From positions 1 to 64,000 of the forward strand of contig JAAYBF010000043.1 in assembly GCA_012718975.1 (NCBI GenBank): 64,000 bases of DNA. The letters are read 5' to 3'. The notes below the pieces were generated by a model, which saw only the letters and a list, made by a program, of their open reading frames with translations, made no database searches and was not told the DNA's origin. The stretch comes from Solirubrobacterales bacterium. GTDB taxonomy: Bacteria > Actinomycetota > Thermoleophilia > Solirubrobacterales > Thermoleophilaceae. The first letter of the stretch is position 1. Each line of letters opens with the position of its first letter. This document shows, piece after piece, positions 1 through 64,000 of this stretch. Position numbers and translations under genes: made by a program.

Positions 1-247
1 CGGGAACCGGCCGGCTCGGGGCGCGCGTCGCCTGCGAGACCGGCTGCGCGGTCACCGCGCGCGGCTGCTGGGGCTGGGCGTGCGGCTGGCCGGGCGCCGG
101 TACGCCGCCGCGCTCGGGCGCGCGGCCCGCCCACTCGCGCAGGCGCTTGACATCGCGCGCCTGCGAGAAGTAGAGGGCGGAGAGCACCGCGAGCCCGAGG
201 ATCGCCGCGATGCCCGCGTAGGAGCCGATCTCCTGAAGAATCTCCAT
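1..247 (-). CDS. N-terminal part of a membrane-anchored protein of unknown function, truncated by the window edge (MEILQEIGSYAGIAAILGLAVLSALYFSQARDVKRLREWAGRAPE...)
   Basis: Minus-strand reading frame open from ATG at 247 to the window edge; one N-terminal hydrophobic segment then a Pro/Ala/Gln-rich region. Confidence 0.55.
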   Translation of the reverse strand, partial: MEILQEIGSYAGIAAILGLAVLSALYFSQARDVKRLREWAGRAPERGGVPAPGQPHAQPQQPRAVTAQPVSQATRAPSRPVP

Positions 248-310
248 GGGCGAGTTCGTGAACTGTAGTGGTGCGGTCGGCTCCGAAACAGGGGCAGGCG
301 CGGACGGGCG

Positions 311-2206
311 CTAGCCCTCGGCGAGCGACGGGTCGTCGGTCGGGACGGCGTCGAGCGCGCGCTCGGCCGACAGCTCGGCCACCGCGCCCGCCAGCGCGGC
401 CGCGTCGCCGTTGTAGACCAGCTCCTCGATCCGCGCGAACGCGCCCTCGACCCAGTCGGGGTCGAGGCGCGGCCGGACCGCCGCGACGATCCGCTCGGCC
501 GGTGTCGGCAGCGGCCGCTCGCCGGGATCGAACAGCTCCTCGTGGATCTTCTCCCCCGGCCGCCTCCCGACGACCTCGATCGCGATGTCGACCTCGGGCT
601 CCTTGCCCGACAGCCGGATCATGTTGCGCGCCAGGTCGATGATCTTCACCGGCTCGCCCATCTCGAGCACGAACACCTGCGAGCCGGTCGCCAGGTCGCC
701 GGAGCGGATGATCAGCTGGACCGCCTCGGGGATCGTCATGAAGTAGCGGGTCATCTCCGGATCGGTGACCGTCACCGGCCCGCCGTCGGCGATCTGGCGG
801 CGGAAGATCGGCACCACCGAGCCCGACGAGCCGAGCACGTTGCCGAACCGCACCGCCGCGTAGCGGGTGCGGTGATAGCGGTTCTGGGCCGCCTCGATCG
901 CCCACTCGGCGAGCGCCTTGGAGGCCCCCATCACCGTCGCCGGCGCGACCGCCTTGTCGGTCGAGACCAGCACGAACCGCTCGACGCCGTTCTCGCCGGC
1001 GGCGCCCGCGACGATCCGCGTCGCGACCGCGTTGTTGCGTACCGCCTCGACCGGGTTCTCCTCCATCAGGCCGACGTGCTTGTAGGCGGCGGCGTGGAAG
1101 ACGACCGCCGGCCGCTGCTCGGCGAACAGCTCGCCCATCCGGGTCGCGTCCTTGCAGTCGGCGAGCACCGCGACGAGGTTGCCGAAGTGGCGGTCGTCCT
1201 CGAGCTCGCGGCGGATCTCGAACAGGTTGTTCTCGGCGTGGTCGACGAGCACCAGCCGCTTCGGCTTCACGCGCGCGATCTGGCGGCAGAGCTCCGAGCC
1301 GATCGAGCCGCCGGCGCCGGTGACGAGCACCACCTGGCCGGCGAGGTAGGCGCCGACGCGGTCGATCTCGACGCGCACCGGCTCGCGGCCGAGCACGTCC
1401 TCGACCTGGACCTCGCGCACCTGGCGCAGCAGGTTCGGCCCGCGCGAGAGCAGCTCGAAGGTGGTCGGCAGCGTGCGGACGGGAATGTTGCGCGCCCGGC
1501 AGGCGGTGACGACCTTCTGGCGCAGCGTGCCCGGCGCCGACGGGATCGCGATCACGACCTCGTCGGGCTTGGTGTCGTCGAGGACGCGGTCGAGGTCGGC
1601 GGTGGTGCCGTGGACGCGGTGGCCGGCGACGAGCATCCCCTGCTTGCGCGGGTCGTCGTCGACGAAGCCGATCACCGCGGTCGACAGCTCGGGGTTGCGG
1701 CGCAGCTCGACCGCGACCTGCTGGCCGCCGTTGCCGGCGCCGACGATCAGCACCTCTGTCGTCGCGCGCGCGACCAGCGGCCGGCGCAGCTGGCGCTCGA
1801 CGAGCGCCCGGACGGCGAAGCGGGCGCCGGCGACGAGCGCGAGCGTGAGCAGGAAGTCGAGCGCGATCACGCCGCGCGGCGGGTCGACGTCGCCGGGCGA
1901 GAAGACGAAGCTGAGGCCGATCAGCGCGAAGCTCGCGACCGCGACCGCCTTGACGATCGACTCGAAGTCGGCCTGGTCGACGAACCGCCACAGCTTCGAG
2001 TAGAGGCCGAACGCCGCGAACAGCGCCAGCTTGATCACGACCACCAGCCCGACCGTGTCGATCAGCAGCGTGTCGTAGCGCGGCGGGATGCCCTCGTCGA
2101 AGCGCAGGACGTAGGCCAGGTAGTAGGCGAGCGCCACCAGGCAGGCGTCGACCGCCACCTGGCCGATGCGCCGGACGCCGACCGAGGATGTCAGGCGAGA
2201 GGGCAA
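311..2206 (-). CDS. Membrane-bound nucleoside-diphosphate-sugar epimerase/4,6-dehydratase (CapD/FlaA1/PglF type)
   Basis: N-terminal TM helices, GAGNGGQQ and VTGAGGSIGSELCRQI Rossmann motifs, polysaccharide biosynthesis protein signature; TTG start preceded by TACCCT-N8. Confidence 0.9.
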   Translation of the reverse strand: MPSRLTSSVGVRRIGQVAVDACLVALAYYLAYVLRFDEGIPPRYDTLLIDTVGLVVVIKLALFAAFGLYSKLWRFVDQADFESIVKAVAVASFALIGLSFVFSPGDVDPPRGVIALDFLLTLALVAGARFAVRALVERQLRRPLVARATTEVLIVGAGNGGQQVAVELRRNPELSTAVIGFVDDDPRKQGMLVAGHRVHGTTADLDRVLDDTKPDEVVIAIPSAPGTLRQKVVTACRARNIPVRTLPTTFELLSRGPNLLRQVREVQVEDVLGREPVRVEIDRVGAYLAGQVVLVTGAGGSIGSELCRQIARVKPKRLVLVDHAENNLFEIRRELEDDRHFGNLVAVLADCKDATRMGELFAEQRPAVVFHAAAYKHVGLMEENPVEAVRNNAVATRIVAGAAGENGVERFVLVSTDKAVAPATVMGASKALAEWAIEAAQNRYHRTRYAAVRFGNVLGSSGSVVPIFRRQIADGGPVTVTDPEMTRYFMTIPEAVQLIIRSGDLATGSQVFVLEMGEPVKIIDLARNMIRLSGKEPEVDIAIEVVGRRPGEKIHEELFDPGERPLPTPAERIVAAVRPRLDPDWVEGAFARIEELVYNGDAAALAGAVAELSAERALDAVPTDDPSLAEG

Positions 2207-2212
2207 GGTCGC

Positions 2213-3484
2213 TCAGGGTAGCGCCGTGGACCGATCCCAGAGCGCCTGGAGGGGAACCGCCCAGAGCCCGTCGCCCGCGGGCAGGGTGCGCTCGCCCGTG
2301 TAGAGGACGACTCCGGCCGCCAGCCGGTCGCCGAGCGCGGACCTCAGGTGCGCGAGGCCGGCGAAGTCCCGCGGGCCGACGGTGGCGCTGGCCTTGACCT
2401 CGATCCCCACGATCTCGCCCGAGGGCCGCTCGACGATCACGTCGACCTCGCGCTCGTCGGCGCGGTAGTGCCAGAAGGTGAGCGGCTGCGGCGCCCAGGC
2501 CGCCTGCCGCTCCAGCTCGGTCGCAACGAAGGTCTCGAACAGCGCGCCTGCCAGTCCGCCGTCGGCGAGGAGGCGCTGCTCGTCGGCGCCGATCAACGCG
2601 GCGAGCAGTCCGGTGTCGGCGACGTAGAGCTTGGGTGCCTTGACCTCTCGCTTGCCGAGGTTCACGTGCCATGGTCGGCGGACCCGGACGAGGAACAGGC
2701 GCTCGAGCGCCTCGACGTGGCTCTTGGCGGTCTTGCCGTCGACACCGGCGTCGCGCCCGAGTCCCTCGTACCGGGCGAGCGACCCCGAACGGCTCGCGAC
2801 CAGGCGGAGCACCGTCCCGACGGCACCGGGATCGCGAACTTTCGACGCGTCGGCGACGTCCCGATCGACGATCGACTGGACGTAGCTCTCGAAGAACCGG
2901 GCGCGCGCCGTCTCGGGTCGGCGCAGCGCCTCGGGAAAGCCACCCGCGAGCAGCCGGTCCAGGTACGCATGCCTGCCGACCGGCGCCTGGGAGAGCTGCG
3001 GCACCTCGCCGCCGAACAGGCGCTCGAGGAGGCCCTCGGCGACCCCGTCGATCTCGCCCTGGGTGAACGGCCACAGCGCGAGGTAGTCGACGCGGCCCGG
3101 GAGCGCGTCGGGAACCGTCGGGAGGCGGCGCAGGTTGGCCGAGCCGGTGATCAGGAACTGCCCCGGGGCGTCGTCACGATCGACGCGGGCCTTGATCGCG
3201 AGCAGGAGCTTGGGGGCGCGCTGGATCTCGTCGATGACGACCGGCGTGCGCTGCCCCGCGATGAACCCGGCCGGGTCGGCGGCCGCCAGCTCGAGGGTCG
3301 GGGGGTCGTCGAGCGTGACGTAGTCGGCGCCCAGGCGCTCGGTGGCGAGCCGGCGCGCCAGGGTGCTCTTGCCTGCCTGGCGGGGACCGAGGAGGGCCAC
3401 CACTCGGGCGCTCGCCATCGCCTCCAGGACCGTCCGGTCCAGCGTCCGCGGCACGTAGCGCGACTGTCTGGCCTCGCCGCCCAT
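2213..3484 (-). CDS. AAA-family ATP-binding protein with C-terminal DUF4143 domain
   Basis: Walker A GPRQAGKSTLARRL, Walker B-like TPVVIDEIQRAPKLL, C-terminal FWHYRADEREVDVIVERPSGEIVGIEVKAS (DUF4143-type). Confidence 0.9.
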   Translation of the reverse strand: MGGEARQSRYVPRTLDRTVLEAMASARVVALLGPRQAGKSTLARRLATERLGADYVTLDDPPTLELAAADPAGFIAGQRTPVVIDEIQRAPKLLLAIKARVDRDDAPGQFLITGSANLRRLPTVPDALPGRVDYLALWPFTQGEIDGVAEGLLERLFGGEVPQLSQAPVGRHAYLDRLLAGGFPEALRRPETARARFFESYVQSIVDRDVADASKVRDPGAVGTVLRLVASRSGSLARYEGLGRDAGVDGKTAKSHVEALERLFLVRVRRPWHVNLGKREVKAPKLYVADTGLLAALIGADEQRLLADGGLAGALFETFVATELERQAAWAPQPLTFWHYRADEREVDVIVERPSGEIVGIEVKASATVGPRDFAGLAHLRSALGDRLAAGVVLYTGERTLPAGDGLWAVPLQALWDRSTALP

Positions 3485-3501
3485 GACGCGAATCCTACCG
3501 C

Positions 3502-3557
3502 TAACTCGGAATAGAGCGCCCGTTAACTCGGAATAGCGCGCCCGTTAACTCGGAATA
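3502..3557. repeat. Three tandem direct repeats, exact 22-bp period, core TAACTCGGAATA, upstream of the DUF4143 ATPase
   Basis: TAACTCGGAATA at 3502-3513, 3524-3535 and 3546-3557; spacer GAGCGCCCGT / GCGCGCCCGT between copies. Confidence 0.95.
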
Positions 3558-3570
3558 TCCCTGCAAATCG

Positions 3571-4590
3571 CTACTTTGCCGCCGAGAGGAGCATGGCGGC
3601 GATGTCGCGCGGGTTGCGGCGGATGCGGTCGGCGGCGGGGTCGGTGCGCTTGACGACCTCGATCCGGTCGGGGTCGCCGAGGCGGTGGAGGCGGCCCTTG
3701 GCGAGCAGCTGCTCGTCGACGGCGCCGAGGCGGCCCTCGAAGGTGGTGAAGACGGGCACCCCGAGCGCGACGGCCTCACGGTTCATCGTGCCGCCGCCGG
3801 AGATCACGAGGTCGGAGTACGCGATCAGGCTCTGGGCGTCGATCGCCCGCTCGGGAACGATCAACCGCGGCCCGGCCGCCCCGCCGCCCACGGCGAGCTC
3901 GGCGAGCTCGGCGCGCTGACGGTCGGTGCGCGGCAGCACGACGGTCTGGGCGCGGTCGCGCAGCCGCTCGAGCACGCGCGGGAAGACGGGGCTCTCGTGG
4001 CGGTGGTAGAGCGACCGGTCGGGCGGAGTGCGCACGACCGCGATCGGCTCGGACGGGTCGAGGGCCAGCTCGTCGAGGACGGCGGCGTCGGGCTCGAAGT
4101 CGGCGAGGTAGTACTCCTCCTTCAGGCCCGGGTAGCGGCGCAGCTTGCCGCGCGCCCCGTAGCGGTCGAGCCGCTGCGGCGGGATCGCGTCGGGCACCAC
4201 CACCACCCGCGCGAGGCGGCAGTTGACGTTGTGCTGGACGGTCGCCCACTCGTAGTCGAACGCGGTCGCAGACGGGATGCCGAGCAGCTTCGCGGCGACC
4301 ATCACGTCGTTGGAGGCGTGGCCGAGCGCGACGTCGAAGTGGCGGTGGCGCGCCCAGCGGCGCAGCGCCCGGCTGCGGCTCGCCAGCCGGCCCGCCTTGC
4401 GCAGCCGGCTCGATCCCGCGTGGGAGCCGATCGCGGTGTGGTCGATCCCGAGCCGCTCGCAGAGCTGGAGCGTCTGGGCGAAGTCGCGCGCGGTCACCTC
4501 GACGTGGTGGCCGTCGGCGCGCATCACGTCGATCAGCGGCCGCATGACGAGCACGTGCGGGCTGTTGGTGAGGTCGATCCAGACGCGCAT
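3571..4590 (-). CDS. DUF354-family protein (glycosyltransferase-like)
   Basis: MRVWIDLTNSPHVLVMRPLIDVMRADGHHVEVTARDF and SDLVISGGGTMNREAVALGVPVFTTFEG motifs. Confidence 0.8.
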   Translation of the reverse strand: MRVWIDLTNSPHVLVMRPLIDVMRADGHHVEVTARDFAQTLQLCERLGIDHTAIGSHAGSSRLRKAGRLASRSRALRRWARHRHFDVALGHASNDVMVAAKLLGIPSATAFDYEWATVQHNVNCRLARVVVVPDAIPPQRLDRYGARGKLRRYPGLKEEYYLADFEPDAAVLDELALDPSEPIAVVRTPPDRSLYHRHESPVFPRVLERLRDRAQTVVLPRTDRQRAELAELAVGGGAAGPRLIVPERAIDAQSLIAYSDLVISGGGTMNREAVALGVPVFTTFEGRLGAVDEQLLAKGRLHRLGDPDRIEVVKRTDPAADRIRRNPRDIAAMLLSAAK

Positions 4591-4664
4591 CGCCGACTAA
4601 CTACAGCGGACGGAGGATCGTGGAGGTCATCGGGCCGTGGAGCTCCGGTCGCGTCGGCCGCGGT

Positions 4665-5747
4665 CTAGCCGAGCGCGGCGGCCACCGCGGCCACCGTCTC
4701 GTCGACCTGGGCGGCCGTCAGCTCGGGGCCCATCGGCAGCGCCAGATGGGTGCGGGCGGCGAGCTCGGTGCCGGGCAGCTCGAGCCCGGCGGGGGCGAAG
4801 CCGGCGGTCGCCGGCTGGAGGTGGATCGGCGTGCGGTAGTAGCCGCGCGCGCCGATGCCTTGCGCCGCGAGGGCGGCGGCGAGCTCGTCGGCGCGGTCGC
4901 TGCGCACGACGTAGAGGTGGTGGACGTGCTCGGCGCCGGCGACCGGGGCGGGCAGGGCGACGTGGTCGCCGAGGCCGCCGGCGGCGTAGCGGTCGGCGGC
5001 GGCGCGGCGGGCGGCGTTCCAGCCGTCGAGCTCGGGCAGCAGCAGCCGCAGGACCGCCGCCTGCAGCTCGTCGAGGCGCGAGTTGTAGCCGACCTCGACG
5101 AATGTCTTCTTGTCGTCGGAGCCGTGGAAGCGCAGCCGCCGCACGCGCTGGGCGACGGCGTCGTCGTCGGTGGTGACGGCGCCACCGTCGCCGAGGCAGG
5201 GCAGGTTCTTCGACGGGAAGAACGAGAACGTGGCGGCGTCGCCGAGCGCGCCCGCGCGCACGTCGCCGAGCCGGGCGCCGGTCGCCTGGGCGGCGTCCTC
5301 GAGCACCGGCAGGCCGAGCTCGCGCAGCTCCGGGACCGGGGCGACGTTGCCGAACAGGTGGACGGCGACGATCGCCTTGGTGCGCGGCGTGATCGCCGCC
5401 CGCACCGTCTCCGCGGTGACGCACATCGTCTCCGGATCGACGTCGCAGTAGACGGGGATCGCCCCGATGCTCGCGGTCGCCTCGACGGTGGCGTAGAAGG
5501 TGAACGACGGGCAGACGACCTCGTCGCCGGGCTCGACCCCTAACGCCCGCAGCGCGATCGCGAGCGCGTCGGTGCCGTTGGCGACGCCGATCGCGTGGCG
5601 GACGCCGAGCTGCTCGGCCAGCTCGGCCTCGAACGCCTCGACCTCGGGCCCGAGGATGTAGCGCCCGCCGCGCGCGACGGCGGCGAGCCGCTCGGCGATC
5701 GCCGGCATGTGCGGCTCGAGTGTCGTCGCGAACAGGGGTACGGCCAC
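4665..5747 (-). CDS. DegT/DnrJ/EryC1/StrS-family aminotransferase
   Basis: GPEVEAFEAELAEQLGVRHAIGVANGTDALAIALRALG, VLEDAAQATGA, SFFPSKNLPCLGDGGAVTT; GTG start preceded by TAGGGT-N8. Confidence 0.92.
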   Translation of the reverse strand: MAVPLFATTLEPHMPAIAERLAAVARGGRYILGPEVEAFEAELAEQLGVRHAIGVANGTDALAIALRALGVEPGDEVVCPSFTFYATVEATASIGAIPVYCDVDPETMCVTAETVRAAITPRTKAIVAVHLFGNVAPVPELRELGLPVLEDAAQATGARLGDVRAGALGDAATFSFFPSKNLPCLGDGGAVTTDDDAVAQRVRRLRFHGSDDKKTFVEVGYNSRLDELQAAVLRLLLPELDGWNAARRAAADRYAAGGLGDHVALPAPVAGAEHVHHLYVVRSDRADELAAALAAQGIGARGYYRTPIHLQPATAGFAPAGLELPGTELAARTHLALPMGPELTAAQVDETVAAVAAALG

Positions 5748-5823
5748 GGCCGGGCACCCTACCGGCCCGGCGGCGGTCGGAGATTGGCGAGCGCGGCACG
5801 GCGGACGTAGGCTGGACGGGCCG

Positions 5824-7602
5824 ATGAGGACGCTCGACGACGCCGAGCGGGGAGGCCCGGCGGCCGGCGACGCGTCCGGCGGCACCGAGTCACCCCGCAC
5901 GCCTGGGGACCCGCTCGACCGGGTGCTGGACCACCTGCGCCGCCATGTCCGGGCAGACGCGGCGATCGTCGCGCTCGTCGATCGCGACCGCACCACCGTC
6001 GACCCGATCGCCGCCTGGTACGCATTCCCCGAGCTCGACGAGGCGCTCACGCCGCTGCTGCGCCGCCCCTACGACCGCGAGCGGCCGGGCCTGATCGAGG
6101 CGACGCTCGAGCGCGGGGGCCCGCTGCTGCTGCCCCGACTCGAGGACTGGGAGGCCGCCGCGATCCCCGGCACGCCGGTCGACGCCGCCGTGAGTCGCGC
6201 CTGGGACCTGATCCGACGCGCGTCGGCGGCGGCGGCCCCGATCCGCACCGCGCTCGGGCGCACGCTCGGCGCGCTGGCGGTGCTGTCGCTCGACGAGGCC
6301 CGCCCGCTCGGCCGCGCCGACCTCGACATGGTCACCGTGCTCGCCGACCTCGCCGCGCTCGCCCGCGAGCGGGCGGAGCTGCTGGCCGCCGAGGCCGAGC
6401 AGCGGCGCCAGGAGGTGCTGCTCAAGCGGGCGGCGGAGGGCACCTCGGCGACGCTGGAGCCCGACGCGGTCGAGCGGGCCGTCGTCGCCCACGCCGCCCA
6501 GATCCTCGCCGCCGACGGCGCCCAGCTCAGCCGCGTCCGCGCCGGCTCGCAGCGGCTCGCGTCGGTCGCGCGCCACGGCGAGCCGCCCGAGGTCGACGCG
6601 GCGACGCTCGGCGAGGTGGTCCGCGCGCGCAACGCGGTGGTCCACGACGGCGACGCGGCGCTCGCGCACGTGCCGATCGAGCTCGGCCCGCGGCTGTTCG
6701 GGGTCCTGTCGATCGCCCGCACCGACGGCCGCCGCTTCGACCCCGACGAGCTCGCGCTGGCCGGCAAGGTCGCGCGGATCGCCGCGGCGGCGATCGCGAA
6801 CGCCGAGGCCTTCCAGCAGTAGCGCCACCTCGCGCGCACGCTCACCCACGGCTTCGTTCCGCAGGCGCTGCCGACCGTCGCCGGCTGGGACATCGGCGTC
6901 CTCTACGAGCCGGCCGACGAGCAGCCGACCGGCGGCGACCTCTACGGCGCCTGGCAGCTCCCCGGCGGCGCGGTCGCGGTGGTGATCGGCGACGTCGTCG
7001 GCAAGGGCGTCGAGACGGCGGCGCTGAGCGCGATGGCGCGCTTCTTCATCGAGGCGGCGAGCTGGGACCGCGACGACCCGGCGGCGGTGCTCGGACACGT
7101 CAGCGCGATGCTCGCCCAGCGGCTGCCGAGCGAGCGCTTCGTGACCGCGTTCTTCGGGCTGCTCGACCGCCGCGGCCTGCGCTACGCCAACGCCGGCCAT
7201 CTCGCGCCGCTGGTGGTGCGCAGCGACGGTGAGCTGTCGGAGACCGCGACCGGCGGCCTGCCGCTCGGGATCGACCCGGAGCCCGGCTACGCGGTCCACC
7301 GCCTCGACCTCGGGCCCGACGACCTGCTCGTCGGCTACACCGACGGCATCCTCGAGGCGCGCCGCGACGGCGAGCTGCTCGGCGGCGACCGGCTGCGGCG
7401 GATGGTCGGCGAGGCGTGCGCGACCACGCGCGAGCCGGAGACGCTCGCCGAGCTGCTCCACGACGGGGTGCGGGCGTGGGCCCGCGGCCTCAGCGACGAC
7501 GCGGCGATCCTCGCGCTGCGCCGGCGCGGGCTGACGGTCGTCGAGGACGCCGGCGGTGCGCAGGCGGGGACCGGCGTCACTCCAGCAGCGTCATCTCCTT
7601 GA
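5824..7602 (+). pseudogene. GAF-domain/SpoIIE-type PP2C phosphatase interrupted by one in-frame TAG codon at 6820-6822
   Basis: Frame 5824-6822 ends ...ANAEAFQQ-TAG and continues in the same frame RHLARTLTHGFVPQALPTVAGWDIGVLYEPADEQPTGGDLYG... to 7602; the junction matches the usual GAF-to-SpoIIE linker. Confidence 0.8.
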
Positions 7603-9055
7603 TCTCGACCCGCCCGCCCTCGGGCAGCTCCGAGATCCAGAGCAGGTAGTTGCCGAACTCGCGGCTGCCGGTGTCGAGCGCGATCCGCTCCACGGCGCGC
7701 ACGCGCACGTCGGTGCTGACCTTCGTCCAGCCCGCGAGCGAGTCGGGCACGTCGTCGGCGGCGTAGACGGCGGCGGTGAAGCCCGGCGTCGAGGTCCTGA
7801 CGTCGAGCTGCTGGGCCGCGACCCCCGCCGTCTCGAGGTAGATGCCGACGCCGGTCTTGTTCGCGCCCGCGAAGCCGGCCTCGTAGGTCTCGGTGTCCCA
7901 GACGGTGGTGGGGTTGGCGTCGATCGCGAAGTCGGTCGCCTCCGAGGACTCCTCGTCGTCGCCCTCGGGGTCGTAGTCGTGGGCTGAGCCCTGGGCGAGC
8001 TGGAGCGGGCTCAGCTCGCCCGCGTCGACCGCGACCGGCGGCGGCTCGCCGGGCCCGCGCTCGGTGCGGCTCGCCAGGTAGACGGCCGCGACGGCGATCA
8101 GCACCGCCGCCGCGATCACCGTCAGCAGCCAGCGGCGCGGCCGCCGCAGCCGCAGCGGCGCGAACTCCGAGGTGTCGCCCTCGAGCGTCTGGAGCACCGC
8201 CGTCGCCTCGCCGGTCGTCTGCCCGGCGCGGGCGGCCTCGATCGCCAGCACCTGCTCGAGGTCGTGGACCATCTCGGCGGCGCTCGCGTAGCGGTTGTCC
8301 AGCTCCTTGGCGGTCGCGTGGTCGACGACCGCGGCGAGCGCCGACGACACGTCCGGGCGGGCGATCAGGACGTCGGGCATCGGCTCCTGGACGTGCTTCA
8401 TCGCGACCGCGACCTGGCTCTCGGCGCGGAACGGCGGCTCGCCGACGAGCATCTCGTAGAGGACGATCCCGAGCGAGTAGACGTCTGACTGCTCGGTGAC
8501 CTCGTGGCCAAGCGCCTGCTCGGGCGAGACGTAGTCGGTGGTGCCGAGCACGCGGCCGGTCTGGGTGAGGCCGTGGACCTCGAGCGAGCGGGCGATGCCG
8601 AAGTCGGTCACCTTCGCGCGGCCCTCGGCGTCGAGCAGCACGTTCTGCGGCTTGACGTCGCGGTGGACCAGGCGGCAGGCGTGCGCGGCCTCGAGCGCGC
8701 GGCCGACCTCGATCGCGTAGGCGACCGCCTCACCGACCGGGAGGCGGCCAAGCCTGCGGATCCGCTGCTTGAGCGTCTCGCCCTCGATCAGCTCGAGCAC
8801 GATGTAGGGGCGGCCGTCGTCCTCGCCGAAGTCGATCACCGTGACGACGTGCGGGTGGTTGAGCCGCGCGACCGAGCGCGCCTCGCGCCGGAACCGCTCG
8901 AGCTGGTCGGGGTCCGACGAGATGTCGCGGTGCATCAGCTTGATCGCGACCCAGCGCTCGAGGTTGACGTCGTAGGCGCGGTAGACGGTCGACATCCCGC
9001 CGGCGCCGATCTGCTCGTCCAGCCGGAAGCGCCCGTTGAGCAGCGTCCCGATCAC
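7577..9055 (-). CDS. Ser/Thr protein kinase with one TM and a C-terminal extracellular discoidin (F5/8C)-like domain
   Basis: IGAGGMSTVYRA, HRDVKPQNVLL, DFGIARS; TM segment; C-term ATDFAIDANPTTVWDTETY. Confidence 0.92.
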   Translation of the reverse strand: MIGTLLNGRFRLDEQIGAGGMSTVYRAYDVNLERWVAIKLMHRDISSDPDQLERFRREARSVARLNHPHVVTVIDFGEDDGRPYIVLELIEGETLKQRIRRLGRLPVGEAVAYAIEVGRALEAAHACRLVHRDVKPQNVLLDAEGRAKVTDFGIARSLEVHGLTQTGRVLGTTDYVSPEQALGHEVTEQSDVYSLGIVLYEMLVGEPPFRAESQVAVAMKHVQEPMPDVLIARPDVSSALAAVVDHATAKELDNRYASAAEMVHDLEQVLAIEAARAGQTTGEATAVLQTLEGDTSEFAPLRLRRPRRWLLTVIAAAVLIAVAAVYLASRTERGPGEPPPVAVDAGELSPLQLAQGSAHDYDPEGDDEESSEATDFAIDANPTTVWDTETYEAGFAGANKTGVGIYLETAGVAAQQLDVRTSTPGFTAAVYAADDVPDSLAGWTKVSTDVRVRAVERIALDTGSREFGNYLLWISELPEGGRVEIKEMTLLE

Positions 9056-9076
9056 GGTCCTATTGTGATTGGTCGT

Positions 9077-9928
9077 ATGAGCATCGCGGTACGGTGCGTC
9101 ACCGATCCAGCCTGCGTCTGGTCATGGGGCTTCGAGCCGGTCGTCCGGGCACTGATGGTGGAGTTCGGCGAGGACGTCGAATGGACCTTCGCGATGGGCG
9201 GTCTCGCTCAGGCGTGGGGCGAGCGCGACCGCGACCGGATGGTCCACCACTGGCTCGAGGCGACCGACGAGACCGGCATGCCGACCGACCCGCTCGGCTG
9301 GTGGGAGGCGCCGCTGGCCTCCAGCCATCCGGCCTGCCGGGCGGTGAAGGCCGCCGAGCGCCAGGACCCGGCGGCGACCGGCCGCTACCTGCGCGCCCTG
9401 CGCGAGGGGATCTGCGCGCTGCGCCGCCCGCTCGACCGTGCCGGCGAGCTGGCCGCGGTCGCCGTCGAGGTCGGGCTCGACGGCGAGCGGCTGGTAGCCG
9501 ACCTCGGCTCGGCGGAGGTCGGCGCCGCCCTCGCCGCCGACTTCGAGCTGGCGCGCAGCGTGCCGGAGGTCGTCCGCGACGCCGGCAAGGTCCGCTGCTC
9601 GCGTCCCGACGACCGCGAGCGGGTCCCGTTCCCGACGCTGCGCTTCGAGGGTCCCGGCGGCGCCACGACCTGGACCTGCGGCGTGCGGCCGCTGGAGTTC
9701 GTCCGCGAGCAGGCGCTCGCGGCGGGCGCCCGCCCGTCCGGCGACCCCCGCCCCGCCCCGCTCGCCGCGCTGCGCCGCTTCGGCGCGATGGCGACCGTCG
9801 AGGTCGCAGCCGTCTGCGCGATCGAGCCGGCCGCCGCCGAGGCCGAGCTGGCGGCCCTGGCGCGCGACGGCGCGGCCGACGCGGTCCCGGTGCTCGCCGG
9901 GCGGCTCTGGCGCGCGGCCGAGCGGTGA
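9077..9928 (+). CDS. DsbA/FrnE-like thioredoxin-fold protein
   Basis: N-term VRCVTDPACVWSWGFEPVVRALMVEFGEDVEWTFAMGGL resembles the DsbA-family start; no clear CXXC. Confidence 0.55.
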   Translation: MSIAVRCVTDPACVWSWGFEPVVRALMVEFGEDVEWTFAMGGLAQAWGERDRDRMVHHWLEATDETGMPTDPLGWWEAPLASSHPACRAVKAAERQDPAATGRYLRALREGICALRRPLDRAGELAAVAVEVGLDGERLVADLGSAEVGAALAADFELARSVPEVVRDAGKVRCSRPDDRERVPFPTLRFEGPGGATTWTCGVRPLEFVREQALAAGARPSGDPRPAPLAALRRFGAMATVEVAAVCAIEPAAAEAELAALARDGAADAVPVLAGRLWRAAER

Positions 9929-9947
9929 GCCCGGCCGCGCCACCGCG

Positions 9948-10931
9948 CTAGGCGCCCGCGCCGCGCACGAGCCGGTCGAGCAGCTCCGGGTACTCGACGC
10001 CGGAGGCGGCCCAGAGCTTCGGGAAGACCGAGGTGGCGGTGAAGCCGGGGATCGTGTTGAGCTCGTTGACGAGGATCCGCGCGGCGCCGTGGGGATCCTC
10101 GACGAAGAAGTCGCAGCGGGCGAGGCCGCGGCAGTCGACCGAGCGGAACACGGCGGCGGCCTGGGTGCGGACGGCGTCGGCGACCGCGGGCGGGATCCGC
10201 GCGGGCACCACCAGCCGCATCCCGCCGTCGGTGTACTTCGCCTCGAAGTCGTACCAGTCGGCGTCGATCTCGATCTCCCCGGCGACCGACACCTCCGGCT
10301 CGCCCACGCCGAGCAGCGCGCACTCGATCTCGAGCCCGTCGGACATCGCCTCGACGATCGCGAGCCGGTCGTGCTCCCAGGCGGCGGCGACCGCCGCGTC
10401 GAGGTCGCCGGCGTCGACCACCTTCGAGATGCCGACCGACGAGCCCAGCGACGCCGGCTTGACGAACACCGGCAGCCCGAGCGCCGCGACCGCGTCGCGC
10501 TCGTCGGCGCCGAGACCGGCGGGGGCGCCCGGCCGCCAGCCGTCGGGGGCGCGCAACGCGGTGTAGTCGACCTGCGCCACCCCGGCAACCGCCAGCGCGT
10601 CCTTGAAGCGGACCTTGTCGATGCACAGCGCGCTGGCGGCGACGCCGGCGCCGACGTAGGGGACGGCGAGCGCCTCGAGCAGGCCCTGGACGACGCCGTC
10701 CTCGCCGTAGGGGCCGTGCAGCGCCGGGAACGCGACGTCGCAGCCGAGCAGTCCGCCGCCCGGCCGGACCGTCACCGGCTCGCCGTCGGCGGTCCAGCGC
10801 CGGTCACGCCCGACGGTGATCCGGACCGCCTCGTGGCCGGCGCGCTCGAGCCCGTCGGCGACCGAGGCGGCCGAGGCGAGCGAGACGTCGTGCTCGCCCG
10901 ACGGCCCGCCGCCGAGCACCGCCACCCTCAC
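9948..10931 (-). CDS. ddl: D-alanine--D-alanine ligase (copy 1, downstream of PASTA kinase)
   Basis: GGGPSGEHDVSLASAASV, HGPYGEDGVVQGLLEALAVPYVG, ATP-grasp VNELNTIPGFTATSVFP. Confidence 0.92.
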   Translation of the reverse strand: MRVAVLGGGPSGEHDVSLASAASVADGLERAGHEAVRITVGRDRRWTADGEPVTVRPGGGLLGCDVAFPALHGPYGEDGVVQGLLEALAVPYVGAGVAASALCIDKVRFKDALAVAGVAQVDYTALRAPDGWRPGAPAGLGADERDAVAALGLPVFVKPASLGSSVGISKVVDAGDLDAAVAAAWEHDRLAIVEAMSDGLEIECALLGVGEPEVSVAGEIEIDADWYDFEAKYTDGGMRLVVPARIPPAVADAVRTQAAAVFRSVDCRGLARCDFFVEDPHGAARILVNELNTIPGFTATSVFPKLWAASGVEYPELLDRLVRGAGA

Positions 10932-12787
10932 GGGCCCGCCTCGCCCTCGGGGGTCGTCGGCGTCGTCGGCGGCGGTGTCGGCTCGACGTAGCGGCCGACG
11001 ACGATCGTCACCGTGCTGCCCTCGTCGACGTCGCGGCCGGCGGCCGGTCGCTGCTGGATCACCACACCATCCTGGTCGGGGTCCTGGACGTCACGCTCCT
11101 GGACGTCGGCGACCAGCCCCTCGGCGCGCAGCGCGCGCAGCGCCTGAGCCTCGCTGAGGTCGGTCACGAACGGCACCGACACCTGCGCCACCGGCTCGGC
11201 GACGGTCAGCGTCACCGTCGCGCCCGGGTCGACGAACGCGCCGCCGCCGGGGTCCTGGGCGAGCACCTCGTCCTCGGGCCGCTCGGACTCCTCGCGGACG
11301 ATCCGGTAGGCGAGCCCGGCGTCGTCGAGCTGGCCGGTCGCGGAGTCGAGCGTCTGGCCGACGAGGTTGGGCACCTCGACCTGCTCGGGCCCGCTGCTGA
11401 CGAACAGCCGCACGTTGGTGCGGCGCTGGACGGTCTCGCCGCCCGACGGCGCGGTGCCGATCGCCCGGCCCGCCTCGACGTTCGCCGACGCCCGCTCGGT
11501 GACCGTCGCGCGCAGGTCGGAGCGGCGCAGCTCGCGCAGCGCCTGGGCGCGGGTCATGTTGCGCACGCGCGGCACGGTCACCTCGCCCGGCCCGTCGGAG
11601 ACGACGAGCACGATCGTGTCACCGCGTGCCGCCTGCTCGCCCGCGTCGGGGTCCTGGCGCAGCACCTCGTCGAGCTCGGCCAGCGACCGCTCGCGCTCGA
11701 CCTCGACGTCCTCGAAGCCGGCGCGGTCGAGGCGCTCGCGCGCCTCGCTGAGCTGGAGGCCGGTGACCTTCGGCACGTCGATCTGCTCGGGCCGGGTGAA
11801 GATGAACGCCATCAGGGCGATCAGCGCGAGCGCCGCGACGGCGATCGCGACCGCCGGCCAGCGCCGCGGGCGCTCGCGTGCGGCGCTGTCGGCGGGGGCC
11901 GGCACGGCGGCGAAGACCGCGGTGTCGTCACCGACGGCGTCGCCGGCGAGGAACGCCTCGACGTAGGGGCGGCACGCCTCGAGCGCGGCGGCGAAGTCCT
12001 CGGCGCTCTGCCAGCGCGCGGCCGGCTCCTTGGCGAGCGCGCCGAGCACGACCGCCTCGAGGTTCGGCTCGATCGCGAGCCCCTCGCGGCTCATCGCCGG
12101 CGGCGGCTCGGACATGTGCTTGAGCGCGATCGCGACGGCGCTCTCGCCCTCGAACGGCAGCTTGCCGGTCAGCAGCTCGTAGAGCATCACGCCGATCGAG
12201 TAGATGTCCGAGCGCGGCGTGACCTCCTGGCCCTGGGCCTGCTCGGGCGAGAGGTACTGGGCGGTGCCCATGATCGAGCCGGTCTCGGTCATCTCCGAGG
12301 CGCCGGCGCGGGCGATGCCGAAGTCGGTGACCTTGACGGTGCCCTGGTCGTCGAGGATCACGTTGTGGGGCTTGAAGTCACGGTGGACGACGCCGTTGCG
12401 GTGCGCGAAGCCGGCCGCGGCGAGGATCTGGACGGCGATGTCGATCGCGCGCCGCTGGTCGACCGGAGCCTCCTCGGAGAGGACCTCCTTGAGCGTGCGC
12501 CCGCGCAAGTACTCCATCGCGATGTAGTAGGTGCCCTCGTGCTCGCCGCGGTCGTAGACGCCGACGACGTGCGGGTGCTGGAGGCCGGCGGCGGCCGACG
12601 CCTCGCGCCGGAACCGCTCGACGAACTCGGCGTCCTGGGCGAAGCGGCGGTGCAGCACCTTGAGCGCGACCTGGCGGCCGAGGTGGGTGTCCTCGGCGAG
12701 GTAGACGTCGGCCATCCCGCCGGAGCCGATGCGCCTCTCGATGCGGTACCGGCCGTCGACGACGGTGCCGTCGGCGTAGTCGCTCAA
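10928..12787 (-). CDS. pknB: PASTA-domain Ser/Thr protein kinase
   Basis: Kinase motifs (IGSGGMADVYLAED, HRDFKPHNVIL, DFGIARA), TM, four PASTA repeats; TTG start overlapping the pbpA stop. Confidence 0.95.
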   Translation of the reverse strand: MSDYADGTVVDGRYRIERRIGSGGMADVYLAEDTHLGRQVALKVLHRRFAQDAEFVERFRREASAAAGLQHPHVVGVYDRGEHEGTYYIAMEYLRGRTLKEVLSEEAPVDQRRAIDIAVQILAAAGFAHRNGVVHRDFKPHNVILDDQGTVKVTDFGIARAGASEMTETGSIMGTAQYLSPEQAQGQEVTPRSDIYSIGVMLYELLTGKLPFEGESAVAIALKHMSEPPPAMSREGLAIEPNLEAVVLGALAKEPAARWQSAEDFAAALEACRPYVEAFLAGDAVGDDTAVFAAVPAPADSAARERPRRWPAVAIAVAALALIALMAFIFTRPEQIDVPKVTGLQLSEARERLDRAGFEDVEVERERSLAELDEVLRQDPDAGEQAARGDTIVLVVSDGPGEVTVPRVRNMTRAQALRELRRSDLRATVTERASANVEAGRAIGTAPSGGETVQRRTNVRLFVSSGPEQVEVPNLVGQTLDSATGQLDDAGLAYRIVREESERPEDEVLAQDPGGGAFVDPGATVTLTVAEPVAQVSVPFVTDLSEAQALRALRAEGLVADVQERDVQDPDQDGVVIQQRPAAGRDVDEGSTVTIVVGRYVEPTPPPTTPTTPEGEAGP

Positions 12788-14244
12788 CTGCCCTCCAGCA
12801 GGGTCTGGAGGACGGCGGCGGCGAGCGGGGCGGCGTCGACGCCGCCGGAGCTGCCGACGGGCTGGTCCTCGAGGGTGACGGCGATCGCGTAGCGGGGGCT
12901 CTCCACGGGCGCGAACCCTATGAACCAGACCTGGTTGGCGAGTCCGTTGTCGACCTCGGCGGTACCGGTCTTGCCGGCGACGCTGACGCCGGAGAGCGCC
13001 GCCCTGGTGCCCGTGCCCTCGTCGACGACCGAGGCCATCATCTCGGTGAGCTGCTGGGCCGTCTCGGGCTTGACCACCTGCGACTGCTGCGCGGGCTCGA
13101 TGTCCTCCTCGACGCGGCCGTCCTTGGCGACGACGCGCTCGGTCAGCCGCGGCTGCATCAGCTTGCCGCCGTTGGCGACGGCGGCGGCGACCTCGGCCAT
13201 CTGCAGCGGCGTCACCTGCACCTGGCCCTCGGCGCCGCCCTGGCCGATCGCGACGCGGCCGACGTCGAAGCCGGAGGTCACCAGCTGCTGGTCTGCGTTG
13301 CGCACGCCGCTGGCGAGCATCTCGTCCTCGGGGTAGTCGAGCTGGGGGTCGCGGTAGAAGCCGAACCGCTCCATGTACTCGACCAGCGTCCGGGTCCCCA
13401 CCTGCTCGCCGAGCTGGGCGAAGACGGTGTTGACCGAGTTGGTCAGCGCGGTGGTGAGGGTGATCGGCCCGTAGCTGACGTTGCCGGCGTTGTTGAGCGG
13501 CACGCCGGAGACCTCCTGCGGCGAGGAGCCGTCGAGGATCGAGTCGGGCGTCGCCTTGCCGGTGTCCAGCGCGGCGGCGGCGGTCACGACCTTGAACGTC
13601 GAGCCGGGCGGGTAGTTGGTCTGGACGGCGCGGTTGATGAGCTGGCGCTCGGTGTTGTCGGGGGCGTTGAGCGCCTCGAAGACGTCCGGCTCGTCGACGG
13701 TGTTGGGGTCGTAGCCCGGCGTCGAGGCCGCGACCCGCACCCAGCCGGTCGCCGGCTCGAGCGCGACGATCGAGCCCTTGCGGTCGCCGAGCAGCTCCAT
13801 CGCCTGGCGCTGGGCATCCGGGTCGAGCGCGGTCACGACATCGTCGCCCTCCCGCGTGCGGTCCTGCAGCTCGCGGAAGATCGTCCCGAACTCGTCGAGG
13901 TCGCCGGTCAGCGCGTCGTTGCGCGACCGCTCCAGCCCCGACTCGCCGATCGTGATGTACGAGTAGCCGACCGGGTGGCCGAAGACCGACCCCTGCGGGT
14001 AGCGGCGCGTGTAGATGCGCGCGTCGCCGCTGCCCTCGGGGACGCTCTCGGCAAGGACGGTGCGCCCGTCACGGGCGAGGATCAGCCCGCGCGGCACCTG
14101 CTGCTGCTCGAGCAGCCCGCGCCGGTTGAGCGTGTTGTCGCCCAGCGACTCGGCCTCGAACACCGACCAGCGCGACGTGAACGCGATCAGCACGCCGAAC
14201 AGCACCAGCGTCAGAGCGAACAGGTGGAGGATCTGGCGGTTCAC
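12784..14244 (-). CDS. pbpA: Penicillin-binding protein 2-like transpeptidase
   Basis: PPGSTFKVVTAAAAL (SxxK), SVAGKTGTAE (KTG); position in pknB operon. Confidence 0.93.
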   Translation of the reverse strand: MNRQILHLFALTLVLFGVLIAFTSRWSVFEAESLGDNTLNRRGLLEQQQVPRGLILARDGRTVLAESVPEGSGDARIYTRRYPQGSVFGHPVGYSYITIGESGLERSRNDALTGDLDEFGTIFRELQDRTREGDDVVTALDPDAQRQAMELLGDRKGSIVALEPATGWVRVAASTPGYDPNTVDEPDVFEALNAPDNTERQLINRAVQTNYPPGSTFKVVTAAAALDTGKATPDSILDGSSPQEVSGVPLNNAGNVSYGPITLTTALTNSVNTVFAQLGEQVGTRTLVEYMERFGFYRDPQLDYPEDEMLASGVRNADQQLVTSGFDVGRVAIGQGGAEGQVQVTPLQMAEVAAAVANGGKLMQPRLTERVVAKDGRVEEDIEPAQQSQVVKPETAQQLTEMMASVVDEGTGTRAALSGVSVAGKTGTAEVDNGLANQVWFIGFAPVESPRYAIAVTLEDQPVGSSGGVDAAPLAAAVLQTLLEGS

Positions 14245-14257
14245 GGGCGCACCTCGC

Positions 14258-15712
14258 TCACACCAACCCGCCCGAGCGGCCGCGGGCGCGGTCGCGCCGG
14301 GCGTGGTCGGAGACGATCAGCAGCAGCGCGAGCAGCACCATGTTGGCGAGGATCGAGCTGCCGCCGTAGGAGACGAACGGCAGCGTGACGCCGGTCAGCG
14401 GGATCACCTTGGTCACCCCGCCGACGATCACGAACACCTGCAGCGCGAAGACCGCGGTCAGCCCGGTCGCGAGCAGCTTCGAGAAGCCGTCGCTGGCGAC
14501 CAGCGCCGTCTTGAACCCGCGCGCGACGAACAGCAGGTAGACGAGTATCAGCCCGGCCGCGCCGAACAGCCCGAGCTCGTCGGTGATCACCGCGTAGATC
14601 AGGTCGGTGTGGGCGGCCGGGATGATGTTGCCGCCGCCGGGCAGCTCGAGCAGCGCACGGCCGAACCCCTGGCCGAAGAGCCCCCCGTCGGCCTGGGCGA
14701 ACAGCGACTGGGCGATCTGGAAGCTGCCGCCCTGCGCCTCGTAGAGGACCGGGTCGAACGGGTCGAGCCAGGTGTCGATCCGGCTCTGGACGTGGCCGAC
14801 GGTGCTCGCCAGGAACGCCGCCCCGCCGAGGAACAGCGTCGCGCCGACGCCGACGATCGACAGCCGCGCCGTCGCGACGTAGAGCAGCGCCAGGAACGCG
14901 CCGAAGAACATCAGCGAGCTGCCGAGGTCGCGGATGAAGACGAGCATCAGCATCGCCGCGCCCCAGATCAGCAGCAGCGGCCCGAAGTGCTTCAGCGACG
15001 GCCGCTCGCGGATCAGGGTTACCAGCGACAGCACGAACACGCCGAGCAGCACCGCGACCACCGGCCGCAGGTCGAGCGCGAGCAGCACCAGGACGAACAG
15101 GGCCGCCGGGATGCCGTAGAGCAGCGCGGTCGCGGTCGGGGTCAGCGGCTTGAGCCGGCTGCGGACGAGCACGTCGCGCGTGTCGCGCAGGTAGCTCGCC
15201 AGGAAGACGATGATCGCGAGCTTGGCGAACTCCGCGGGCTGGAACTGGATCGGGCCGACCTTGACCGCGAGGAACGCGCCGTTGACCTGCTCGCCGATGA
15301 CCGGCAGCCGCGGCAGCAGCAGCAGCGCGATCCCGACCGCGGCGATCGTGTAGCGGTAGCGCTCGAGCACGTGGTGGTCGGGCAGCAGGTAGATCGTCGC
15401 GCAGAACAGCACCAGCCCGATCACGAACCACTGCGCCTGCTCGCGCGCCAGCTCCGTGTCGATCCGGTAGATCATCACCAGCCCGAACGCCGCCAGCAGC
15501 GCCGCGAGCGGGTAGAGGTAGGGGTCGGCGTCGGGCAGCCGCGCGCGGATGAAGAGGTGGCCGAAGACGCAGAGGCCGAGGAAGACAGCGCCGTAGGTGA
15601 CCGTCAGGTCGCTGACCTCCTGCGACTGGGCGACCAGCACGGCCGCGAAGCCGGCGCAGACCAGCAGCGACACCGGCAGCAAGCCGAACAGCTCGCGGGT
15701 GCGGGCGCTCAC
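14258..15712 (-). CDS. SEDS-family FtsW/RodA/SpoVE glycosyltransferase
   Basis: Multi-TM, QPAEFAKLAIIVFLA, FVSYGGSSILANMVLLALLL; GTGA overlap start at 15712 with the PP2C stop. Confidence 0.92.
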   Translation of the reverse strand: MSARTRELFGLLPVSLLVCAGFAAVLVAQSQEVSDLTVTYGAVFLGLCVFGHLFIRARLPDADPYLYPLAALLAAFGLVMIYRIDTELAREQAQWFVIGLVLFCATIYLLPDHHVLERYRYTIAAVGIALLLLPRLPVIGEQVNGAFLAVKVGPIQFQPAEFAKLAIIVFLASYLRDTRDVLVRSRLKPLTPTATALLYGIPAALFVLVLLALDLRPVVAVLLGVFVLSLVTLIRERPSLKHFGPLLLIWGAAMLMLVFIRDLGSSLMFFGAFLALLYVATARLSIVGVGATLFLGGAAFLASTVGHVQSRIDTWLDPFDPVLYEAQGGSFQIAQSLFAQADGGLFGQGFGRALLELPGGGNIIPAAHTDLIYAVITDELGLFGAAGLILVYLLFVARGFKTALVASDGFSKLLATGLTAVFALQVFVIVGGVTKVIPLTGVTLPFVSYGGSSILANMVLLALLLIVSDHARRDRARGRSGGLV

Positions 15713-16959
15713 GAGCGGGCGCGTCCAGGGTCGAGCGTGCCGCTCTCGAGCTGGCGGACGAGGTCCTCGGCGTCCTCGCGGCTGCGCCACTGATGGTCGA
15801 GCACCCGCTCGCGGCGGGCGGTCGGGACCGCGCTCGCCGGCACGCCGCTGCGGTAGTCGGCCTCGTAGAGGTCGATCCCGAACGGCAGCTCGTAGGGCAG
15901 CCCGCGGTAGACGGTGACCAGGCCGGCGTCGTCGGTGCCGACGAAGTAGACCGACCGCGACGCCGCGTAGGCGCCGGCGGCGAGCGCCGCCACGACGACC
16001 AGCGCCACCGCCGTGAAGGCGAGCACGCGCAGCGGCGAGCGGCGGCGGCGCTCGCGACGGGCCGAGCGGCGGCCTGCCGGCGCGGCGGGCGGCGAGCGGC
16101 GGCCAGCCGGCTCCGGAGCGTCCGCGCGCGTGCGCACGGTGGTGTCCTCGGCGGCGGCCGCGGCCACGTCGTCGGCGGTCAGCGAGCCGACGATCGTCGC
16201 CTCCTCGGTGACGGGCCCCGAGCCCGCCGCCGGGCCGCTGCCGTCATCGCCGAGGCGGAACAGGACGACGGTGATGTTGTCGCGGCCGCCGCTCTGGTTG
16301 GCGGCGCGGATCAGCGCCTCGGCGGCCGCCTCGAGCGTCGGCGCGCCGCGCAGGATCGTCGCGACCTCGCCGTCGGAGACCATCCCGGTAAGGCCGTCGG
16401 AGCAGAGCAGGTAGACGTCGCCGTCGCGCGCCGGGTGGGTGTGGGTGTCGACCTCGACGTCCGGCTCGGGGCCGAGCGCGCGGGTGATGATCGACCGCTG
16501 CGGGTGGTGCTCGGCGGCCTCCGGCGTCAGCTGGCCCGACCGTTCGAGCTCGGCGACCAGCGAGTGGTCCTGTGTGAGCTGGGCGAGGTCGCCGTCGCGC
16601 AGCCGGTAGGCGCGGCTGTCGCCGACGTGGCCGATGCTGACCGCGTCGCCGGCGACCATCGTCGCGGTCAGGGTCGTGCCCATCCCGCGACGCGACTCGT
16701 CGCTCTGGGCGAGGTCGTAGATCCGCCGGTTCGCCGCCCGCACCACCGCGGCGAGCTGGCGCTCGGGCGTCTCGGCCGGGTCGCGGGCGTCGCGGAAGGT
16801 CTCGGCCGCGACGCGCGAGGCGACCTCGCCGGCGCGCGCACCGCCCATCCCGTCGGCGACGGCGAACACGGGCTCGGCCAGCACGAGGTTGTCCTCGTTG
16901 GCTTCCCGCTGCCGGCCGACGTCGGTCAGCCCCGCCTGTTCGACCACGCGCAGCGCCAC
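15709..16959 (-). CDS. pstP: PP2C-family Ser/Thr phosphatase (PstP/Stp type)
   Basis: DVGRQREANEDN, VADGMGGARAGEVAS, GMGTTLTA, HVGDSRAY, SGGRDNITVV; C-terminal TM. Confidence 0.93.
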   Translation of the reverse strand: MALRVVEQAGLTDVGRQREANEDNLVLAEPVFAVADGMGGARAGEVASRVAAETFRDARDPAETPERQLAAVVRAANRRIYDLAQSDESRRGMGTTLTATMVAGDAVSIGHVGDSRAYRLRDGDLAQLTQDHSLVAELERSGQLTPEAAEHHPQRSIITRALGPEPDVEVDTHTHPARDGDVYLLCSDGLTGMVSDGEVATILRGAPTLEAAAEALIRAANQSGGRDNITVVLFRLGDDGSGPAAGSGPVTEEATIVGSLTADDVAAAAAEDTTVRTRADAPEPAGRRSPPAAPAGRRSARRERRRRSPLRVLAFTAVALVVVAALAAGAYAASRSVYFVGTDDAGLVTVYRGLPYELPFGIDLYEADYRSGVPASAVPTARRERVLDHQWRSREDAEDLVRQLESGTLDPGRARS

Positions 16960-16961
16960 GG

Positions 16962-17450
16962 CTACTCCTGGTAGCGGTACTCGCTGTCGCCGATCCGGAT
17001 CGTGTCGGCCACCTTCAGCCGCTCGGCGCCGCGCAGCTGGCGGCCGTTGAGGTAGGTGCCGTTGGTCGAGCCCATGTCCTCGACGAGCATGAAGTCGCCG
17101 CGCTCGAAGATCCGCGCGTGCGCGGAGGAGGCGAACGGGTCCTCGACGCGGATGTCGGCGTGGTCGGAGCGGCCGAGCGTCGCCCCGTCGCGGACGTCGA
17201 AGACGGTGCCCGGCTCGTGTCCGAGCGCGGCGATCACCTCGAGCCGCGGCTCGACGTGGGCGAGCAGGCCGCCGCCCTGCGGCTCGTCGCGCTGGCGGCT
17301 CGGGCGCTCCGGCTCGCCGGCCGGTGCCGAGCCGACGGCCTCGACCCCGCGCGAGAGGTCGCGCAGCGCGCTGCGCGCCACCCAGAGCAGGAACAGGTAC
17401 AGCACGGCCAGGAAGCCGAACTTCAGCGCCACGGCGAGCGGCTCGTCCAT
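16962..17450 (-). CDS. fhaB: FHA-domain protein with N-terminal TM (FhaB-like)
   Basis: TLGRSDHADIRVEDPFASSAHARIF...VEDMGSTNGTYLNGRQL. Confidence 0.88.
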   Translation of the reverse strand: MDEPLAVALKFGFLAVLYLFLLWVARSALRDLSRGVEAVGSAPAGEPERPSRQRDEPQGGGLLAHVEPRLEVIAALGHEPGTVFDVRDGATLGRSDHADIRVEDPFASSAHARIFERGDFMLVEDMGSTNGTYLNGRQLRGAERLKVADTIRIGDSEYRYQE

Positions 17451-17463
17451 CCTCAGCGTCCCC

Positions 17464-18243
17464 CTACTCGAGCTCGAAGTCCAGGTCGGTCAGGCCGAGG
17501 GTGATCCGGTCGCCGCTGCGCAGCAGCCCCTCGTCGACGCGGCGGCGGTTGATCTTCACCCCGTTGGTCGACCCGAGGTCGGCGATCCGCCAGCCGTCGC
17601 CGGCGCGGCGCAGCTCGGCGTGGTGGCGCGAGATGTTCGGGTCGTCGACGACCAGGTCGCAGTCGCGGCTGCGCCCGATCGTGAACGGGTCGGCCTCGAC
17701 GACGGTGCGGCGGCCGAGGCCGGCGAGCACCGCGCGCGGCGCCACCGCCCGCGACGGGCGATCGGGCTCCAGGACGCGCGCGGCGGCGGCGTCGGGCGAG
17801 TAGACCATCGTGTGGCCGAAGTCGCCCTGCGACGGCGCGATCTCCGGCCCCGCGACCGGCTTCTCCTCCTCGGGCGGGCTGAGCAGCTGGGCCTGGATGC
17901 CGAACTCGCCGAGGCCGAGCCGCTCGTCGGTGAGGAACTCGACCGCGGGCCGGCTGGTCAGCGCCAGCCCCTCGGCGCGCGCGTGCTCGAGCAGGTAGTC
18001 GGAGAGCTCCTTGCGCAGCGCCGGCTCGTAGGTGGCGAACTGCGAGCGGTCCTCGGGCGAGAGGAAGACCCGGTAGTGGTTGGGCACATACGTGCGCGAG
18101 ACGGAGGCCATCTTCGCCTCCTCCATCTCCTTGGCGAGCTTGCGCGCGATCTCGACCGGCTCCACGCGCGACTTGAAGGCGCGGCTGAACGCGCCCTCGA
18201 CGAGGCTGCCCAGCTTGGACTCGAGATTTCGCAGGACGCTCAT
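17464..18243 (-). CDS. fhaA: DUF3662 + FHA-domain protein (FhaA-like)
   Basis: SVLRNLESKLGSLVEGAFSRAFKSRVEPVEIARKLAKEME; C-term FTIGRSRDCDLVVDDPNISRHHAEL...DLGSTNGVKINRRRV. Confidence 0.92.
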   Translation of the reverse strand: MSVLRNLESKLGSLVEGAFSRAFKSRVEPVEIARKLAKEMEEAKMASVSRTYVPNHYRVFLSPEDRSQFATYEPALRKELSDYLLEHARAEGLALTSRPAVEFLTDERLGLGEFGIQAQLLSPPEEEKPVAGPEIAPSQGDFGHTMVYSPDAAAARVLEPDRPSRAVAPRAVLAGLGRRTVVEADPFTIGRSRDCDLVVDDPNISRHHAELRRAGDGWRIADLGSTNGVKINRRRVDEGLLRSGDRITLGLTDLDFELE

Positions 18244-18256
18244 CGAAGGAGACCCA

Positions 18257-20011
<1,755 letters not shown>

Positions 20012-20231
20012 CTGGGTTCGGTGTTCGGTCCCGGCGGGGGCTGCCCTGCCGCCCGCGCCGGATGGCTGGAGGGAGGACAACCGGCGGAAAAGTCATACTC
20101 CCCTACTGCAGGGCCTCACGCGAGGAGCGATTCAGTCCTTGGTTGACGATCCGGACCAGCCCACAGCCGGCCGCGCTCGCCCGGCCCGCCACCGGCCCGC
20201 TAGGGGTCCGTCGGCCGACCGTCAAACCCTG

Positions 20232-21236
20232 ATGGTAAGGCGCTCGATCGCCGTCGGCGCAGGTCTGCTCGTGCTCGTGCTGCTGATCTTCGGCTTCCGC
20301 GGCTGCCTCGACTCGCGCAAGGACGCGGCGATCAACGACTGGGTGCGCGACGTCGACGCGCTGATGAAGGAGTCCCAGGCCGAGTCCGACGGGCTCTTCG
20401 ACCAGCTCGGCGGCGAGAGCGGCGCCAGCGCGGTCGACGTCGAGAACGCGCTCAACAGCTTCCGCAGCCAGTCGGTCCAGCTCGTCGAGCGCGCCGACGG
20501 CCTCGACCCGCCCGACGAGCTCGCCCGCGCCCAGTCCGACCTCGTCGAGACGCTCGGCTTCCGTGCCGAGGGGCTGGCCGCGGTCGCCGACCAGCTCCCC
20601 AACGCGCTCACCGACGGCGACCAGGCCGACGGCGCCGCCGAGGAGATCGCCAGGGCGATGCAGCTGTTCCTGACCAGCGACCAGATCTACGCCCGCCGCG
20701 TGCTGCCCGAGATCGACGAGGTGCTCACCGAGCGCGGCCTGAAGCAGACGGTCACCCAGAGCACCTTCCTCAAGGACCTCGCGTGGCTCGATCCGGTGGA
20801 GGTCGCCAGCCGGCTCGACGGGATCGCCAGCGGCGGCGGCGAGGAGACCGACGACGAGGAGTCGGCCGCCGGACCGCGCGGCAACGGCCTCGGGACGGTC
20901 ACGCTCGGCGGCGTGACGCTGACGCCGGGCGGATCGGACACCGTCACCGCGTCGAGCGACCTCGCCTTCGACGTCCAGGTCGTCAACCAGGGCAACAGCA
21001 CCGAGACCGACGTCACGGTCACCGCGACGGTCGGCAGCGGCGCCGACGCGATCACCGCCGACGGCGTGATCGACACGATCGCCGCCGGTGAGGCCAAGAC
21101 CGTGCCGATCCCGCTCGGCCAGACGCCGCCGACCGGTCAGGCGGTCCCGATCACGATCGAGATCGAGCTGGTGCCGACCGAGGACGAGTCGATCGGCAAC
21201 AACACCGGCCAGTTCTCGGTCATCTTCACGTCGTAG
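20232..21236 (+). CDS. Secreted/membrane-anchored protein with CARDB-like C-terminal domain
   Basis: N-term TM; C-term FDVQVVNQGNSTETDVTVTATVGSG...IGNNTGQFSVIF beta-sandwich pattern. Confidence 0.6.
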   Translation: MVRRSIAVGAGLLVLVLLIFGFRGCLDSRKDAAINDWVRDVDALMKESQAESDGLFDQLGGESGASAVDVENALNSFRSQSVQLVERADGLDPPDELARAQSDLVETLGFRAEGLAAVADQLPNALTDGDQADGAAEEIARAMQLFLTSDQIYARRVLPEIDEVLTERGLKQTVTQSTFLKDLAWLDPVEVASRLDGIASGGGEETDDEESAAGPRGNGLGTVTLGGVTLTPGGSDTVTASSDLAFDVQVVNQGNSTETDVTVTATVGSGADAITADGVIDTIAAGEAKTVPIPLGQTPPTGQAVPITIEIELVPTEDESIGNNTGQFSVIFTS

Positions 21237-21256
21237 CCGGGAGTAGGCTGCGGCAG

Positions 21257-21775
21257 GTGGACGGCGGCCTCAGCTCGACCGAGGGAGCGGTTGCCCTGGC
21301 GGGCGTCGCGATCGCCGTCGTGGCGCTCGTGCTCGCGATCGTGCTGGCCGTGAAGCTGCGCCGGCTGCGCGCGGCCCAGCGGGCGGTGCTCGGCGAGGAC
21401 GGGACGCGCGACCTCGTCGGCCACGCGGCCCGCCTGGAGCGGGGCTTCGTCGAGCTGCGCGACTGGGTCGAGGAGACCGCCGCCGGCATCGAGCGGCGGA
21501 TGGCCGGGGCCGAGGAGCGGATCGACGGCTGCGTCGCCCACCGGGCGCTCGTCCGCTACGACGCCTGGGGCGAGATGTCCGGCCAGCAGTCCAGCTCGCT
21601 GGCCCTGCTCGACGCCCGCCGCTCGGGAGTGATCGTCTCGACGATCCACCACCGCGACAGCGCGCGCGTGTACGTCAAGCGCGTGCTCGCCGGCGAGGCC
21701 GACGTCGAGCTCTCGCCGGAGGAGCGCCAGGCCGTCGAAGAGGCGCTCGCCGGCGACGGGGCGGCGGGCGGGTGA
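21257..21775 (+). CDS. DUF4446-family protein
   Basis: N-term TM, HRALVRYDAWGEMSGQQSSSLALLDARRSGVIVSTIHHRDSARVYVK. Confidence 0.75.
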   Translation: MDGGLSSTEGAVALAGVAIAVVALVLAIVLAVKLRRLRAAQRAVLGEDGTRDLVGHAARLERGFVELRDWVEETAAGIERRMAGAEERIDGCVAHRALVRYDAWGEMSGQQSSSLALLDARRSGVIVSTIHHRDSARVYVKRVLAGEADVELSPEERQAVEEALAGDGAAGG

Positions 21776-22641
21776 GCGCCGCCCCGCCGCGGGTCGCGTT
21801 CCTAGGCCCGGCCGGCACCAACACCGACGAGGCGCTGCGGGCCTCGGCAACCGGACCGATCGAGGCGGTTGCGGTGGCAACCGTCCGTGAGGCCGTGCTC
21901 GCGGTGCAGCGGCGCGAGGCCGACCGCGCGGTGGTCCCGATCGAGAACTCGCTCGAGGGCGGGGTCGCGGCGACGCTCGACGCGCTCGCCGCGGAGGCGC
22001 CCGACGTGCGGATCGAGCGCGAGACCGTCCATCCGATCCACCACCACCTGATCGCCGCGGCGCCGGTCGCGCTCGACGCCCTCCAGCGCGTGCGCTCGCA
22101 CCCGCACGCGCTCGGCCAGTGCTCGCGCTTCCTGCGCGAGCGGACGCCGGCCGCGGAGCTGGCCGCGGCGAGCTCGACCGCGGAGGCGGTCCGGGCGGTC
22201 GTGGCGGACGGCGACGGCGGCGACGAGGCGGCGATCGGATCGCCGCTGGCGGCCGAGCTCTACGGCGGCGTGGTGCTCGCCGAGCGGATCGAGGACCGGC
22301 CCGACAACGTCACCCGCTTCGTGTGGCTCGCCCACGCCGAGGACGCCCCGCCGCCGCCGCAGGGGCCGGCGAAGACGTCGATCGTCTTCTGGGGCTTCAA
22401 CGACGACGCGCCCGGCTCGCTGGTGTCGGTGCTGCGCGAGCTGTCGGACCGCGCGATCAACCTGACCAAGATCGAGTCGCGGCCGCGGCGGGTGCGCCTC
22501 GGCCACTACATGTTCTTCGCCGACCTCGACGCGAGCACCGCCGAGCCCCGCGTCGCCGAGGCGCTGGCGGCGCTGGGGCGGCGCGTGGAGACCGTTCGGG
22601 TGCTCGGCTGCTACCCGCCGGCCCCTTCCAGCCCGCCGTAG
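21772..22641 (+). CDS. pheA: Prephenate dehydratase
   Basis: RVAFLGPAGTNTDEAL, VVPIENSLEGGVAATLD, ACT domain NLTKIESRPRR. Confidence 0.93.
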   Translation: MSAAPPRVAFLGPAGTNTDEALRASATGPIEAVAVATVREAVLAVQRREADRAVVPIENSLEGGVAATLDALAAEAPDVRIERETVHPIHHHLIAAAPVALDALQRVRSHPHALGQCSRFLRERTPAAELAAASSTAEAVRAVVADGDGGDEAAIGSPLAAELYGGVVLAERIEDRPDNVTRFVWLAHAEDAPPPPQGPAKTSIVFWGFNDDAPGSLVSVLRELSDRAINLTKIESRPRRVRLGHYMFFADLDASTAEPRVAEALAALGRRVETVRVLGCYPPAPSSPP

Positions 22642-22664
22642 GGCACCGCTACACTCACGCCACC

Positions 22665-23276
22665 GTGACGGTGCAACCGCTATCGGCGCTCGACTCGCAA
22701 GCTGGCGACAGCGACCCAGCGCCTAGCGGCGCGCCGCCGGACGGCCGGTCCGGCAGGCGCGCTAGCTCATCCGGCCGCGTCCTCGTCCTCAACGCCTCCT
22801 ACGAGCCGATCAACGTCTGCACGGTCCGCCGCGCGACGGTCCTGATCCTCAAGGACCGCGCCGAGATCCTCGAGATCGGCGACTGGCAGCTGCACGCGGA
22901 GCGGTTCGCGATGCCGCGGCCGATGGTGATCCGCCTGACGACCTACGTGCGTGTGCCGCGCGAGGCGCACCGGCGCAAGATCACCCGCCGGGCGGTCTTC
23001 GCGCGCGACCGCTGGACCTGCCAGTACTGCGGGACCGAGCGCGGCAGCCTGACCGTCGACCACGTGATCCCGCGCTCGAAGGGCGGGCCGACCGACTGGG
23101 ACAACGTCGTGACCTGCTGCGCGCCGTGCAACCGCCGCAAGGGCGACCGCCTGCCGCGCCAGGCGAACATGATCCCGCGCCAGCCGCCGGCGGCGCCCCA
23201 CTCGACGATCTTCATCCACGTCGCGGTGCCGGTCATTCCGCGGTCGTGGGAGCAGTACATCCCGCAGGCGGCATAG
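22665..23276 (+). CDS. HNH endonuclease
   Basis: FARDRWTCQYCGTERGSLTVDHVIPRSKGGPTDWDNVVTCCAPCNRRKGDR; GTG start. Confidence 0.92.
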   Translation: MTVQPLSALDSQAGDSDPAPSGAPPDGRSGRRASSSGRVLVLNASYEPINVCTVRRATVLILKDRAEILEIGDWQLHAERFAMPRPMVIRLTTYVRVPREAHRRKITRRAVFARDRWTCQYCGTERGSLTVDHVIPRSKGGPTDWDNVVTCCAPCNRRKGDRLPRQANMIPRQPPAAPHSTIFIHVAVPVIPRSWEQYIPQAA

Positions 23277-23290
23277 TCTCAGGGGGAGCG

Positions 23291-23968
23291 ATGGAGCGCA
23301 GCGGCAACACGCCCGGCGGGCAGCCGGGCAGCGACGCGGAGCCCGCGGAGGCGGAGGACCGCGGTACGGCCCAGCCGCCGGGCGGCGGCGACAAGCCGGA
23401 TAGCGAGGCCGAGCCCCCTTCGGGCGCCGGCGGTCCTGGCACCGGCGACACGCCAGCCGGCGGCGCGGGCCCCGGGGAATCCGGATCGACGCCGGACGCG
23501 ACCGGCAGCCGACCGGTCGTCGTGGCGCCCGAGCCTCCGGCGACGCGCGGCGAGCTGCGCACGCTGCGCCGCTGGCTCGCGGTCGCGGCCGTCTGGGCGC
23601 TCGCCGCGACGGCGGTCGCGATCGTCGCGCTGGTCGAGGCCCGTGACGCCAAGGAGGCCCAGACCTCCGCCGCCAACGCCAGCCAGGCCGATCTCGACCG
23701 GGTGCGCGCCCAGCTGCGCCGCGACCTGGACGAGCTGTCGGCGAAGGTCGACGCGCTGCCGACCCAGGGCGACATCGCGCGCGTCCAGGGGAGCGTCCGG
23801 CGGGCCCAGCGCGACGCGACCGCCGCCGACAATGCGGCGACGACGGCCAGCGACGACATCGACACGCTGCGCACCCGCGTGAACGACCTCGAGAGTCAGG
23901 TCGACGCGCTCGAGAGCGCCGACGCGAGCGCCAGCGCGACGGCGGGCGGCACGAGCGGCGGCGAGTAG
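23291..23968 (+). CDS. Membrane-anchored coiled-coil protein with Pro/Gly-rich N-terminus
   Basis: TM segment WLAVAAVWALAATAVAIVALVEA followed by heptad-like DLDRVRAQLRRDLDELSAKVDAL...NDLESQVDALES. Confidence 0.6.
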   Translation: MERSGNTPGGQPGSDAEPAEAEDRGTAQPPGGGDKPDSEAEPPSGAGGPGTGDTPAGGAGPGESGSTPDATGSRPVVVAPEPPATRGELRTLRRWLAVAAVWALAATAVAIVALVEARDAKEAQTSAANASQADLDRVRAQLRRDLDELSAKVDALPTQGDIARVQGSVRRAQRDATAADNAATTASDDIDTLRTRVNDLESQVDALESADASASATAGGTSGGE

Positions 23969-24001
23969 CGGGCCGCCGCGGAACGGGGGGCGCCGGAACG
24001 T

Positions 24002-24030
24002 GAACGGGGCGCCCGTTGGGCGCCCCGTTC
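24002..24030. terminator. Perfect 13-bp stem/3-nt loop hairpin between convergent genes; candidate bidirectional terminator
   Basis: GAACGGGGCGCCC-GTT-GGGCGCCCCGTTC; only short U-tracts. Confidence 0.7.
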
Positions 24031-24078
24031 GGTGCTTCTCTGAACCAGCTCGGAGGCGGATCTGGGCGCGAGGCCCAC

Positions 24079-24228
24079 GGCCGGAGGGACCAGTCCCGGC
24101 CTCCGCCGCCGATGGTGTCCCGGTTGGACTCCGCTCGACGGGGTCCAGCGTCCGGTCTAGCGGCCGGACACCTCCAGGGTCCCGAAATTACTGTCACTCA
24201 AGTTCGGACCACCTCCTTTCTCTGGTCC
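24079..24228 (-). ncRNA. Candidate structured RNA/leader-like element downstream of gyrA: four predicted hairpins, the first displaying an extended Shine-Dalgarno sequence in its loop
   Basis: Minus-strand hairpins GGACCA-GAGAAAGGAGG-TGGTCC (24228-24206), GTCCGG-CCGCTAGA-CCGGAC (24169-24150), TGGACCCCG-TCGAG-CGGAGTCCA (24147-24125, one mismatch), GGCCGG-N11-CCGGCC (24101-24079). Confidence 0.4.
24157..24201 (-). CDS. Candidate 14-codon micro-ORF, MSDSNFGTLEVSGR (TTG start), with very strong SD
   Basis: AGAAAGGAGGTGGTCC-GAAC-TTG; stop TAG in loop of the following hairpin. Confidence 0.3.
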   Translation of the reverse strand: MSDSNFGTLEVSGR

Positions 24229-24349
24229 ACCCATTGAAGCAGACGCACGCGACGCGGCCCGCAGGTTCGGCGCCACCGCTCAGCGCGGCCGCGCGAGCCC
24301 ACGCGGCGACGCGGCGGCGGGGACGCAGCGGCGGAGGGCCCCGACGCCG

Positions 24350-27300
24350 CTACTCGTCGGAGCCCGAGCCGTCGGGTCCCGCGCCGTCGGCATCGTCCGC
24401 GACAGCCGCGTCGTCCGCGTGGTCCGGCGCGGGGGCGGCGGCCTCGGCGCCGTCCCCGGCGATCGGCTGGAGCGGGTCGGTGACCGGCCCGTCGGCGACG
24501 GCCGCGGTGTCGGCCTCGTCGTCCATGACGAGCGCGACCGCGCTGACGACGTCGTCGTCGCGGAGGTTCATCACCCGGACGCCCTGCGCTGGCCGTCCCT
24601 GGCGCGAGATGCCCTTGACGCCGGTCCGTTGCACCATCCCGGCCTGGGAGATGAAGACGAGGTCCTGGTGCTCGCGGACGATCAGCGCCCCGGCGACGCC
24701 GCCCTTCTTCTCGGTGATGTTGATCGTCTTGACGCCCATCGCGCCGCGCCCCTTGACCGGGTACTCGGCGATCGGGGTCCGCTTGCCGTAGCCGTTCTCG
24801 GTCACGACGAGCAGCTCGGTGTCGTCGCGGGCGATGTCCATCGCGAGCACGCAGTTGTCGCCGCGCGAGACGTTCATGCCGCGCACGCCACCGGTGTCGC
24901 GGCCCATCGGCCGCGCCTGGTCCTCGTTGAAGCGGGCGGCCTGGCCGGAGCGCGAGACCATGATGATGTCGTCGTCGCCGGAGGTGCGGCGCACGGCGAC
25001 GAGCTCGTCGTCGTCGCGGATCTTGATCGCGATGATCCCGTCGGCCTTGATCGGGGTGTTGTAGGCGAGGAACTCGGTCTTCTTGACCTGGCCCTGGCGG
25101 GTGGCGAAGACGAGGTACTTGCCCTCGGTGAAGTCGCGCGTGGAGAGCACCGCGCGGACGTACTCGCCCTCGCGCAGCGGCAGCAGGTTGACCAGCGCGC
25201 GTCCCTTCGCGGTGCGCGACGCCTCGGGCAGCTCGTAGACCTTCTGCCGGTAGACCTTGCCGCGGTTGGTGAAGAAGAGGAGGTAGTCGTGGGTCGAGCA
25301 GACGAAGAGGTGCTCGATGTAGTCCTCGTCCTTCATGTCCATGCCGCGGACGCCGACGCCGCCGCGGTGCTGCTTGCGGTAGGTGGCCAGCGGCAGCGAC
25401 TTGATGTAGCCGGACTTGGTGATCGAGATGACCATCTGCTGGTCGGCGATCAGGTCCTCGATGTCGATGTCGTCCTCGGAGTGGGTGATCTCCGTGCGGC
25501 GCTCGTCGCCGTAGGCGGAGCGGATCTCGGTCAGCTCCTCCTTGATCAGGTCGCGGATCCGCTGCTCGTCGCCGAGGATCTCGCGCAGCTCGCGGATCCG
25601 CTCGAGCACGTCGGCGTGCTCCTGCTTGAGCTTGTCGGCCTCGAGCGCGGTGAGGCGCTGGAGGCGCAGGTCGAGGATCGCCTGCGCCTGGATGCGGGTG
25701 AGGTCGAACTTCGACATCAGCCCGTCGCGGGCGACGTCGGGGTCGGACGAGCCGCGGATCAGGGCGATCACCGCGTCGATGTCGGTGATCGCGATCAGCA
25801 GGCCCTCGAGGATGTGGCGGCGGGCCTCCTTCTCGCGCAGCTCGTGCTTGGTGCGGCGGATCACCACGTCGCGCTGGTGCTCGACGTAGTGGCCGATCAT
25901 GTCCTTGAGGGCCAGCGTCATCGGCACGCCGTTGACGAGCGCGACGTTGTTGACGCCGAAGGTCGACTGCAGCGGCGTGTGCTTGTAGAGCTTGTTGAGG
26001 ACGACCTTGGGGATCGCGTCGCGCTTGAGCTCGATCACCAGGCGGATGCCGGACTTGTCCGACTCGTCGCGGAGATCGGAGATCTCCTTGATCTTCTCGT
26101 TCTTGACGACCTCGGCGATCTTCTTGATCAGCCCGGAGCCGTCGCCGCGGCCGTCGCCCTTGGACACCTGGTAGGGCAGCTCGGTGACGATGATCGCCTC
26201 CTTGCCCTGGCGCAGCGGCTCGATGTGCGCCTTGCCGCGCACGACGACGCGGCCGCGGCCGGTCTCGTAGGCGTCCTTGATCCCCTGCCAGCCGACGATG
26301 ATGCCGCCGGTCGGGAAGTCGGGCCCCTTGACGTGCTTCATCAGCCCGGCGGTGTCGATCGACGGGTCGTCGACGTAGGCGATCGTCGCGTCGACGGCCT
26401 CGCGCAGGTTGTGCGGCGGGATGTTCGTCGCCATCCCGACGGCGATGCCCGACGACCCGTTGACGAGCAGGTTCGGGTACCGCGCCGGCAGGACGTCCGG
26501 CTCGAGCCGCGCGTCGTCGTAGGTGGGCGAGAAGTCGACGGTGTCGCGGTCGATGTCGCGCACCATCTCCATCGCCAGCCGCGTCAGCCGCGCCTCGGTG
26601 TTGTGGCTGACGAACCCGTTGGTCAGGAACGAGTGGTCGTCGGTGTCGACGCGGATCGAGTAGACGGGCTGCACGCCGGCATCGCGAACCGACTCGACCT
26701 CGGCGTAGTAGTGGTCGCCGGTCACCAGCGGCTCGACGACGCTGCGGACCTCGGGCGAGGCGATCCGCTCCAGGATCGCCGTCCCGCCCTGCTCCCAGCG
26801 CTCGACCCGGTCGACGTTGTGGCGGTTGAGCCAGTCCCGGTCGGCCGCCGCCGACGCGCCGTCGGTTCGGATGTAGTCGGCAAGGAACGGGACGTGGTCG
26901 GAGCTGAGCGCGCGGGACGCCTGCGGGATCTCCGCCAGCTCGCGCTCGAGCTTGTCCTGCTTGACGCCGAGGAATCCGATCCGCCGGGCGAACAGCCGCG
27001 CGTCGCGCCGGTTGCTGATGACGACCTTGATCTCGCCGGCCGAGTAGCGGCACAGCCGCCCCACCACGCCGAACTCGAGCAGTAGCTCGAGCACGTCGCG
27101 GGCGAGCTGCTCGCTGTAGGTCGAGTAGGAGACCTGGATCGTCTTGCGCGGCAGCAGCGAGGACGAGCCGTCGCCGGTGAACAGCGACTGCAAGAACGCC
27201 CGCTTGAGCTCGCTCCCCCCACGCCAGACGAACTCCGGCACCATCTTGTCGCGACTCCGCTGCCCGGCGAGGGCGGCGAGCGGGCTGTCGAGCAGCCGGT

Positions 27301-28237
27301 CGAGGTTCTGGACGTCCAGCTCGTGGATCGTGCTGCCCGACGCGATCGTCCGGCTCGAGACATAGCGCGGGCCACCTACGACCCGATCGTAGGCGTCCAG
27401 CACGCGCTCGAAGTACTCGCGATCGACGTTGTTGAAGCCGGCGCGGCGCTCGGACACCCATCCCTCGGCGACGAAGGCTCCGGCCAGCACCGCGGCGGCG
27501 AGCTGGTCGTCGGTCGGCTTCTCGCCGGCCGGTCGCGGGGCGCGGGCGAGGAGGACCCGGTCACCGGGCTCGATCTCGGAGAGCAGCTTCCAGAGCAGCA
27601 TCGGAACGCCCATGACGTCGACGATGCAGAGCAGCGGGTGGTTCTCGGTCCCGGTGATCTCGTGACCGGTCTTGGTGCGCAGGCGCAGGGTCGGGTGGTC
27701 GCCGGAGTGGAACAGCTGCGACGCCCGGACCGTCTCGCCGTTGCGGTCGAGCACGTCGAGCTCGATGTCGCTGTCGGACTCGGGCCGCGCGTCCTCGACG
27801 ATCGAGTCGATCCGGACGGTCCCGGTCGGTGTCGCGACACGGGTGTCACCCGTGACGCAGTACCTCATCGCGGCCGGCGGGTCGTTGTCGATTGAGCCGA
27901 AGTTGCCCTGGCCGTCGACGAGCGGCTCGCGCATCGCGAAGGGCTGGGCGAGGCGGACGAGGGTGTCGTAGATGGCGGAGTCGCCGTGCGGGTGGAACTT
28001 CGCCATCACGTCGCCGACCGTCGAGGCGGACTTCTTGTAGGGCCGGGTCGGCCCGAGGCCGCCCTCGAACATCGCGTAGAGGACGCGGCGGTGGACCGGC
28101 TTGAGCCCGTCGCGCGCGTCGGGCAGGGCGCGCCCGACGATCACGCTCATCGCGTAGTCGAGGTAGGAGGAGCGCATCTCCTCCTCGAGCCCGCGCGGCT
28201 CGATGTTGCCGCCCGAGAGGATCTCCGAACCCGCCAT
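24350..28237 (-). CDS. gyrA: DNA gyrase subunit A, interrupted in frame by an intein
   Basis: N-term [41 protein letters not shown]; extein resumes [29 protein letters not shown]; GyrA C-terminal repeats. Confidence 0.97.
26600..27859 (-). mobile_element. GyrA intein, 420 aa, with DOD/LAGLIDADG homing-endonuclease domain
   Basis: Junctions [16 protein letters not shown] and [22 protein letters not shown] block [10 protein letters not shown] and [18 protein letters not shown]-like motifs. Confidence 0.95.
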
Positions 28238-28277
28238 CTAGATCGTCCTCCGGCTCGCCGTGGTGCTGGTCGCCCGC

Positions 28278-30749
<2,472 letters not shown>

Positions 30750-30869
30750 TCAGGGCGCGGCGCCGGGGCGTGGAGAGTCCGGTACCGAATATTAGCAGCC
30801 TAGTACCCCAGCCGGACGGCTAGACGGCCCGCAAAAGGCCTGCAAATCGGCACAAAATCCGGGCTCGAC

Positions 30870-31178
30870 TCAGGGCAGCTCGCCGACCCGCGCCCGCAGC
30901 GCCTTCAGCGGGGCGCCCGATCCGCCGCCGAGGGCCTCGTTGAGACGGCCGAGCAGGTCCGGCGCGAGCAGCTCGAGCTCGCTCGCCCAGACCGCCGACC
31001 GGCACGCCACCGTCAGCGTCCCGTCGCGCTCGGAGACGGGCTGCGCCTCGGCCGCGATCGCCGCCCCGACCGTCTCGCTCCAGCACGCCTGGACGCGCGC
31101 CAGCGGGGTCTGGGGCGCCGACGCGGGCGCCACCGCGCCGAGCGCCTCGGCGATCCGGCGCGGCGCGCGGCGCCTCAC
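30870..31178 (-). CDS. DUF721/DciA-like protein
   Basis: VQACWSETVGAAIAAEAQPVSERDGTLTVACRSAVWASELELLAPDLLGRLNEALG; between recF and gyrB; GTGA overlap with recF. Confidence 0.85.
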   Translation of the reverse strand: MRRRAPRRIAEALGAVAPASAPQTPLARVQACWSETVGAAIAAEAQPVSERDGTLTVACRSAVWASELELLAPDLLGRLNEALGGGSGAPLKALRARVGELP

Positions 31179-32284
31179 GCCCCGTCGCCCCCCGCGACCC
31201 GGACCGTCCCGCCCGCCACCTCGAGCACCAGCGCGCCGGCGTCGTCGTGGCCGGGCACGTGCTCGCGCTCGGTCGCCGTCAGCACCCCCTGGCCCCCTTC
31301 GCGCAACAGCGCGGAGAGCAGCGCCCGGCGGTCGGCGTCGAGCTCGGACATGACGTCGTCGAGCAGCATCAGCGGCGGCCGGTCGCGCCGCTGCGCGAGC
31401 AGGTCGCGCTCGCCGAACAGCAGCGCGAGGAGGCCGACCCGCTGCTGGCCCTGGGAGCCGAGGTCACGCAACGCCTCGCCGCCGTGGAGCAGGCGGAGGT
31501 CGTCGCGGTGGGGGCCGTGGACGGTGAAGCCGCGCTCGACGTCGCCCGCGCGTCGCTCGGCGAGCTCGGCGGCGAGCTCGGCGGCGTCGGCGGCACGGGA
31601 GCGCGGCCGGTAGGCGACCTCGGCGGCGAGCGGCAGTCCGAGGTCGGCGGCACGAGACGCGAAGTGCGGCGCCAGCGCGTCCACGGCCTCGCGGCGGTTG
31701 GCGATCAGCTCCGCCCCGTGGCGGGCGAGCTCGGCGTCCCAGGCGTCGAGGGTGGCGGGTCCCGCGCCGCCCGCGCGGATCCGGCCGAGCAGGGCGTTGC
31801 GCTGGGCGAGCGCGCGCGAGTAGGCCTGGCGGGTCTCCGAGCGCGCGGGCCAGAGCGCGGCCACGAGCTGGTCGAGGTGGGCGCGGCGGCCCGCCGGGGC
31901 GCCCTTGACCAGATCGAGGCGGTCCGGGAGGAAGACGCTCACCAGCGGGCGCAGCGGCGTGCTCCACAGGTTCTCCACAGGCGATCCGTCGATCCGCAGG
32001 CGCTTGGGCTCCCCCGGCTGAAGGCCCGCCTCCAGCGTGTGCCGCGTGCCCTCGTCGTCGACGCTGGTCACCTCGACGCGCGCGGCGGGCGCGCCGCGAC
32101 GCACCAGGTCGCGCTCGCTCGACGTCCGCGGCGAACGGCCGGTGCAGCCGAAGTAGATCGCCTCGAGTAGGTTCGTCTTGCCGGCGCCGTTGGGCCCGAC
32201 GACGACCGTCAGGTGCTCGGCGAGCTCGACGTCGAACCGCTCGTAGTTGCGGAAGTCCCGCCCGGCGACCGCGGTCAGGCGCAT
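31175..32284 (-). CDS. recF: DNA replication/repair protein RecF
   Basis: RDFRNYERFDVELAEHLTVVVGPNGAGKTNLLEAIYFGCTGRSPRTS; LLDDVMSELDADRR. Confidence 0.96.
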   Translation of the reverse strand: MRLTAVAGRDFRNYERFDVELAEHLTVVVGPNGAGKTNLLEAIYFGCTGRSPRTSSERDLVRRGAPAARVEVTSVDDEGTRHTLEAGLQPGEPKRLRIDGSPVENLWSTPLRPLVSVFLPDRLDLVKGAPAGRRAHLDQLVAALWPARSETRQAYSRALAQRNALLGRIRAGGAGPATLDAWDAELARHGAELIANRREAVDALAPHFASRAADLGLPLAAEVAYRPRSRAADAAELAAELAERRAGDVERGFTVHGPHRDDLRLLHGGEALRDLGSQGQQRVGLLALLFGERDLLAQRRDRPPLMLLDDVMSELDADRRALLSALLREGGQGVLTATEREHVPGHDDAGALVLEVAGGTVRVAGGDGA

Positions 32285-32372
32285 GGGCGGAGGCCCGGCC
32301 GCTGACGCGGGGACGCCATGGAGGGCCGCACCTGACCGAGCGAGGACAAGGCCAGCCGCGCCTGGGCCCCGC

Positions 32373-33479
32373 TCAGACGTTGAGGCGGATCGGCATCACG
32401 AGGTAGATGAAGCCGCCGTCGTCGCCGGACTGGATCAGGCCGGGGCGCAGCGGGCTGATCAGCTTCAGGATCAGCTCGTCGGTCTCGGCGGCGTCGAGCC
32501 CGTCGCGGAAGAAGTCCGGGTTGAAGCCGATCGTCAGCGGCTCGCCGTGGAACGGCACCGGCAGCGACTCGCTCGCCTCGCCGATGTCCGGCGTCTGCGC
32601 GGAGACCTCGAGCTGGCCCTCGCTGAAGGCCAGCCGCAGCGGCGCGTTCTTCTGCGCGAGCAGGCCGACCCGACGGACGACCTCGAGCAGCTCCTCGCGC
32701 GCGACGCGCAGCTCGTGCTCGTAGGACTCCGGCAGCAGCTGCTGATAGTTCGGGAATCGACCATCGACCAGGCGCGACGAGAGAACGACGTCGGAGACGG
32801 TGAAGACGACCTGGCTGTCGAGCGCCGAGATGGCGATCGTCTCCGCTCCGGAGGAGGAGGCGATCCGGCTCAGCTCCTGGAGGGTTCGGGCCGGAACGTT
32901 GACCTCGAGCTCGCCGGTCAGCGCCGAGTCCAGCGGGGTCTCCTTGACCGACAGCCGATAGGAGTCGGTGGCGACCATCCGCAGCGCCGAGCCGCTGGCC
33001 GTGACCAGGACGCCGGTGAGATGCGGCCGCGTCTCGTCGCGCGACGCCGAGCGCGCCACGCGCTCGACCGTCTCGGTGAAGGCGGCTGCGGGAACCGTCA
33101 CGGTCGCGTCGCCGGACGTCGGCAGCGTCGGGAAGTCGTCGAGGGGGAGCGTCCGCAGGTGGAAGGTCGCCGAGCCCGACTTGACCTCGACGTCCTGCTC
33201 GGCGGCCCGGTGCTCGATCGACACGGTCTCGGCCGGCAGCGAGCGGGCGACGTCGAGCAGCAGCCGTCCCGGGATCACGACGGCGCCGGGACGCTCCACG
33301 GTGGCGTCGAGGCCGGCGCGGATGCCGACCTCGGTGTCGGTCGCCTGGAGCTCGGCGCCGGACTCCTCGGCACGGACGTGGACTCCGGACAGGGTCTGGA
33401 CGGCGCTGCGCGTCGAAACGCCGCGGGCGACGACGGCGAGGCGGTCTAGGAAAGCTTCACGTTGGAGGACTAGCTTCAA
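32373..33479 (-). CDS. dnaN: DNA polymerase III beta subunit (sliding clamp)
   Basis: Starts TTG (MKLVLQREAFLDRLAVVARGVSTR) after GGAGATCAG; ends YLVMPIRLNV; the ORF-track start at 33602 is too far upstream. Confidence 0.95.
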   Translation of the reverse strand: MKLVLQREAFLDRLAVVARGVSTRSAVQTLSGVHVRAEESGAELQATDTEVGIRAGLDATVERPGAVVIPGRLLLDVARSLPAETVSIEHRAAEQDVEVKSGSATFHLRTLPLDDFPTLPTSGDATVTVPAAAFTETVERVARSASRDETRPHLTGVLVTASGSALRMVATDSYRLSVKETPLDSALTGELEVNVPARTLQELSRIASSSGAETIAISALDSQVVFTVSDVVLSSRLVDGRFPNYQQLLPESYEHELRVAREELLEVVRRVGLLAQKNAPLRLAFSEGQLEVSAQTPDIGEASESLPVPFHGEPLTIGFNPDFFRDGLDAAETDELILKLISPLRPGLIQSGDDGGFIYLVMPIRLNV

Positions 33480-33611
33480 CTGATCTCCTTCTTCTCTAGA
33501 AGGAATAGGTGGTGTTGACATGTGGACTGCAGCGCCTCGGACCGGTCCCAGAGCGCGATCGAGCGTGACCCCAGGCTGTGGAGTCGCGGTGGAGTCTCTC
33601 ACCCGGGCCGG

Positions 33612-34958
33612 TCATGACGGGCGGTTGGAGAGGTCTGTCCTCAGCTCGTCCACAGTCTGCGCGAGCTGAGGGTCGCGCTCGAGGTCGCCGGCGAGGCTGC
33701 GGACGGCGGTCAGGATGGTCGAGTGGTCGCGGCCGCCGATCCGCCGTCCGATCTCGGGCAGGCTGGTGCCGGTGAGCTCGCGGGCGAGGTAGATGGCGAC
33801 CTTGCGGGCGCGGGCCACGTCCGGCCGGCGGTCGCGCGCGACGAGCTGCTTGGTCGTCAGGCCGTAGCGGGTCGCAGTGGCCGCGAGGACGTCGTCGACG
33901 GTCGGGTCGGGCCGGCGGCGCTCGGCGCCCGCGAGGCGGTCGAGCAACCGGCGGGCGTGGTCCGGCGTGGGGCGCTCGCCGCGCAGGGAGGCGTAGGCGA
34001 CCACCTGGATCAGCGCGGCCTCGAGGGCGCGGACGCTCGTGGTGACGCGGTCGGCGATCTCGGCGACGAGCTCCGTCGAGGCCTCGACGGAGTCGACGCG
34101 GACGCGCTTCTCGAGGATCGCGTGCCTGACCGCGCGGTCGGGCTGCTCGACCGCCACCACGAGGCCGGAGCCGAACCGCTCGCCGAGGCGCGCGGCGATG
34201 CCGTCGAGCTGGGCCGGGCTGCGGTCGGAGGTCATCACGAGCTGGCGCCCGGAGTCGTGGAGCGCGTTGAAGGTGTGGAAGAGCTCCTCCTCGGTGCGCG
34301 CCTTGTCGGCGAGGAACTGGACGTCGTCGAGCAGGAGCACGTCGACCTCGCGGAAGCGAGCCTTGAAGTCGTGGGTGCTGCCGTCGCGGACCGCCTGGAC
34401 GAAGGCGTTGGTGAACTGCTCGACGGTCGCGTAGCGGACGGTGAGCCCGGAGCCGTGCTGGTTGACGTAGTTGCCGATCGCGTGGAGGAGGTGCGTCTTG
34501 CCGAGGCCGGGCCGACCGTGGATGAAGAGCGGGTTGTAGGTCTGGCCGGGCAGCTCGGCGACGGCGAGCGCGGCCGCGTGGGCGAAGCGGTTGCCGGCGC
34601 CGATCACGAACTGCTCGAAGGTGTACTTGGGGTTCAGCCGCACGTCGCGCTCGTCGCGCTCGGTCGCCGCGCCGGCGGACGGGACCGCAGCGGCGGGGTC
34701 CGGCGCGGTCCATGTCTCGTCGACGATCTCGACGACGGCGCCCGGAGCGAAGCCGCGCGCCGCCGCGCCGCGCAGGACGGGCAGGTAGCGGTCACGCACC
34801 CAGGTGCGGATGTGCGCGGGGGCGCGGACGAAGAGCGTCTGCCCGTCGACGCCCGCCAGCTCGAGCGGCTCGAGCCAGATGTGGAACTTGAAGTCGGGCA
34901 CCTCGCGCCGCAGCTCGTCGCGGATGCGGTCCCATATCGGCTCTACGTGTTCGCGCAC
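33612..34958 (-). CDS. dnaA: Chromosomal replication initiator protein DnaA
   Basis: [65 protein letters not shown]. Confidence 0.97.
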
Positions 34959-35134
34959 GGGCTAGCTCGGCCCCCCGGGGCCAGTTCGGCTGGATATCGG
35001 CTTGGAGAGGGCCGCCCGTCCCGGCCGGCTCTCGGAGAGGGCCGAGTCTACATCCGCGCACCGCGCGCATAGCGGGGCCGTCGGACGACTCCCGCAAATC
35101 GCGAGGAAAAGCGACACCGACCCCGTCCGGTCCC

Positions 35135-35140
35135 TATACT
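35135..35140 (+). promoter_or_regulatory. Candidate -10 box (TATACT) for rpmH, with GCGACA at -35 (18-nt spacer)
   Basis: GCGACA(35111-35116)-N18-TATACT upstream of the rpmH RBS. Confidence 0.45.
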
Positions 35141-35164
35141 CCCCGCCTTCGAGAGGAGCACTGG

Positions 35165-35299
35165 ATGAAGCGCACCTACCAACCCAAGAAGCGCAAGCGG
35201 GCCCGCACCCACGGGTTCCGTGCTCGGATGAGCTCGCGCGCGGGTCGCGAGATCCTCAAGCGCCGCCGCAGCAAGGGCCGGCGCCGCCTGACCGTCTGA
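35165..35299 (+). CDS. rpmH: 50S ribosomal protein L34
   Basis: [44 protein letters not shown]; below the ORF-track length cutoff. Confidence 0.98.
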
Positions 35300-35301
35300 C
35301 G

Positions 35302-35700
35302 ATGAGCGAGGCGGCCGAGGGCCGTGGTGGTGGCCGCCGCCGCAAGCGCGGGCGGCTGTCGCGCAGCGGCGACTTCGACCGCGTCTTCCGCGATGGTCGT
35401 TCGCACGCGAACCGCTACCTCGTCGTGTACTCGTTCCCGCGCAGCGGCGGCGACGAGCCGCGGCTGGGGATCTCCGTCGGGCGCAAGGTCGGCGGGGCGG
35501 TCACCCGCAACCAGGTCAAGCGGCAGTTGCGCGAGGCCTTCTGGGCCTGCGCCGGCGAGCTCCCCGACGGCCACGACTTCGTGGTCGTGGCCCGCCCCGA
35601 CGTGGCCGCGCTGGCCGCCGACGGCGGCGCGCCAGCGGTCGAATCGGAGCTGCGCGAGGTGATGGCGAAGGCGGGGCTCGCCGAGGAGGGCGAGCGGTGA
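35302..35700 (+). CDS. rnpA: Ribonuclease P protein component
   Basis: RLSRSGDFDRVFRDGR..LGISVGRKVGGAVTRNQVKRQLREAF; adjacent to rpmH. Confidence 0.95.
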   Translation: MSEAAEGRGGGRRRKRGRLSRSGDFDRVFRDGRSHANRYLVVYSFPRSGGDEPRLGISVGRKVGGAVTRNQVKRQLREAFWACAGELPDGHDFVVVARPDVAALAADGGAPAVESELREVMAKAGLAEEGER

Positions 35701-35948
35701 CCGCGCGCGCGATCGTCGTCGCGCCGGTCCGCTTCTACCAGCGGTTCGTGTCGCCCGCGCTGCCCCAGCGCTGCAAGTACCACCCGTCGTGCTCGCACTA
35801 CGCGGTCACCGCGGTGCGCCAATACGGCATACTGCGCGGCCTGATCCTCGCGGGCTGGCGCCTGCTGCGCTGCAACCCGTGGAGTCACGGCGGGGTGGAC
35901 TTCGTCGAGGACCAGAAGCTCTTCCACCGCGCCCCGAGACGACCATGA
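35697..35948 (+). CDS. yidD: Membrane protein insertion efficiency factor YidD
   Basis: FYQRFVSPALPQRCKYHPSCSHYAVTAVRQYG..RCNPWSHGGVD. Confidence 0.94.
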   Translation: MTARAIVVAPVRFYQRFVSPALPQRCKYHPSCSHYAVTAVRQYGILRGLILAGWRLLRCNPWSHGGVDFVEDQKLFHRAPRRP

Positions 35949-36799
35949 CGCCCCTCGCGATCATCCCCCAGCCGTTCCTGAACGTCCTCGAGGACGTGCT
36001 GCAGTTCTGGCACGACTTCGTCGGCGGCGGGACCGGCAGCTGGGGCTGGGCGATCATCCTGCTGACGTTCACGATCCGCATCCTCATCCTGCCGCTGACC
36101 TTCAAGTCGGTGAAGTCGATGCAGAAGCTCCAGGTGCTCCAGCCGGAGATGAAGAAGATCCAGGAGCGCTACAAGGACGACCGGCAGCGGATGAACCAGG
36201 AGATGATGAAGTTCTACCAGGAGAACAAGGTCAATCCCTTGGGCTCCTGCCTGCCGCTGCTGCTGCAGATCCCGTTCTTCATCGCGCTCTTCGAGCTGCT
36301 GCGCAGCGACTCCTTCCAGGCGGACATCGCCGGCAACACGAGCTTCGGGCCGATCAACGACCTGGCGGCGCCGCTGACCGATCAGCCGGTCGTGCTGGCG
36401 TTCATGATCGTCCTCTACGTCGCGACGCAGCTGATCGCGACGATGATCACCGCGATCGGCGGCGACAAGACCCAGCAGCGGATCATGATGGCGCTGCCGT
36501 TCGTCTTCGTCATCTTCATCATCAACTTCGAGGCCGGTCTGATCGTGTACTGGATCACGACCAACGTCTGGACGATCGGCCAGCAGCTGGTGGTGCGCAA
36601 GCTCTACCCGCGGCCGAAGCTCGAGGAGGAGGCCGGGGTCGCCACGGCAGGAGCTGCCGCGTTGACGGGGAAGTCCTCTGGTTCGGGTTCGTCGGGCAAG
36701 TCCGGCGACTCGAAGTCGAACGGGGCGGATGCCGCGGCGAAGGCGCCGCCTCCCGCTCCGCGCAAGCGCAAGAAGAAGCGCTCCGGCCGGCGCCGGTAG
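35945..36799 (+). CDS. yidC: Membrane protein insertase YidC
   Basis: WGWAIILLTFTIRILILPLTFKSVKSMQKLQVLQPEMKKIQERYKDDRQRMNQEMMKFYQENKVNPLGSCLPLLLQIPFFIALF. Confidence 0.96.
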   Translation: MTPLAIIPQPFLNVLEDVLQFWHDFVGGGTGSWGWAIILLTFTIRILILPLTFKSVKSMQKLQVLQPEMKKIQERYKDDRQRMNQEMMKFYQENKVNPLGSCLPLLLQIPFFIALFELLRSDSFQADIAGNTSFGPINDLAAPLTDQPVVLAFMIVLYVATQLIATMITAIGGDKTQQRIMMALPFVFVIFIINFEAGLIVYWITTNVWTIGQQLVVRKLYPRPKLEEEAGVATAGAAALTGKSSGSGSSGKSGDSKSNGADAAAKAPPPAPRKRKKKRSGRRR

Positions 36800-36802
36800 C
36801 TG

Positions 36803-36808
36803 TAGGCT
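36803..36808 (+). promoter_or_regulatory. Candidate leaderless -10 (TAGGCT, 6 nt before the jag ATG)
   Basis: TAGGCT-GGCGCG-ATG. Confidence 0.5.
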
Positions 36809-36814
36809 GGCGCG

Positions 36815-37306
36815 ATGGCGGACGGACCCGAATCCCTGCCGGAGGAGCCGGCCGAGCGTCTGCGGGCGCTGGTCACGCGGATCGTCGAGGAGCTGGAGCT
36901 CGACGCGACGGTGGAGATCGACGAGACCGAGGACGAGCTCAAGGCGACGGTCAACGGCGAGGAGCTTGGCCTGCTGATCGGCAAGCACGGCGCGACGATC
37001 GACGCTCTCCAGCACCTGGCGGTGCGGATCGCGATGCCCGCTGGCCGCCGTGACAAGCAGGTCGTGATCGACGCCGCCGGCTACCGTGACCGCCGCGAGG
37101 AGGCGCTCCAGCGGTCGGCCGATCGCGCGATCGCCGAGGCGCTGCGGTTCGGGCGGCCGGTCGAGATGGAGCCGATGCGGGCCCTGGAGCGCAAGGTCGT
37201 CCATCTCTACGTCCGTGACCGGCCTGACATCGAGACGCACAGCGAGGGCGACGAGCCCGACCGGCGGCTCGTGATCACGCCGTTGCGGCCGGCGCGGGAC
37301 TCCTGA
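36815..37306 (+). CDS. jag: KH/R3H-domain RNA-binding protein Jag/KhpB
   Basis: LGLLIGKHGATIDALQHLAVRIA; R3H ERKVVHLYVRDRPDIETHSEGDEPDRRLVI. Confidence 0.93.
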   Translation: MADGPESLPEEPAERLRALVTRIVEELELDATVEIDETEDELKATVNGEELGLLIGKHGATIDALQHLAVRIAMPAGRRDKQVVIDAAGYRDRREEALQRSADRAIAEALRFGRPVEMEPMRALERKVVHLYVRDRPDIETHSEGDEPDRRLVITPLRPARDS

Positions 37307-38073
37307 CCGTTTCACGAGAAACGGTCGAGCGGCTCGCCACCTCCTCCGGGCTGCCCCGGGCCCCCAGCCCCCGCCTCGCGGCTGTCGCCGCCGACCACGG
37401 GCTGGCCGAAGAGCAGGCCGAAGCCCTCGCCCGCCTGCTGGCCGCGCTGGCTGCCGAGCCGGCGCCGCCGACCACGGTCGCCGATCCCTCCTCCGCGGTC
37501 GACGTCCACATCGCCGACTCGCTCAGCGGGCTCGCCGTCCCCGCCGTCGCGACGGCGCGGACGGTTGCCGACATCGGCGCCGGCGCCGGCTTCCCGGGCC
37601 TGCCCCTCGCGGTCGCCCTGCCCTCTGCCCGGATCGACCTGGTCGAGTCGACCGGGCGCAAGTGCGAGGTGATCGACCGCCTCGCCGCCGCGGCGGGAAT
37701 CGCCAACGCGGGCGCCCGCAACTCACGCGCGGAGGAGCTCGCCGCCGATCGGCGTGGCGCCTACGACGTCGTCACCGCTCGCGCGCTCGCCCCGCTCGCG
37801 GTCCTCGCCGAGTACGCGGCGCCGCTGCTGCGCGACGGCGGCAGCCTGGTGGCCTGGAAGGGCCGGCTGGACCCCGCCGAGGTCGCCGACGCAACCGCGG
37901 CGGCGGAGCTGCTCGGACTCGCCGCGCCCGAGCTGACACCCGTCCGGCCCTTCGCCGCCGCCCGCGATCGAGTCCTGGTCGCCATGCGCAAGATCGCGCC
38001 CACGCCCGAGCGCTTCCCGAGGCGGCCGGGAGTCGCCGCGAAGCGGCCTCTGGTGCGGTCGGTTCGGCCTTGA
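37303..38073 (+). CDS. rsmG: 16S rRNA (guanine527-N7)-methyltransferase RsmG, CTG start inferred
   Basis: TVSRETVERL.., VADIGAGAGFPGLPLAVALPSARIDLVESTGRKCEVIDRL; no ATG/GTG/TTG in frame between the stop at 37225-37227 and GTG 37669. Confidence 0.9.
   Translation: MTVSRETVERLATSSGLPRAPSPRLAAVAADHGLAEEQAEALARLLAALAAEPAPPTTVADPSSAVDVHIADSLSGLAVPAVATARTVADIGAGAGFPGLPLAVALPSARIDLVESTGRKCEVIDRLAAAAGIANAGARNSRAEELAADRRGAYDVVTARALAPLAVLAEYAAPLLRDGGSLVAWKGRLDPAEVADATAAAELLGLAAPELTPVRPFAAARDRVLVAMRKIAPTPERFPRRPGVAAKRPLVRSVRP
37305..37326. promoter_or_regulatory. parS-like ParB-binding site inside the rsmG 5' end
   Basis: GACCGTTTCACGAGAAACGGTC: 9-bp perfect arms; core GTTTCACGAGAAAC differs from GTTTCACGTGAAAC at one base. 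Confidence 0.75.
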
Positions 38074-38129
38074 ACTAGAGTCACCCGCGCTGCGCGCCGA
38101 CCGGCGCCGGAGCTACCGTCAGGGACCGC

Positions 38130-38888
38130 ATGGGAACCGTATTCGCGATCGCGAACCAGAAGGGCGGCGTCGGCAAGACGACCACCGCCGTCAACGTCGC
38201 CGCCAGCATCGCCGACGCCGGTTTCGAGACCCTGCTCGTCGACCTCGACCCGCAGTGCAACGCGACCGTGGCGGTCGGACTCGCCAAGGACCTCGAGCCG
38301 AGCAGCTACGACTGCCTCGCCGGGGAGACGACTATCGCCGACGCGGCCCGCCCGACCCCCTTCGACAACCTCGCCTGCGTCCCGGCGACCCCCGACCTCG
38401 CCGGCGCCACGGTCGAGCTACCCCGGATCGACGGCTCCGAGACGACGCTGCGCGAGCAGATGGGACCGGTCCGCGACCGGTTCCTCTTCACGATCCTCGA
38501 CTGCCCGCCGTCGCTGGGCCCGCTGACGGTCAACGCTCTGGTCGCGGCCGACCGCGTCCTGGTGCCCGTCCAGACCGAGTACTTCGCGCTCGAGGGGCTG
38601 GCCGGCCTGCTCGACACGCTCGCGCTCGTCCAGCGTGAGCTGAACCCGGGCCTGACCGTCGCCGGCATGGTCCTGACGATGCACGACGGCCGGACCCGGT
38701 TGGCCCAGGACGTCGAGCGGGAGGTCCGCGAGCACTTCCCCGATCTAGTCTTCGACACCGTGATCCCCCGCAACGTCCGGGTCGGCGAGGCCCCCAGCTA
38801 CGGCCTGCCGGTCGTGCGCCACGCGCCCCGCAGCGCCGGCTCGGCGGCCTACCTCAAGCTCGCGAAGGAGGTGGCGGCCCGTGCTTGA
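38130..38888 (+). CDS. parA: Chromosome-partitioning ATPase ParA/Soj
   Basis: ANQKGGVGKTTTAVNVAASIA, LLVDLDPQCNATVA. Confidence 0.96.
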   Translation: MGTVFAIANQKGGVGKTTTAVNVAASIADAGFETLLVDLDPQCNATVAVGLAKDLEPSSYDCLAGETTIADAARPTPFDNLACVPATPDLAGATVELPRIDGSETTLREQMGPVRDRFLFTILDCPPSLGPLTVNALVAADRVLVPVQTEYFALEGLAGLLDTLALVQRELNPGLTVAGMVLTMHDGRTRLAQDVEREVREHFPDLVFDTVIPRNVRVGEAPSYGLPVVRHAPRSAGSAAYLKLAKEVAARA

Positions 38889-39753
38889 ACGCCACGCCGA
38901 GCCGAAGGCGGGCCGTCGCGGGATGGGCCGCGGCCTCTCGGCGATCCTGCCCTCCGCGACCGACGAGACCGGTCTGCGTGAGATCCCGATCGACCTGATC
39001 GAGCCCAACCAGCAGCAGCCGCGGCGGGAGTTCGACGAGGAGGCGCTGGTCGCGCTCTCGGAGTCGATCCGCGCCCGTGGAGTGCTCCAGCCGATCGTCG
39101 TCCGGCCGCTCCCCGGCGGCCGTTACGAGCTGATCGCCGGCGAGCGGCGACTGCGCGCCTCCAAGCTCGCCGAGCTCACGTCGATCCCCGCGGTCGTCCG
39201 CCAGACCCAGGACTGGGAGCGGCTCGAGCTCGCGCTCGCCGAGAACATGGCGCGCGTCGACCTCAACCCGGTCGAGGAGGCGCGCGCCTGCTCGATGCTC
39301 GTCGACGACCTCGGGCTCTCCAAGGCCGAGGTCGGCCGCCGCGTCGGCAAGAGCCGCGTCGCCGTCTCCAACCTGATCCGGCTGCTGGAGCTGCCCGACG
39401 AGGCGCTCGAGCTGATCGACTCCGGCGAGCTGAGCGAGGCGCACGGCCGCGCGATCCTCACCTGCAAGGACCATCAGGACCGAAAGCGCCTGGCCCGCGA
39501 CGCCCGCGAGCACGGTTGGTCGGTGCGCGAGACCGAGCGCCGCGCACGCGAGCTCGAGGCGGGGCCCAAGCAGCGCTCGACCCGCGAGCCCCACCCCGAC
39601 CTGGTCGCGCTCGCCGCCTCGGTCGAGGAGCGGCTCGCCGCCGGCTTCGGCCGGCCCGTGCGCGTCAAGCCGCGCGGCGAGGGCTGCCGGCTCGAGCTCG
39701 ACTTCGCCACCGCCGCCGAGGCCGAGGAGTTCGCGGCCCGGCTCGGCGCCTGA
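38881..39753 (+). CDS. parB: Chromosome-partitioning protein ParB
   Basis: GRGLSAILP, PNQQQPRREFDEEALVALSESIRARGVLQPIVVRPL, YELIAGERRLRASKLA. Confidence 0.96.
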   Translation: MLERHAEPKAGRRGMGRGLSAILPSATDETGLREIPIDLIEPNQQQPRREFDEEALVALSESIRARGVLQPIVVRPLPGGRYELIAGERRLRASKLAELTSIPAVVRQTQDWERLELALAENMARVDLNPVEEARACSMLVDDLGLSKAEVGRRVGKSRVAVSNLIRLLELPDEALELIDSGELSEAHGRAILTCKDHQDRKRLARDAREHGWSVRETERRARELEAGPKQRSTREPHPDLVALAASVEERLAAGFGRPVRVKPRGEGCRLELDFATAAEAEEFAARLGA

Positions 39754-39782
39754 CCGACGGGCGCCGTCCCTCCCGGCGGCAG

Positions 39783-39856
<74 letters not shown>

Positions 39857-39940
39857 GGGGCTGGCGATTCTAGCGGGCCGCCGCCGGGGCGGCGCCCACC
39901 CGCCCGACGGGACCGGCGCCGCCTCTAGACTTCGACGCCC

Positions 39941-40429
39941 ATGCAGGAGATGGTGATCTACGGCGTCAGCTTCGACATGGTCGGCAAGCAGCCGATCGTG
40001 CTGCTCAAGACCCGCGACGGCAACCGCTTCCTCCCGATCTGGATCGGCCATCCGGAGGCCGCCGCGATCCTGATGAAGCTCCAGGGGGCGAACACCCCAC
40101 GCCCGATGACCCACGACCTGATCAGCGACGTCCTCGGCGAGCTCGAGGTCGAGTGCACCAAGGTCGCGGTCACCGAGCTGCGCGAGAACACCTTCTACGC
40201 CTCGATCACCCTCCGCCTGGCCGGGCGCGAGGTCGACGTCGACTCGCGCCCCTCCGACGCGCTCGCGCTCGCGGTCCGCACCGGCGCCACGATCTTCGCC
40301 GCCGACGAGGTCATCAACGAGTCGGCGATCGAGTTCGAGCACGAGGTCGAGGACACCGAGCAGGTCGTCGAGCAGTTCAAGGACTTCCTCGACAACGTCT
40401 CGCCCGACGACTTTCACGCGGACAGCTAG
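39941..40429 (+). CDS. DUF151 bifunctional-nuclease-family protein
   Basis: LPIWIGHPEAAAILMKLQGANTPRPMTHDLI; SRPSDALALAVRTGATIFA. Confidence 0.9.
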   Translation: MQEMVIYGVSFDMVGKQPIVLLKTRDGNRFLPIWIGHPEAAAILMKLQGANTPRPMTHDLISDVLGELEVECTKVAVTELRENTFYASITLRLAGREVDVDSRPSDALALAVRTGATIFAADEVINESAIEFEHEVEDTEQVVEQFKDFLDNVSPDDFHADS

Positions 40430-41367
40430 CGCGCGAAGGCGGAGGCGAGGATGCGCCCGACGAGGTCGTCGAAGCCGATCCCGGCGGCCTCGGCGGCCTG
40501 GGGGAGCAGGCTCGTCTCGGTGAGGCCGGGGATCGGGTTGGCCTCGAGCACGTGCAGCTCGCCGTCGCCGTCGACGAGCAGGTCGACGCGGCCGAAGCCG
40601 AAGCAGCCGAGCAGCTCGTAGGTCCGCAGCGCCAGCTCGCGCGCCCGCTCGGCGACCGCGTCGGGCAGCTCGGCCGGGCAGATGAACTCCGTGCGGCCGA
40701 TCTCGTAGCGGGCCTGGAAGTCGTAGACGTCCCCCTCGCGCGGCACCGCCTCGACGATCGGCAGCGCCTCCGGCCCGTCGGGCCCGTCGAGCACCGAGAC
40801 GGCGAGGTCGCGCCCGTCGACGAACCGCTCGAGCAGCACCTTGTGGTCGTAGGAGAAGGCGGCTACCAGCGCCGCCGGCACGTCGGCCGCCGTGCGGGCG
40901 AACTTGATCCCGAGCGCCGAGCCCTGGCTCGACGGCTTGACGACGATCGGGAAGGCGAGCCGCTCCTCGATCGCGGGCAGCGCGTCGGCGGCGCCGAGCT
41001 CGCGAAACGCCGTCTGGTTGAAGGCGAAGAACGGCGGCGTCGGCACCCCGTGCTCGAGCAGCAGGTGCTTGGTGGCGACCTTGTCCATCGCCCGCGCGCA
41101 CGCCGGCACGCCCGAGCCCGTGTACGGCACGCCGAGGATCTCGAGTAGCTCCTGGACCGTCCCGTCCTCGCCGCCGGCGCCGTGCATCGCGACGAACGCC
41201 ACGTCCGGCTCGAGCTCGCGCAGCCGGCCGACGAGATCGCGCCCGACGTCGATCCCGACCACCTCGTGTCCGAGCCGCTCGAGCGCGTCCTCGACCCGCG
41301 CGCCGGAGCGCAGCGAGACCTGGCGCTCGAACGAGCTGCCGCCGGCGAGTACCGCTACGCGGCTCAC
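40426..41367 (-). CDS. ddl: D-alanine--D-alanine ligase (copy 2)
   Basis: GTG start VSRVAVLAGGSSFERQVSLRSG; HGAGGEDGTVQELLEILGVPYTGSG; VLEANPIPGLTETSLLPQAAEAAGI. Confidence 0.92.
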   Translation of the reverse strand: MSRVAVLAGGSSFERQVSLRSGARVEDALERLGHEVVGIDVGRDLVGRLRELEPDVAFVAMHGAGGEDGTVQELLEILGVPYTGSGVPACARAMDKVATKHLLLEHGVPTPPFFAFNQTAFRELGAADALPAIEERLAFPIVVKPSSQGSALGIKFARTAADVPAALVAAFSYDHKVLLERFVDGRDLAVSVLDGPDGPEALPIVEAVPREGDVYDFQARYEIGRTEFICPAELPDAVAERARELALRTYELLGCFGFGRVDLLVDGDGELHVLEANPIPGLTETSLLPQAAEAAGIGFDDLVGRILASAFAR

Positions 41368-42845
41368 GACCGCCGCGCGCGCCGGTCGCGCTCGTCGCGG
41401 CGCGGTAGCTCGACCACGCGCGCGCCACCGTCGTCGCCAGCGGCCGGCTCGGCCGAATCGGCCACCGCGTCGTCGCGCGGCGGGGCCTGGGCCGGCTCGC
41501 CGGTCAGCGTGCCGTAGAGCGCGACCTGCTCCTTGACCACTTCGCCGATCCGGCGGATCCCCTCGCGGATGCCGTCCTCGTCGGCGTTGGAGAAGTTCAG
41601 CCGCATCGAGCTGCGGCCGCGGCCGTCGAGGAACGCCCCCTCGCCCGGGACGAAGGCGACGTTGTCGCGCAGCGCGGCGGCGAGCAGGTCGGAGGTGTCG
41701 ATGAAGTCCGGCAGCGTCGCCCAGATGAACAGGCCGCCGCCGGGCTTGGTCCACTCGGCCTGGGGCGGGAAGTGCTCGGCGAGGGCGTCGAGCATCGTGT
41801 CGCGCCGGCCGCGGTAGAGCTCGGTCAGCGAGCCGACGTAGTCGCGCCAGTCGTGGTGGGCGAAGTAGGACTGGACGAGGATCTGCGACAGCGTCGAGGT
41901 GCAGAGATCGGCCTGCTGCTTGCCGAGGTTCATCCGCGCGAGCACCGGCGGCGGCGCCACGACCCAGCCGAGCCTCAGCCCGGGCGAGAAGATCTTCGAG
42001 AAGGTGCCGAGGTACATCACGTAGACGCCGCCGTCGAGCGAGTAGAGGGTGGGAAGCGGCTCGCCCTCGTAGCGCAGCAGTCCGTACGGGTTGTCCTCGA
42101 GCACCAGCAGCTCGCGCTCGCGCGCGACCTCGACCAGTCGCCTGCGGCGCGGGAGCGACATCGTCACGCCGCCGGGGTTCTGGAAGCTCGGCACCGTGTA
42201 GACGAACTTCGGCCGGCGGCCCTCGGCCTCGAGCCGGTCGAGGGTCTCCTCGAGCAGGTCGACGCGCATCCCGTCGGAGTCCATGTCGACCTGGACGACG
42301 TTCGCCTGGTAGGCCTGGAACGCGTTCAGCGCCCCCGGATACGACGGGCCCTCCGCCACGATCGTGTCGCCCGGGTCGATCAGCGTCTTGGTGACGAGGT
42401 CGAGCACCTGCTGGCCGCCGGTGGTGACCATCACGTCGTCGACGTCGACGGTCATCTCCTCGGCCGCCATCACGTCTGCGATGCAGCGCTTGGTCTCGGC
42501 GAGCCCGTCGGTCGGCCCGTACTGCAGCGCCCGCGCGCACGACTCGTCGGCGATCCGGGCGGTCAGCTCGGCGAAGACGTCGGTCGGGAAGCTGGAGGTG
42601 TCGGGCAGCCCGCCCGCGAACGAGATCACCTCGGGCCGGTCGCTCATCGCCATCAGGTCGCGTGTGGCCGACGATGTCATCACCCGTGTCCGCGACGAGA
42701 ACAGCCCGGCGTACCGCTCCAGGTCGCGGCGCGTCGAGCGCTCAGGCGGGTTCGTCGGTGGGCTCATGTCGGTTGGTTCGCCGTTCGCGGCGGGCGTCCT
42801 CGCCGCTTGCCGCCGGGCGCGAGGCCCGCGGTGCTCTATCGTCAC
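41364..42845 (-). CDS. PLP-dependent aminotransferase, class I/II (2-aminoadipate transaminase-like)
   Basis: ISFAGGLPDTSSFP, LQYGPTDGL, VTTGGQQVLDLVTKTLIDPGD, GTFSKIFSPGLRLGW. Confidence 0.9.
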   Translation of the reverse strand: MTIEHRGPRARRQAARTPAANGEPTDMSPPTNPPERSTRRDLERYAGLFSSRTRVMTSSATRDLMAMSDRPEVISFAGGLPDTSSFPTDVFAELTARIADESCARALQYGPTDGLAETKRCIADVMAAEEMTVDVDDVMVTTGGQQVLDLVTKTLIDPGDTIVAEGPSYPGALNAFQAYQANVVQVDMDSDGMRVDLLEETLDRLEAEGRRPKFVYTVPSFQNPGGVTMSLPRRRRLVEVARERELLVLEDNPYGLLRYEGEPLPTLYSLDGGVYVMYLGTFSKIFSPGLRLGWVVAPPPVLARMNLGKQQADLCTSTLSQILVQSYFAHHDWRDYVGSLTELYRGRRDTMLDALAEHFPPQAEWTKPGGGLFIWATLPDFIDTSDLLAAALRDNVAFVPGEGAFLDGRGRSSMRLNFSNADEDGIREGIRRIGEVVKEQVALYGTLTGEPAQAPPRDDAVADSAEPAAGDDGGARVVELPRRDERDRRARRS

Positions 42846-42885
42846 GTCGCCTCAGCGTACCGACGCCGGAGCGCGCCACCGCCCA

Positions 42886-43464
42886 ATGAGCCTCGTCATG
42901 GACATCGGAACCGGAGCCGGACTCGCCGCCGCGAGCGGCACGCGGCCGTTCCTGCCGCCGCTGCTGACCGGCGCGCTCGCGCGCGGCGACATCGGCATCG
43001 ACTTCGAGGGGACCGACTGGGCGTTCCTCGAGAGCCCGGTGTTCCTGTTCGCGATCCTCGTGCTCGCGGTCGCCTGGTACATCGCCGAGCGCCAGGGCGC
43101 GCCGGAGCGTGCCATGCGCGGCTTCGGCCTCGCCCTCAGCCTGGTGCTCGGCGCGCTGCTGTTCGCGGGCGCGCTCGCCGCCGGCGGCCACAGCGCCGTC
43201 CCCGGCCTCGTCGCCGGCGCCGCCTGCGCGCTGCTGGCCTTCGCCGCCGTCGACGCGCTGCTCGGCCGCACCGCCCGCCGCCTCGACGACGACGCCGCGC
43301 GCTTCCTCGTCCTCTACGCCGACGCCGCCGCGCTCGTGCTCACGGCGCTCGCGATCTTCGTGCCGCCGGTGTCGTTCCTGGCGCTGATCGCCTTCGCGCT
43401 CGTGCTGCTGCGCGGCCGCGCCGCCGCGGACCGCAAGTACGCGGGGCTGCGCATCCTGCGGTGA
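42886..43464 (+). CDS. Multi-pass membrane protein (DUF4126-like)
   Basis: Several hydrophobic segments, FLPPLLTGALARGDIGIDFEGTDWAFLESPVFLFAIL. Confidence 0.6.
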   Translation: MSLVMDIGTGAGLAAASGTRPFLPPLLTGALARGDIGIDFEGTDWAFLESPVFLFAILVLAVAWYIAERQGAPERAMRGFGLALSLVLGALLFAGALAAGGHSAVPGLVAGAACALLAFAAVDALLGRTARRLDDDAARFLVLYADAAALVLTALAIFVPPVSFLALIAFALVLLRGRAAADRKYAGLRILR

Positions 43465-44927
43465 GCGGGCGCCGGCGCAAGCTGATCCTCGCGGTCATCG
43501 ACGCGCTCAGCCCCGCCGCGCTCGACGAGGCGATCGCCGAGGGCGCCGCCCCGGTGCTCGCCGAGCTCAGCCGCCGCGGCGAGCACGTCCGCGACTGCGT
43601 CTCGACGTTCCCGTCGCTGACGCCGGTGGCCGCCTCGGCGATCACCACCGGACTCGGGCCCGACGAGCACCTGATCCCGTCGATGAACTGGTACCACCGC
43701 GGCGAGGAACGCTACGTCGAGTACGGCTCGTCGTTTCAGGCGACGCGCGCGTTCGGCGTCCTGCGCGCGCTGCAGGACACCGTCTACAACATGAACCTGG
43801 CCCACCTGGCCCCGGACCGGCGGACGATCTTCGAGCAGCTCGACGACGCCGGGCTGCGCACCGCGGGCACCACCTACCTGATCTACCGCGGCCGTCACCG
43901 CCACGAGCCGGCGCGCGACTCGCCGTACCGGCGGATCGCCGAGGCGGCCCAGTTCCGTCACGCCGTCTGGGGGCCGCGCGAGCTGTTCTACGCCGACATC
44001 TTCGACACCCGCAACAGCGGCTGCTCGTCGTCGCTCGGCCTGCCCGGCCAGCGCGACCGCCACGCCGGCTGCGTCGGCGAGTACCTCGTCGAGCACGACC
44101 TCTTCGACTTCCTGCTGCTGTCGCTGCCCGACAACGACACCTACTCCCACAAGCGCGGCCCCGACGCCCAGCCGGTGTCGATCGCCGAGGCCGACCGGGC
44201 GCTGGAGCGGATCGCGCGCGCCGCCGGCGGCATCGACGCGCTGCTCGCCGACCACGCCCTCATCGTCATGTCCGACCACTCCCAGAGCGCGGTCGAGCAG
44301 CCGGTCAACCTCGCCCACCACCTCGACGACTGGCGCATCCTCGCCCCCAGCGACGCCGCGCCCGAGGAGGCCGAGCTGGCCGTCTGCCCGGGCGCCCGCT
44401 CGGCGATGGCCTACGTGCTCGACGGCCGCCGCCGCGGTCGTGCGCTGGAGCGGCTGACCCGCCAGCTGCGCGGGATCGAGGGCGTCGACCTGACCGCCTG
44501 GACCGAAGGCGAGCGGGCGGTCGTCGCCGGTACCGACGGCGAGCTGCGCTTCGCGCCCGGCGGCCCGCTGACCGACGAGCGCGGCGCGACCTGGGCCGTC
44601 GACGGCGACCTCGCCGTCGTCGACCTCGACAGCGCCGGCGGCGAGCTGCGCGGCGGCGACTACCCCGACGCGCTCGGCCGGCTCTGGTCGGCGCTGCGCT
44701 GCCCGCGAGCCGGTGACGCGATCGTCTCGGCGACGCCCGGCTACGAGTTCGTCGACTGGGGCGGCTCCCACCACGAGGGCGGCGGCTCCCACGGATCGCT
44801 GCACCGCTGCGACTCCCACGGCGTGCTGATCACCTGCGGCGTCGACGGCCGGCCGCCCGGCCCCCGGCCCTGGCACCTGCGCGACGTGACCCCGCTGATC
44901 GCCGGCCACTTCGGGCTACCCTCGTAG
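43461..44927 (+). CDS. Alkaline-phosphatase-superfamily phosphodiesterase
   Basis: KLILAVIDALSPAALDEA, VSTFPSLTPVAASAITTGL, LIVMSDHSQSAVEQ. Confidence 0.85.
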   Translation: MSGRRRKLILAVIDALSPAALDEAIAEGAAPVLAELSRRGEHVRDCVSTFPSLTPVAASAITTGLGPDEHLIPSMNWYHRGEERYVEYGSSFQATRAFGVLRALQDTVYNMNLAHLAPDRRTIFEQLDDAGLRTAGTTYLIYRGRHRHEPARDSPYRRIAEAAQFRHAVWGPRELFYADIFDTRNSGCSSSLGLPGQRDRHAGCVGEYLVEHDLFDFLLLSLPDNDTYSHKRGPDAQPVSIAEADRALERIARAAGGIDALLADHALIVMSDHSQSAVEQPVNLAHHLDDWRILAPSDAAPEEAELAVCPGARSAMAYVLDGRRRGRALERLTRQLRGIEGVDLTAWTEGERAVVAGTDGELRFAPGGPLTDERGATWAVDGDLAVVDLDSAGGELRGGDYPDALGRLWSALRCPRAGDAIVSATPGYEFVDWGGSHHEGGGSHGSLHRCDSHGVLITCGVDGRPPGPRPWHLRDVTPLIAGHFGLPS

Positions 44928-44929
44928 CC

Positions 44930-45439
44930 GTGGCCGACCAGCGACATCCCTCCGCGGGAGGAGGGCTCGAGCCCCCCGCGCCGGCGACGGCGCCCGCACC
45001 GCCGCTGGCCCCCGCCGCGCGGCTGCGCGCCGGCGTGCGCAAGCCCCACAACTGGCTCCAGCTGCTGAAGTTCTGCGTCGTCGGCGGCTCCGGCTACGTC
45101 GTCAACCTCGCCGTCTTCGCGCTCGCGGTCGAGGTCGGCCACCTGCACCACCTGGTGGCCGCTACGCTCGCCTTCCTGGTCGCGGTGACCAACAACTTCT
45201 GGTGGAACCGGCACTGGACATTCCGCGCTCGCGACGGCCACGCCGGCTTCCAGGCGGTCCGCTTCCTCACCGTCAGCGTGTTCGCCTTCCTGTTCGCCGC
45301 CGCGGTGCTGGAGCTGCTGGTCAACGGGGCGGGGATGCCGGAGATCCCGGCGCAGGCGATCTCGATCGTCGTCGCGACCCCGCTGAACTTCGTCGGCAAC
45401 AAGATCTGGAGCTTCGGGTCCGGCGACTGGCGCTCCTGA
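44930..45439 (+). CDS. GtrA-family membrane protein
   Basis: QLLKFCVVGGSGYVVNLAVFAL...VTNNFWWNRHWTF...FVGNKIWSF. Confidence 0.9.
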   Translation: MADQRHPSAGGGLEPPAPATAPAPPLAPAARLRAGVRKPHNWLQLLKFCVVGGSGYVVNLAVFALAVEVGHLHHLVAATLAFLVAVTNNFWWNRHWTFRARDGHAGFQAVRFLTVSVFAFLFAAAVLELLVNGAGMPEIPAQAISIVVATPLNFVGNKIWSFGSGDWRS

Positions 45440-47169
45440 CGGCGGCGGCCGTCGCGCTGGCGGCGGCCCTCGTCCTGGCGTTCGCCGGCCCGGCGGCCGC
45501 GGCGCCCGAGCTGCGCAGCCCGCCGTCGCAGACGGTCGCCCCGGAGGGCTACGAGCTGACCGCAGAGCGGGCGATCGCGATCGCCCGCCGCGACCAGAGG
45601 ATCCGCGCCGCCGGCCGCGACCGCGACGACTTCCGCCCCGCCGCCTACACGCGCGGGCCCGGCCAGTGGCAGGTGAGCTTCTTCGAGGGCAGCCGCGAGG
45701 TCGCCCAGGCGCGGATCGACGACGGCCTCGCCGCCGTCACCGAGGCGTGGACCGGCCACCAGGTCGCCTGGTCGATGGCGCGCGGCTACGACGGCGCGTT
45801 CGGCCGCAAGCTCAACGCGCCCTACGTCTGGATCCCGCTCTGCATCCTCTTCCTGCTGCCGTTCGTCGACCCGCGCCGGCCGCTGCGGATGCTCCACCTC
45901 GACCTGCTCGTGCTGCTCGGCTTCGGCGTCTCGCACTACTTCTTCAACCGCGGCGAGATCGGGGTCTCGGTGCCGCTCGTCTACCCGGTGCTCGGCTACC
46001 TGCTGGCGCGGCTGCTGTGGGTCGGCTCGCGGCGCCGCGAGCGGCCGGGGCCGCTGTTCCCGGTCGTGCCGCTCGCCTGGGTGGCGCTCGCGGTCGTCTT
46101 CCTCGCGGCGTTCCGCGTCGGGCTCAACGTGGTCGACTCGAACGTGATCGACGTCGGCTACGCCGGGGTGATCGGCGCCGACCGGATCGCCGACGGCGAC
46201 GGCCTCTACGGCCCCGGCTTCGCCGACGACGTCGAGCACGGCGACACCTACGGCCCGCTCACCTACCTGGCCTACGTGCCGTTCGAGCAGCTGATGCCCT
46301 GGAGCGGGAGCTGGGACGACCTGCCCGCCGCCCACGGCGCCGCCGTCGCCTTCGACCTGCTGACGCTCGCCGCGCTGATGCTGCTCGGCCTGCGGCTGCG
46401 CGCCGGCCGCGCCGGGCGCGAGCTGAGCGTCGCGCTCGGCTTCGCCTGGGTCAGCTACCCCTACGCGATCTTCGCGCTGCAGACCAACTCCAACGACACG
46501 CTCGTCGGGCTGCTGACCGTCGTCGCGCTGCTGGCGCTCAGCCTCGACCCGGCGCGGCGGAGGCTGTCGGCGGCCGCACGCGCCGCGGCGATCGGGCTCG
46601 CCGCGGGAGCGAAGATCGCGCCGCTCGCGCTCGCCCCGCTGTTCGCCACCGCCGGCGCGGGCGGCCGCCGCGCCCGGCTCGTCGGCGCGCTGATCTTCTC
46701 GGCCGTCCTCGCGGTCGTGCTGGCTGCGCTGTTCCTGCCGTTCGTCCCCGACGGCGGCCTGCGCGAGATCTACGACCGCACGCTCGGCTACCAGGCGGCG
46801 CGCCGGTCGCCGTTCAGCGTCTGGGGCCAGCTCGACGCCGGCGAGACCTACCGCTCGATCATGTCCGGGGTCGCGGTGCTGATCGCGGTGGCGGTCGCGT
46901 TTCTGCCGCGGCGCAAGTCGCCGGCCCAGGTGGCGGCGCTCGGCGCGGCGGTGCTGGTCGCGGTGCAGCTCGCCGCGTCGCACTGGTTCTACCTCTACGT
47001 CGTCTGGTTCTTCCCGCTCGCGGCGGTCGCGCTGCTGATGGCGGCCGGCGGCGGTGCGCCGCGCGAGCCGGAGTCAGAGCTCGGCGGGCTCGAGGATCTG
47101 GGTGATGGCGGTCGCGCGGCCGTCGGGGCCGGCCTCGACGAGCGCGCCGTTGAGCCACGGGTCCTCTGA
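45436..47169 (+). CDS. Large multi-pass membrane protein, possibly GT-C/GT87-like; CTG start in CTGA overlap inferred
   Basis: LTAAAVALAAALVLAFAGPAAAAPEL N-terminal signal/TM, about 10 hydrophobic segments, AAIGLAAGAKIAPLALAPLF. Confidence 0.72.
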   Translation: MTAAAVALAAALVLAFAGPAAAAPELRSPPSQTVAPEGYELTAERAIAIARRDQRIRAAGRDRDDFRPAAYTRGPGQWQVSFFEGSREVAQARIDDGLAAVTEAWTGHQVAWSMARGYDGAFGRKLNAPYVWIPLCILFLLPFVDPRRPLRMLHLDLLVLLGFGVSHYFFNRGEIGVSVPLVYPVLGYLLARLLWVGSRRRERPGPLFPVVPLAWVALAVVFLAAFRVGLNVVDSNVIDVGYAGVIGADRIADGDGLYGPGFADDVEHGDTYGPLTYLAYVPFEQLMPWSGSWDDLPAAHGAAVAFDLLTLAALMLLGLRLRAGRAGRELSVALGFAWVSYPYAIFALQTNSNDTLVGLLTVVALLALSLDPARRRLSAAARAAAIGLAAGAKIAPLALAPLFATAGAGGRRARLVGALIFSAVLAVVLAALFLPFVPDGGLREIYDRTLGYQAARRSPFSVWGQLDAGETYRSIMSGVAVLIAVAVAFLPRRKSPAQVAALGAAVLVAVQLAASHWFYLYVVWFFPLAAVALLMAAGGGAPREPESELGGLEDLGDGGRAAVGAGLDERAVEPRVL

Positions 47170-47853
47170 CGAGGTCTCGAACTTCACCTGGGTCATCGTC
47201 AGGAACCGCTCGAGCGCCAGCTCGCGCTTGACGCCGATCACCCCGCCGCGCGGGCCGGTCATGCCGACGTCGGTGCAGTAGGCGGTACCGCCGGGCAGCA
47301 CGCGGGCGTCGGCGGTCGGGACGTGGGTGTGGGTGCCCAGGCAGGCCGTCGCGCGGCCGTCGAGATGCCAACCCATCGCGACCTTCTCGCTCGTCGCCTC
47401 GGCGTGCATGTCGACCAGGACGTGGTCGGCCTTGCCGCGCAGGTCGGCGAGCTGGGCGTCGGCCTCCGCGAACGCCGAGCGGGCCGCCTCCACGAACAGG
47501 CTGCCGGAGAGGTTGACCACGCCGAGGCGCAGCGACCCGTTGGCGACGACGGTGGCGCCGTGGCCCGGGCTGGCGCGCGGATAGTTGGCCGGCCGCACGA
47601 TCCGCGCCTCGGTGTCGAGGTACTCGTAGACCTCGCGGTGGCGGTAGGCGTGGTTGCCGAGCGTGATCGCGTCCGCGCCCAGCTCCAGCAGCTGGCGGGC
47701 GATCTTGCTCGTGATCCCGACCCCCCCGGCCGCGTTCTCGCCGTTGACCACCACGAAGTCCGGCTCGTGGCGCTCGCGCAGGCCCGGCAGCAGCGCCGCC
47801 AGCGTCCTGCGGCCGACGCCGCCGACCACGTCTCCGACGAACAGGAGCCTCAT
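47074..47853 (-). CDS. YmdB-family metallophosphoesterase
   Basis: MRLLFVGDVVGGVGRRTL, VNGENAAGGVGITSKIARQLLELGADAITLGNHAYRHREV, ATACLGTHTHVPTADARVLPGGTAYCTDVGMTGP. Confidence 0.94.
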   Translation of the reverse strand: MRLLFVGDVVGGVGRRTLAALLPGLRERHEPDFVVVNGENAAGGVGITSKIARQLLELGADAITLGNHAYRHREVYEYLDTEARIVRPANYPRASPGHGATVVANGSLRLGVVNLSGSLFVEAARSAFAEADAQLADLRGKADHVLVDMHAEATSEKVAMGWHLDGRATACLGTHTHVPTADARVLPGGTAYCTDVGMTGPRGGVIGVKRELALERFLTMTQVKFETSSEDPWLNGALVEAGPDGRATAITQILEPAEL

Positions 47854-48108
47854 GGGGGGAGTCTCGCACGGTGGCCTGGGCCTGGCTGCCCGCGGGTCCT
47901 GTCTCCGGTTGGAATCTGACGCTTCGCTACTGAGACGGGCGGCCTTCGGCCGAGAACCCGTGCTCGGCTCCGCCTAGCGCTCTCCCGGTGATGGTGGTGC
48001 CGGCTTCCGTGGGAGGGGCTTCGGGAGTAGCTCCGCGCTCCGCCTGTGCGCGAAGGTCGTCACCGTCGCCACCCGCGGAGGCATGCGTCTCCGTTCTCCG
48101 TACTCGAC

Positions 48109-48114
48109 TACGGT
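48109..48114 (+). promoter_or_regulatory. Candidate leaderless -10 (TACGGT, 7 nt before the ABC ATPase GTG)
   Basis: TACGGT-GCTCTTC-GTG. Confidence 0.45.
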
Positions 48115-48121
48115 GCTCTTC

Positions 48122-48826
48122 GTGAGCGAGGCGATCGCGGCGGTGGGGGTTTCGAAGCGGTTCGGCGAGCGGGCGGCGCTGCGGGAGGTGTCGCTGGCCG
48201 CGGCGCGGGGCGAGCTGGTGGCGGTGATCGGGCCCAACGGGGCGGGCAAGACGACGCTGCTGTCGATCCTCGCCGGCATCCAGCGGCCCGACGGCGGCAG
48301 CGTGAGCCGGCCGGCGAGCGAGGTCGGCTGGGTGCCCCAGCAGGCGGCGCTCTACGGCAAGCTGACCGTTGCGGAGAACCTGCGCCTGTTCGCGCGGCTC
48401 GAGCGGATCGCCGACCCGGAGGCGGCGGTCGCGGAGATGCTCGAGCTGACCGGTCTCGCCGACCGCGCCGACGACCGCGTCGCCGAGCTGTCGGGCGGCA
48501 ACCGTCAGCGGGTCAACATCGCGATCGGCCTGCTCGGCCGCCAGGAGGTGCTGCTGCTCGACGAGCCCTCGGCGGCGCTCGACCCGCGCCAGCGGGCGCG
48601 CGTGTGGGAGTTCGTCGGCGGTCTGGCCGAGCGCGGCACGACGGTCGTCTACTCGACCCACGACCTCGGCGAGGCCGCCCGCCACGCCGACCGCGTCGTC
48701 GTGCTCGCCGACGGCGAGGTCGTCTTCGAGGGGTCGCCGGCCGCGCTGGAGGCGACGGTCGAGTCCGGCGGCCGGCGCGACTTCGAGGAGGCGTTCGTCG
48801 CCTTCCTGCGCGAGCGGGGCCACTGA
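48122..48826 (+). CDS. ABC transporter ATP-binding protein
   Basis: GPNGAGKTTLLSILAG, LSGGNRQRVNIAIGLL, LLLDEPSAALD. Confidence 0.93.
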   Translation: MSEAIAAVGVSKRFGERAALREVSLAAARGELVAVIGPNGAGKTTLLSILAGIQRPDGGSVSRPASEVGWVPQQAALYGKLTVAENLRLFARLERIADPEAAVAEMLELTGLADRADDRVAELSGGNRQRVNIAIGLLGRQEVLLLDEPSAALDPRQRARVWEFVGGLAERGTTVVYSTHDLGEAARHADRVVVLADGEVVFEGSPAALEATVESGGRRDFEEAFVAFLRERGH

Positions 48827-48828
48827 GC

Positions 48829-50202
48829 GTGCGCTGGCTGCTGCTCAAGGACCTGCGCATCCTCGCCCGCTCGCCGGCGCTGGTGGCGCTGCTCGTGCTC
48901 TACCCGATCGTCGTCGCGGTGCTGATCGGGCTGGCGCTCTCCGCCGGGCCGGACAAGCCGCGGGTCGCCTACGTCAGCCTCGTCGACGAGGACGCGGCGC
49001 CGCTGGAGGTCGGCGGCCGCGAGGTCGACCTCTCGCGCTACGAGGGGCTGCTGTTCGACTCGATCGAGCCGGTCGACGTCGACTGCGACGGCCTCTCCGA
49101 CCAGCAGTGCCGCGCCGCGGCGGTCGCGACGGTCGAGTCGGGCGAGGCCGTCGCCGCGCTGATCGTCCCGCCGGACTTCACCGACCGGCTCGGCGGGCTG
49201 CAGGCGCTGACGACGGGCGGGGCGCCGACCGTCGAGATCGTCTACGACGCCGACGACCCGGTCCGGGCCGCCTACGTCGAGGACACGATCAACGCCCGCC
49301 TGCGCGACGCCAACCTCGCGCTCACGACCCGCTTCACCGAGACCGGCCTCTCCTACCTCGACCTGATCGTCTCCGGCGGCACGATCGACGTGCCGGTGCT
49401 CGACGACATCGAGATTCTCGGGCTCGAGGAGGCGGAGGAGATCGTCCGCCGCGCGCGGCCGGAGGTCTCGCCGCCGCGGCGCGCCGAGCTCGACGAGGTG
49501 ATCCGCTTCTCTGAGCTGGCGCGCGAGAACCTCGACTTCTCGGCGCCGCTGCTGCGCGCGGTCCGCGAGCCGATCCGCGTCGAGCAGACGCCGCTGCGCG
49601 GGGCGGGCAGCTCGCTGAGCGGCTACGCGATCGCGATCGCCGTCGCCGTCTCGCTGATGCTCGTCGCGCTGCTGCTGGCCGCCGGCGCGCTCGCGCTCGA
49701 GCGCGAGGAGAACGCGTTCGCGCGACTGGTCCGCGGCCCGGTCTCGCGCGTCGGGCTGCTGGCCGAGAAGGCCGCCCTGGCGGCGGTCTGCGCGGCCGCG
49801 CTCGCGCTCGTCATGCTCGCCGGCCTGGAGCCGTTCGTCGACCTCGACTGGGCGCGCGCGCCGCTCTGGCTGGCGGCGCTCGCGGTGGCCGGGATCGCCT
49901 TCGGCGCGGTCGGCGTCGCGGTCGGGGCGCTCGCCCGCGACGTGCGCGCCGCATCGCTGCTGTGCGTGATGGCGGCGCTGCCGCTGGCGTTCCTGGCGCT
50001 CGTCCCGTCGGGCTCGGTGTCGCCGGCGCTCTACGACGTCACGCGCGCGGTCAGCGCCGCGTTCCCGTTCGGGCCGGCGCTCGACGCGCTCGACGCGGCG
50101 CTCAACGGGACCGGCCCGCTGGTCGGGCCGCTCGCCCACCTGGCCGCGCTGGCGGTCGCGTTCGGCGCGCTCGCGCGGCTGGCGCTGCGCCGCTTCGCCT
50201 GA
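48829..50202 (+). CDS. ABC-2 type transporter permease
   Basis: LLLKDLRILARSPALVALLVLYPIVVAVLIGLAL; C-terminal multi-TM; downstream of ATPase. Confidence 0.9.
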   Translation: MRWLLLKDLRILARSPALVALLVLYPIVVAVLIGLALSAGPDKPRVAYVSLVDEDAAPLEVGGREVDLSRYEGLLFDSIEPVDVDCDGLSDQQCRAAAVATVESGEAVAALIVPPDFTDRLGGLQALTTGGAPTVEIVYDADDPVRAAYVEDTINARLRDANLALTTRFTETGLSYLDLIVSGGTIDVPVLDDIEILGLEEAEEIVRRARPEVSPPRRAELDEVIRFSELARENLDFSAPLLRAVREPIRVEQTPLRGAGSSLSGYAIAIAVAVSLMLVALLLAAGALALEREENAFARLVRGPVSRVGLLAEKAALAAVCAAALALVMLAGLEPFVDLDWARAPLWLAALAVAGIAFGAVGVAVGALARDVRAASLLCVMAALPLAFLALVPSGSVSPALYDVTRAVSAAFPFGPALDALDAALNGTGPLVGPLAHLAALAVAFGALARLALRRFA

Positions 50203-50301
50203 GTGCTCGCGGTGCCGCGTTGCGCGGGTTGCGGGGCGCCAGCGGCCGCAACTGCGGATTCACGCCTCCCAGCCGGCGGCCCGGCGGGCTAGAGTCGCGC
50301 C

Positions 50302-51834
50302 GTGGCCCGTATCGACCGTCGCAGCTTCATCGCCGGCTCGGCCGCGGGCGTCGCCGCCGCCACCCTCCCCGTCGAGGGCCTCGCCGCGACGGCCGAGGAG
50401 CTGCTCGGCGAGGCGTCGATCTCCAACCGCGCGTTGCGCGCGCTGCGCTCGGCGGTTCGCGGACCGGTGATGACGCGCCGCAGCCGCGGCTATGCGACCA
50501 CTCGCCTGGTCTACAACGAGCGCTTCGACGGGGTCCGCCCGCAGGCGGTCGTCGAGCCGCTGAACGCGCGCGACGTGCAGGCGGTCGTCCGCTGGGCGCA
50601 GCGGTTCGACGTGCGGGTCGTCGCCAAGGCCGGCGGCCACTCCTACGCCGGCTACTCGACGATCGGCAACGGCGTCGTGGTCGACCTGCGCCGGATCGCC
50701 GGCGTCAGGCCGCATTCGCGCAACACCCGCGCGAACGTCGGTGCGGGCGCCCAGCTGATCGACGTCTACTCGGCGCTGTCGCGGCGCGGGGTGACGGTGC
50801 CGGCCGGGTCGTGCCCGTCGGTCGGCGTGGGCGGCCACGCGCTCGGCGGCGGGATGGGGCTCGCCGGCCGCCGCTTCGGCCTGCTCTCGGACAACATGAC
50901 GGCGCTGACGATCGTCACCGCCGACGGGCAGATCCGCCGTGTCGACCGCAACGACGACCCCGACCTCTTCTGGGCCTGCCGCGGCGGCGGGGGCGGCAAC
51001 TTCGGCATCGTCACCGGCTTCCAGTTCCGCACCCACCGCGCCCGCCGAGCGGCCTGGTTCAACGTCACCTGGCCGTGGGAGGCGGCGAGCGCCGCGCTCG
51101 ACGAGTGGCAGCGGCTGCTGCCCGGCGCGACCGACCGCCTGACTGCGATCTTCCACCTCACGACCGACTCCGAGGGCCCGCCGACGGTCAGCTGCGACGG
51201 CCAGTTCTTCGGCTCGGAGTCCCAGCTGCGCGCGACGATCGCGCCGCTGCTGCGCCACGGCGCCCAGCTGTCGATCGGCACCGAGGCCTACCTGCCGCTG
51301 ATGCTGCGCTGGGCGGGCTGCTTCGGCGAGCCGCTGAGCGCCTGCCACACCGTGCACACCAGCCGCCGCGGGACGCTGCCGCGCGCCGCCTTCTATGCGA
51401 AGTCCGACTATGTCGACGAGCCGCTCTCGGCGGCGGGCCGCGAGACGGCGATCGACTGGATCGAGCGCCGCAACGCGAACCCGTCGCTCGGCTCGGGCGC
51501 GCTGCTGCTCGACTCCTACGGCGGTGCGCTGAACCGGCCGAAGCCGGGCGCGACGGCGTTCGTCCACCGCGACGAGCTGTTCTGCATCCAGTACGGCGCC
51601 TACTTCGAGGGCAACGCCGCCAAGCGCGCGAGCCAGCGCTGGATCAGCGGCGCCCACCGCGCGATGCGCCCCTACGTCTCCGGCCAGGCCTACCAGAACT
51701 ACATCGACGCCGGCCTCAAGGGCTGGCAGCGCGCCTACTACTCCACCAACCTCCCGCGCCTGCGCCAGGTCAAGCAGACCTACGACCCCGACTTCTTCTT
51801 CCGCTTCCGCCAGGCCATCCCGCCCGCGGGATGA
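50302..51834 (+). CDS. FAD-binding (PCMH/BBE) oxidoreductase with twin-arginine-like signal
   Basis: DRRSFIAGSAAGVAAA; VVAKAGGHSYAGYS, GGGMGLAGRRFGL; C-term YDPDFFFRFRQAIPP. Confidence 0.92.
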   Translation: MARIDRRSFIAGSAAGVAAATLPVEGLAATAEELLGEASISNRALRALRSAVRGPVMTRRSRGYATTRLVYNERFDGVRPQAVVEPLNARDVQAVVRWAQRFDVRVVAKAGGHSYAGYSTIGNGVVVDLRRIAGVRPHSRNTRANVGAGAQLIDVYSALSRRGVTVPAGSCPSVGVGGHALGGGMGLAGRRFGLLSDNMTALTIVTADGQIRRVDRNDDPDLFWACRGGGGGNFGIVTGFQFRTHRARRAAWFNVTWPWEAASAALDEWQRLLPGATDRLTAIFHLTTDSEGPPTVSCDGQFFGSESQLRATIAPLLRHGAQLSIGTEAYLPLMLRWAGCFGEPLSACHTVHTSRRGTLPRAAFYAKSDYVDEPLSAAGRETAIDWIERRNANPSLGSGALLLDSYGGALNRPKPGATAFVHRDELFCIQYGAYFEGNAAKRASQRWISGAHRAMRPYVSGQAYQNYIDAGLKGWQRAYYSTNLPRLRQVKQTYDPDFFFRFRQAIPPAG

Positions 51835-51881
51835 CCCGCCCACCGCTGGCCAGGCGGTCTCGGCACGGCTACCCTGGCGGC

Positions 51882-52073
51882 GTGGCGCAGCCCTCCGACC
51901 GCCCGGCGCGCGATCCCGAGCGCCCGCCCGCCCACGTCCGCGACCCGTTCGCGAACTACGCGGCCGTGCTCGCCGCCCGCCGCCGCCCGATGTCCGAGCG
52001 CCTCGAGCTGGCCCTCTCCTGGAACTCCGCCGTCGCCGAGCTGCGCGACAACCTCGGCGCCCGCCGCGGCTGA
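51882..52073 (+). CDS. 63-aa protein upstream of nucleotidyltransferase (possible partner)
   Basis: MAQPSDRPARDPERPPAHVRDPFANYAAVLAARRRPMSERLELALSWNSAVAELRDNLGARRG; GTG start with TACCCT-N6; 5-nt gap to next gene. Confidence 0.6.
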   Translation: MAQPSDRPARDPERPPAHVRDPFANYAAVLAARRRPMSERLELALSWNSAVAELRDNLGARRG

Positions 52074-52078
52074 GGCCC

Positions 52079-52561
52079 ATGCCGGCTTTCGACGCGCGTG
52101 AGCTGTTCGCGGCGCTCGCCCGTCACGGCGTCGAGTACGTCACGGTCGGCGGCATCGCGATGCAGGCCCACGGCGCCCAGCGCCTGACGCAGGACCTCGA
52201 CATCGCGATCGCGTCGTCACGCGAGAACCTCGACCGGCTCGCGGCGGCGCTCGAGGACGTCGATGCCCGCATCCTCGGACCGGACGGTCGGCGCTCGCGC
52301 TCGGTTCCCACCGCGGCGCTGCTCGGGGCCGGGGACCAGTGGCACCTTCTCACCGACCACGGCCCGCTCGACGTCGTCACCCTGCCAGCCCACCTCGGTC
52401 CCTTCTCCGAGATGCGGGCCCGCGCCCTCGACACCACGCTCGGCGACCTCACCGTCCCGATCGCCCACCGCGACGACCTGCTGCGGATGAAGCGCGCCGC
52501 CGGTCGCCCCCAGGACCTCGCCGACGTCGAGCTGCTCGAGTCGCTCGGCGACGGTGGGTGA
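52079..52561 (+). CDS. Nucleotidyltransferase-fold protein (DUF6036/AbiEii/MNT-like)
   Basis: YVTVGGIAMQAHGAQRLTQDLDIAIASSRENLDRL; IAHRDDLLRMKRAAGRPQDLADVELL. Confidence 0.82.
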   Translation: MPAFDARELFAALARHGVEYVTVGGIAMQAHGAQRLTQDLDIAIASSRENLDRLAAALEDVDARILGPDGRRSRSVPTAALLGAGDQWHLLTDHGPLDVVTLPAHLGPFSEMRARALDTTLGDLTVPIAHRDDLLRMKRAAGRPQDLADVELLESLGDGG

Positions 52562-52565
52562 GCGG

Positions 52566-53093
52566 TCACCCGTAGCTCTTGCGCCGGAACACGTCGCGGG
52601 AGAGGGAGTCGACGCGGTCGAGGAAGAGGATGCCGTCGAGGTGGTCGATCTCGTGGAGGAGGCAGCGGGCCTCGAAGGCGTCGGTCTCGACCAGGCGCGG
52701 GGTGGCGGTCACGGTGCCGTCGTCGTGGAGGGTGAGCTCGTCGGCCTCGACGGCGATCGTCGTGGCGCGGCGGACGTTGGCGGTCAGGTGCGGGATGCTC
52801 AGGCAGCCCTCGCGGCCGACCTCATCGCCGGCCGACTCGATCGTGCGCGGGTTGGCGAGCAGCAGCAGGCCGCTCTCGGTCGCCGCCTTGCGGTGGCCGG
52901 TCACGTCCACGACGACGATCCGCGTCAGCGCCCCGATCTGTGGCGCCGCGATCCCGGTGCAGTGGCCGAACGAGCGCATCGTGTCGAGCAGGTCGCGTGC
53001 GACCGCGGCCGTCCGCGGATCGTCCGCGGTCGCCGGGGCGGCGACCGTCTTCAGCGCCCGGTGCGGGTAGAGCAGCACCTCGCGGACGGCCAC
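52566..53093 (-). CDS. def: Peptide deformylase
   Basis: HCTGIAAPQIGAL, EGCLSIP, LLHEIDHLDGILFLDRV. Confidence 0.94.
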   Translation of the reverse strand: MAVREVLLYPHRALKTVAAPATADDPRTAAVARDLLDTMRSFGHCTGIAAPQIGALTRIVVVDVTGHRKAATESGLLLLANPRTIESAGDEVGREGCLSIPHLTANVRRATTIAVEADELTLHDDGTVTATPRLVETDAFEARCLLHEIDHLDGILFLDRVDSLSRDVFRRKSYG

Positions 53094-53101
53094 GGCTCCC
53101 C

Positions 53102-53653
53102 CTAGAGCGCGTCGGCGCCGAGCTCGCGCAGGCTGACGTCGACGACCTCGCTCGCCGCGATCTCCGCGAGCGCCGCGTCGAGGGTCGCGGTGTCGAGCTC
53201 CGGCGGCGCCGCCACCTCGATCGCCAGCGCGTAGAGCGCCGGCTCGCCGTCGCCCTCGGCGAGGCGGGTCTGCAGGTCGGTGATGTTCGCGCCCTGCTCG
53301 GCGAGCACGCGCGCGGCGTGGTGGACGATCCCCGGATGGTCGACGCCGTAGATCGACACCATGTGCGTCGGCTCGACGGCCTCCGCCGCGTGCGACTCGA
53401 CCGCGCTCAGCGTCAGCGCCTCCAGCCCCAGCTCGGCCGCCGCCGCGTCGAGGTCGGCCTTCAACGACACGCGGTCGGCGCCCTCCGGCACCCCGAGGAT
53501 CAGCGTCATCGCGAAGTGGCCGCGCAGGATCGCCATCCGCGAGTCCTCGACGTTGACGCCGTGGCGCAGCAGCACCGCCGTCGCGGCGGCGACGATCCCG
53601 GGGCGGTCGCGGCCGACCGCGGACAGGGCGAGCTGGGCCATCGCGTCGAGCAT
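53102..53653 (-). CDS. Two-ACT-domain protein (GcvR-like)
   Basis: LALSAVGRDRPGIVAAATAVLLRHGVNVEDSRMAILRGHFAMTLIL; SIYGVDHPGIVHHAARVLAEQGANITDLQTRL. Confidence 0.88.
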   Translation of the reverse strand: MLDAMAQLALSAVGRDRPGIVAAATAVLLRHGVNVEDSRMAILRGHFAMTLILGVPEGADRVSLKADLDAAAAELGLEALTLSAVESHAAEAVEPTHMVSIYGVDHPGIVHHAARVLAEQGANITDLQTRLAEGDGEPALYALAIEVAAPPELDTATLDAALAEIAASEVVDVSLRELGADAL

Positions 53654-53687
53654 ATGCCCCCGCGCAAGCCCGCCCGCCCGCGCGCCC

Positions 53688-53693
53688 TAGACT
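53688..53693 (+). promoter_or_regulatory. Candidate leaderless -10 (TAGACT, 7 nt before the hemB ATG)
   Basis: TAGACT-GACCGGG-ATG. Confidence 0.5.
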
Positions 53694-53700
53694 GACCGGG

Positions 53701-54675
53701 ATGGCCTTCCCCGCCACCCGCATGCGCCGCCTGCGCGCGAGCGGCGTCCTGCGCGGACTGGTGCGCGAGACGGAGCTGACCCCCGCCCACCTCGTCCAGC
53801 CGCTGTTCGTCGAGCTCGGCACCGACAGCCGGACGCCCGTCGCGACGATGCCGGGCGTCGACCGCCTCTCGATCTCGCACGCGGTCGAGGAGGCCGGCGA
53901 GCTCGCCGACGCCGGCGTGCCGGCGGTGCTGCTGTTCGGCGTCCCGGCCGACAAGGACGAGCAGGCCTCCGGCGCCTACGACGACGAGGGCGTCGTCCAG
54001 CTCGCGGTCCGAGCGCTGAAGGAGGCCCACCCCGACCTCGTCGTGATGACCGACGTCTGCCTCTGCGGCTTCACCTCGCACGGCCACTGCGGCGTCGTGC
54101 GCGCCGACGGCGCCGTCGACAACGACGTAACGCTCGAGCTGCTCGCCAAGACCGCGATCTCCCACGCCCGCGCGGGCGCCGACGCGGTCGCCCCCTCGGA
54201 CATGATGGACGGCCGGGTCGGCGCGCTGCGCGGCCAGCTCGACGGCGAGGGGCTGAGCGAGACGCCGATCGTCGCCTACTCCGCGAAGTACGCCTCGGCG
54301 TTCTACGGCCCGTTCCGCGAGGCGGCCGAGTCGGCGCCCGCGTTCGGCGACCGGCGCAGCTACCAGATGGACCCCGCCAACTCCGACGAGGCGGTCCGCG
54401 AGGCGCTGCTCGACGTCGAGGAGGGCGCCGACATGCTGATGGTCAAGCCGGCGCTGCCCTACCTCGACGTGATCGCCCGCGTCAAGGAGGCGACGGCGCT
54501 GCCGGTCGCCGCCTACAACGTCAGCGGCGAGTACGCGATGGTCAAGGCGGCCGCCGCGGCCGGCGCCCTCGACGAGCGCGCCGCCGTGCTCGAGGCGCTG
54601 ACCGGCATCCGCCGCGCCGGCGCCGACGTCGTCATCACCTACCACGCCAAGGAGGCCGCGCGATGGCTTCAGTGA
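53701..54675 (+). CDS. hemB: Delta-aminolevulinic acid dehydratase
   Basis: MRRLRASGVLRGLVRETELTPAHLVQPLFV, VMTDVCLCGFTSHGHCG, APSDMMDGRVGALR, ADMLMVKPALPYLDVI. Confidence 0.96.
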   Translation: MAFPATRMRRLRASGVLRGLVRETELTPAHLVQPLFVELGTDSRTPVATMPGVDRLSISHAVEEAGELADAGVPAVLLFGVPADKDEQASGAYDDEGVVQLAVRALKEAHPDLVVMTDVCLCGFTSHGHCGVVRADGAVDNDVTLELLAKTAISHARAGADAVAPSDMMDGRVGALRGQLDGEGLSETPIVAYSAKYASAFYGPFREAAESAPAFGDRRSYQMDPANSDEAVREALLDVEEGADMLMVKPALPYLDVIARVKEATALPVAAYNVSGEYAMVKAAAAAGALDERAAVLEALTGIRRAGADVVITYHAKEAARWLQ

Positions 54676-55751
54676 GAGAGACCGCGGCGATCCCGAAGGT
54701 CCGCAGCCGCAAGGACGGCGCCGCCGTGCCGCTCGACGAGCTCGACAAGCGGCTGCTGAACCTGATGCAGGGCAGCTTCCCGATCGCCGAGCGGCCCTAC
54801 GCCCACGTCGCCGACGCGGCCGAGGTGCCCGAGGACGAGGTCCTGCGCCGCGTCCAGCGCCTCCTCGACGAGCGGATCATCCGCCAGGTAACGCCGATCT
54901 TCGACACGCGCGTGCTCGGCTACAGCTCGATGCTGGTCGCCGCCAAGGTCGACCCGGAGAACCCGCACCGCGCGGCGCGCGTGGTCAACTCCCATCCGGG
55001 CGTCTCGCACAACTACCTGCGCAACCACGACTTCAACATGTGGTTCACGATCGCCACCGAGCCCGGCTCGAAGCTCGGGCTCGAGGGGACCCTCGACGTG
55101 CTCGCGGAGCTGACCGGGGCCGAGTCGGTCCGCCAGCTGCCGACGGTCAAGCTGTTCAAGATCCGGATGGACCTTGAGATGGAGAAGGGGACCGCGGACC
55201 TGGCCGCCGCCGGCGTCGCCGAGGACCCGATCGAGCCCGACCCGATCGAGCCGACCGAGCTCGACGTCGCGGTGATCCGCGCGCTCCAGGGCGACATGCC
55301 GGTCGTCTCCGAGCCCTACGCCCCGGCCGCCGCCGAGCTGGGCGTCTCCCAGGCCGAGCTGCTCGAGGCGCTCGAGTCGCTGCGCGAGCGCAAGGCGCTG
55401 CGGCGGGTCGCGGCGATCCTCTTCCACCGGCGCGCCGGCTTCTCGGCCAACGGCATGGGGGTCTGGGCGATCCCCGAGGAGCGGATCATGGAGCTGGCGC
55501 CGCGGATGGCCTCCTACCGCGGCATCTCGCACTGCTACCAGCGGCCCACCTACGCCGACTGGCCGTACTCGGTCTTCACGATGGCCCACGGCCGCTCGAA
55601 GGAGGAGTGCGACGCGATCCTCGAGTCGATCGCGGCCGACACCGGGATCGAGGACCGCCGCACCCTCTACTCCTCGACCGAGTTCAAGAAGATCCGGCTG
55701 CTCTACTTCACCGACGACCACCGCCGCTGGGAGGCCGAGCACGGCGCATAG
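54663..55751 (+). CDS. Tandem AsnC-like protein, AhbA-AhbB/NirDL-type siroheme decarboxylase fusion
   Basis: N-half LDKRLLNLMQGSFPIAERPYAHVADAAEV...HNYLRNHDFNMWFTIA; C-half LDVAVIRALQGDMPVVSEPYA...GISHCYQRPTYADWPYSVFTMAHGRS; next to hemB/hemL. Confidence 0.85.
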   Translation: MASVRETAAIPKVRSRKDGAAVPLDELDKRLLNLMQGSFPIAERPYAHVADAAEVPEDEVLRRVQRLLDERIIRQVTPIFDTRVLGYSSMLVAAKVDPENPHRAARVVNSHPGVSHNYLRNHDFNMWFTIATEPGSKLGLEGTLDVLAELTGAESVRQLPTVKLFKIRMDLEMEKGTADLAAAGVAEDPIEPDPIEPTELDVAVIRALQGDMPVVSEPYAPAAAELGVSQAELLEALESLRERKALRRVAAILFHRRAGFSANGMGVWAIPEERIMELAPRMASYRGISHCYQRPTYADWPYSVFTMAHGRSKEECDAILESIAADTGIEDRRTLYSSTEFKKIRLLYFTDDHRRWEAEHGA

Positions 55752-55796
55752 CCGCCGGCCCGGCGCGCGTCGGCCACGGCCGTCCGGCGGGCCCGC

Positions 55797-56666
55797 TCAG
55801 CCGGCGCGCGGCTCCGGCAGCCGCGCGTCGATCCAGTCGGTGAGCGTGCGGACGTAGGTCGCGGTGAGGTGCACGCGGTCGCGGTAGACGAGCACGTCGC
55901 CGATCACCGCCGGGCAGATCCGCCCCGGGCAGGCGATCTGGTTGATGTCGACGCGCGCCACCCCGGCGCGCCGCGCGCCGCGCACGACGTAGTTGCGGTA
56001 GGGCGCCGAGCCGCGCTGGAACGCGCAGCGGGCGAGGCTCGCCATGTTGTCGCGGACGCAGCTCGGCGGATCGGCGGGCGCCCGCGGCGGGTTGACGAGC
56101 ACCGCCACGCGCCGGTCCTCGCCGCGGATCCGCCGCAGCGTCCTGATCCAGGCGCGCCGCAGGATCGGCCGGCTGGCCGGCCGGCTGAGCCGCTTGCCGC
56201 GCGCGATGACCTGGTAGGCGACGCTCGAGCTGGTGACGATCAGCGCCGGGTCGAGCCGGGCGATCCGGCGCAGCGCGCGCTCGCGCCAGCGGTCGCAGCG
56301 GTAGGCGTAGTGGACGACCATCGGCGGGCAGCCGGCGCGGCTGATCACGACGAGCCGCCAGTTGCGGCGCTGGGCGATCGCGTCGAGCGCCGGGAAGTGC
56401 TGCATCGCCTTCGAGTCGCCGTAGACGACGACGGTCGGCGCGCCGTCGGGGTTGCCGTGGACGCAGGTCAGCGGACCGTCGACCGGCCCGCGGATCGGGC
56501 AGCCGGCCGGCCGGCCGCGGTCGGCGCGGGCGCGGTCGAGCTCGGGGGTCACGGTCTCGGCCGACTGCTGGAGCGCCGGCGCGGCGTCCGCCTGGACGGC
56601 GACCGCGACGAGCACGGCGAGCGCGGCCGCGAAGGGCGGCCAGATGCGACGCGGGCGGCGCCTCAG
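55797..56666 (-). CDS. Secreted stand-alone SGNH-domain protein; CTG start in CTGA overlap inferred
   Basis: VVVYGDSKAMQHFPALDAIAQRRNWRLVVISRAGCPP; YRDRVHLTATYVRTL; N-term LRRRPRRIWPPFAAALAVLVAVAVQADA reads as a signal peptide. Confidence 0.8.
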   Translation of the reverse strand: MRRRPRRIWPPFAAALAVLVAVAVQADAAPALQQSAETVTPELDRARADRGRPAGCPIRGPVDGPLTCVHGNPDGAPTVVVYGDSKAMQHFPALDAIAQRRNWRLVVISRAGCPPMVVHYAYRCDRWRERALRRIARLDPALIVTSSSVAYQVIARGKRLSRPASRPILRRAWIRTLRRIRGEDRRVAVLVNPPRAPADPPSCVRDNMASLARCAFQRGSAPYRNYVVRGARRAGVARVDINQIACPGRICPAVIGDVLVYRDRVHLTATYVRTLTDWIDARLPEPRAG

Positions 56667-57592
56667 CGCAACCGCCTCGCGAGGAACTCGAGCGAGGTGT
56701 CCAGCACGGCCGGCGAGTAGTGCGGCGCGTGCAGCCGGCCCGGCACCAGCAGCAGCTGGCGCGGCGCGCCCGCGAGCCGCAGCCGCGCCGCCATCCGGCG
56801 CGCCTGGTCGGCGGGGATCAGCTCACGGCGCGAGTTGACGATCAGCAGCGGCGGGTCGCCGGCCCCGGCGTGGGTGAGCGGGGAGGCGGCGGCGGCCCGC
56901 CGCGGGCAGGGGGAGCAGCCGAGGTAGCCGGCGATCTTCGCGCGCAGGCGCCGTCGCAGCCGCTGGGTGCCGAGGTCGAACGGGGCCGACCAGGTCACGA
57001 GCGCGCCGAGCCGGGAGCGGCGGCTGGTCGCCAGCAGCGCGAGCAGGTGGCCGCCGGCCGAGCTGCCGAGCGCGCCGATGCGGTCTGGGTCGACGCCGAT
57101 CCGGTGGGCGTTGGCGCGGACCCACGCGACGGCCGCCGCGAGCTCGGCGGTCTGGCGCGGGTAGCCGGGCCGGCCGGGCGCGACGAGCGTGTAGTTGACG
57201 TTGATCGCCACCATGCCGGCGGCCGCCACGGCGCGCGCGACGTGGCCGATCGCGGCCTTGTCGCCCGCGCTCCACGCCCCGCCGTGGACGACGATCACCG
57301 CCGCCCGCCGGCCCCCCGCGCCGGCCGGGCGGTGGACGTCGAGCAGCGGGCCGCGCCCGCCGAGGTAGGGGACGTCGCGCAGCACGGCCGGCGGCCGCTC
57401 GCGCAGCGCGGCGCCGGTGGCCGGCGGAACGGTGGCCTCGGTGGCGCGCACGGCGGTCGAGGCGGTCGCGTCGGTGGCGCGCGGGTCGCCGGCGGGCGAG
57501 CCGGGCAGGGCGCCGACGAGCGCCAGGCCGGCGGCAGCGGCTGCGGCGCACGCGAGCATGCTGCGCCGCCGGCTGTGGCTGGAAAGGGGCAT
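56663..57592 (-). CDS. Secreted alpha/beta-hydrolase (esterase/lipase)
   Basis: VIVVHGGAWSAGDKA, GALGSSAGGHLLALLA, signal peptide. Confidence 0.9.
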   Translation of the reverse strand: MPLSSHSRRRSMLACAAAAAAGLALVGALPGSPAGDPRATDATASTAVRATEATVPPATGAALRERPPAVLRDVPYLGGRGPLLDVHRPAGAGGRRAAVIVVHGGAWSAGDKAAIGHVARAVAAAGMVAINVNYTLVAPGRPGYPRQTAELAAAVAWVRANAHRIGVDPDRIGALGSSAGGHLLALLATSRRSRLGALVTWSAPFDLGTQRLRRRLRAKIAGYLGCSPCPRRAAAASPLTHAGAGDPPLLIVNSRRELIPADQARRMAARLRLAGAPRQLLLVPGRLHAPHYSPAVLDTSLEFLARRLR

Positions 57593-57652
57593 CAGGGGTT
57601 CCTGAACACGGTGACACGGCCCGAGTTCCGGCGGTCGGTCAGGATGTCCTGC

Positions 57653-58972
57653 GTGACTCTCTCCGACCGCCGCTCCGCCGAGCTGTTCGCGCGCGCCGAG
57701 CGCCTGCTGCCCGGCGGCGTCAACTCGCCGGTGCGGGCGATGCGCGCGATCGGCCGCGACCCGATCTTCGTCACCGCCGGGGCGGGCGCCGAGCTGACCG
57801 ACGTCGACGGCAACGCCTATGTCGACTACGTCTGCTCGTGGGGCCCGCTGATCGCCGGCCACGCCCACCCGCGCGTCGTCGAGGCGGTGACCGCCGCCGC
57901 CGCGCGCGGCACGAGCTTCGGCGCCCCGACCGCGGCCGAGGTCGAGATCGCCGCCGCGATCGCCGACCGAGTCCCCGGCGCGGAGATGGTGCGGATGGTC
58001 AACTCCGGCACCGAGGCGGCGATGTCGGCGATCCGCCTGGCGCGCGCGGCGACCGGCCGCGAGAAGCTGCTGAAGTTCGCCGGCGGCTACCACGGCCACG
58101 TCGACGGCCTGCTCGCCGACGCCGGCTCCGGCCTGGCGACCGCCGGGATTCCCGCCAGCCCCGGCGTGCCGGCCGCCCAGGCGGCGGCGACGGTGATCGT
58201 GCCGTGGAACGACCGCGACGCGGTGGCGGCGGCGCTCGCCGAGCACGAGGTCGCCGCGATCCTCGCCGAGCCGTACCCGGCGAACATGGGCCTCGTGCCG
58301 CCCGCCGGGGCGCGCGGCGCGACCGGCGGCCCGGACGGCGAGCCGTTCCTCGCCTTCCTGCGCGAGCAGGCCGGCCGCAATGGCGCGCTGCTCGTCTTCG
58401 ACGAGGTGATCAGCGGCTTCCGCGTCGGTCGCGGCGGCGCTCAGGAGCGCGAGGGCGTGACGCCGGACCTGACCGTGCTCGGCAAGGTCATCGGCGGCGG
58501 GCTGCCCGCGGCGGCCTACGCGGGACGGACGGAGCTGATGGAGCGCGTCGCCCCGGCCGGCGACGTCTACCAGGCCGGGACGCTGTCGGGCAACCCGCTC
58601 GCGACCGCTGCCGGACTGGCGACGCTCGAGCTGCTCGACGGCGACGCCTACGCGCGGCTCGAGCTGGTCGCGCGGCAGCTGGCCGAAGGTCTGCGTTCCG
58701 CCGCGGCCGACGCCGGCGTCGCGGTCCACGTCAGCCACGCGCCGGGGCTGCTGACCGTCTTCTTCCACGACGGCCCGGTCGCCTCCTACGCCGACGCCCG
58801 CGCCGCCGACACCGACCGCTTCGGGGCCTTCTGCCGCGCGATGCTCGACCGCGGCGTCTACCTGCCCGCCGCCCAGTTCGAGGCCTGGTTCCCGTCGCTC
58901 GCCCACACCGACGAGCAGCTCGACCGCACGCTCGCCGCGGCCGCCGAGGCGTTCGCGGAGGTCGCTCCGTGA
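57653..58972 (+). CDS. hemL: Glutamate-1-semialdehyde 2,1-aminomutase
   Basis: LFARAERLLPGGVNSPVRAMRAIGRDPIFV, NSGTEAAMSAIRLARAATGREKLLKFAGGYHGHVD, GKVIGGGLPAAAYAGR, YQAGTLSGNPLA. Confidence 0.96.
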   Translation: MTLSDRRSAELFARAERLLPGGVNSPVRAMRAIGRDPIFVTAGAGAELTDVDGNAYVDYVCSWGPLIAGHAHPRVVEAVTAAAARGTSFGAPTAAEVEIAAAIADRVPGAEMVRMVNSGTEAAMSAIRLARAATGREKLLKFAGGYHGHVDGLLADAGSGLATAGIPASPGVPAAQAAATVIVPWNDRDAVAAALAEHEVAAILAEPYPANMGLVPPAGARGATGGPDGEPFLAFLREQAGRNGALLVFDEVISGFRVGRGGAQEREGVTPDLTVLGKVIGGGLPAAAYAGRTELMERVAPAGDVYQAGTLSGNPLATAAGLATLELLDGDAYARLELVARQLAEGLRSAAADAGVAVHVSHAPGLLTVFFHDGPVASYADARAADTDRFGAFCRAMLDRGVYLPAAQFEAWFPSLAHTDEQLDRTLAAAAEAFAEVAP

Positions 58973-59343
58973 GCGTCCTCGCGGAGGTCGTCGCAGCCGT
59001 CGACCCGGCGATCGCCGAGCACGCGGTCGCCGAGCCCGGTCCCGACCGCTTCGCCGGCACGGTCGCCGACCCCGACCGCCTGTTCACGCTCGAGGCCGTC
59101 CACGAGGCGGCGCTGCTGCACTACGGCGAGCCGCGCGCCTTCGCCGGCATGGACGGGGACCTGCGCCTGCTCGCCGGCGACGCCCTCTACGCGCTCGGGC
59201 TGCGCCGGGTGGCCTCCGCGGGGGATCTCGAGGCGGTCGCGATCCTCGCCGACCTGATCGCCGCGGTCGCCCGCGCGGAGGCCGAAGGCGACCCCTCGGC
59301 GGCCGTCGCCATCTGGTCTGAAGGCGCGCGCCGCCTCGCCTAA
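58969..59343 (+). CDS. Conserved hypothetical protein, translationally coupled to hemL
   Basis: GTGA overlap with hemL; 124-aa frame. Confidence 0.7.
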   Translation: MSVLAEVVAAVDPAIAEHAVAEPGPDRFAGTVADPDRLFTLEAVHEAALLHYGEPRAFAGMDGDLRLLAGDALYALGLRRVASAGDLEAVAILADLIAAVARAEAEGDPSAAVAIWSEGARRLA

Positions 59344-59402
59344 CTACAATCTCGCGCCGCGACGCCCACCGACGGCCTCGCGCCCCCCACAACCAAGCCC
59401 CC

Positions 59403-60068
59403 TTGGCCGACCTCCCCGACAAGCACAAGCGCAAGTCGCGATACACCGCCGAGCGAGGCACCCCCGGTGCCTTCGAGGGCGAGACCGTCACCCGCCGCAC
59501 GCTGATGACCGGCGGCGCGCTCGCCACCGGAGGCATCGCCACCGCGGCGTTCGGCCTGCCGGCGCTCGGCTTCGCGCTCGGCCCGATGTTCGAGCGCTCG
59601 GCACCGGAGACCTGGCAGGACGTCGGCAGCCCGGAGGACTTCAACGACGAGACCTACGTCCCGGTCGTGATGAACCTCGTGCCGTCGATCGGCGAGGCCG
59701 GCAAGACGACCGTCTACATCCGCCGCTTCAACCCGGGCCGCGACACCGCGCGCAACTCCGACCTGCCCTACGTCGCGATCTCCACGCGCTGCGCCCACCT
59801 CGGCTGCCCGGTCCGCTACATCCAGGCTTCGCAGCGCTTCGTCTGCCCCTGCCACGGCGGCGTCTACGACTTCGAGGGCAAGGTCGACGGCGGCCCGCCC
59901 GTCCGTCCGCTGGACCGCTTCTACACGCGCGTGCGCAACGGGCGCGTGGAGGTCGGCGACCGCTTCTCGGTCAACTCCGAGCTCGAGCGCTTCCCGCATC
60001 CGCGCGATCCCTCCAACCACCTCGACGGGCTCTGGCAGTACCTCTACCCCGGTAGGCCGAGCACATGA
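59403..60068 (+). CDS. qcrA: Rieske iron-sulfur subunit of menaquinol:cytochrome c reductase
   Basis: STRCAHLGCPVRYIQASQRFVCPCHGGVYDFEG. Confidence 0.95.
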   Translation: MADLPDKHKRKSRYTAERGTPGAFEGETVTRRTLMTGGALATGGIATAAFGLPALGFALGPMFERSAPETWQDVGSPEDFNDETYVPVVMNLVPSIGEAGKTTVYIRRFNPGRDTARNSDLPYVAISTRCAHLGCPVRYIQASQRFVCPCHGGVYDFEGKVDGGPPVRPLDRFYTRVRNGRVEVGDRFSVNSELERFPHPRDPSNHLDGLWQYLYPGRPST

Positions 60069-60862
60069 GCCTCGTCCCGAAGTTCATGCGGCCGGCGCCC
60101 CCGCGCCCGACCGAGCGCGACGGCGCGGCGCCGACGCCGGCGCAGCGCGCCAAGGCGAACGCCGCCGAGGGCGGCGCGGGCCTGGTCGGCTACCTCGACG
60201 AGCGCACCGGCGCGAGCCCGTTCCTGCGCGGCTTCCTGTTCCGCAAGGTGCCGAAGGGGACCAACTGGTTCTACACGCTCGGCTCGGCGACGATGTTCGC
60301 GTTCGTCTCGCAGGCGGTGACGGGCGTCTTCCTGGCGATGTACTACGAGCCGGACCCGACGCGCGCCTACACGTCGGCCGCCCACATCACCAACGACGTC
60401 TTCCTCGGCGAGCTGGTGCGCGGCATGCACCGCTGGGGCGCCACGGTGATGATCATCCTGATCTTCCTGCACATGGGCCGCACGTTCGTCTTCGGCGCCT
60501 ACAAGTACCCGCGCGAGCTCAACTGGGTGATCGGCGTCGTGCTTGTCGTGCTGACGCTCATGATGGGCCTGACCGGCTACCTGCTGCCGTTCGACCAGCG
60601 GTCCTTCTGGGCGACGGTCGTCGGCGTCAACATCAACGCGTCCGGTCCGATCATGGGCCCGTACCTGGCCGACTTCATGCGCGGCGGGGCCGAGTTCGGC
60701 CAGTCGACGCTCAGTCGCTTCTATGCGATGCACATGATGTTGATCCCGGGTCTGATCGGCGCGCTGATCGGCGCCCACCTGTACCTCGTCTCCAAGCTCG
60801 GCACGAGCGCCCCGCCGTGGCTGAAGGCCGAGAAGAAGTCGCTCAAGCGCGAGGAGATCTGA
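60065..60862 (+). CDS. qcrB: Cytochrome b (b6-like) subunit
   Basis: VTGVFLAMYYEPDPTRAYTS, GMHRWGATVMIILIFLHMGRTFVFGAYKYPRELNWVIG, MHMMLIPGLIGALIGAHLYLV. Confidence 0.95.
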   Translation: MSLVPKFMRPAPPRPTERDGAAPTPAQRAKANAAEGGAGLVGYLDERTGASPFLRGFLFRKVPKGTNWFYTLGSATMFAFVSQAVTGVFLAMYYEPDPTRAYTSAAHITNDVFLGELVRGMHRWGATVMIILIFLHMGRTFVFGAYKYPRELNWVIGVVLVVLTLMMGLTGYLLPFDQRSFWATVVGVNINASGPIMGPYLADFMRGGAEFGQSTLSRFYAMHMMLIPGLIGALIGAHLYLVSKLGTSAPPWLKAEKKSLKREEI

Positions 60863-60863
60863 G

Positions 60864-61616
60864 GTGAACCGGCGCGAGAAGGAGGAGTACCTACGCGAGT
60901 ACTCCATCCTCAAGAGCCAGGGCAAGCCGTTCTTCCCGTACGCGGTCGCCAAGGACGGCGCGATGGCGTGCGTGACGATGGCGGTGATCATCCTGATGGC
61001 CGTCCTGTTCGGCGCCGAGCTCGGCCCGAAGGCTGACCCGACGACGACCACCTACTCGCCGCGTCCGGAGTGGTACTTCTTCTTCCTGTTCGAGCTGCTG
61101 CGGGTCGTCAAGCCGCCGGCGCTGGTCTTCGTGGCCACGATCGGCATCCCGACGATCTGCCTGATGCTGCTCCTGCTGCTGCCGTTCTACGACCGCAACC
61201 CCGAGCGCCATCCGCTCAAGCGGCCGATCGCGATGATCGGCGCCGTGGCGACCGTCGCCGCGATGGGCTACCTGACGGTGCTCGGCGCGCTCGCCGGCCC
61301 GCCGAGCCAGGTCGACATCTACGTCGCCCCCGAGTACGAGCGGGGCGCCGAGGTCGCGGCGTCGGCCGGCTGCCTCGGCTGTCACCGGATCGGCCACAAC
61401 GGCAACACGCTCGGTCCCGATCTGACGAACATCGGCGACCGCCTCGGCCGCGACGCGATCGCCCGCACGCTCGTCAACCCGACCGCGCCGATGCCCTCCT
61501 ACGAGGCGCTGCGCGAGAACGACCCCGAGCAGTTCAACCAGCTCGTCGACTTCATCGCCTCGCTGCGCGCGGACAACCCGCACAGCGAGCCCGAGGGCGA
61601 CGGCTCCGGCCACTAG
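60864..61616 (+). CDS. qcrC: Subunit IV-like cytochrome b fused to cytochrome c (Bacillus QcrC type)
   Basis: SPRPEWYFFFLFELLRVVK then CLGCH haem motif and MPSYEAL. Confidence 0.93.
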   Translation: MNRREKEEYLREYSILKSQGKPFFPYAVAKDGAMACVTMAVIILMAVLFGAELGPKADPTTTTYSPRPEWYFFFLFELLRVVKPPALVFVATIGIPTICLMLLLLLPFYDRNPERHPLKRPIAMIGAVATVAAMGYLTVLGALAGPPSQVDIYVAPEYERGAEVAASAGCLGCHRIGHNGNTLGPDLTNIGDRLGRDAIARTLVNPTAPMPSYEALRENDPEQFNQLVDFIASLRADNPHSEPEGDGSGH

Positions 61617-61626
61617 GCGGCCTGCG

Positions 61627-62340
61627 ATGAGCGGCGGAAGCCCCGCCAGCGGCACGCTCCCGGAGGGCCAGGTGCGGGCGATGTTCGACCGCATCGCGCG
61701 CGTCTACGACCGGATGAACGCGGTCATGACCGCCGGCATGGACGCCCGCTGGCGCCGCCGCGCGGCCGATCTCGCGGCCGTGGCCCCTGGCGACCGTGTC
61801 CTCGACGTGGCGACCGGCACCGGCGACCTGGCGATCGAGCTGGCCGGCCGTGTCGGCCCTGACGGCGAGGTCGTCGGCCTCGACTTCTCCGACGGGATGC
61901 TCGAGCTGGCGCGCGCGAAGGCGCCCGGCATCCGCTTCGACCAGGGCAGCGCGCTCGAGCTGCCCTACGCCGACGGCGAGTTCGCGGCGGCGACGGTCGG
62001 CTTCGGGGCGCGCAACTTCTCCGACCTCGGCCGCGGCCTGGCCGAGATGCGGCGGGTCGTGCGGCCCGGCGGCCGGGTGGTCGTGCTCGAGATCACCACG
62101 CCGCAGAGGCCGCCGCTGTCCTGGTTCTTCCGGCTCTGGTTCGACCGCGTGGTGCCGGCCCTCGGCCAGGTCGCCGGCGACTCCGACGCCTACACCTACC
62201 TGCCGAGCTCGGTCCGCCGCTTCCCGGGACCCGAGGAGCTCGGCGGCGAGCTGGCGGCCGCCGGCCTGGTCGACGTGCGCTGGGTCCTGACGGCGGGCGG
62301 GATCATCGCGCTCCACGTCGGCACCGTTCCCGAGGCGTGA
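61627..62340 (+). CDS. menG: Demethylmenaquinone/ubiquinone methyltransferase
   Basis: RVLDVATGTGDLAIELAGRVGPDGEVVGLDFSDGMLELAR; GFGARNFSDLGRGLAEMRRVVRPGGRVVVLEITTPQ. Confidence 0.93.
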   Translation: MSGGSPASGTLPEGQVRAMFDRIARVYDRMNAVMTAGMDARWRRRAADLAAVAPGDRVLDVATGTGDLAIELAGRVGPDGEVVGLDFSDGMLELARAKAPGIRFDQGSALELPYADGEFAAATVGFGARNFSDLGRGLAEMRRVVRPGGRVVVLEITTPQRPPLSWFFRLWFDRVVPALGQVAGDSDAYTYLPSSVRRFPGPEELGGELAAAGLVDVRWVLTAGGIIALHVGTVPEA

Positions 62341-63320
62341 ACGCCGAGCGCCAGCTCGCGGCGCTGCTCGAAGCCGCCGGGCCGGGCGTCGCCGCGGGGC
62401 TCGCGCGGATGGAGGCGCGGCTCGAGGAGATCGCCGCCGGCGACGGCGAGGCGCTCGCCGCGCACGCGCGTCGCATGGTCGCGGCGGGCGGCAAGCGCCT
62501 GCGCCCGCTGCTGGTGCTGCTCGCCGCCGGCCCGGACGATCCGCCGACCGCCGCGGTCGCCGCCGCGGTCGCCGTCGAGCTGCTGCACACAGCCACCCTC
62601 GTCCACGACGACGTCCTCGACCGCGCGCCGCTGCGGCGCGGCCGCCCGACGGTCTTCGCGACCGCCGGCCCCCACGCCGCTACGGCCACCGGCGACCTGC
62701 TCTTCGCGCGGGCGTTCGCCGAGCTGGCCGGCACCGGCAGCGCCGGCGCGGTCGAGGCGCTCTCGGCCGCCTCGACGGCGCTGGCGCGCGGCGAGCTGCT
62801 CCAGCGCGCCGACGCATGGGACGCCGAGGTGGCCGTCGACCGCTACGTCGAGCGCTGCGGCCTGAAGACCGGCAGCCTGTTCGCGGCCGCCGCGCGGCTC
62901 GGCGCGCTGCTCGGCGACGGCGGCGGCGATCCCGACGGCCTGGCGGCCTTCGGCGACCACGTCGGCGTCGCCTTCCAGATCCTCGACGACGTCCTCGACG
63001 TGTCCGGCCCGGTCGAGCGGACGGGCAAGCACCGCGGCACCGACCTGCTCGACGGCACCGTCACGCTCCCGCTGATCCTCGCGCGCGCACGCGACCCCGC
63101 GCTGGCGGCGCTCGACCTGCGCGCGGAGGTCCGCGACGCCGCCGCGGCCGAGGCCGTCTGCGACCGGATCGCCGCGACCGGCGCGCTCGACGCCGCCCGC
63201 GCCGCCGCCCTCGAGCGCGTCGCCGCCGCCAAGGCGCTGCTTCCCGCCGCCACGGGCGGCGACTGGCAGCTCGGCGTGCTCGACGCCGTCGCCGACTCGG
63301 TCGTGGCGCGCTACTCGTAG
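62337..63320 (+). CDS. Polyprenyl (heptaprenyl-type) diphosphate synthase
   Basis: GGKRLRPLLVLLA, TLVHDDVLDRAPLRRGRPTV, VAFQILDDVLD. Confidence 0.93.
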   Translation: MNAERQLAALLEAAGPGVAAGLARMEARLEEIAAGDGEALAAHARRMVAAGGKRLRPLLVLLAAGPDDPPTAAVAAAVAVELLHTATLVHDDVLDRAPLRRGRPTVFATAGPHAATATGDLLFARAFAELAGTGSAGAVEALSAASTALARGELLQRADAWDAEVAVDRYVERCGLKTGSLFAAAARLGALLGDGGGDPDGLAAFGDHVGVAFQILDDVLDVSGPVERTGKHRGTDLLDGTVTLPLILARARDPALAALDLRAEVRDAAAAEAVCDRIAATGALDAARAAALERVAAAKALLPAATGGDWQLGVLDAVADSVVARYS

Positions 63321-63332
63321 CGCGCGCGGCCG

Positions 63333-63677
63333 CTAGAAGTCCTCGGGCAGGATCGCGTCGACGCGCAGCGCGGCGGCGAAGCGGTCGAGCTCGGCGGCGA
63401 GGTTGTCACGCGAGAGGCGCCGGTAGGCGGTCGCGAGCGCCTCGGCGCCCTCGGCGAGACGAGCGTCGTAGGCATCGACGAGGGTCTGCGAGTAGACGCC
63501 CTCGCGCTGGCGCTCGCACTCCGGGCAGCGCAGCCCGACCCGCCAGGCCCGGTTGGCCGCCTCCTCCCACCACAGCGGCTGGACGAGTCGCGAGCCGCAG
63601 CCCGTGCAGACGTGGAGCCCGTCGTCCCTGCCCGGACTGCGGACTGTCGCCGGATGGTCACCGCCGCTTGGCTGCAT
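63333..63677 (-). CDS. Small protein with zinc-ribbon-like CxxC...CxxC
   Basis: CTGCGSRLVQPLWW...RCPECERQREG; RBS TAAGGAG upstream. Confidence 0.65.
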   Translation of the reverse strand: MQPSGGDHPATVRSPGRDDGLHVCTGCGSRLVQPLWWEEAANRAWRVGLRCPECERQREGVYSQTLVDAYDARLAEGAEALATAYRRLSRDNLAAELDRFAAALRVDAILPEDF

Positions 63678-63786
63678 GCCGTCTCCTTACGGGTCGCTGC
63701 CGCGCGATCCTCCCCGGCGCGCCGGACGGCAAGTCATGTGCGGGACCGCCGCCGGACCGCCGCCGGCCGCTGTACGCTCCCGGGCC

Positions 63787-64000
63787 GTGGTCCTCAGCGA
63801 CAAGACGATCCGCGCGGAGATCGACGCCGGCCGCATCGTGGTCGACCCCTACGACGGCGCCCTGATCCAGCCGTCGAGCATCGACGTTCGGGTCGACCGG
63901 CGCTTCCGCGTCTTCCACAACGCGCGCTATCCCTACATCGACGTCCGCCAGCCGATGGACGAGCTGACCGAGCTGGTCGAGGTCAGCGGCGACGAGCCGT
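63787..64000 (+). CDS. dcd: dCTP deaminase, N-terminal part (truncated by window edge)
   Basis: VVLSDKTIRAEIDAGRIVVDPYDGALIQPSSIDVRVDRRFRVFHN. Confidence 0.93.
   Translation, partial: MVLSDKTIRAEIDAGRIVVDPYDGALIQPSSIDVRVDRRFRVFHNARYPYIDVRQPMDELTELVEVSGDEP

Follow-up and report, generated by a model that had tools for sequence, protein, structure and literature searches.

The small RNA Ms_IGR-5 (Rfam family RF02471) is conserved across much of the Actinomycetota, including Mycobacterium and Streptomyces. Its homologs are transcribed in S. lividans (PMC8079986), in S. avermitilis (PMC8780764) and, as ncMSMEG15794c, in M. smegmatis (PMC10454040), and were found by Ribo-seq to be ribosome-protected in M. 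abscessus and M. smegmatis (PMC4974804). The authors of the Ribo-seq study judged such ribosome-protected RNAs to be without clear evidence of translation (PMC4974804). The papers found give no function for Ms_IGR-5, and no report of a conserved ORF or pseudoknot in this RNA was found in the open-licence literature. Here we describe a related element in the window, a 64,000-nucleotide stretch of a Solirubrobacterales genome, and establish by comparison of homologs the identity of the gene, its fold, the conservation of its short ORF and the non-conservation of the encoded peptide. The features of the locus are collected in Table 1.

Table 1. Features of the Ms_IGR-5-like element and its surroundings in the window.
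Feature	Position	Strand	Basis or remark
Small RNA gene, ~225 nt, divergent RF02471 Ms_IGR-5 homolog	24002..24226	-	full-length profile match
-10-like box TTCAAT	24233..24238	-	hexamer T[AT]NNNT seen in homologs
Helix P0, 5' strand CCAG	24222..24225	-	pairs with 24177-24174
Extended SD AGAAAGGAGGTGGTCC	24206..24221	-	bulge between helices P0 and P1
14-codon ORF, TTG start, TAG stop, MSDSNFGTLEVSGR	24157..24201	-	frame conserved in homologs
GGAC inside ORF	24179..24182	-	alternative partners: SD tail GUCC 24209-24206 (P1) or loop GUCC 24090-24087 (pseudoknot)
Helix P0, 3' strand CUGG (codon before GAG plus one G)	24174..24177	-	RNAalifold, covariation
Second SD-like motif GAGGTG	24169..24174	-	GAGG to stop codon 11 nt
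Helix P2, 3' strand GGACACC	24114..24120	-	pairs with GGUGUCC 24172-24166
Hairpin, loop with GUCC 24090-24087 as pseudoknot partner	24079..24101	-	covariation
Terminator-like hairpin, 13 bp, without U run	24002..24030	-	sequence
gyrA with intein-like insert, upstream neighbour	24350..28237	-	ORF

A divergent Ms_IGR-5 gene

The earlier note on this DNA could not tell whether the element was catalogued and had proposed an Rfam search. This search (301 nt) gave a full-length match to RF02471, covering model positions 1-184 with a score of 23.3 bits (E 0.0014; genome-wide E 0.0035), which falls short of the gathering score of 45 bits. RF02471 scores across 199 genomes of the phylum are graded, from 176 bits through 100, 57 and 38 down to 23, and in two of these genomes (G031 and G034) the RF02471 matches coincide with BLAST matches of the window element, providing an intermediate chain. 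Given graded scores and coinciding matches, yet a score below the cut-off, the element is best regarded as a divergent homolog of RF02471 and not as a formal member. In part it is already catalogued, with RF02471 as its nearest Rfam family. P0, the SD, GGAY, GAGGUG and the stop are common to the window element and to the mycobacterial and Streptomyces copies. Other Rfam candidates (STnc320, RmaA, CC2171, PyrR210 and CRISPR-DR15) scored under their own cut-offs, two of them sitting on the terminator hairpin.

The element is single copy in its own genome, and BLAST searches recovered it from 170 of 201 relatives. When GTDB genomes were scanned with a frame-blind pattern (SD, 20-40 nt, GAGGTG, GCT), at least 120 loci emerged; the matches listed come from genera that include Mycobacterium, Streptomyces, Nocardia, Nocardioides and Actinomadura, and contain one unrelated protein gene (L178) that is not a homolog. 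In the phylum searches, no Ms_IGR-5-type element was found in many small-genome families or in the Corynebacterium glutamicum control genome, hence the element is dispensable in some lineages. A close look-alike comprising a promoter-like TTGACA/TACTTT, an SD, MSSCSRPREVAEC, a stop and a terminator was observed upstream of an rpmE-like gene in a MAG labelled Bryobacterales (Acidobacteriota; L116 7700-7780, minus strand). This is either a family member outside the Actinomycetota or a misbinned contig.

In the upstream neighbour gyrA, DPPAAMRY is followed in frame by an intein-like insert. The gyrA gene precedes the element in 29 of 30 BLAST-derived loci as well as in L056 and L060, and adjoins none of the other RF02471 matches. 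Neighbouring genes vary across the phylum, and conservation away from gyrA, a check that the earlier note had put forward, is indeed seen: elsewhere in the phylum the element lies a long way from gyrA. The ORF downstream of the element is convergent (23126-23968, plus strand). In most homologs (110 order-level and 120 phylum-level listed), a T[AT]NNNT hexamer ends 7-8 nt before the 5' helix, and a -35 TTG is present in 54 of the 120 phylum homologs listed, compared to 0.35 expected. No -35 was recognised upstream of TTCAAT in the window element itself, the transcript of which would start near 24226. The 227-nt RNA (24226-24000) folds better than shuffled sequences (z = -3.4), and further hairpins followed by the terminator-like hairpin at its 3' end are present as first described. 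Taken together, the absence of gyrA adjacency elsewhere, the convergent downstream ORF and the -10/-35 signals point to a distinct gene under its own promoter; judged by sequence, the window element is a stand-alone small-RNA gene and no gyrA spacer.

A conserved ORF with exchanged peptides

The 16S complement at 24221-24206, the TTG at 24201, the 14 codons and the TAG at 24159-24157 are all present as previously claimed. Measured against the general bacterial 16S 3' end (the assembly itself has no 16S gene), the complement contains a single G-U pair. It goes far beyond chance, the motif AGG[AG]GGTGGTCC occurring in 112 of 112 order-level homologs, one of which has a final T, and the whole 227-nt RNA folding better than shuffled sequences, as noted above. 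The extended SD columns are invariant in alignments A1 and A2. GAGGTG occurs in the same 112 homologs and in 30 RF02471 matches (L031-L060); the pattern search demanded this motif, while the BLAST and RF02471 sets did not, yet carry it. It is located 10-13 nt from the stop in both frame clades described below, sister families included, and with this spacing a ribosome at termination would have its P-site codon ~7-8 nt away in most homologs, the usual SD distance.

An in-frame ORF of 11-19 codons is intact from start to stop in all but two of the ~310 homologs examined, the exceptions being a frameshift (L182) and a lost stop (L246), both in draft genomes. All 120 pattern matches listed, a set that includes L178, are open in frame 0 up to GAGGTG, against 32 and 1 for the two remaining frames, and each has an in-frame ATG, TTG, GTG or CTG at SD spacing. 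The stop is located at one fixed place in 119 of these (TAG 90, TGA 16, TAA 13), the exception being L178, and is kept in 111 of the 112 order-level homologs.

The order-level homologs (n = 112) start with TTG (65), CTG (9) or GTG (1) and never with ATG, the others having nearly all ATC, ATA or ACG. When both sets are considered, and leaving aside the frameshifted L182 and the wrongly anchored L045, all 40 homologs without an NTG start display ATC, ATA, ATT or ACG exactly 8 nt past GGAGG. Near-cognate start codons of this sort are discriminated against by IF3. The interchange of stops and the in-frame 6-nt insertions in this group suggest that the near-cognate codons are used. A weak start is not universal, as Streptomyces and Nocardioides homologs start with AUG. 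Homologs from one family of the class (L351, L354, L359, L360, L362 and L363) have an apparent AUA start 8 nt past the SD and an ORF of 18-19 codons. In the Solirubrobacterales organism of the window, the ORF is probably translated.

Class- and phylum-level relatives keep the SD, the GGAGGT motif and the stop, and most of them read the motif in another frame. The start-to-GAGGTG distances are 16, 19, 22, 25, 28, 37 and 40 nt, all 1 mod 3, GAGGTG-to-stop is 14 or 17 nt, and the ORF stays open. The peptide C-terminus is conserved within each clade; the sister-family peptides LGDHCGGGSS, VTDSSTGSGGTSG and IDSLPSKRSGHWTGGGARL are unrelated. Given the frame switch in sister families, no amino-acid sequence is conserved apart from RNA constraint, and a literature search for the peptide text RTREVA listed matches in unrelated text only. 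One RNA motif is read in different frames by two clades, and both keep the ORF intact from start to stop; this suggests selection on translation and not on the peptide, and argues that being translated is what selection keeps in the mini-ORF.

A conserved fold overlapping the ORF

RNAalifold analysis of 64 order-level sequences pairs the 5'-end CCAG with the CUGG just 5' of AGGUG (P0), GGUCC with GGACC, and GGUGNCG with CGNCACC. P0 is perfectly Watson-Crick in 230 of 259 homologs, compared to 86 ± 6 upon shuffling, with 13 sequence types that include CCAG/CUGG, CACG/CGUG, CACA/UGUG, CUUC/GAAG and CCGA/UCGG. Rare P0 breaks in the order are seen in L258 and L259, where CCAG is opposite CAGG. Across alignment A1 (33 diverse sequences), 92.8% of the P0 and P1 cells are paired (78.9 ± 1.6 shuffled), and 36 double changes occur compared to 13.9 shuffled, all 36 in P0; as homologs are related, such counts are not independent and kinship inflates the covariation figures. 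The A1 signal is gone when slid by one column, and fold-related changes recur in distant lineages. The SD is left as an 11-12 nt bulge between P0 and P1.

This fold departs from the hairpins originally drawn at the 5' end. The first 6-bp hairpin is not part of the conserved fold, its outer GG (24228-24227) varying freely and lying upstream of the predicted transcript start, and its 5' strand pairs instead with CUGG 24177-24174. The ACCA/UGGU pairing of this hairpin was rejected: it is near-invariant and thus uninformative in the order, and it is missing from the mycobacterial and Streptomyces copies, which show covariation in P0 instead. Nor does the consensus fold contain the second hairpin, in whose loop the stop was drawn; GGUGNCCG is paired with CGNNCACC there.

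Covariation links the GGAY motif within the ORF to the loop of the downstream GC hairpin (GGAC-GUCC 196, GGAC-AUCC 4, GGAU-AUCC 12, GGAU-GUCC 1; Fisher p = 1.7e-15). As this holds even where the SD tail stays GUCC (L128, L137, L168 and L201), GGAY has two alternative partners. The earlier suggestion to look for covarying stems in relatives is answered by P0 and the pseudoknot. P2 displays two covarying pairs in the 64-sequence RNAalifold analysis; phylum-wide support is moderate and weaker, and P2 as one universal helix was set aside as only partly supported at that scale.

A candidate translation-gated riboregulator

We consider it somewhat probable that the element is an independently transcribed, Ms_IGR-5-homologous small RNA working as a translation-gated riboregulator. 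Each conserved helix involves nucleotides that a ribosome has to cover during translation. Since translation and the conserved fold share nucleotides, ribosome occupancy may toggle the RNA between two states, making it a putative ribosome-operated RNA switch. The very strong SD in the bulge would recruit the 30S subunit, with the weak start codon (UUG here; CUG, AUC, AUA, AUU or ACG in relatives) leading to slow initiation. The ribosome would then read 11-19 codons and terminate where GAGGUG, 10-13 nt before the stop, could hold it, fold and ribosome occupancy being mutually exclusive in this scheme. We would guess that the RNA, once unfolded, either exposes or loses CACC/GUCC segments that lie further downstream and target other RNAs, or else has its lifetime set in this way. 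A bolder and more tentative proposal is that such trans-acting small RNAs form a class spanning the phylum: SD docking, reading and second-SD pausing would switch two covarying folds and so signal the level of free ribosomes, or the stringency of start-codon choice, to other genes, the ORF being selected for translation and not for its peptide. A conserved ORF together with a fold melted by translation would offer a concrete, testable mechanism for Ms_IGR-5, and would account for the ribosome footprints on this supposedly non-coding RNA.

Alternatively, the RNA could be a ribosome decoy, with the two SD motifs titrating or parking 30S or 70S particles and the ORF merely keeping the ribosome docked, without a switch or trans target. 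Two anti-SD complements that are invariant even at codon third positions, weak start codons, and a second SD that has the P-site codon at termination 7-8 nt downstream of it would all suit such a role. However, the covarying P0, the pseudoknot and the conserved 3' half are superfluous for a pure decoy, and we regard this explanation as unlikely.

The earlier note preferred a translation-coupled or ribosome-binding RNA, or a micropeptide, over spacer. The stems covary, the ORF is conserved from start to stop and homologs occur at a distance from gyrA, all of which supports this interpretation, while the micropeptide branch is disfavoured as sister families have an entirely different peptide with the ORF still open. 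A product of 11-15 residues, [RGW]-T-x-E-V-x-x-[RSG], is suggested by the E-V and the stop, which the main clade conserves throughout Actinomycetota, but residue x tracks the P0 helix, T/M/I tracks GGAY pairing, N-terminal residues are free to vary, and unrelated peptides emerge from the same locus design in sister families. A micropeptide gene hence appears quite improbable. We give similarly little credence to an ordinary antisense small RNA in which the ORF is an unused by-product of conserved RNA motifs: its cataloguing as a small RNA and the view of the Ribo-seq authors, who see no clear evidence of translation (PMC4974804), are in line with this, but stop codons swap only among stops and frame lengths compensate. 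An attenuator or leader of a downstream gene, or a gyrA 3' UTR, is scarcely credible despite the position 3' of gyrA in this order and the attenuator-like short ORF and terminator, given a convergent downstream ORF that leaves no regulated gene in cis, an own promoter and neighbours that differ across the phylum, with homologs lying away from gyrA ruling out the 3' UTR.

The proposed riboregulator can be compared to several known systems. RF02471 Ms_IGR-5 aligns over its full length with a common 5' start, SD, GAGGUG and stop region, but the Rfam entry describes a non-coding small RNA and the cmscan consensus structure is without P0 or pseudoknot. In leader-peptide attenuators and regulatory uORFs, similarly, RNA structure and the translation of a short ORF compete with each other; the element lacks a downstream cis gene, and any action would be in trans. 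Dual-function small RNAs such as SgrS and RNAIII also carry an ORF, with the peptide as product, whereas here the peptide is exchanged and the ORF kept. Finally, infC autoregulation employs a non-AUG, near-cognate AUU start with an SD and is IF3-sensitive; the near-cognate start and SD are shared, but here they serve a tiny ORF within a small RNA, and in some clades only.
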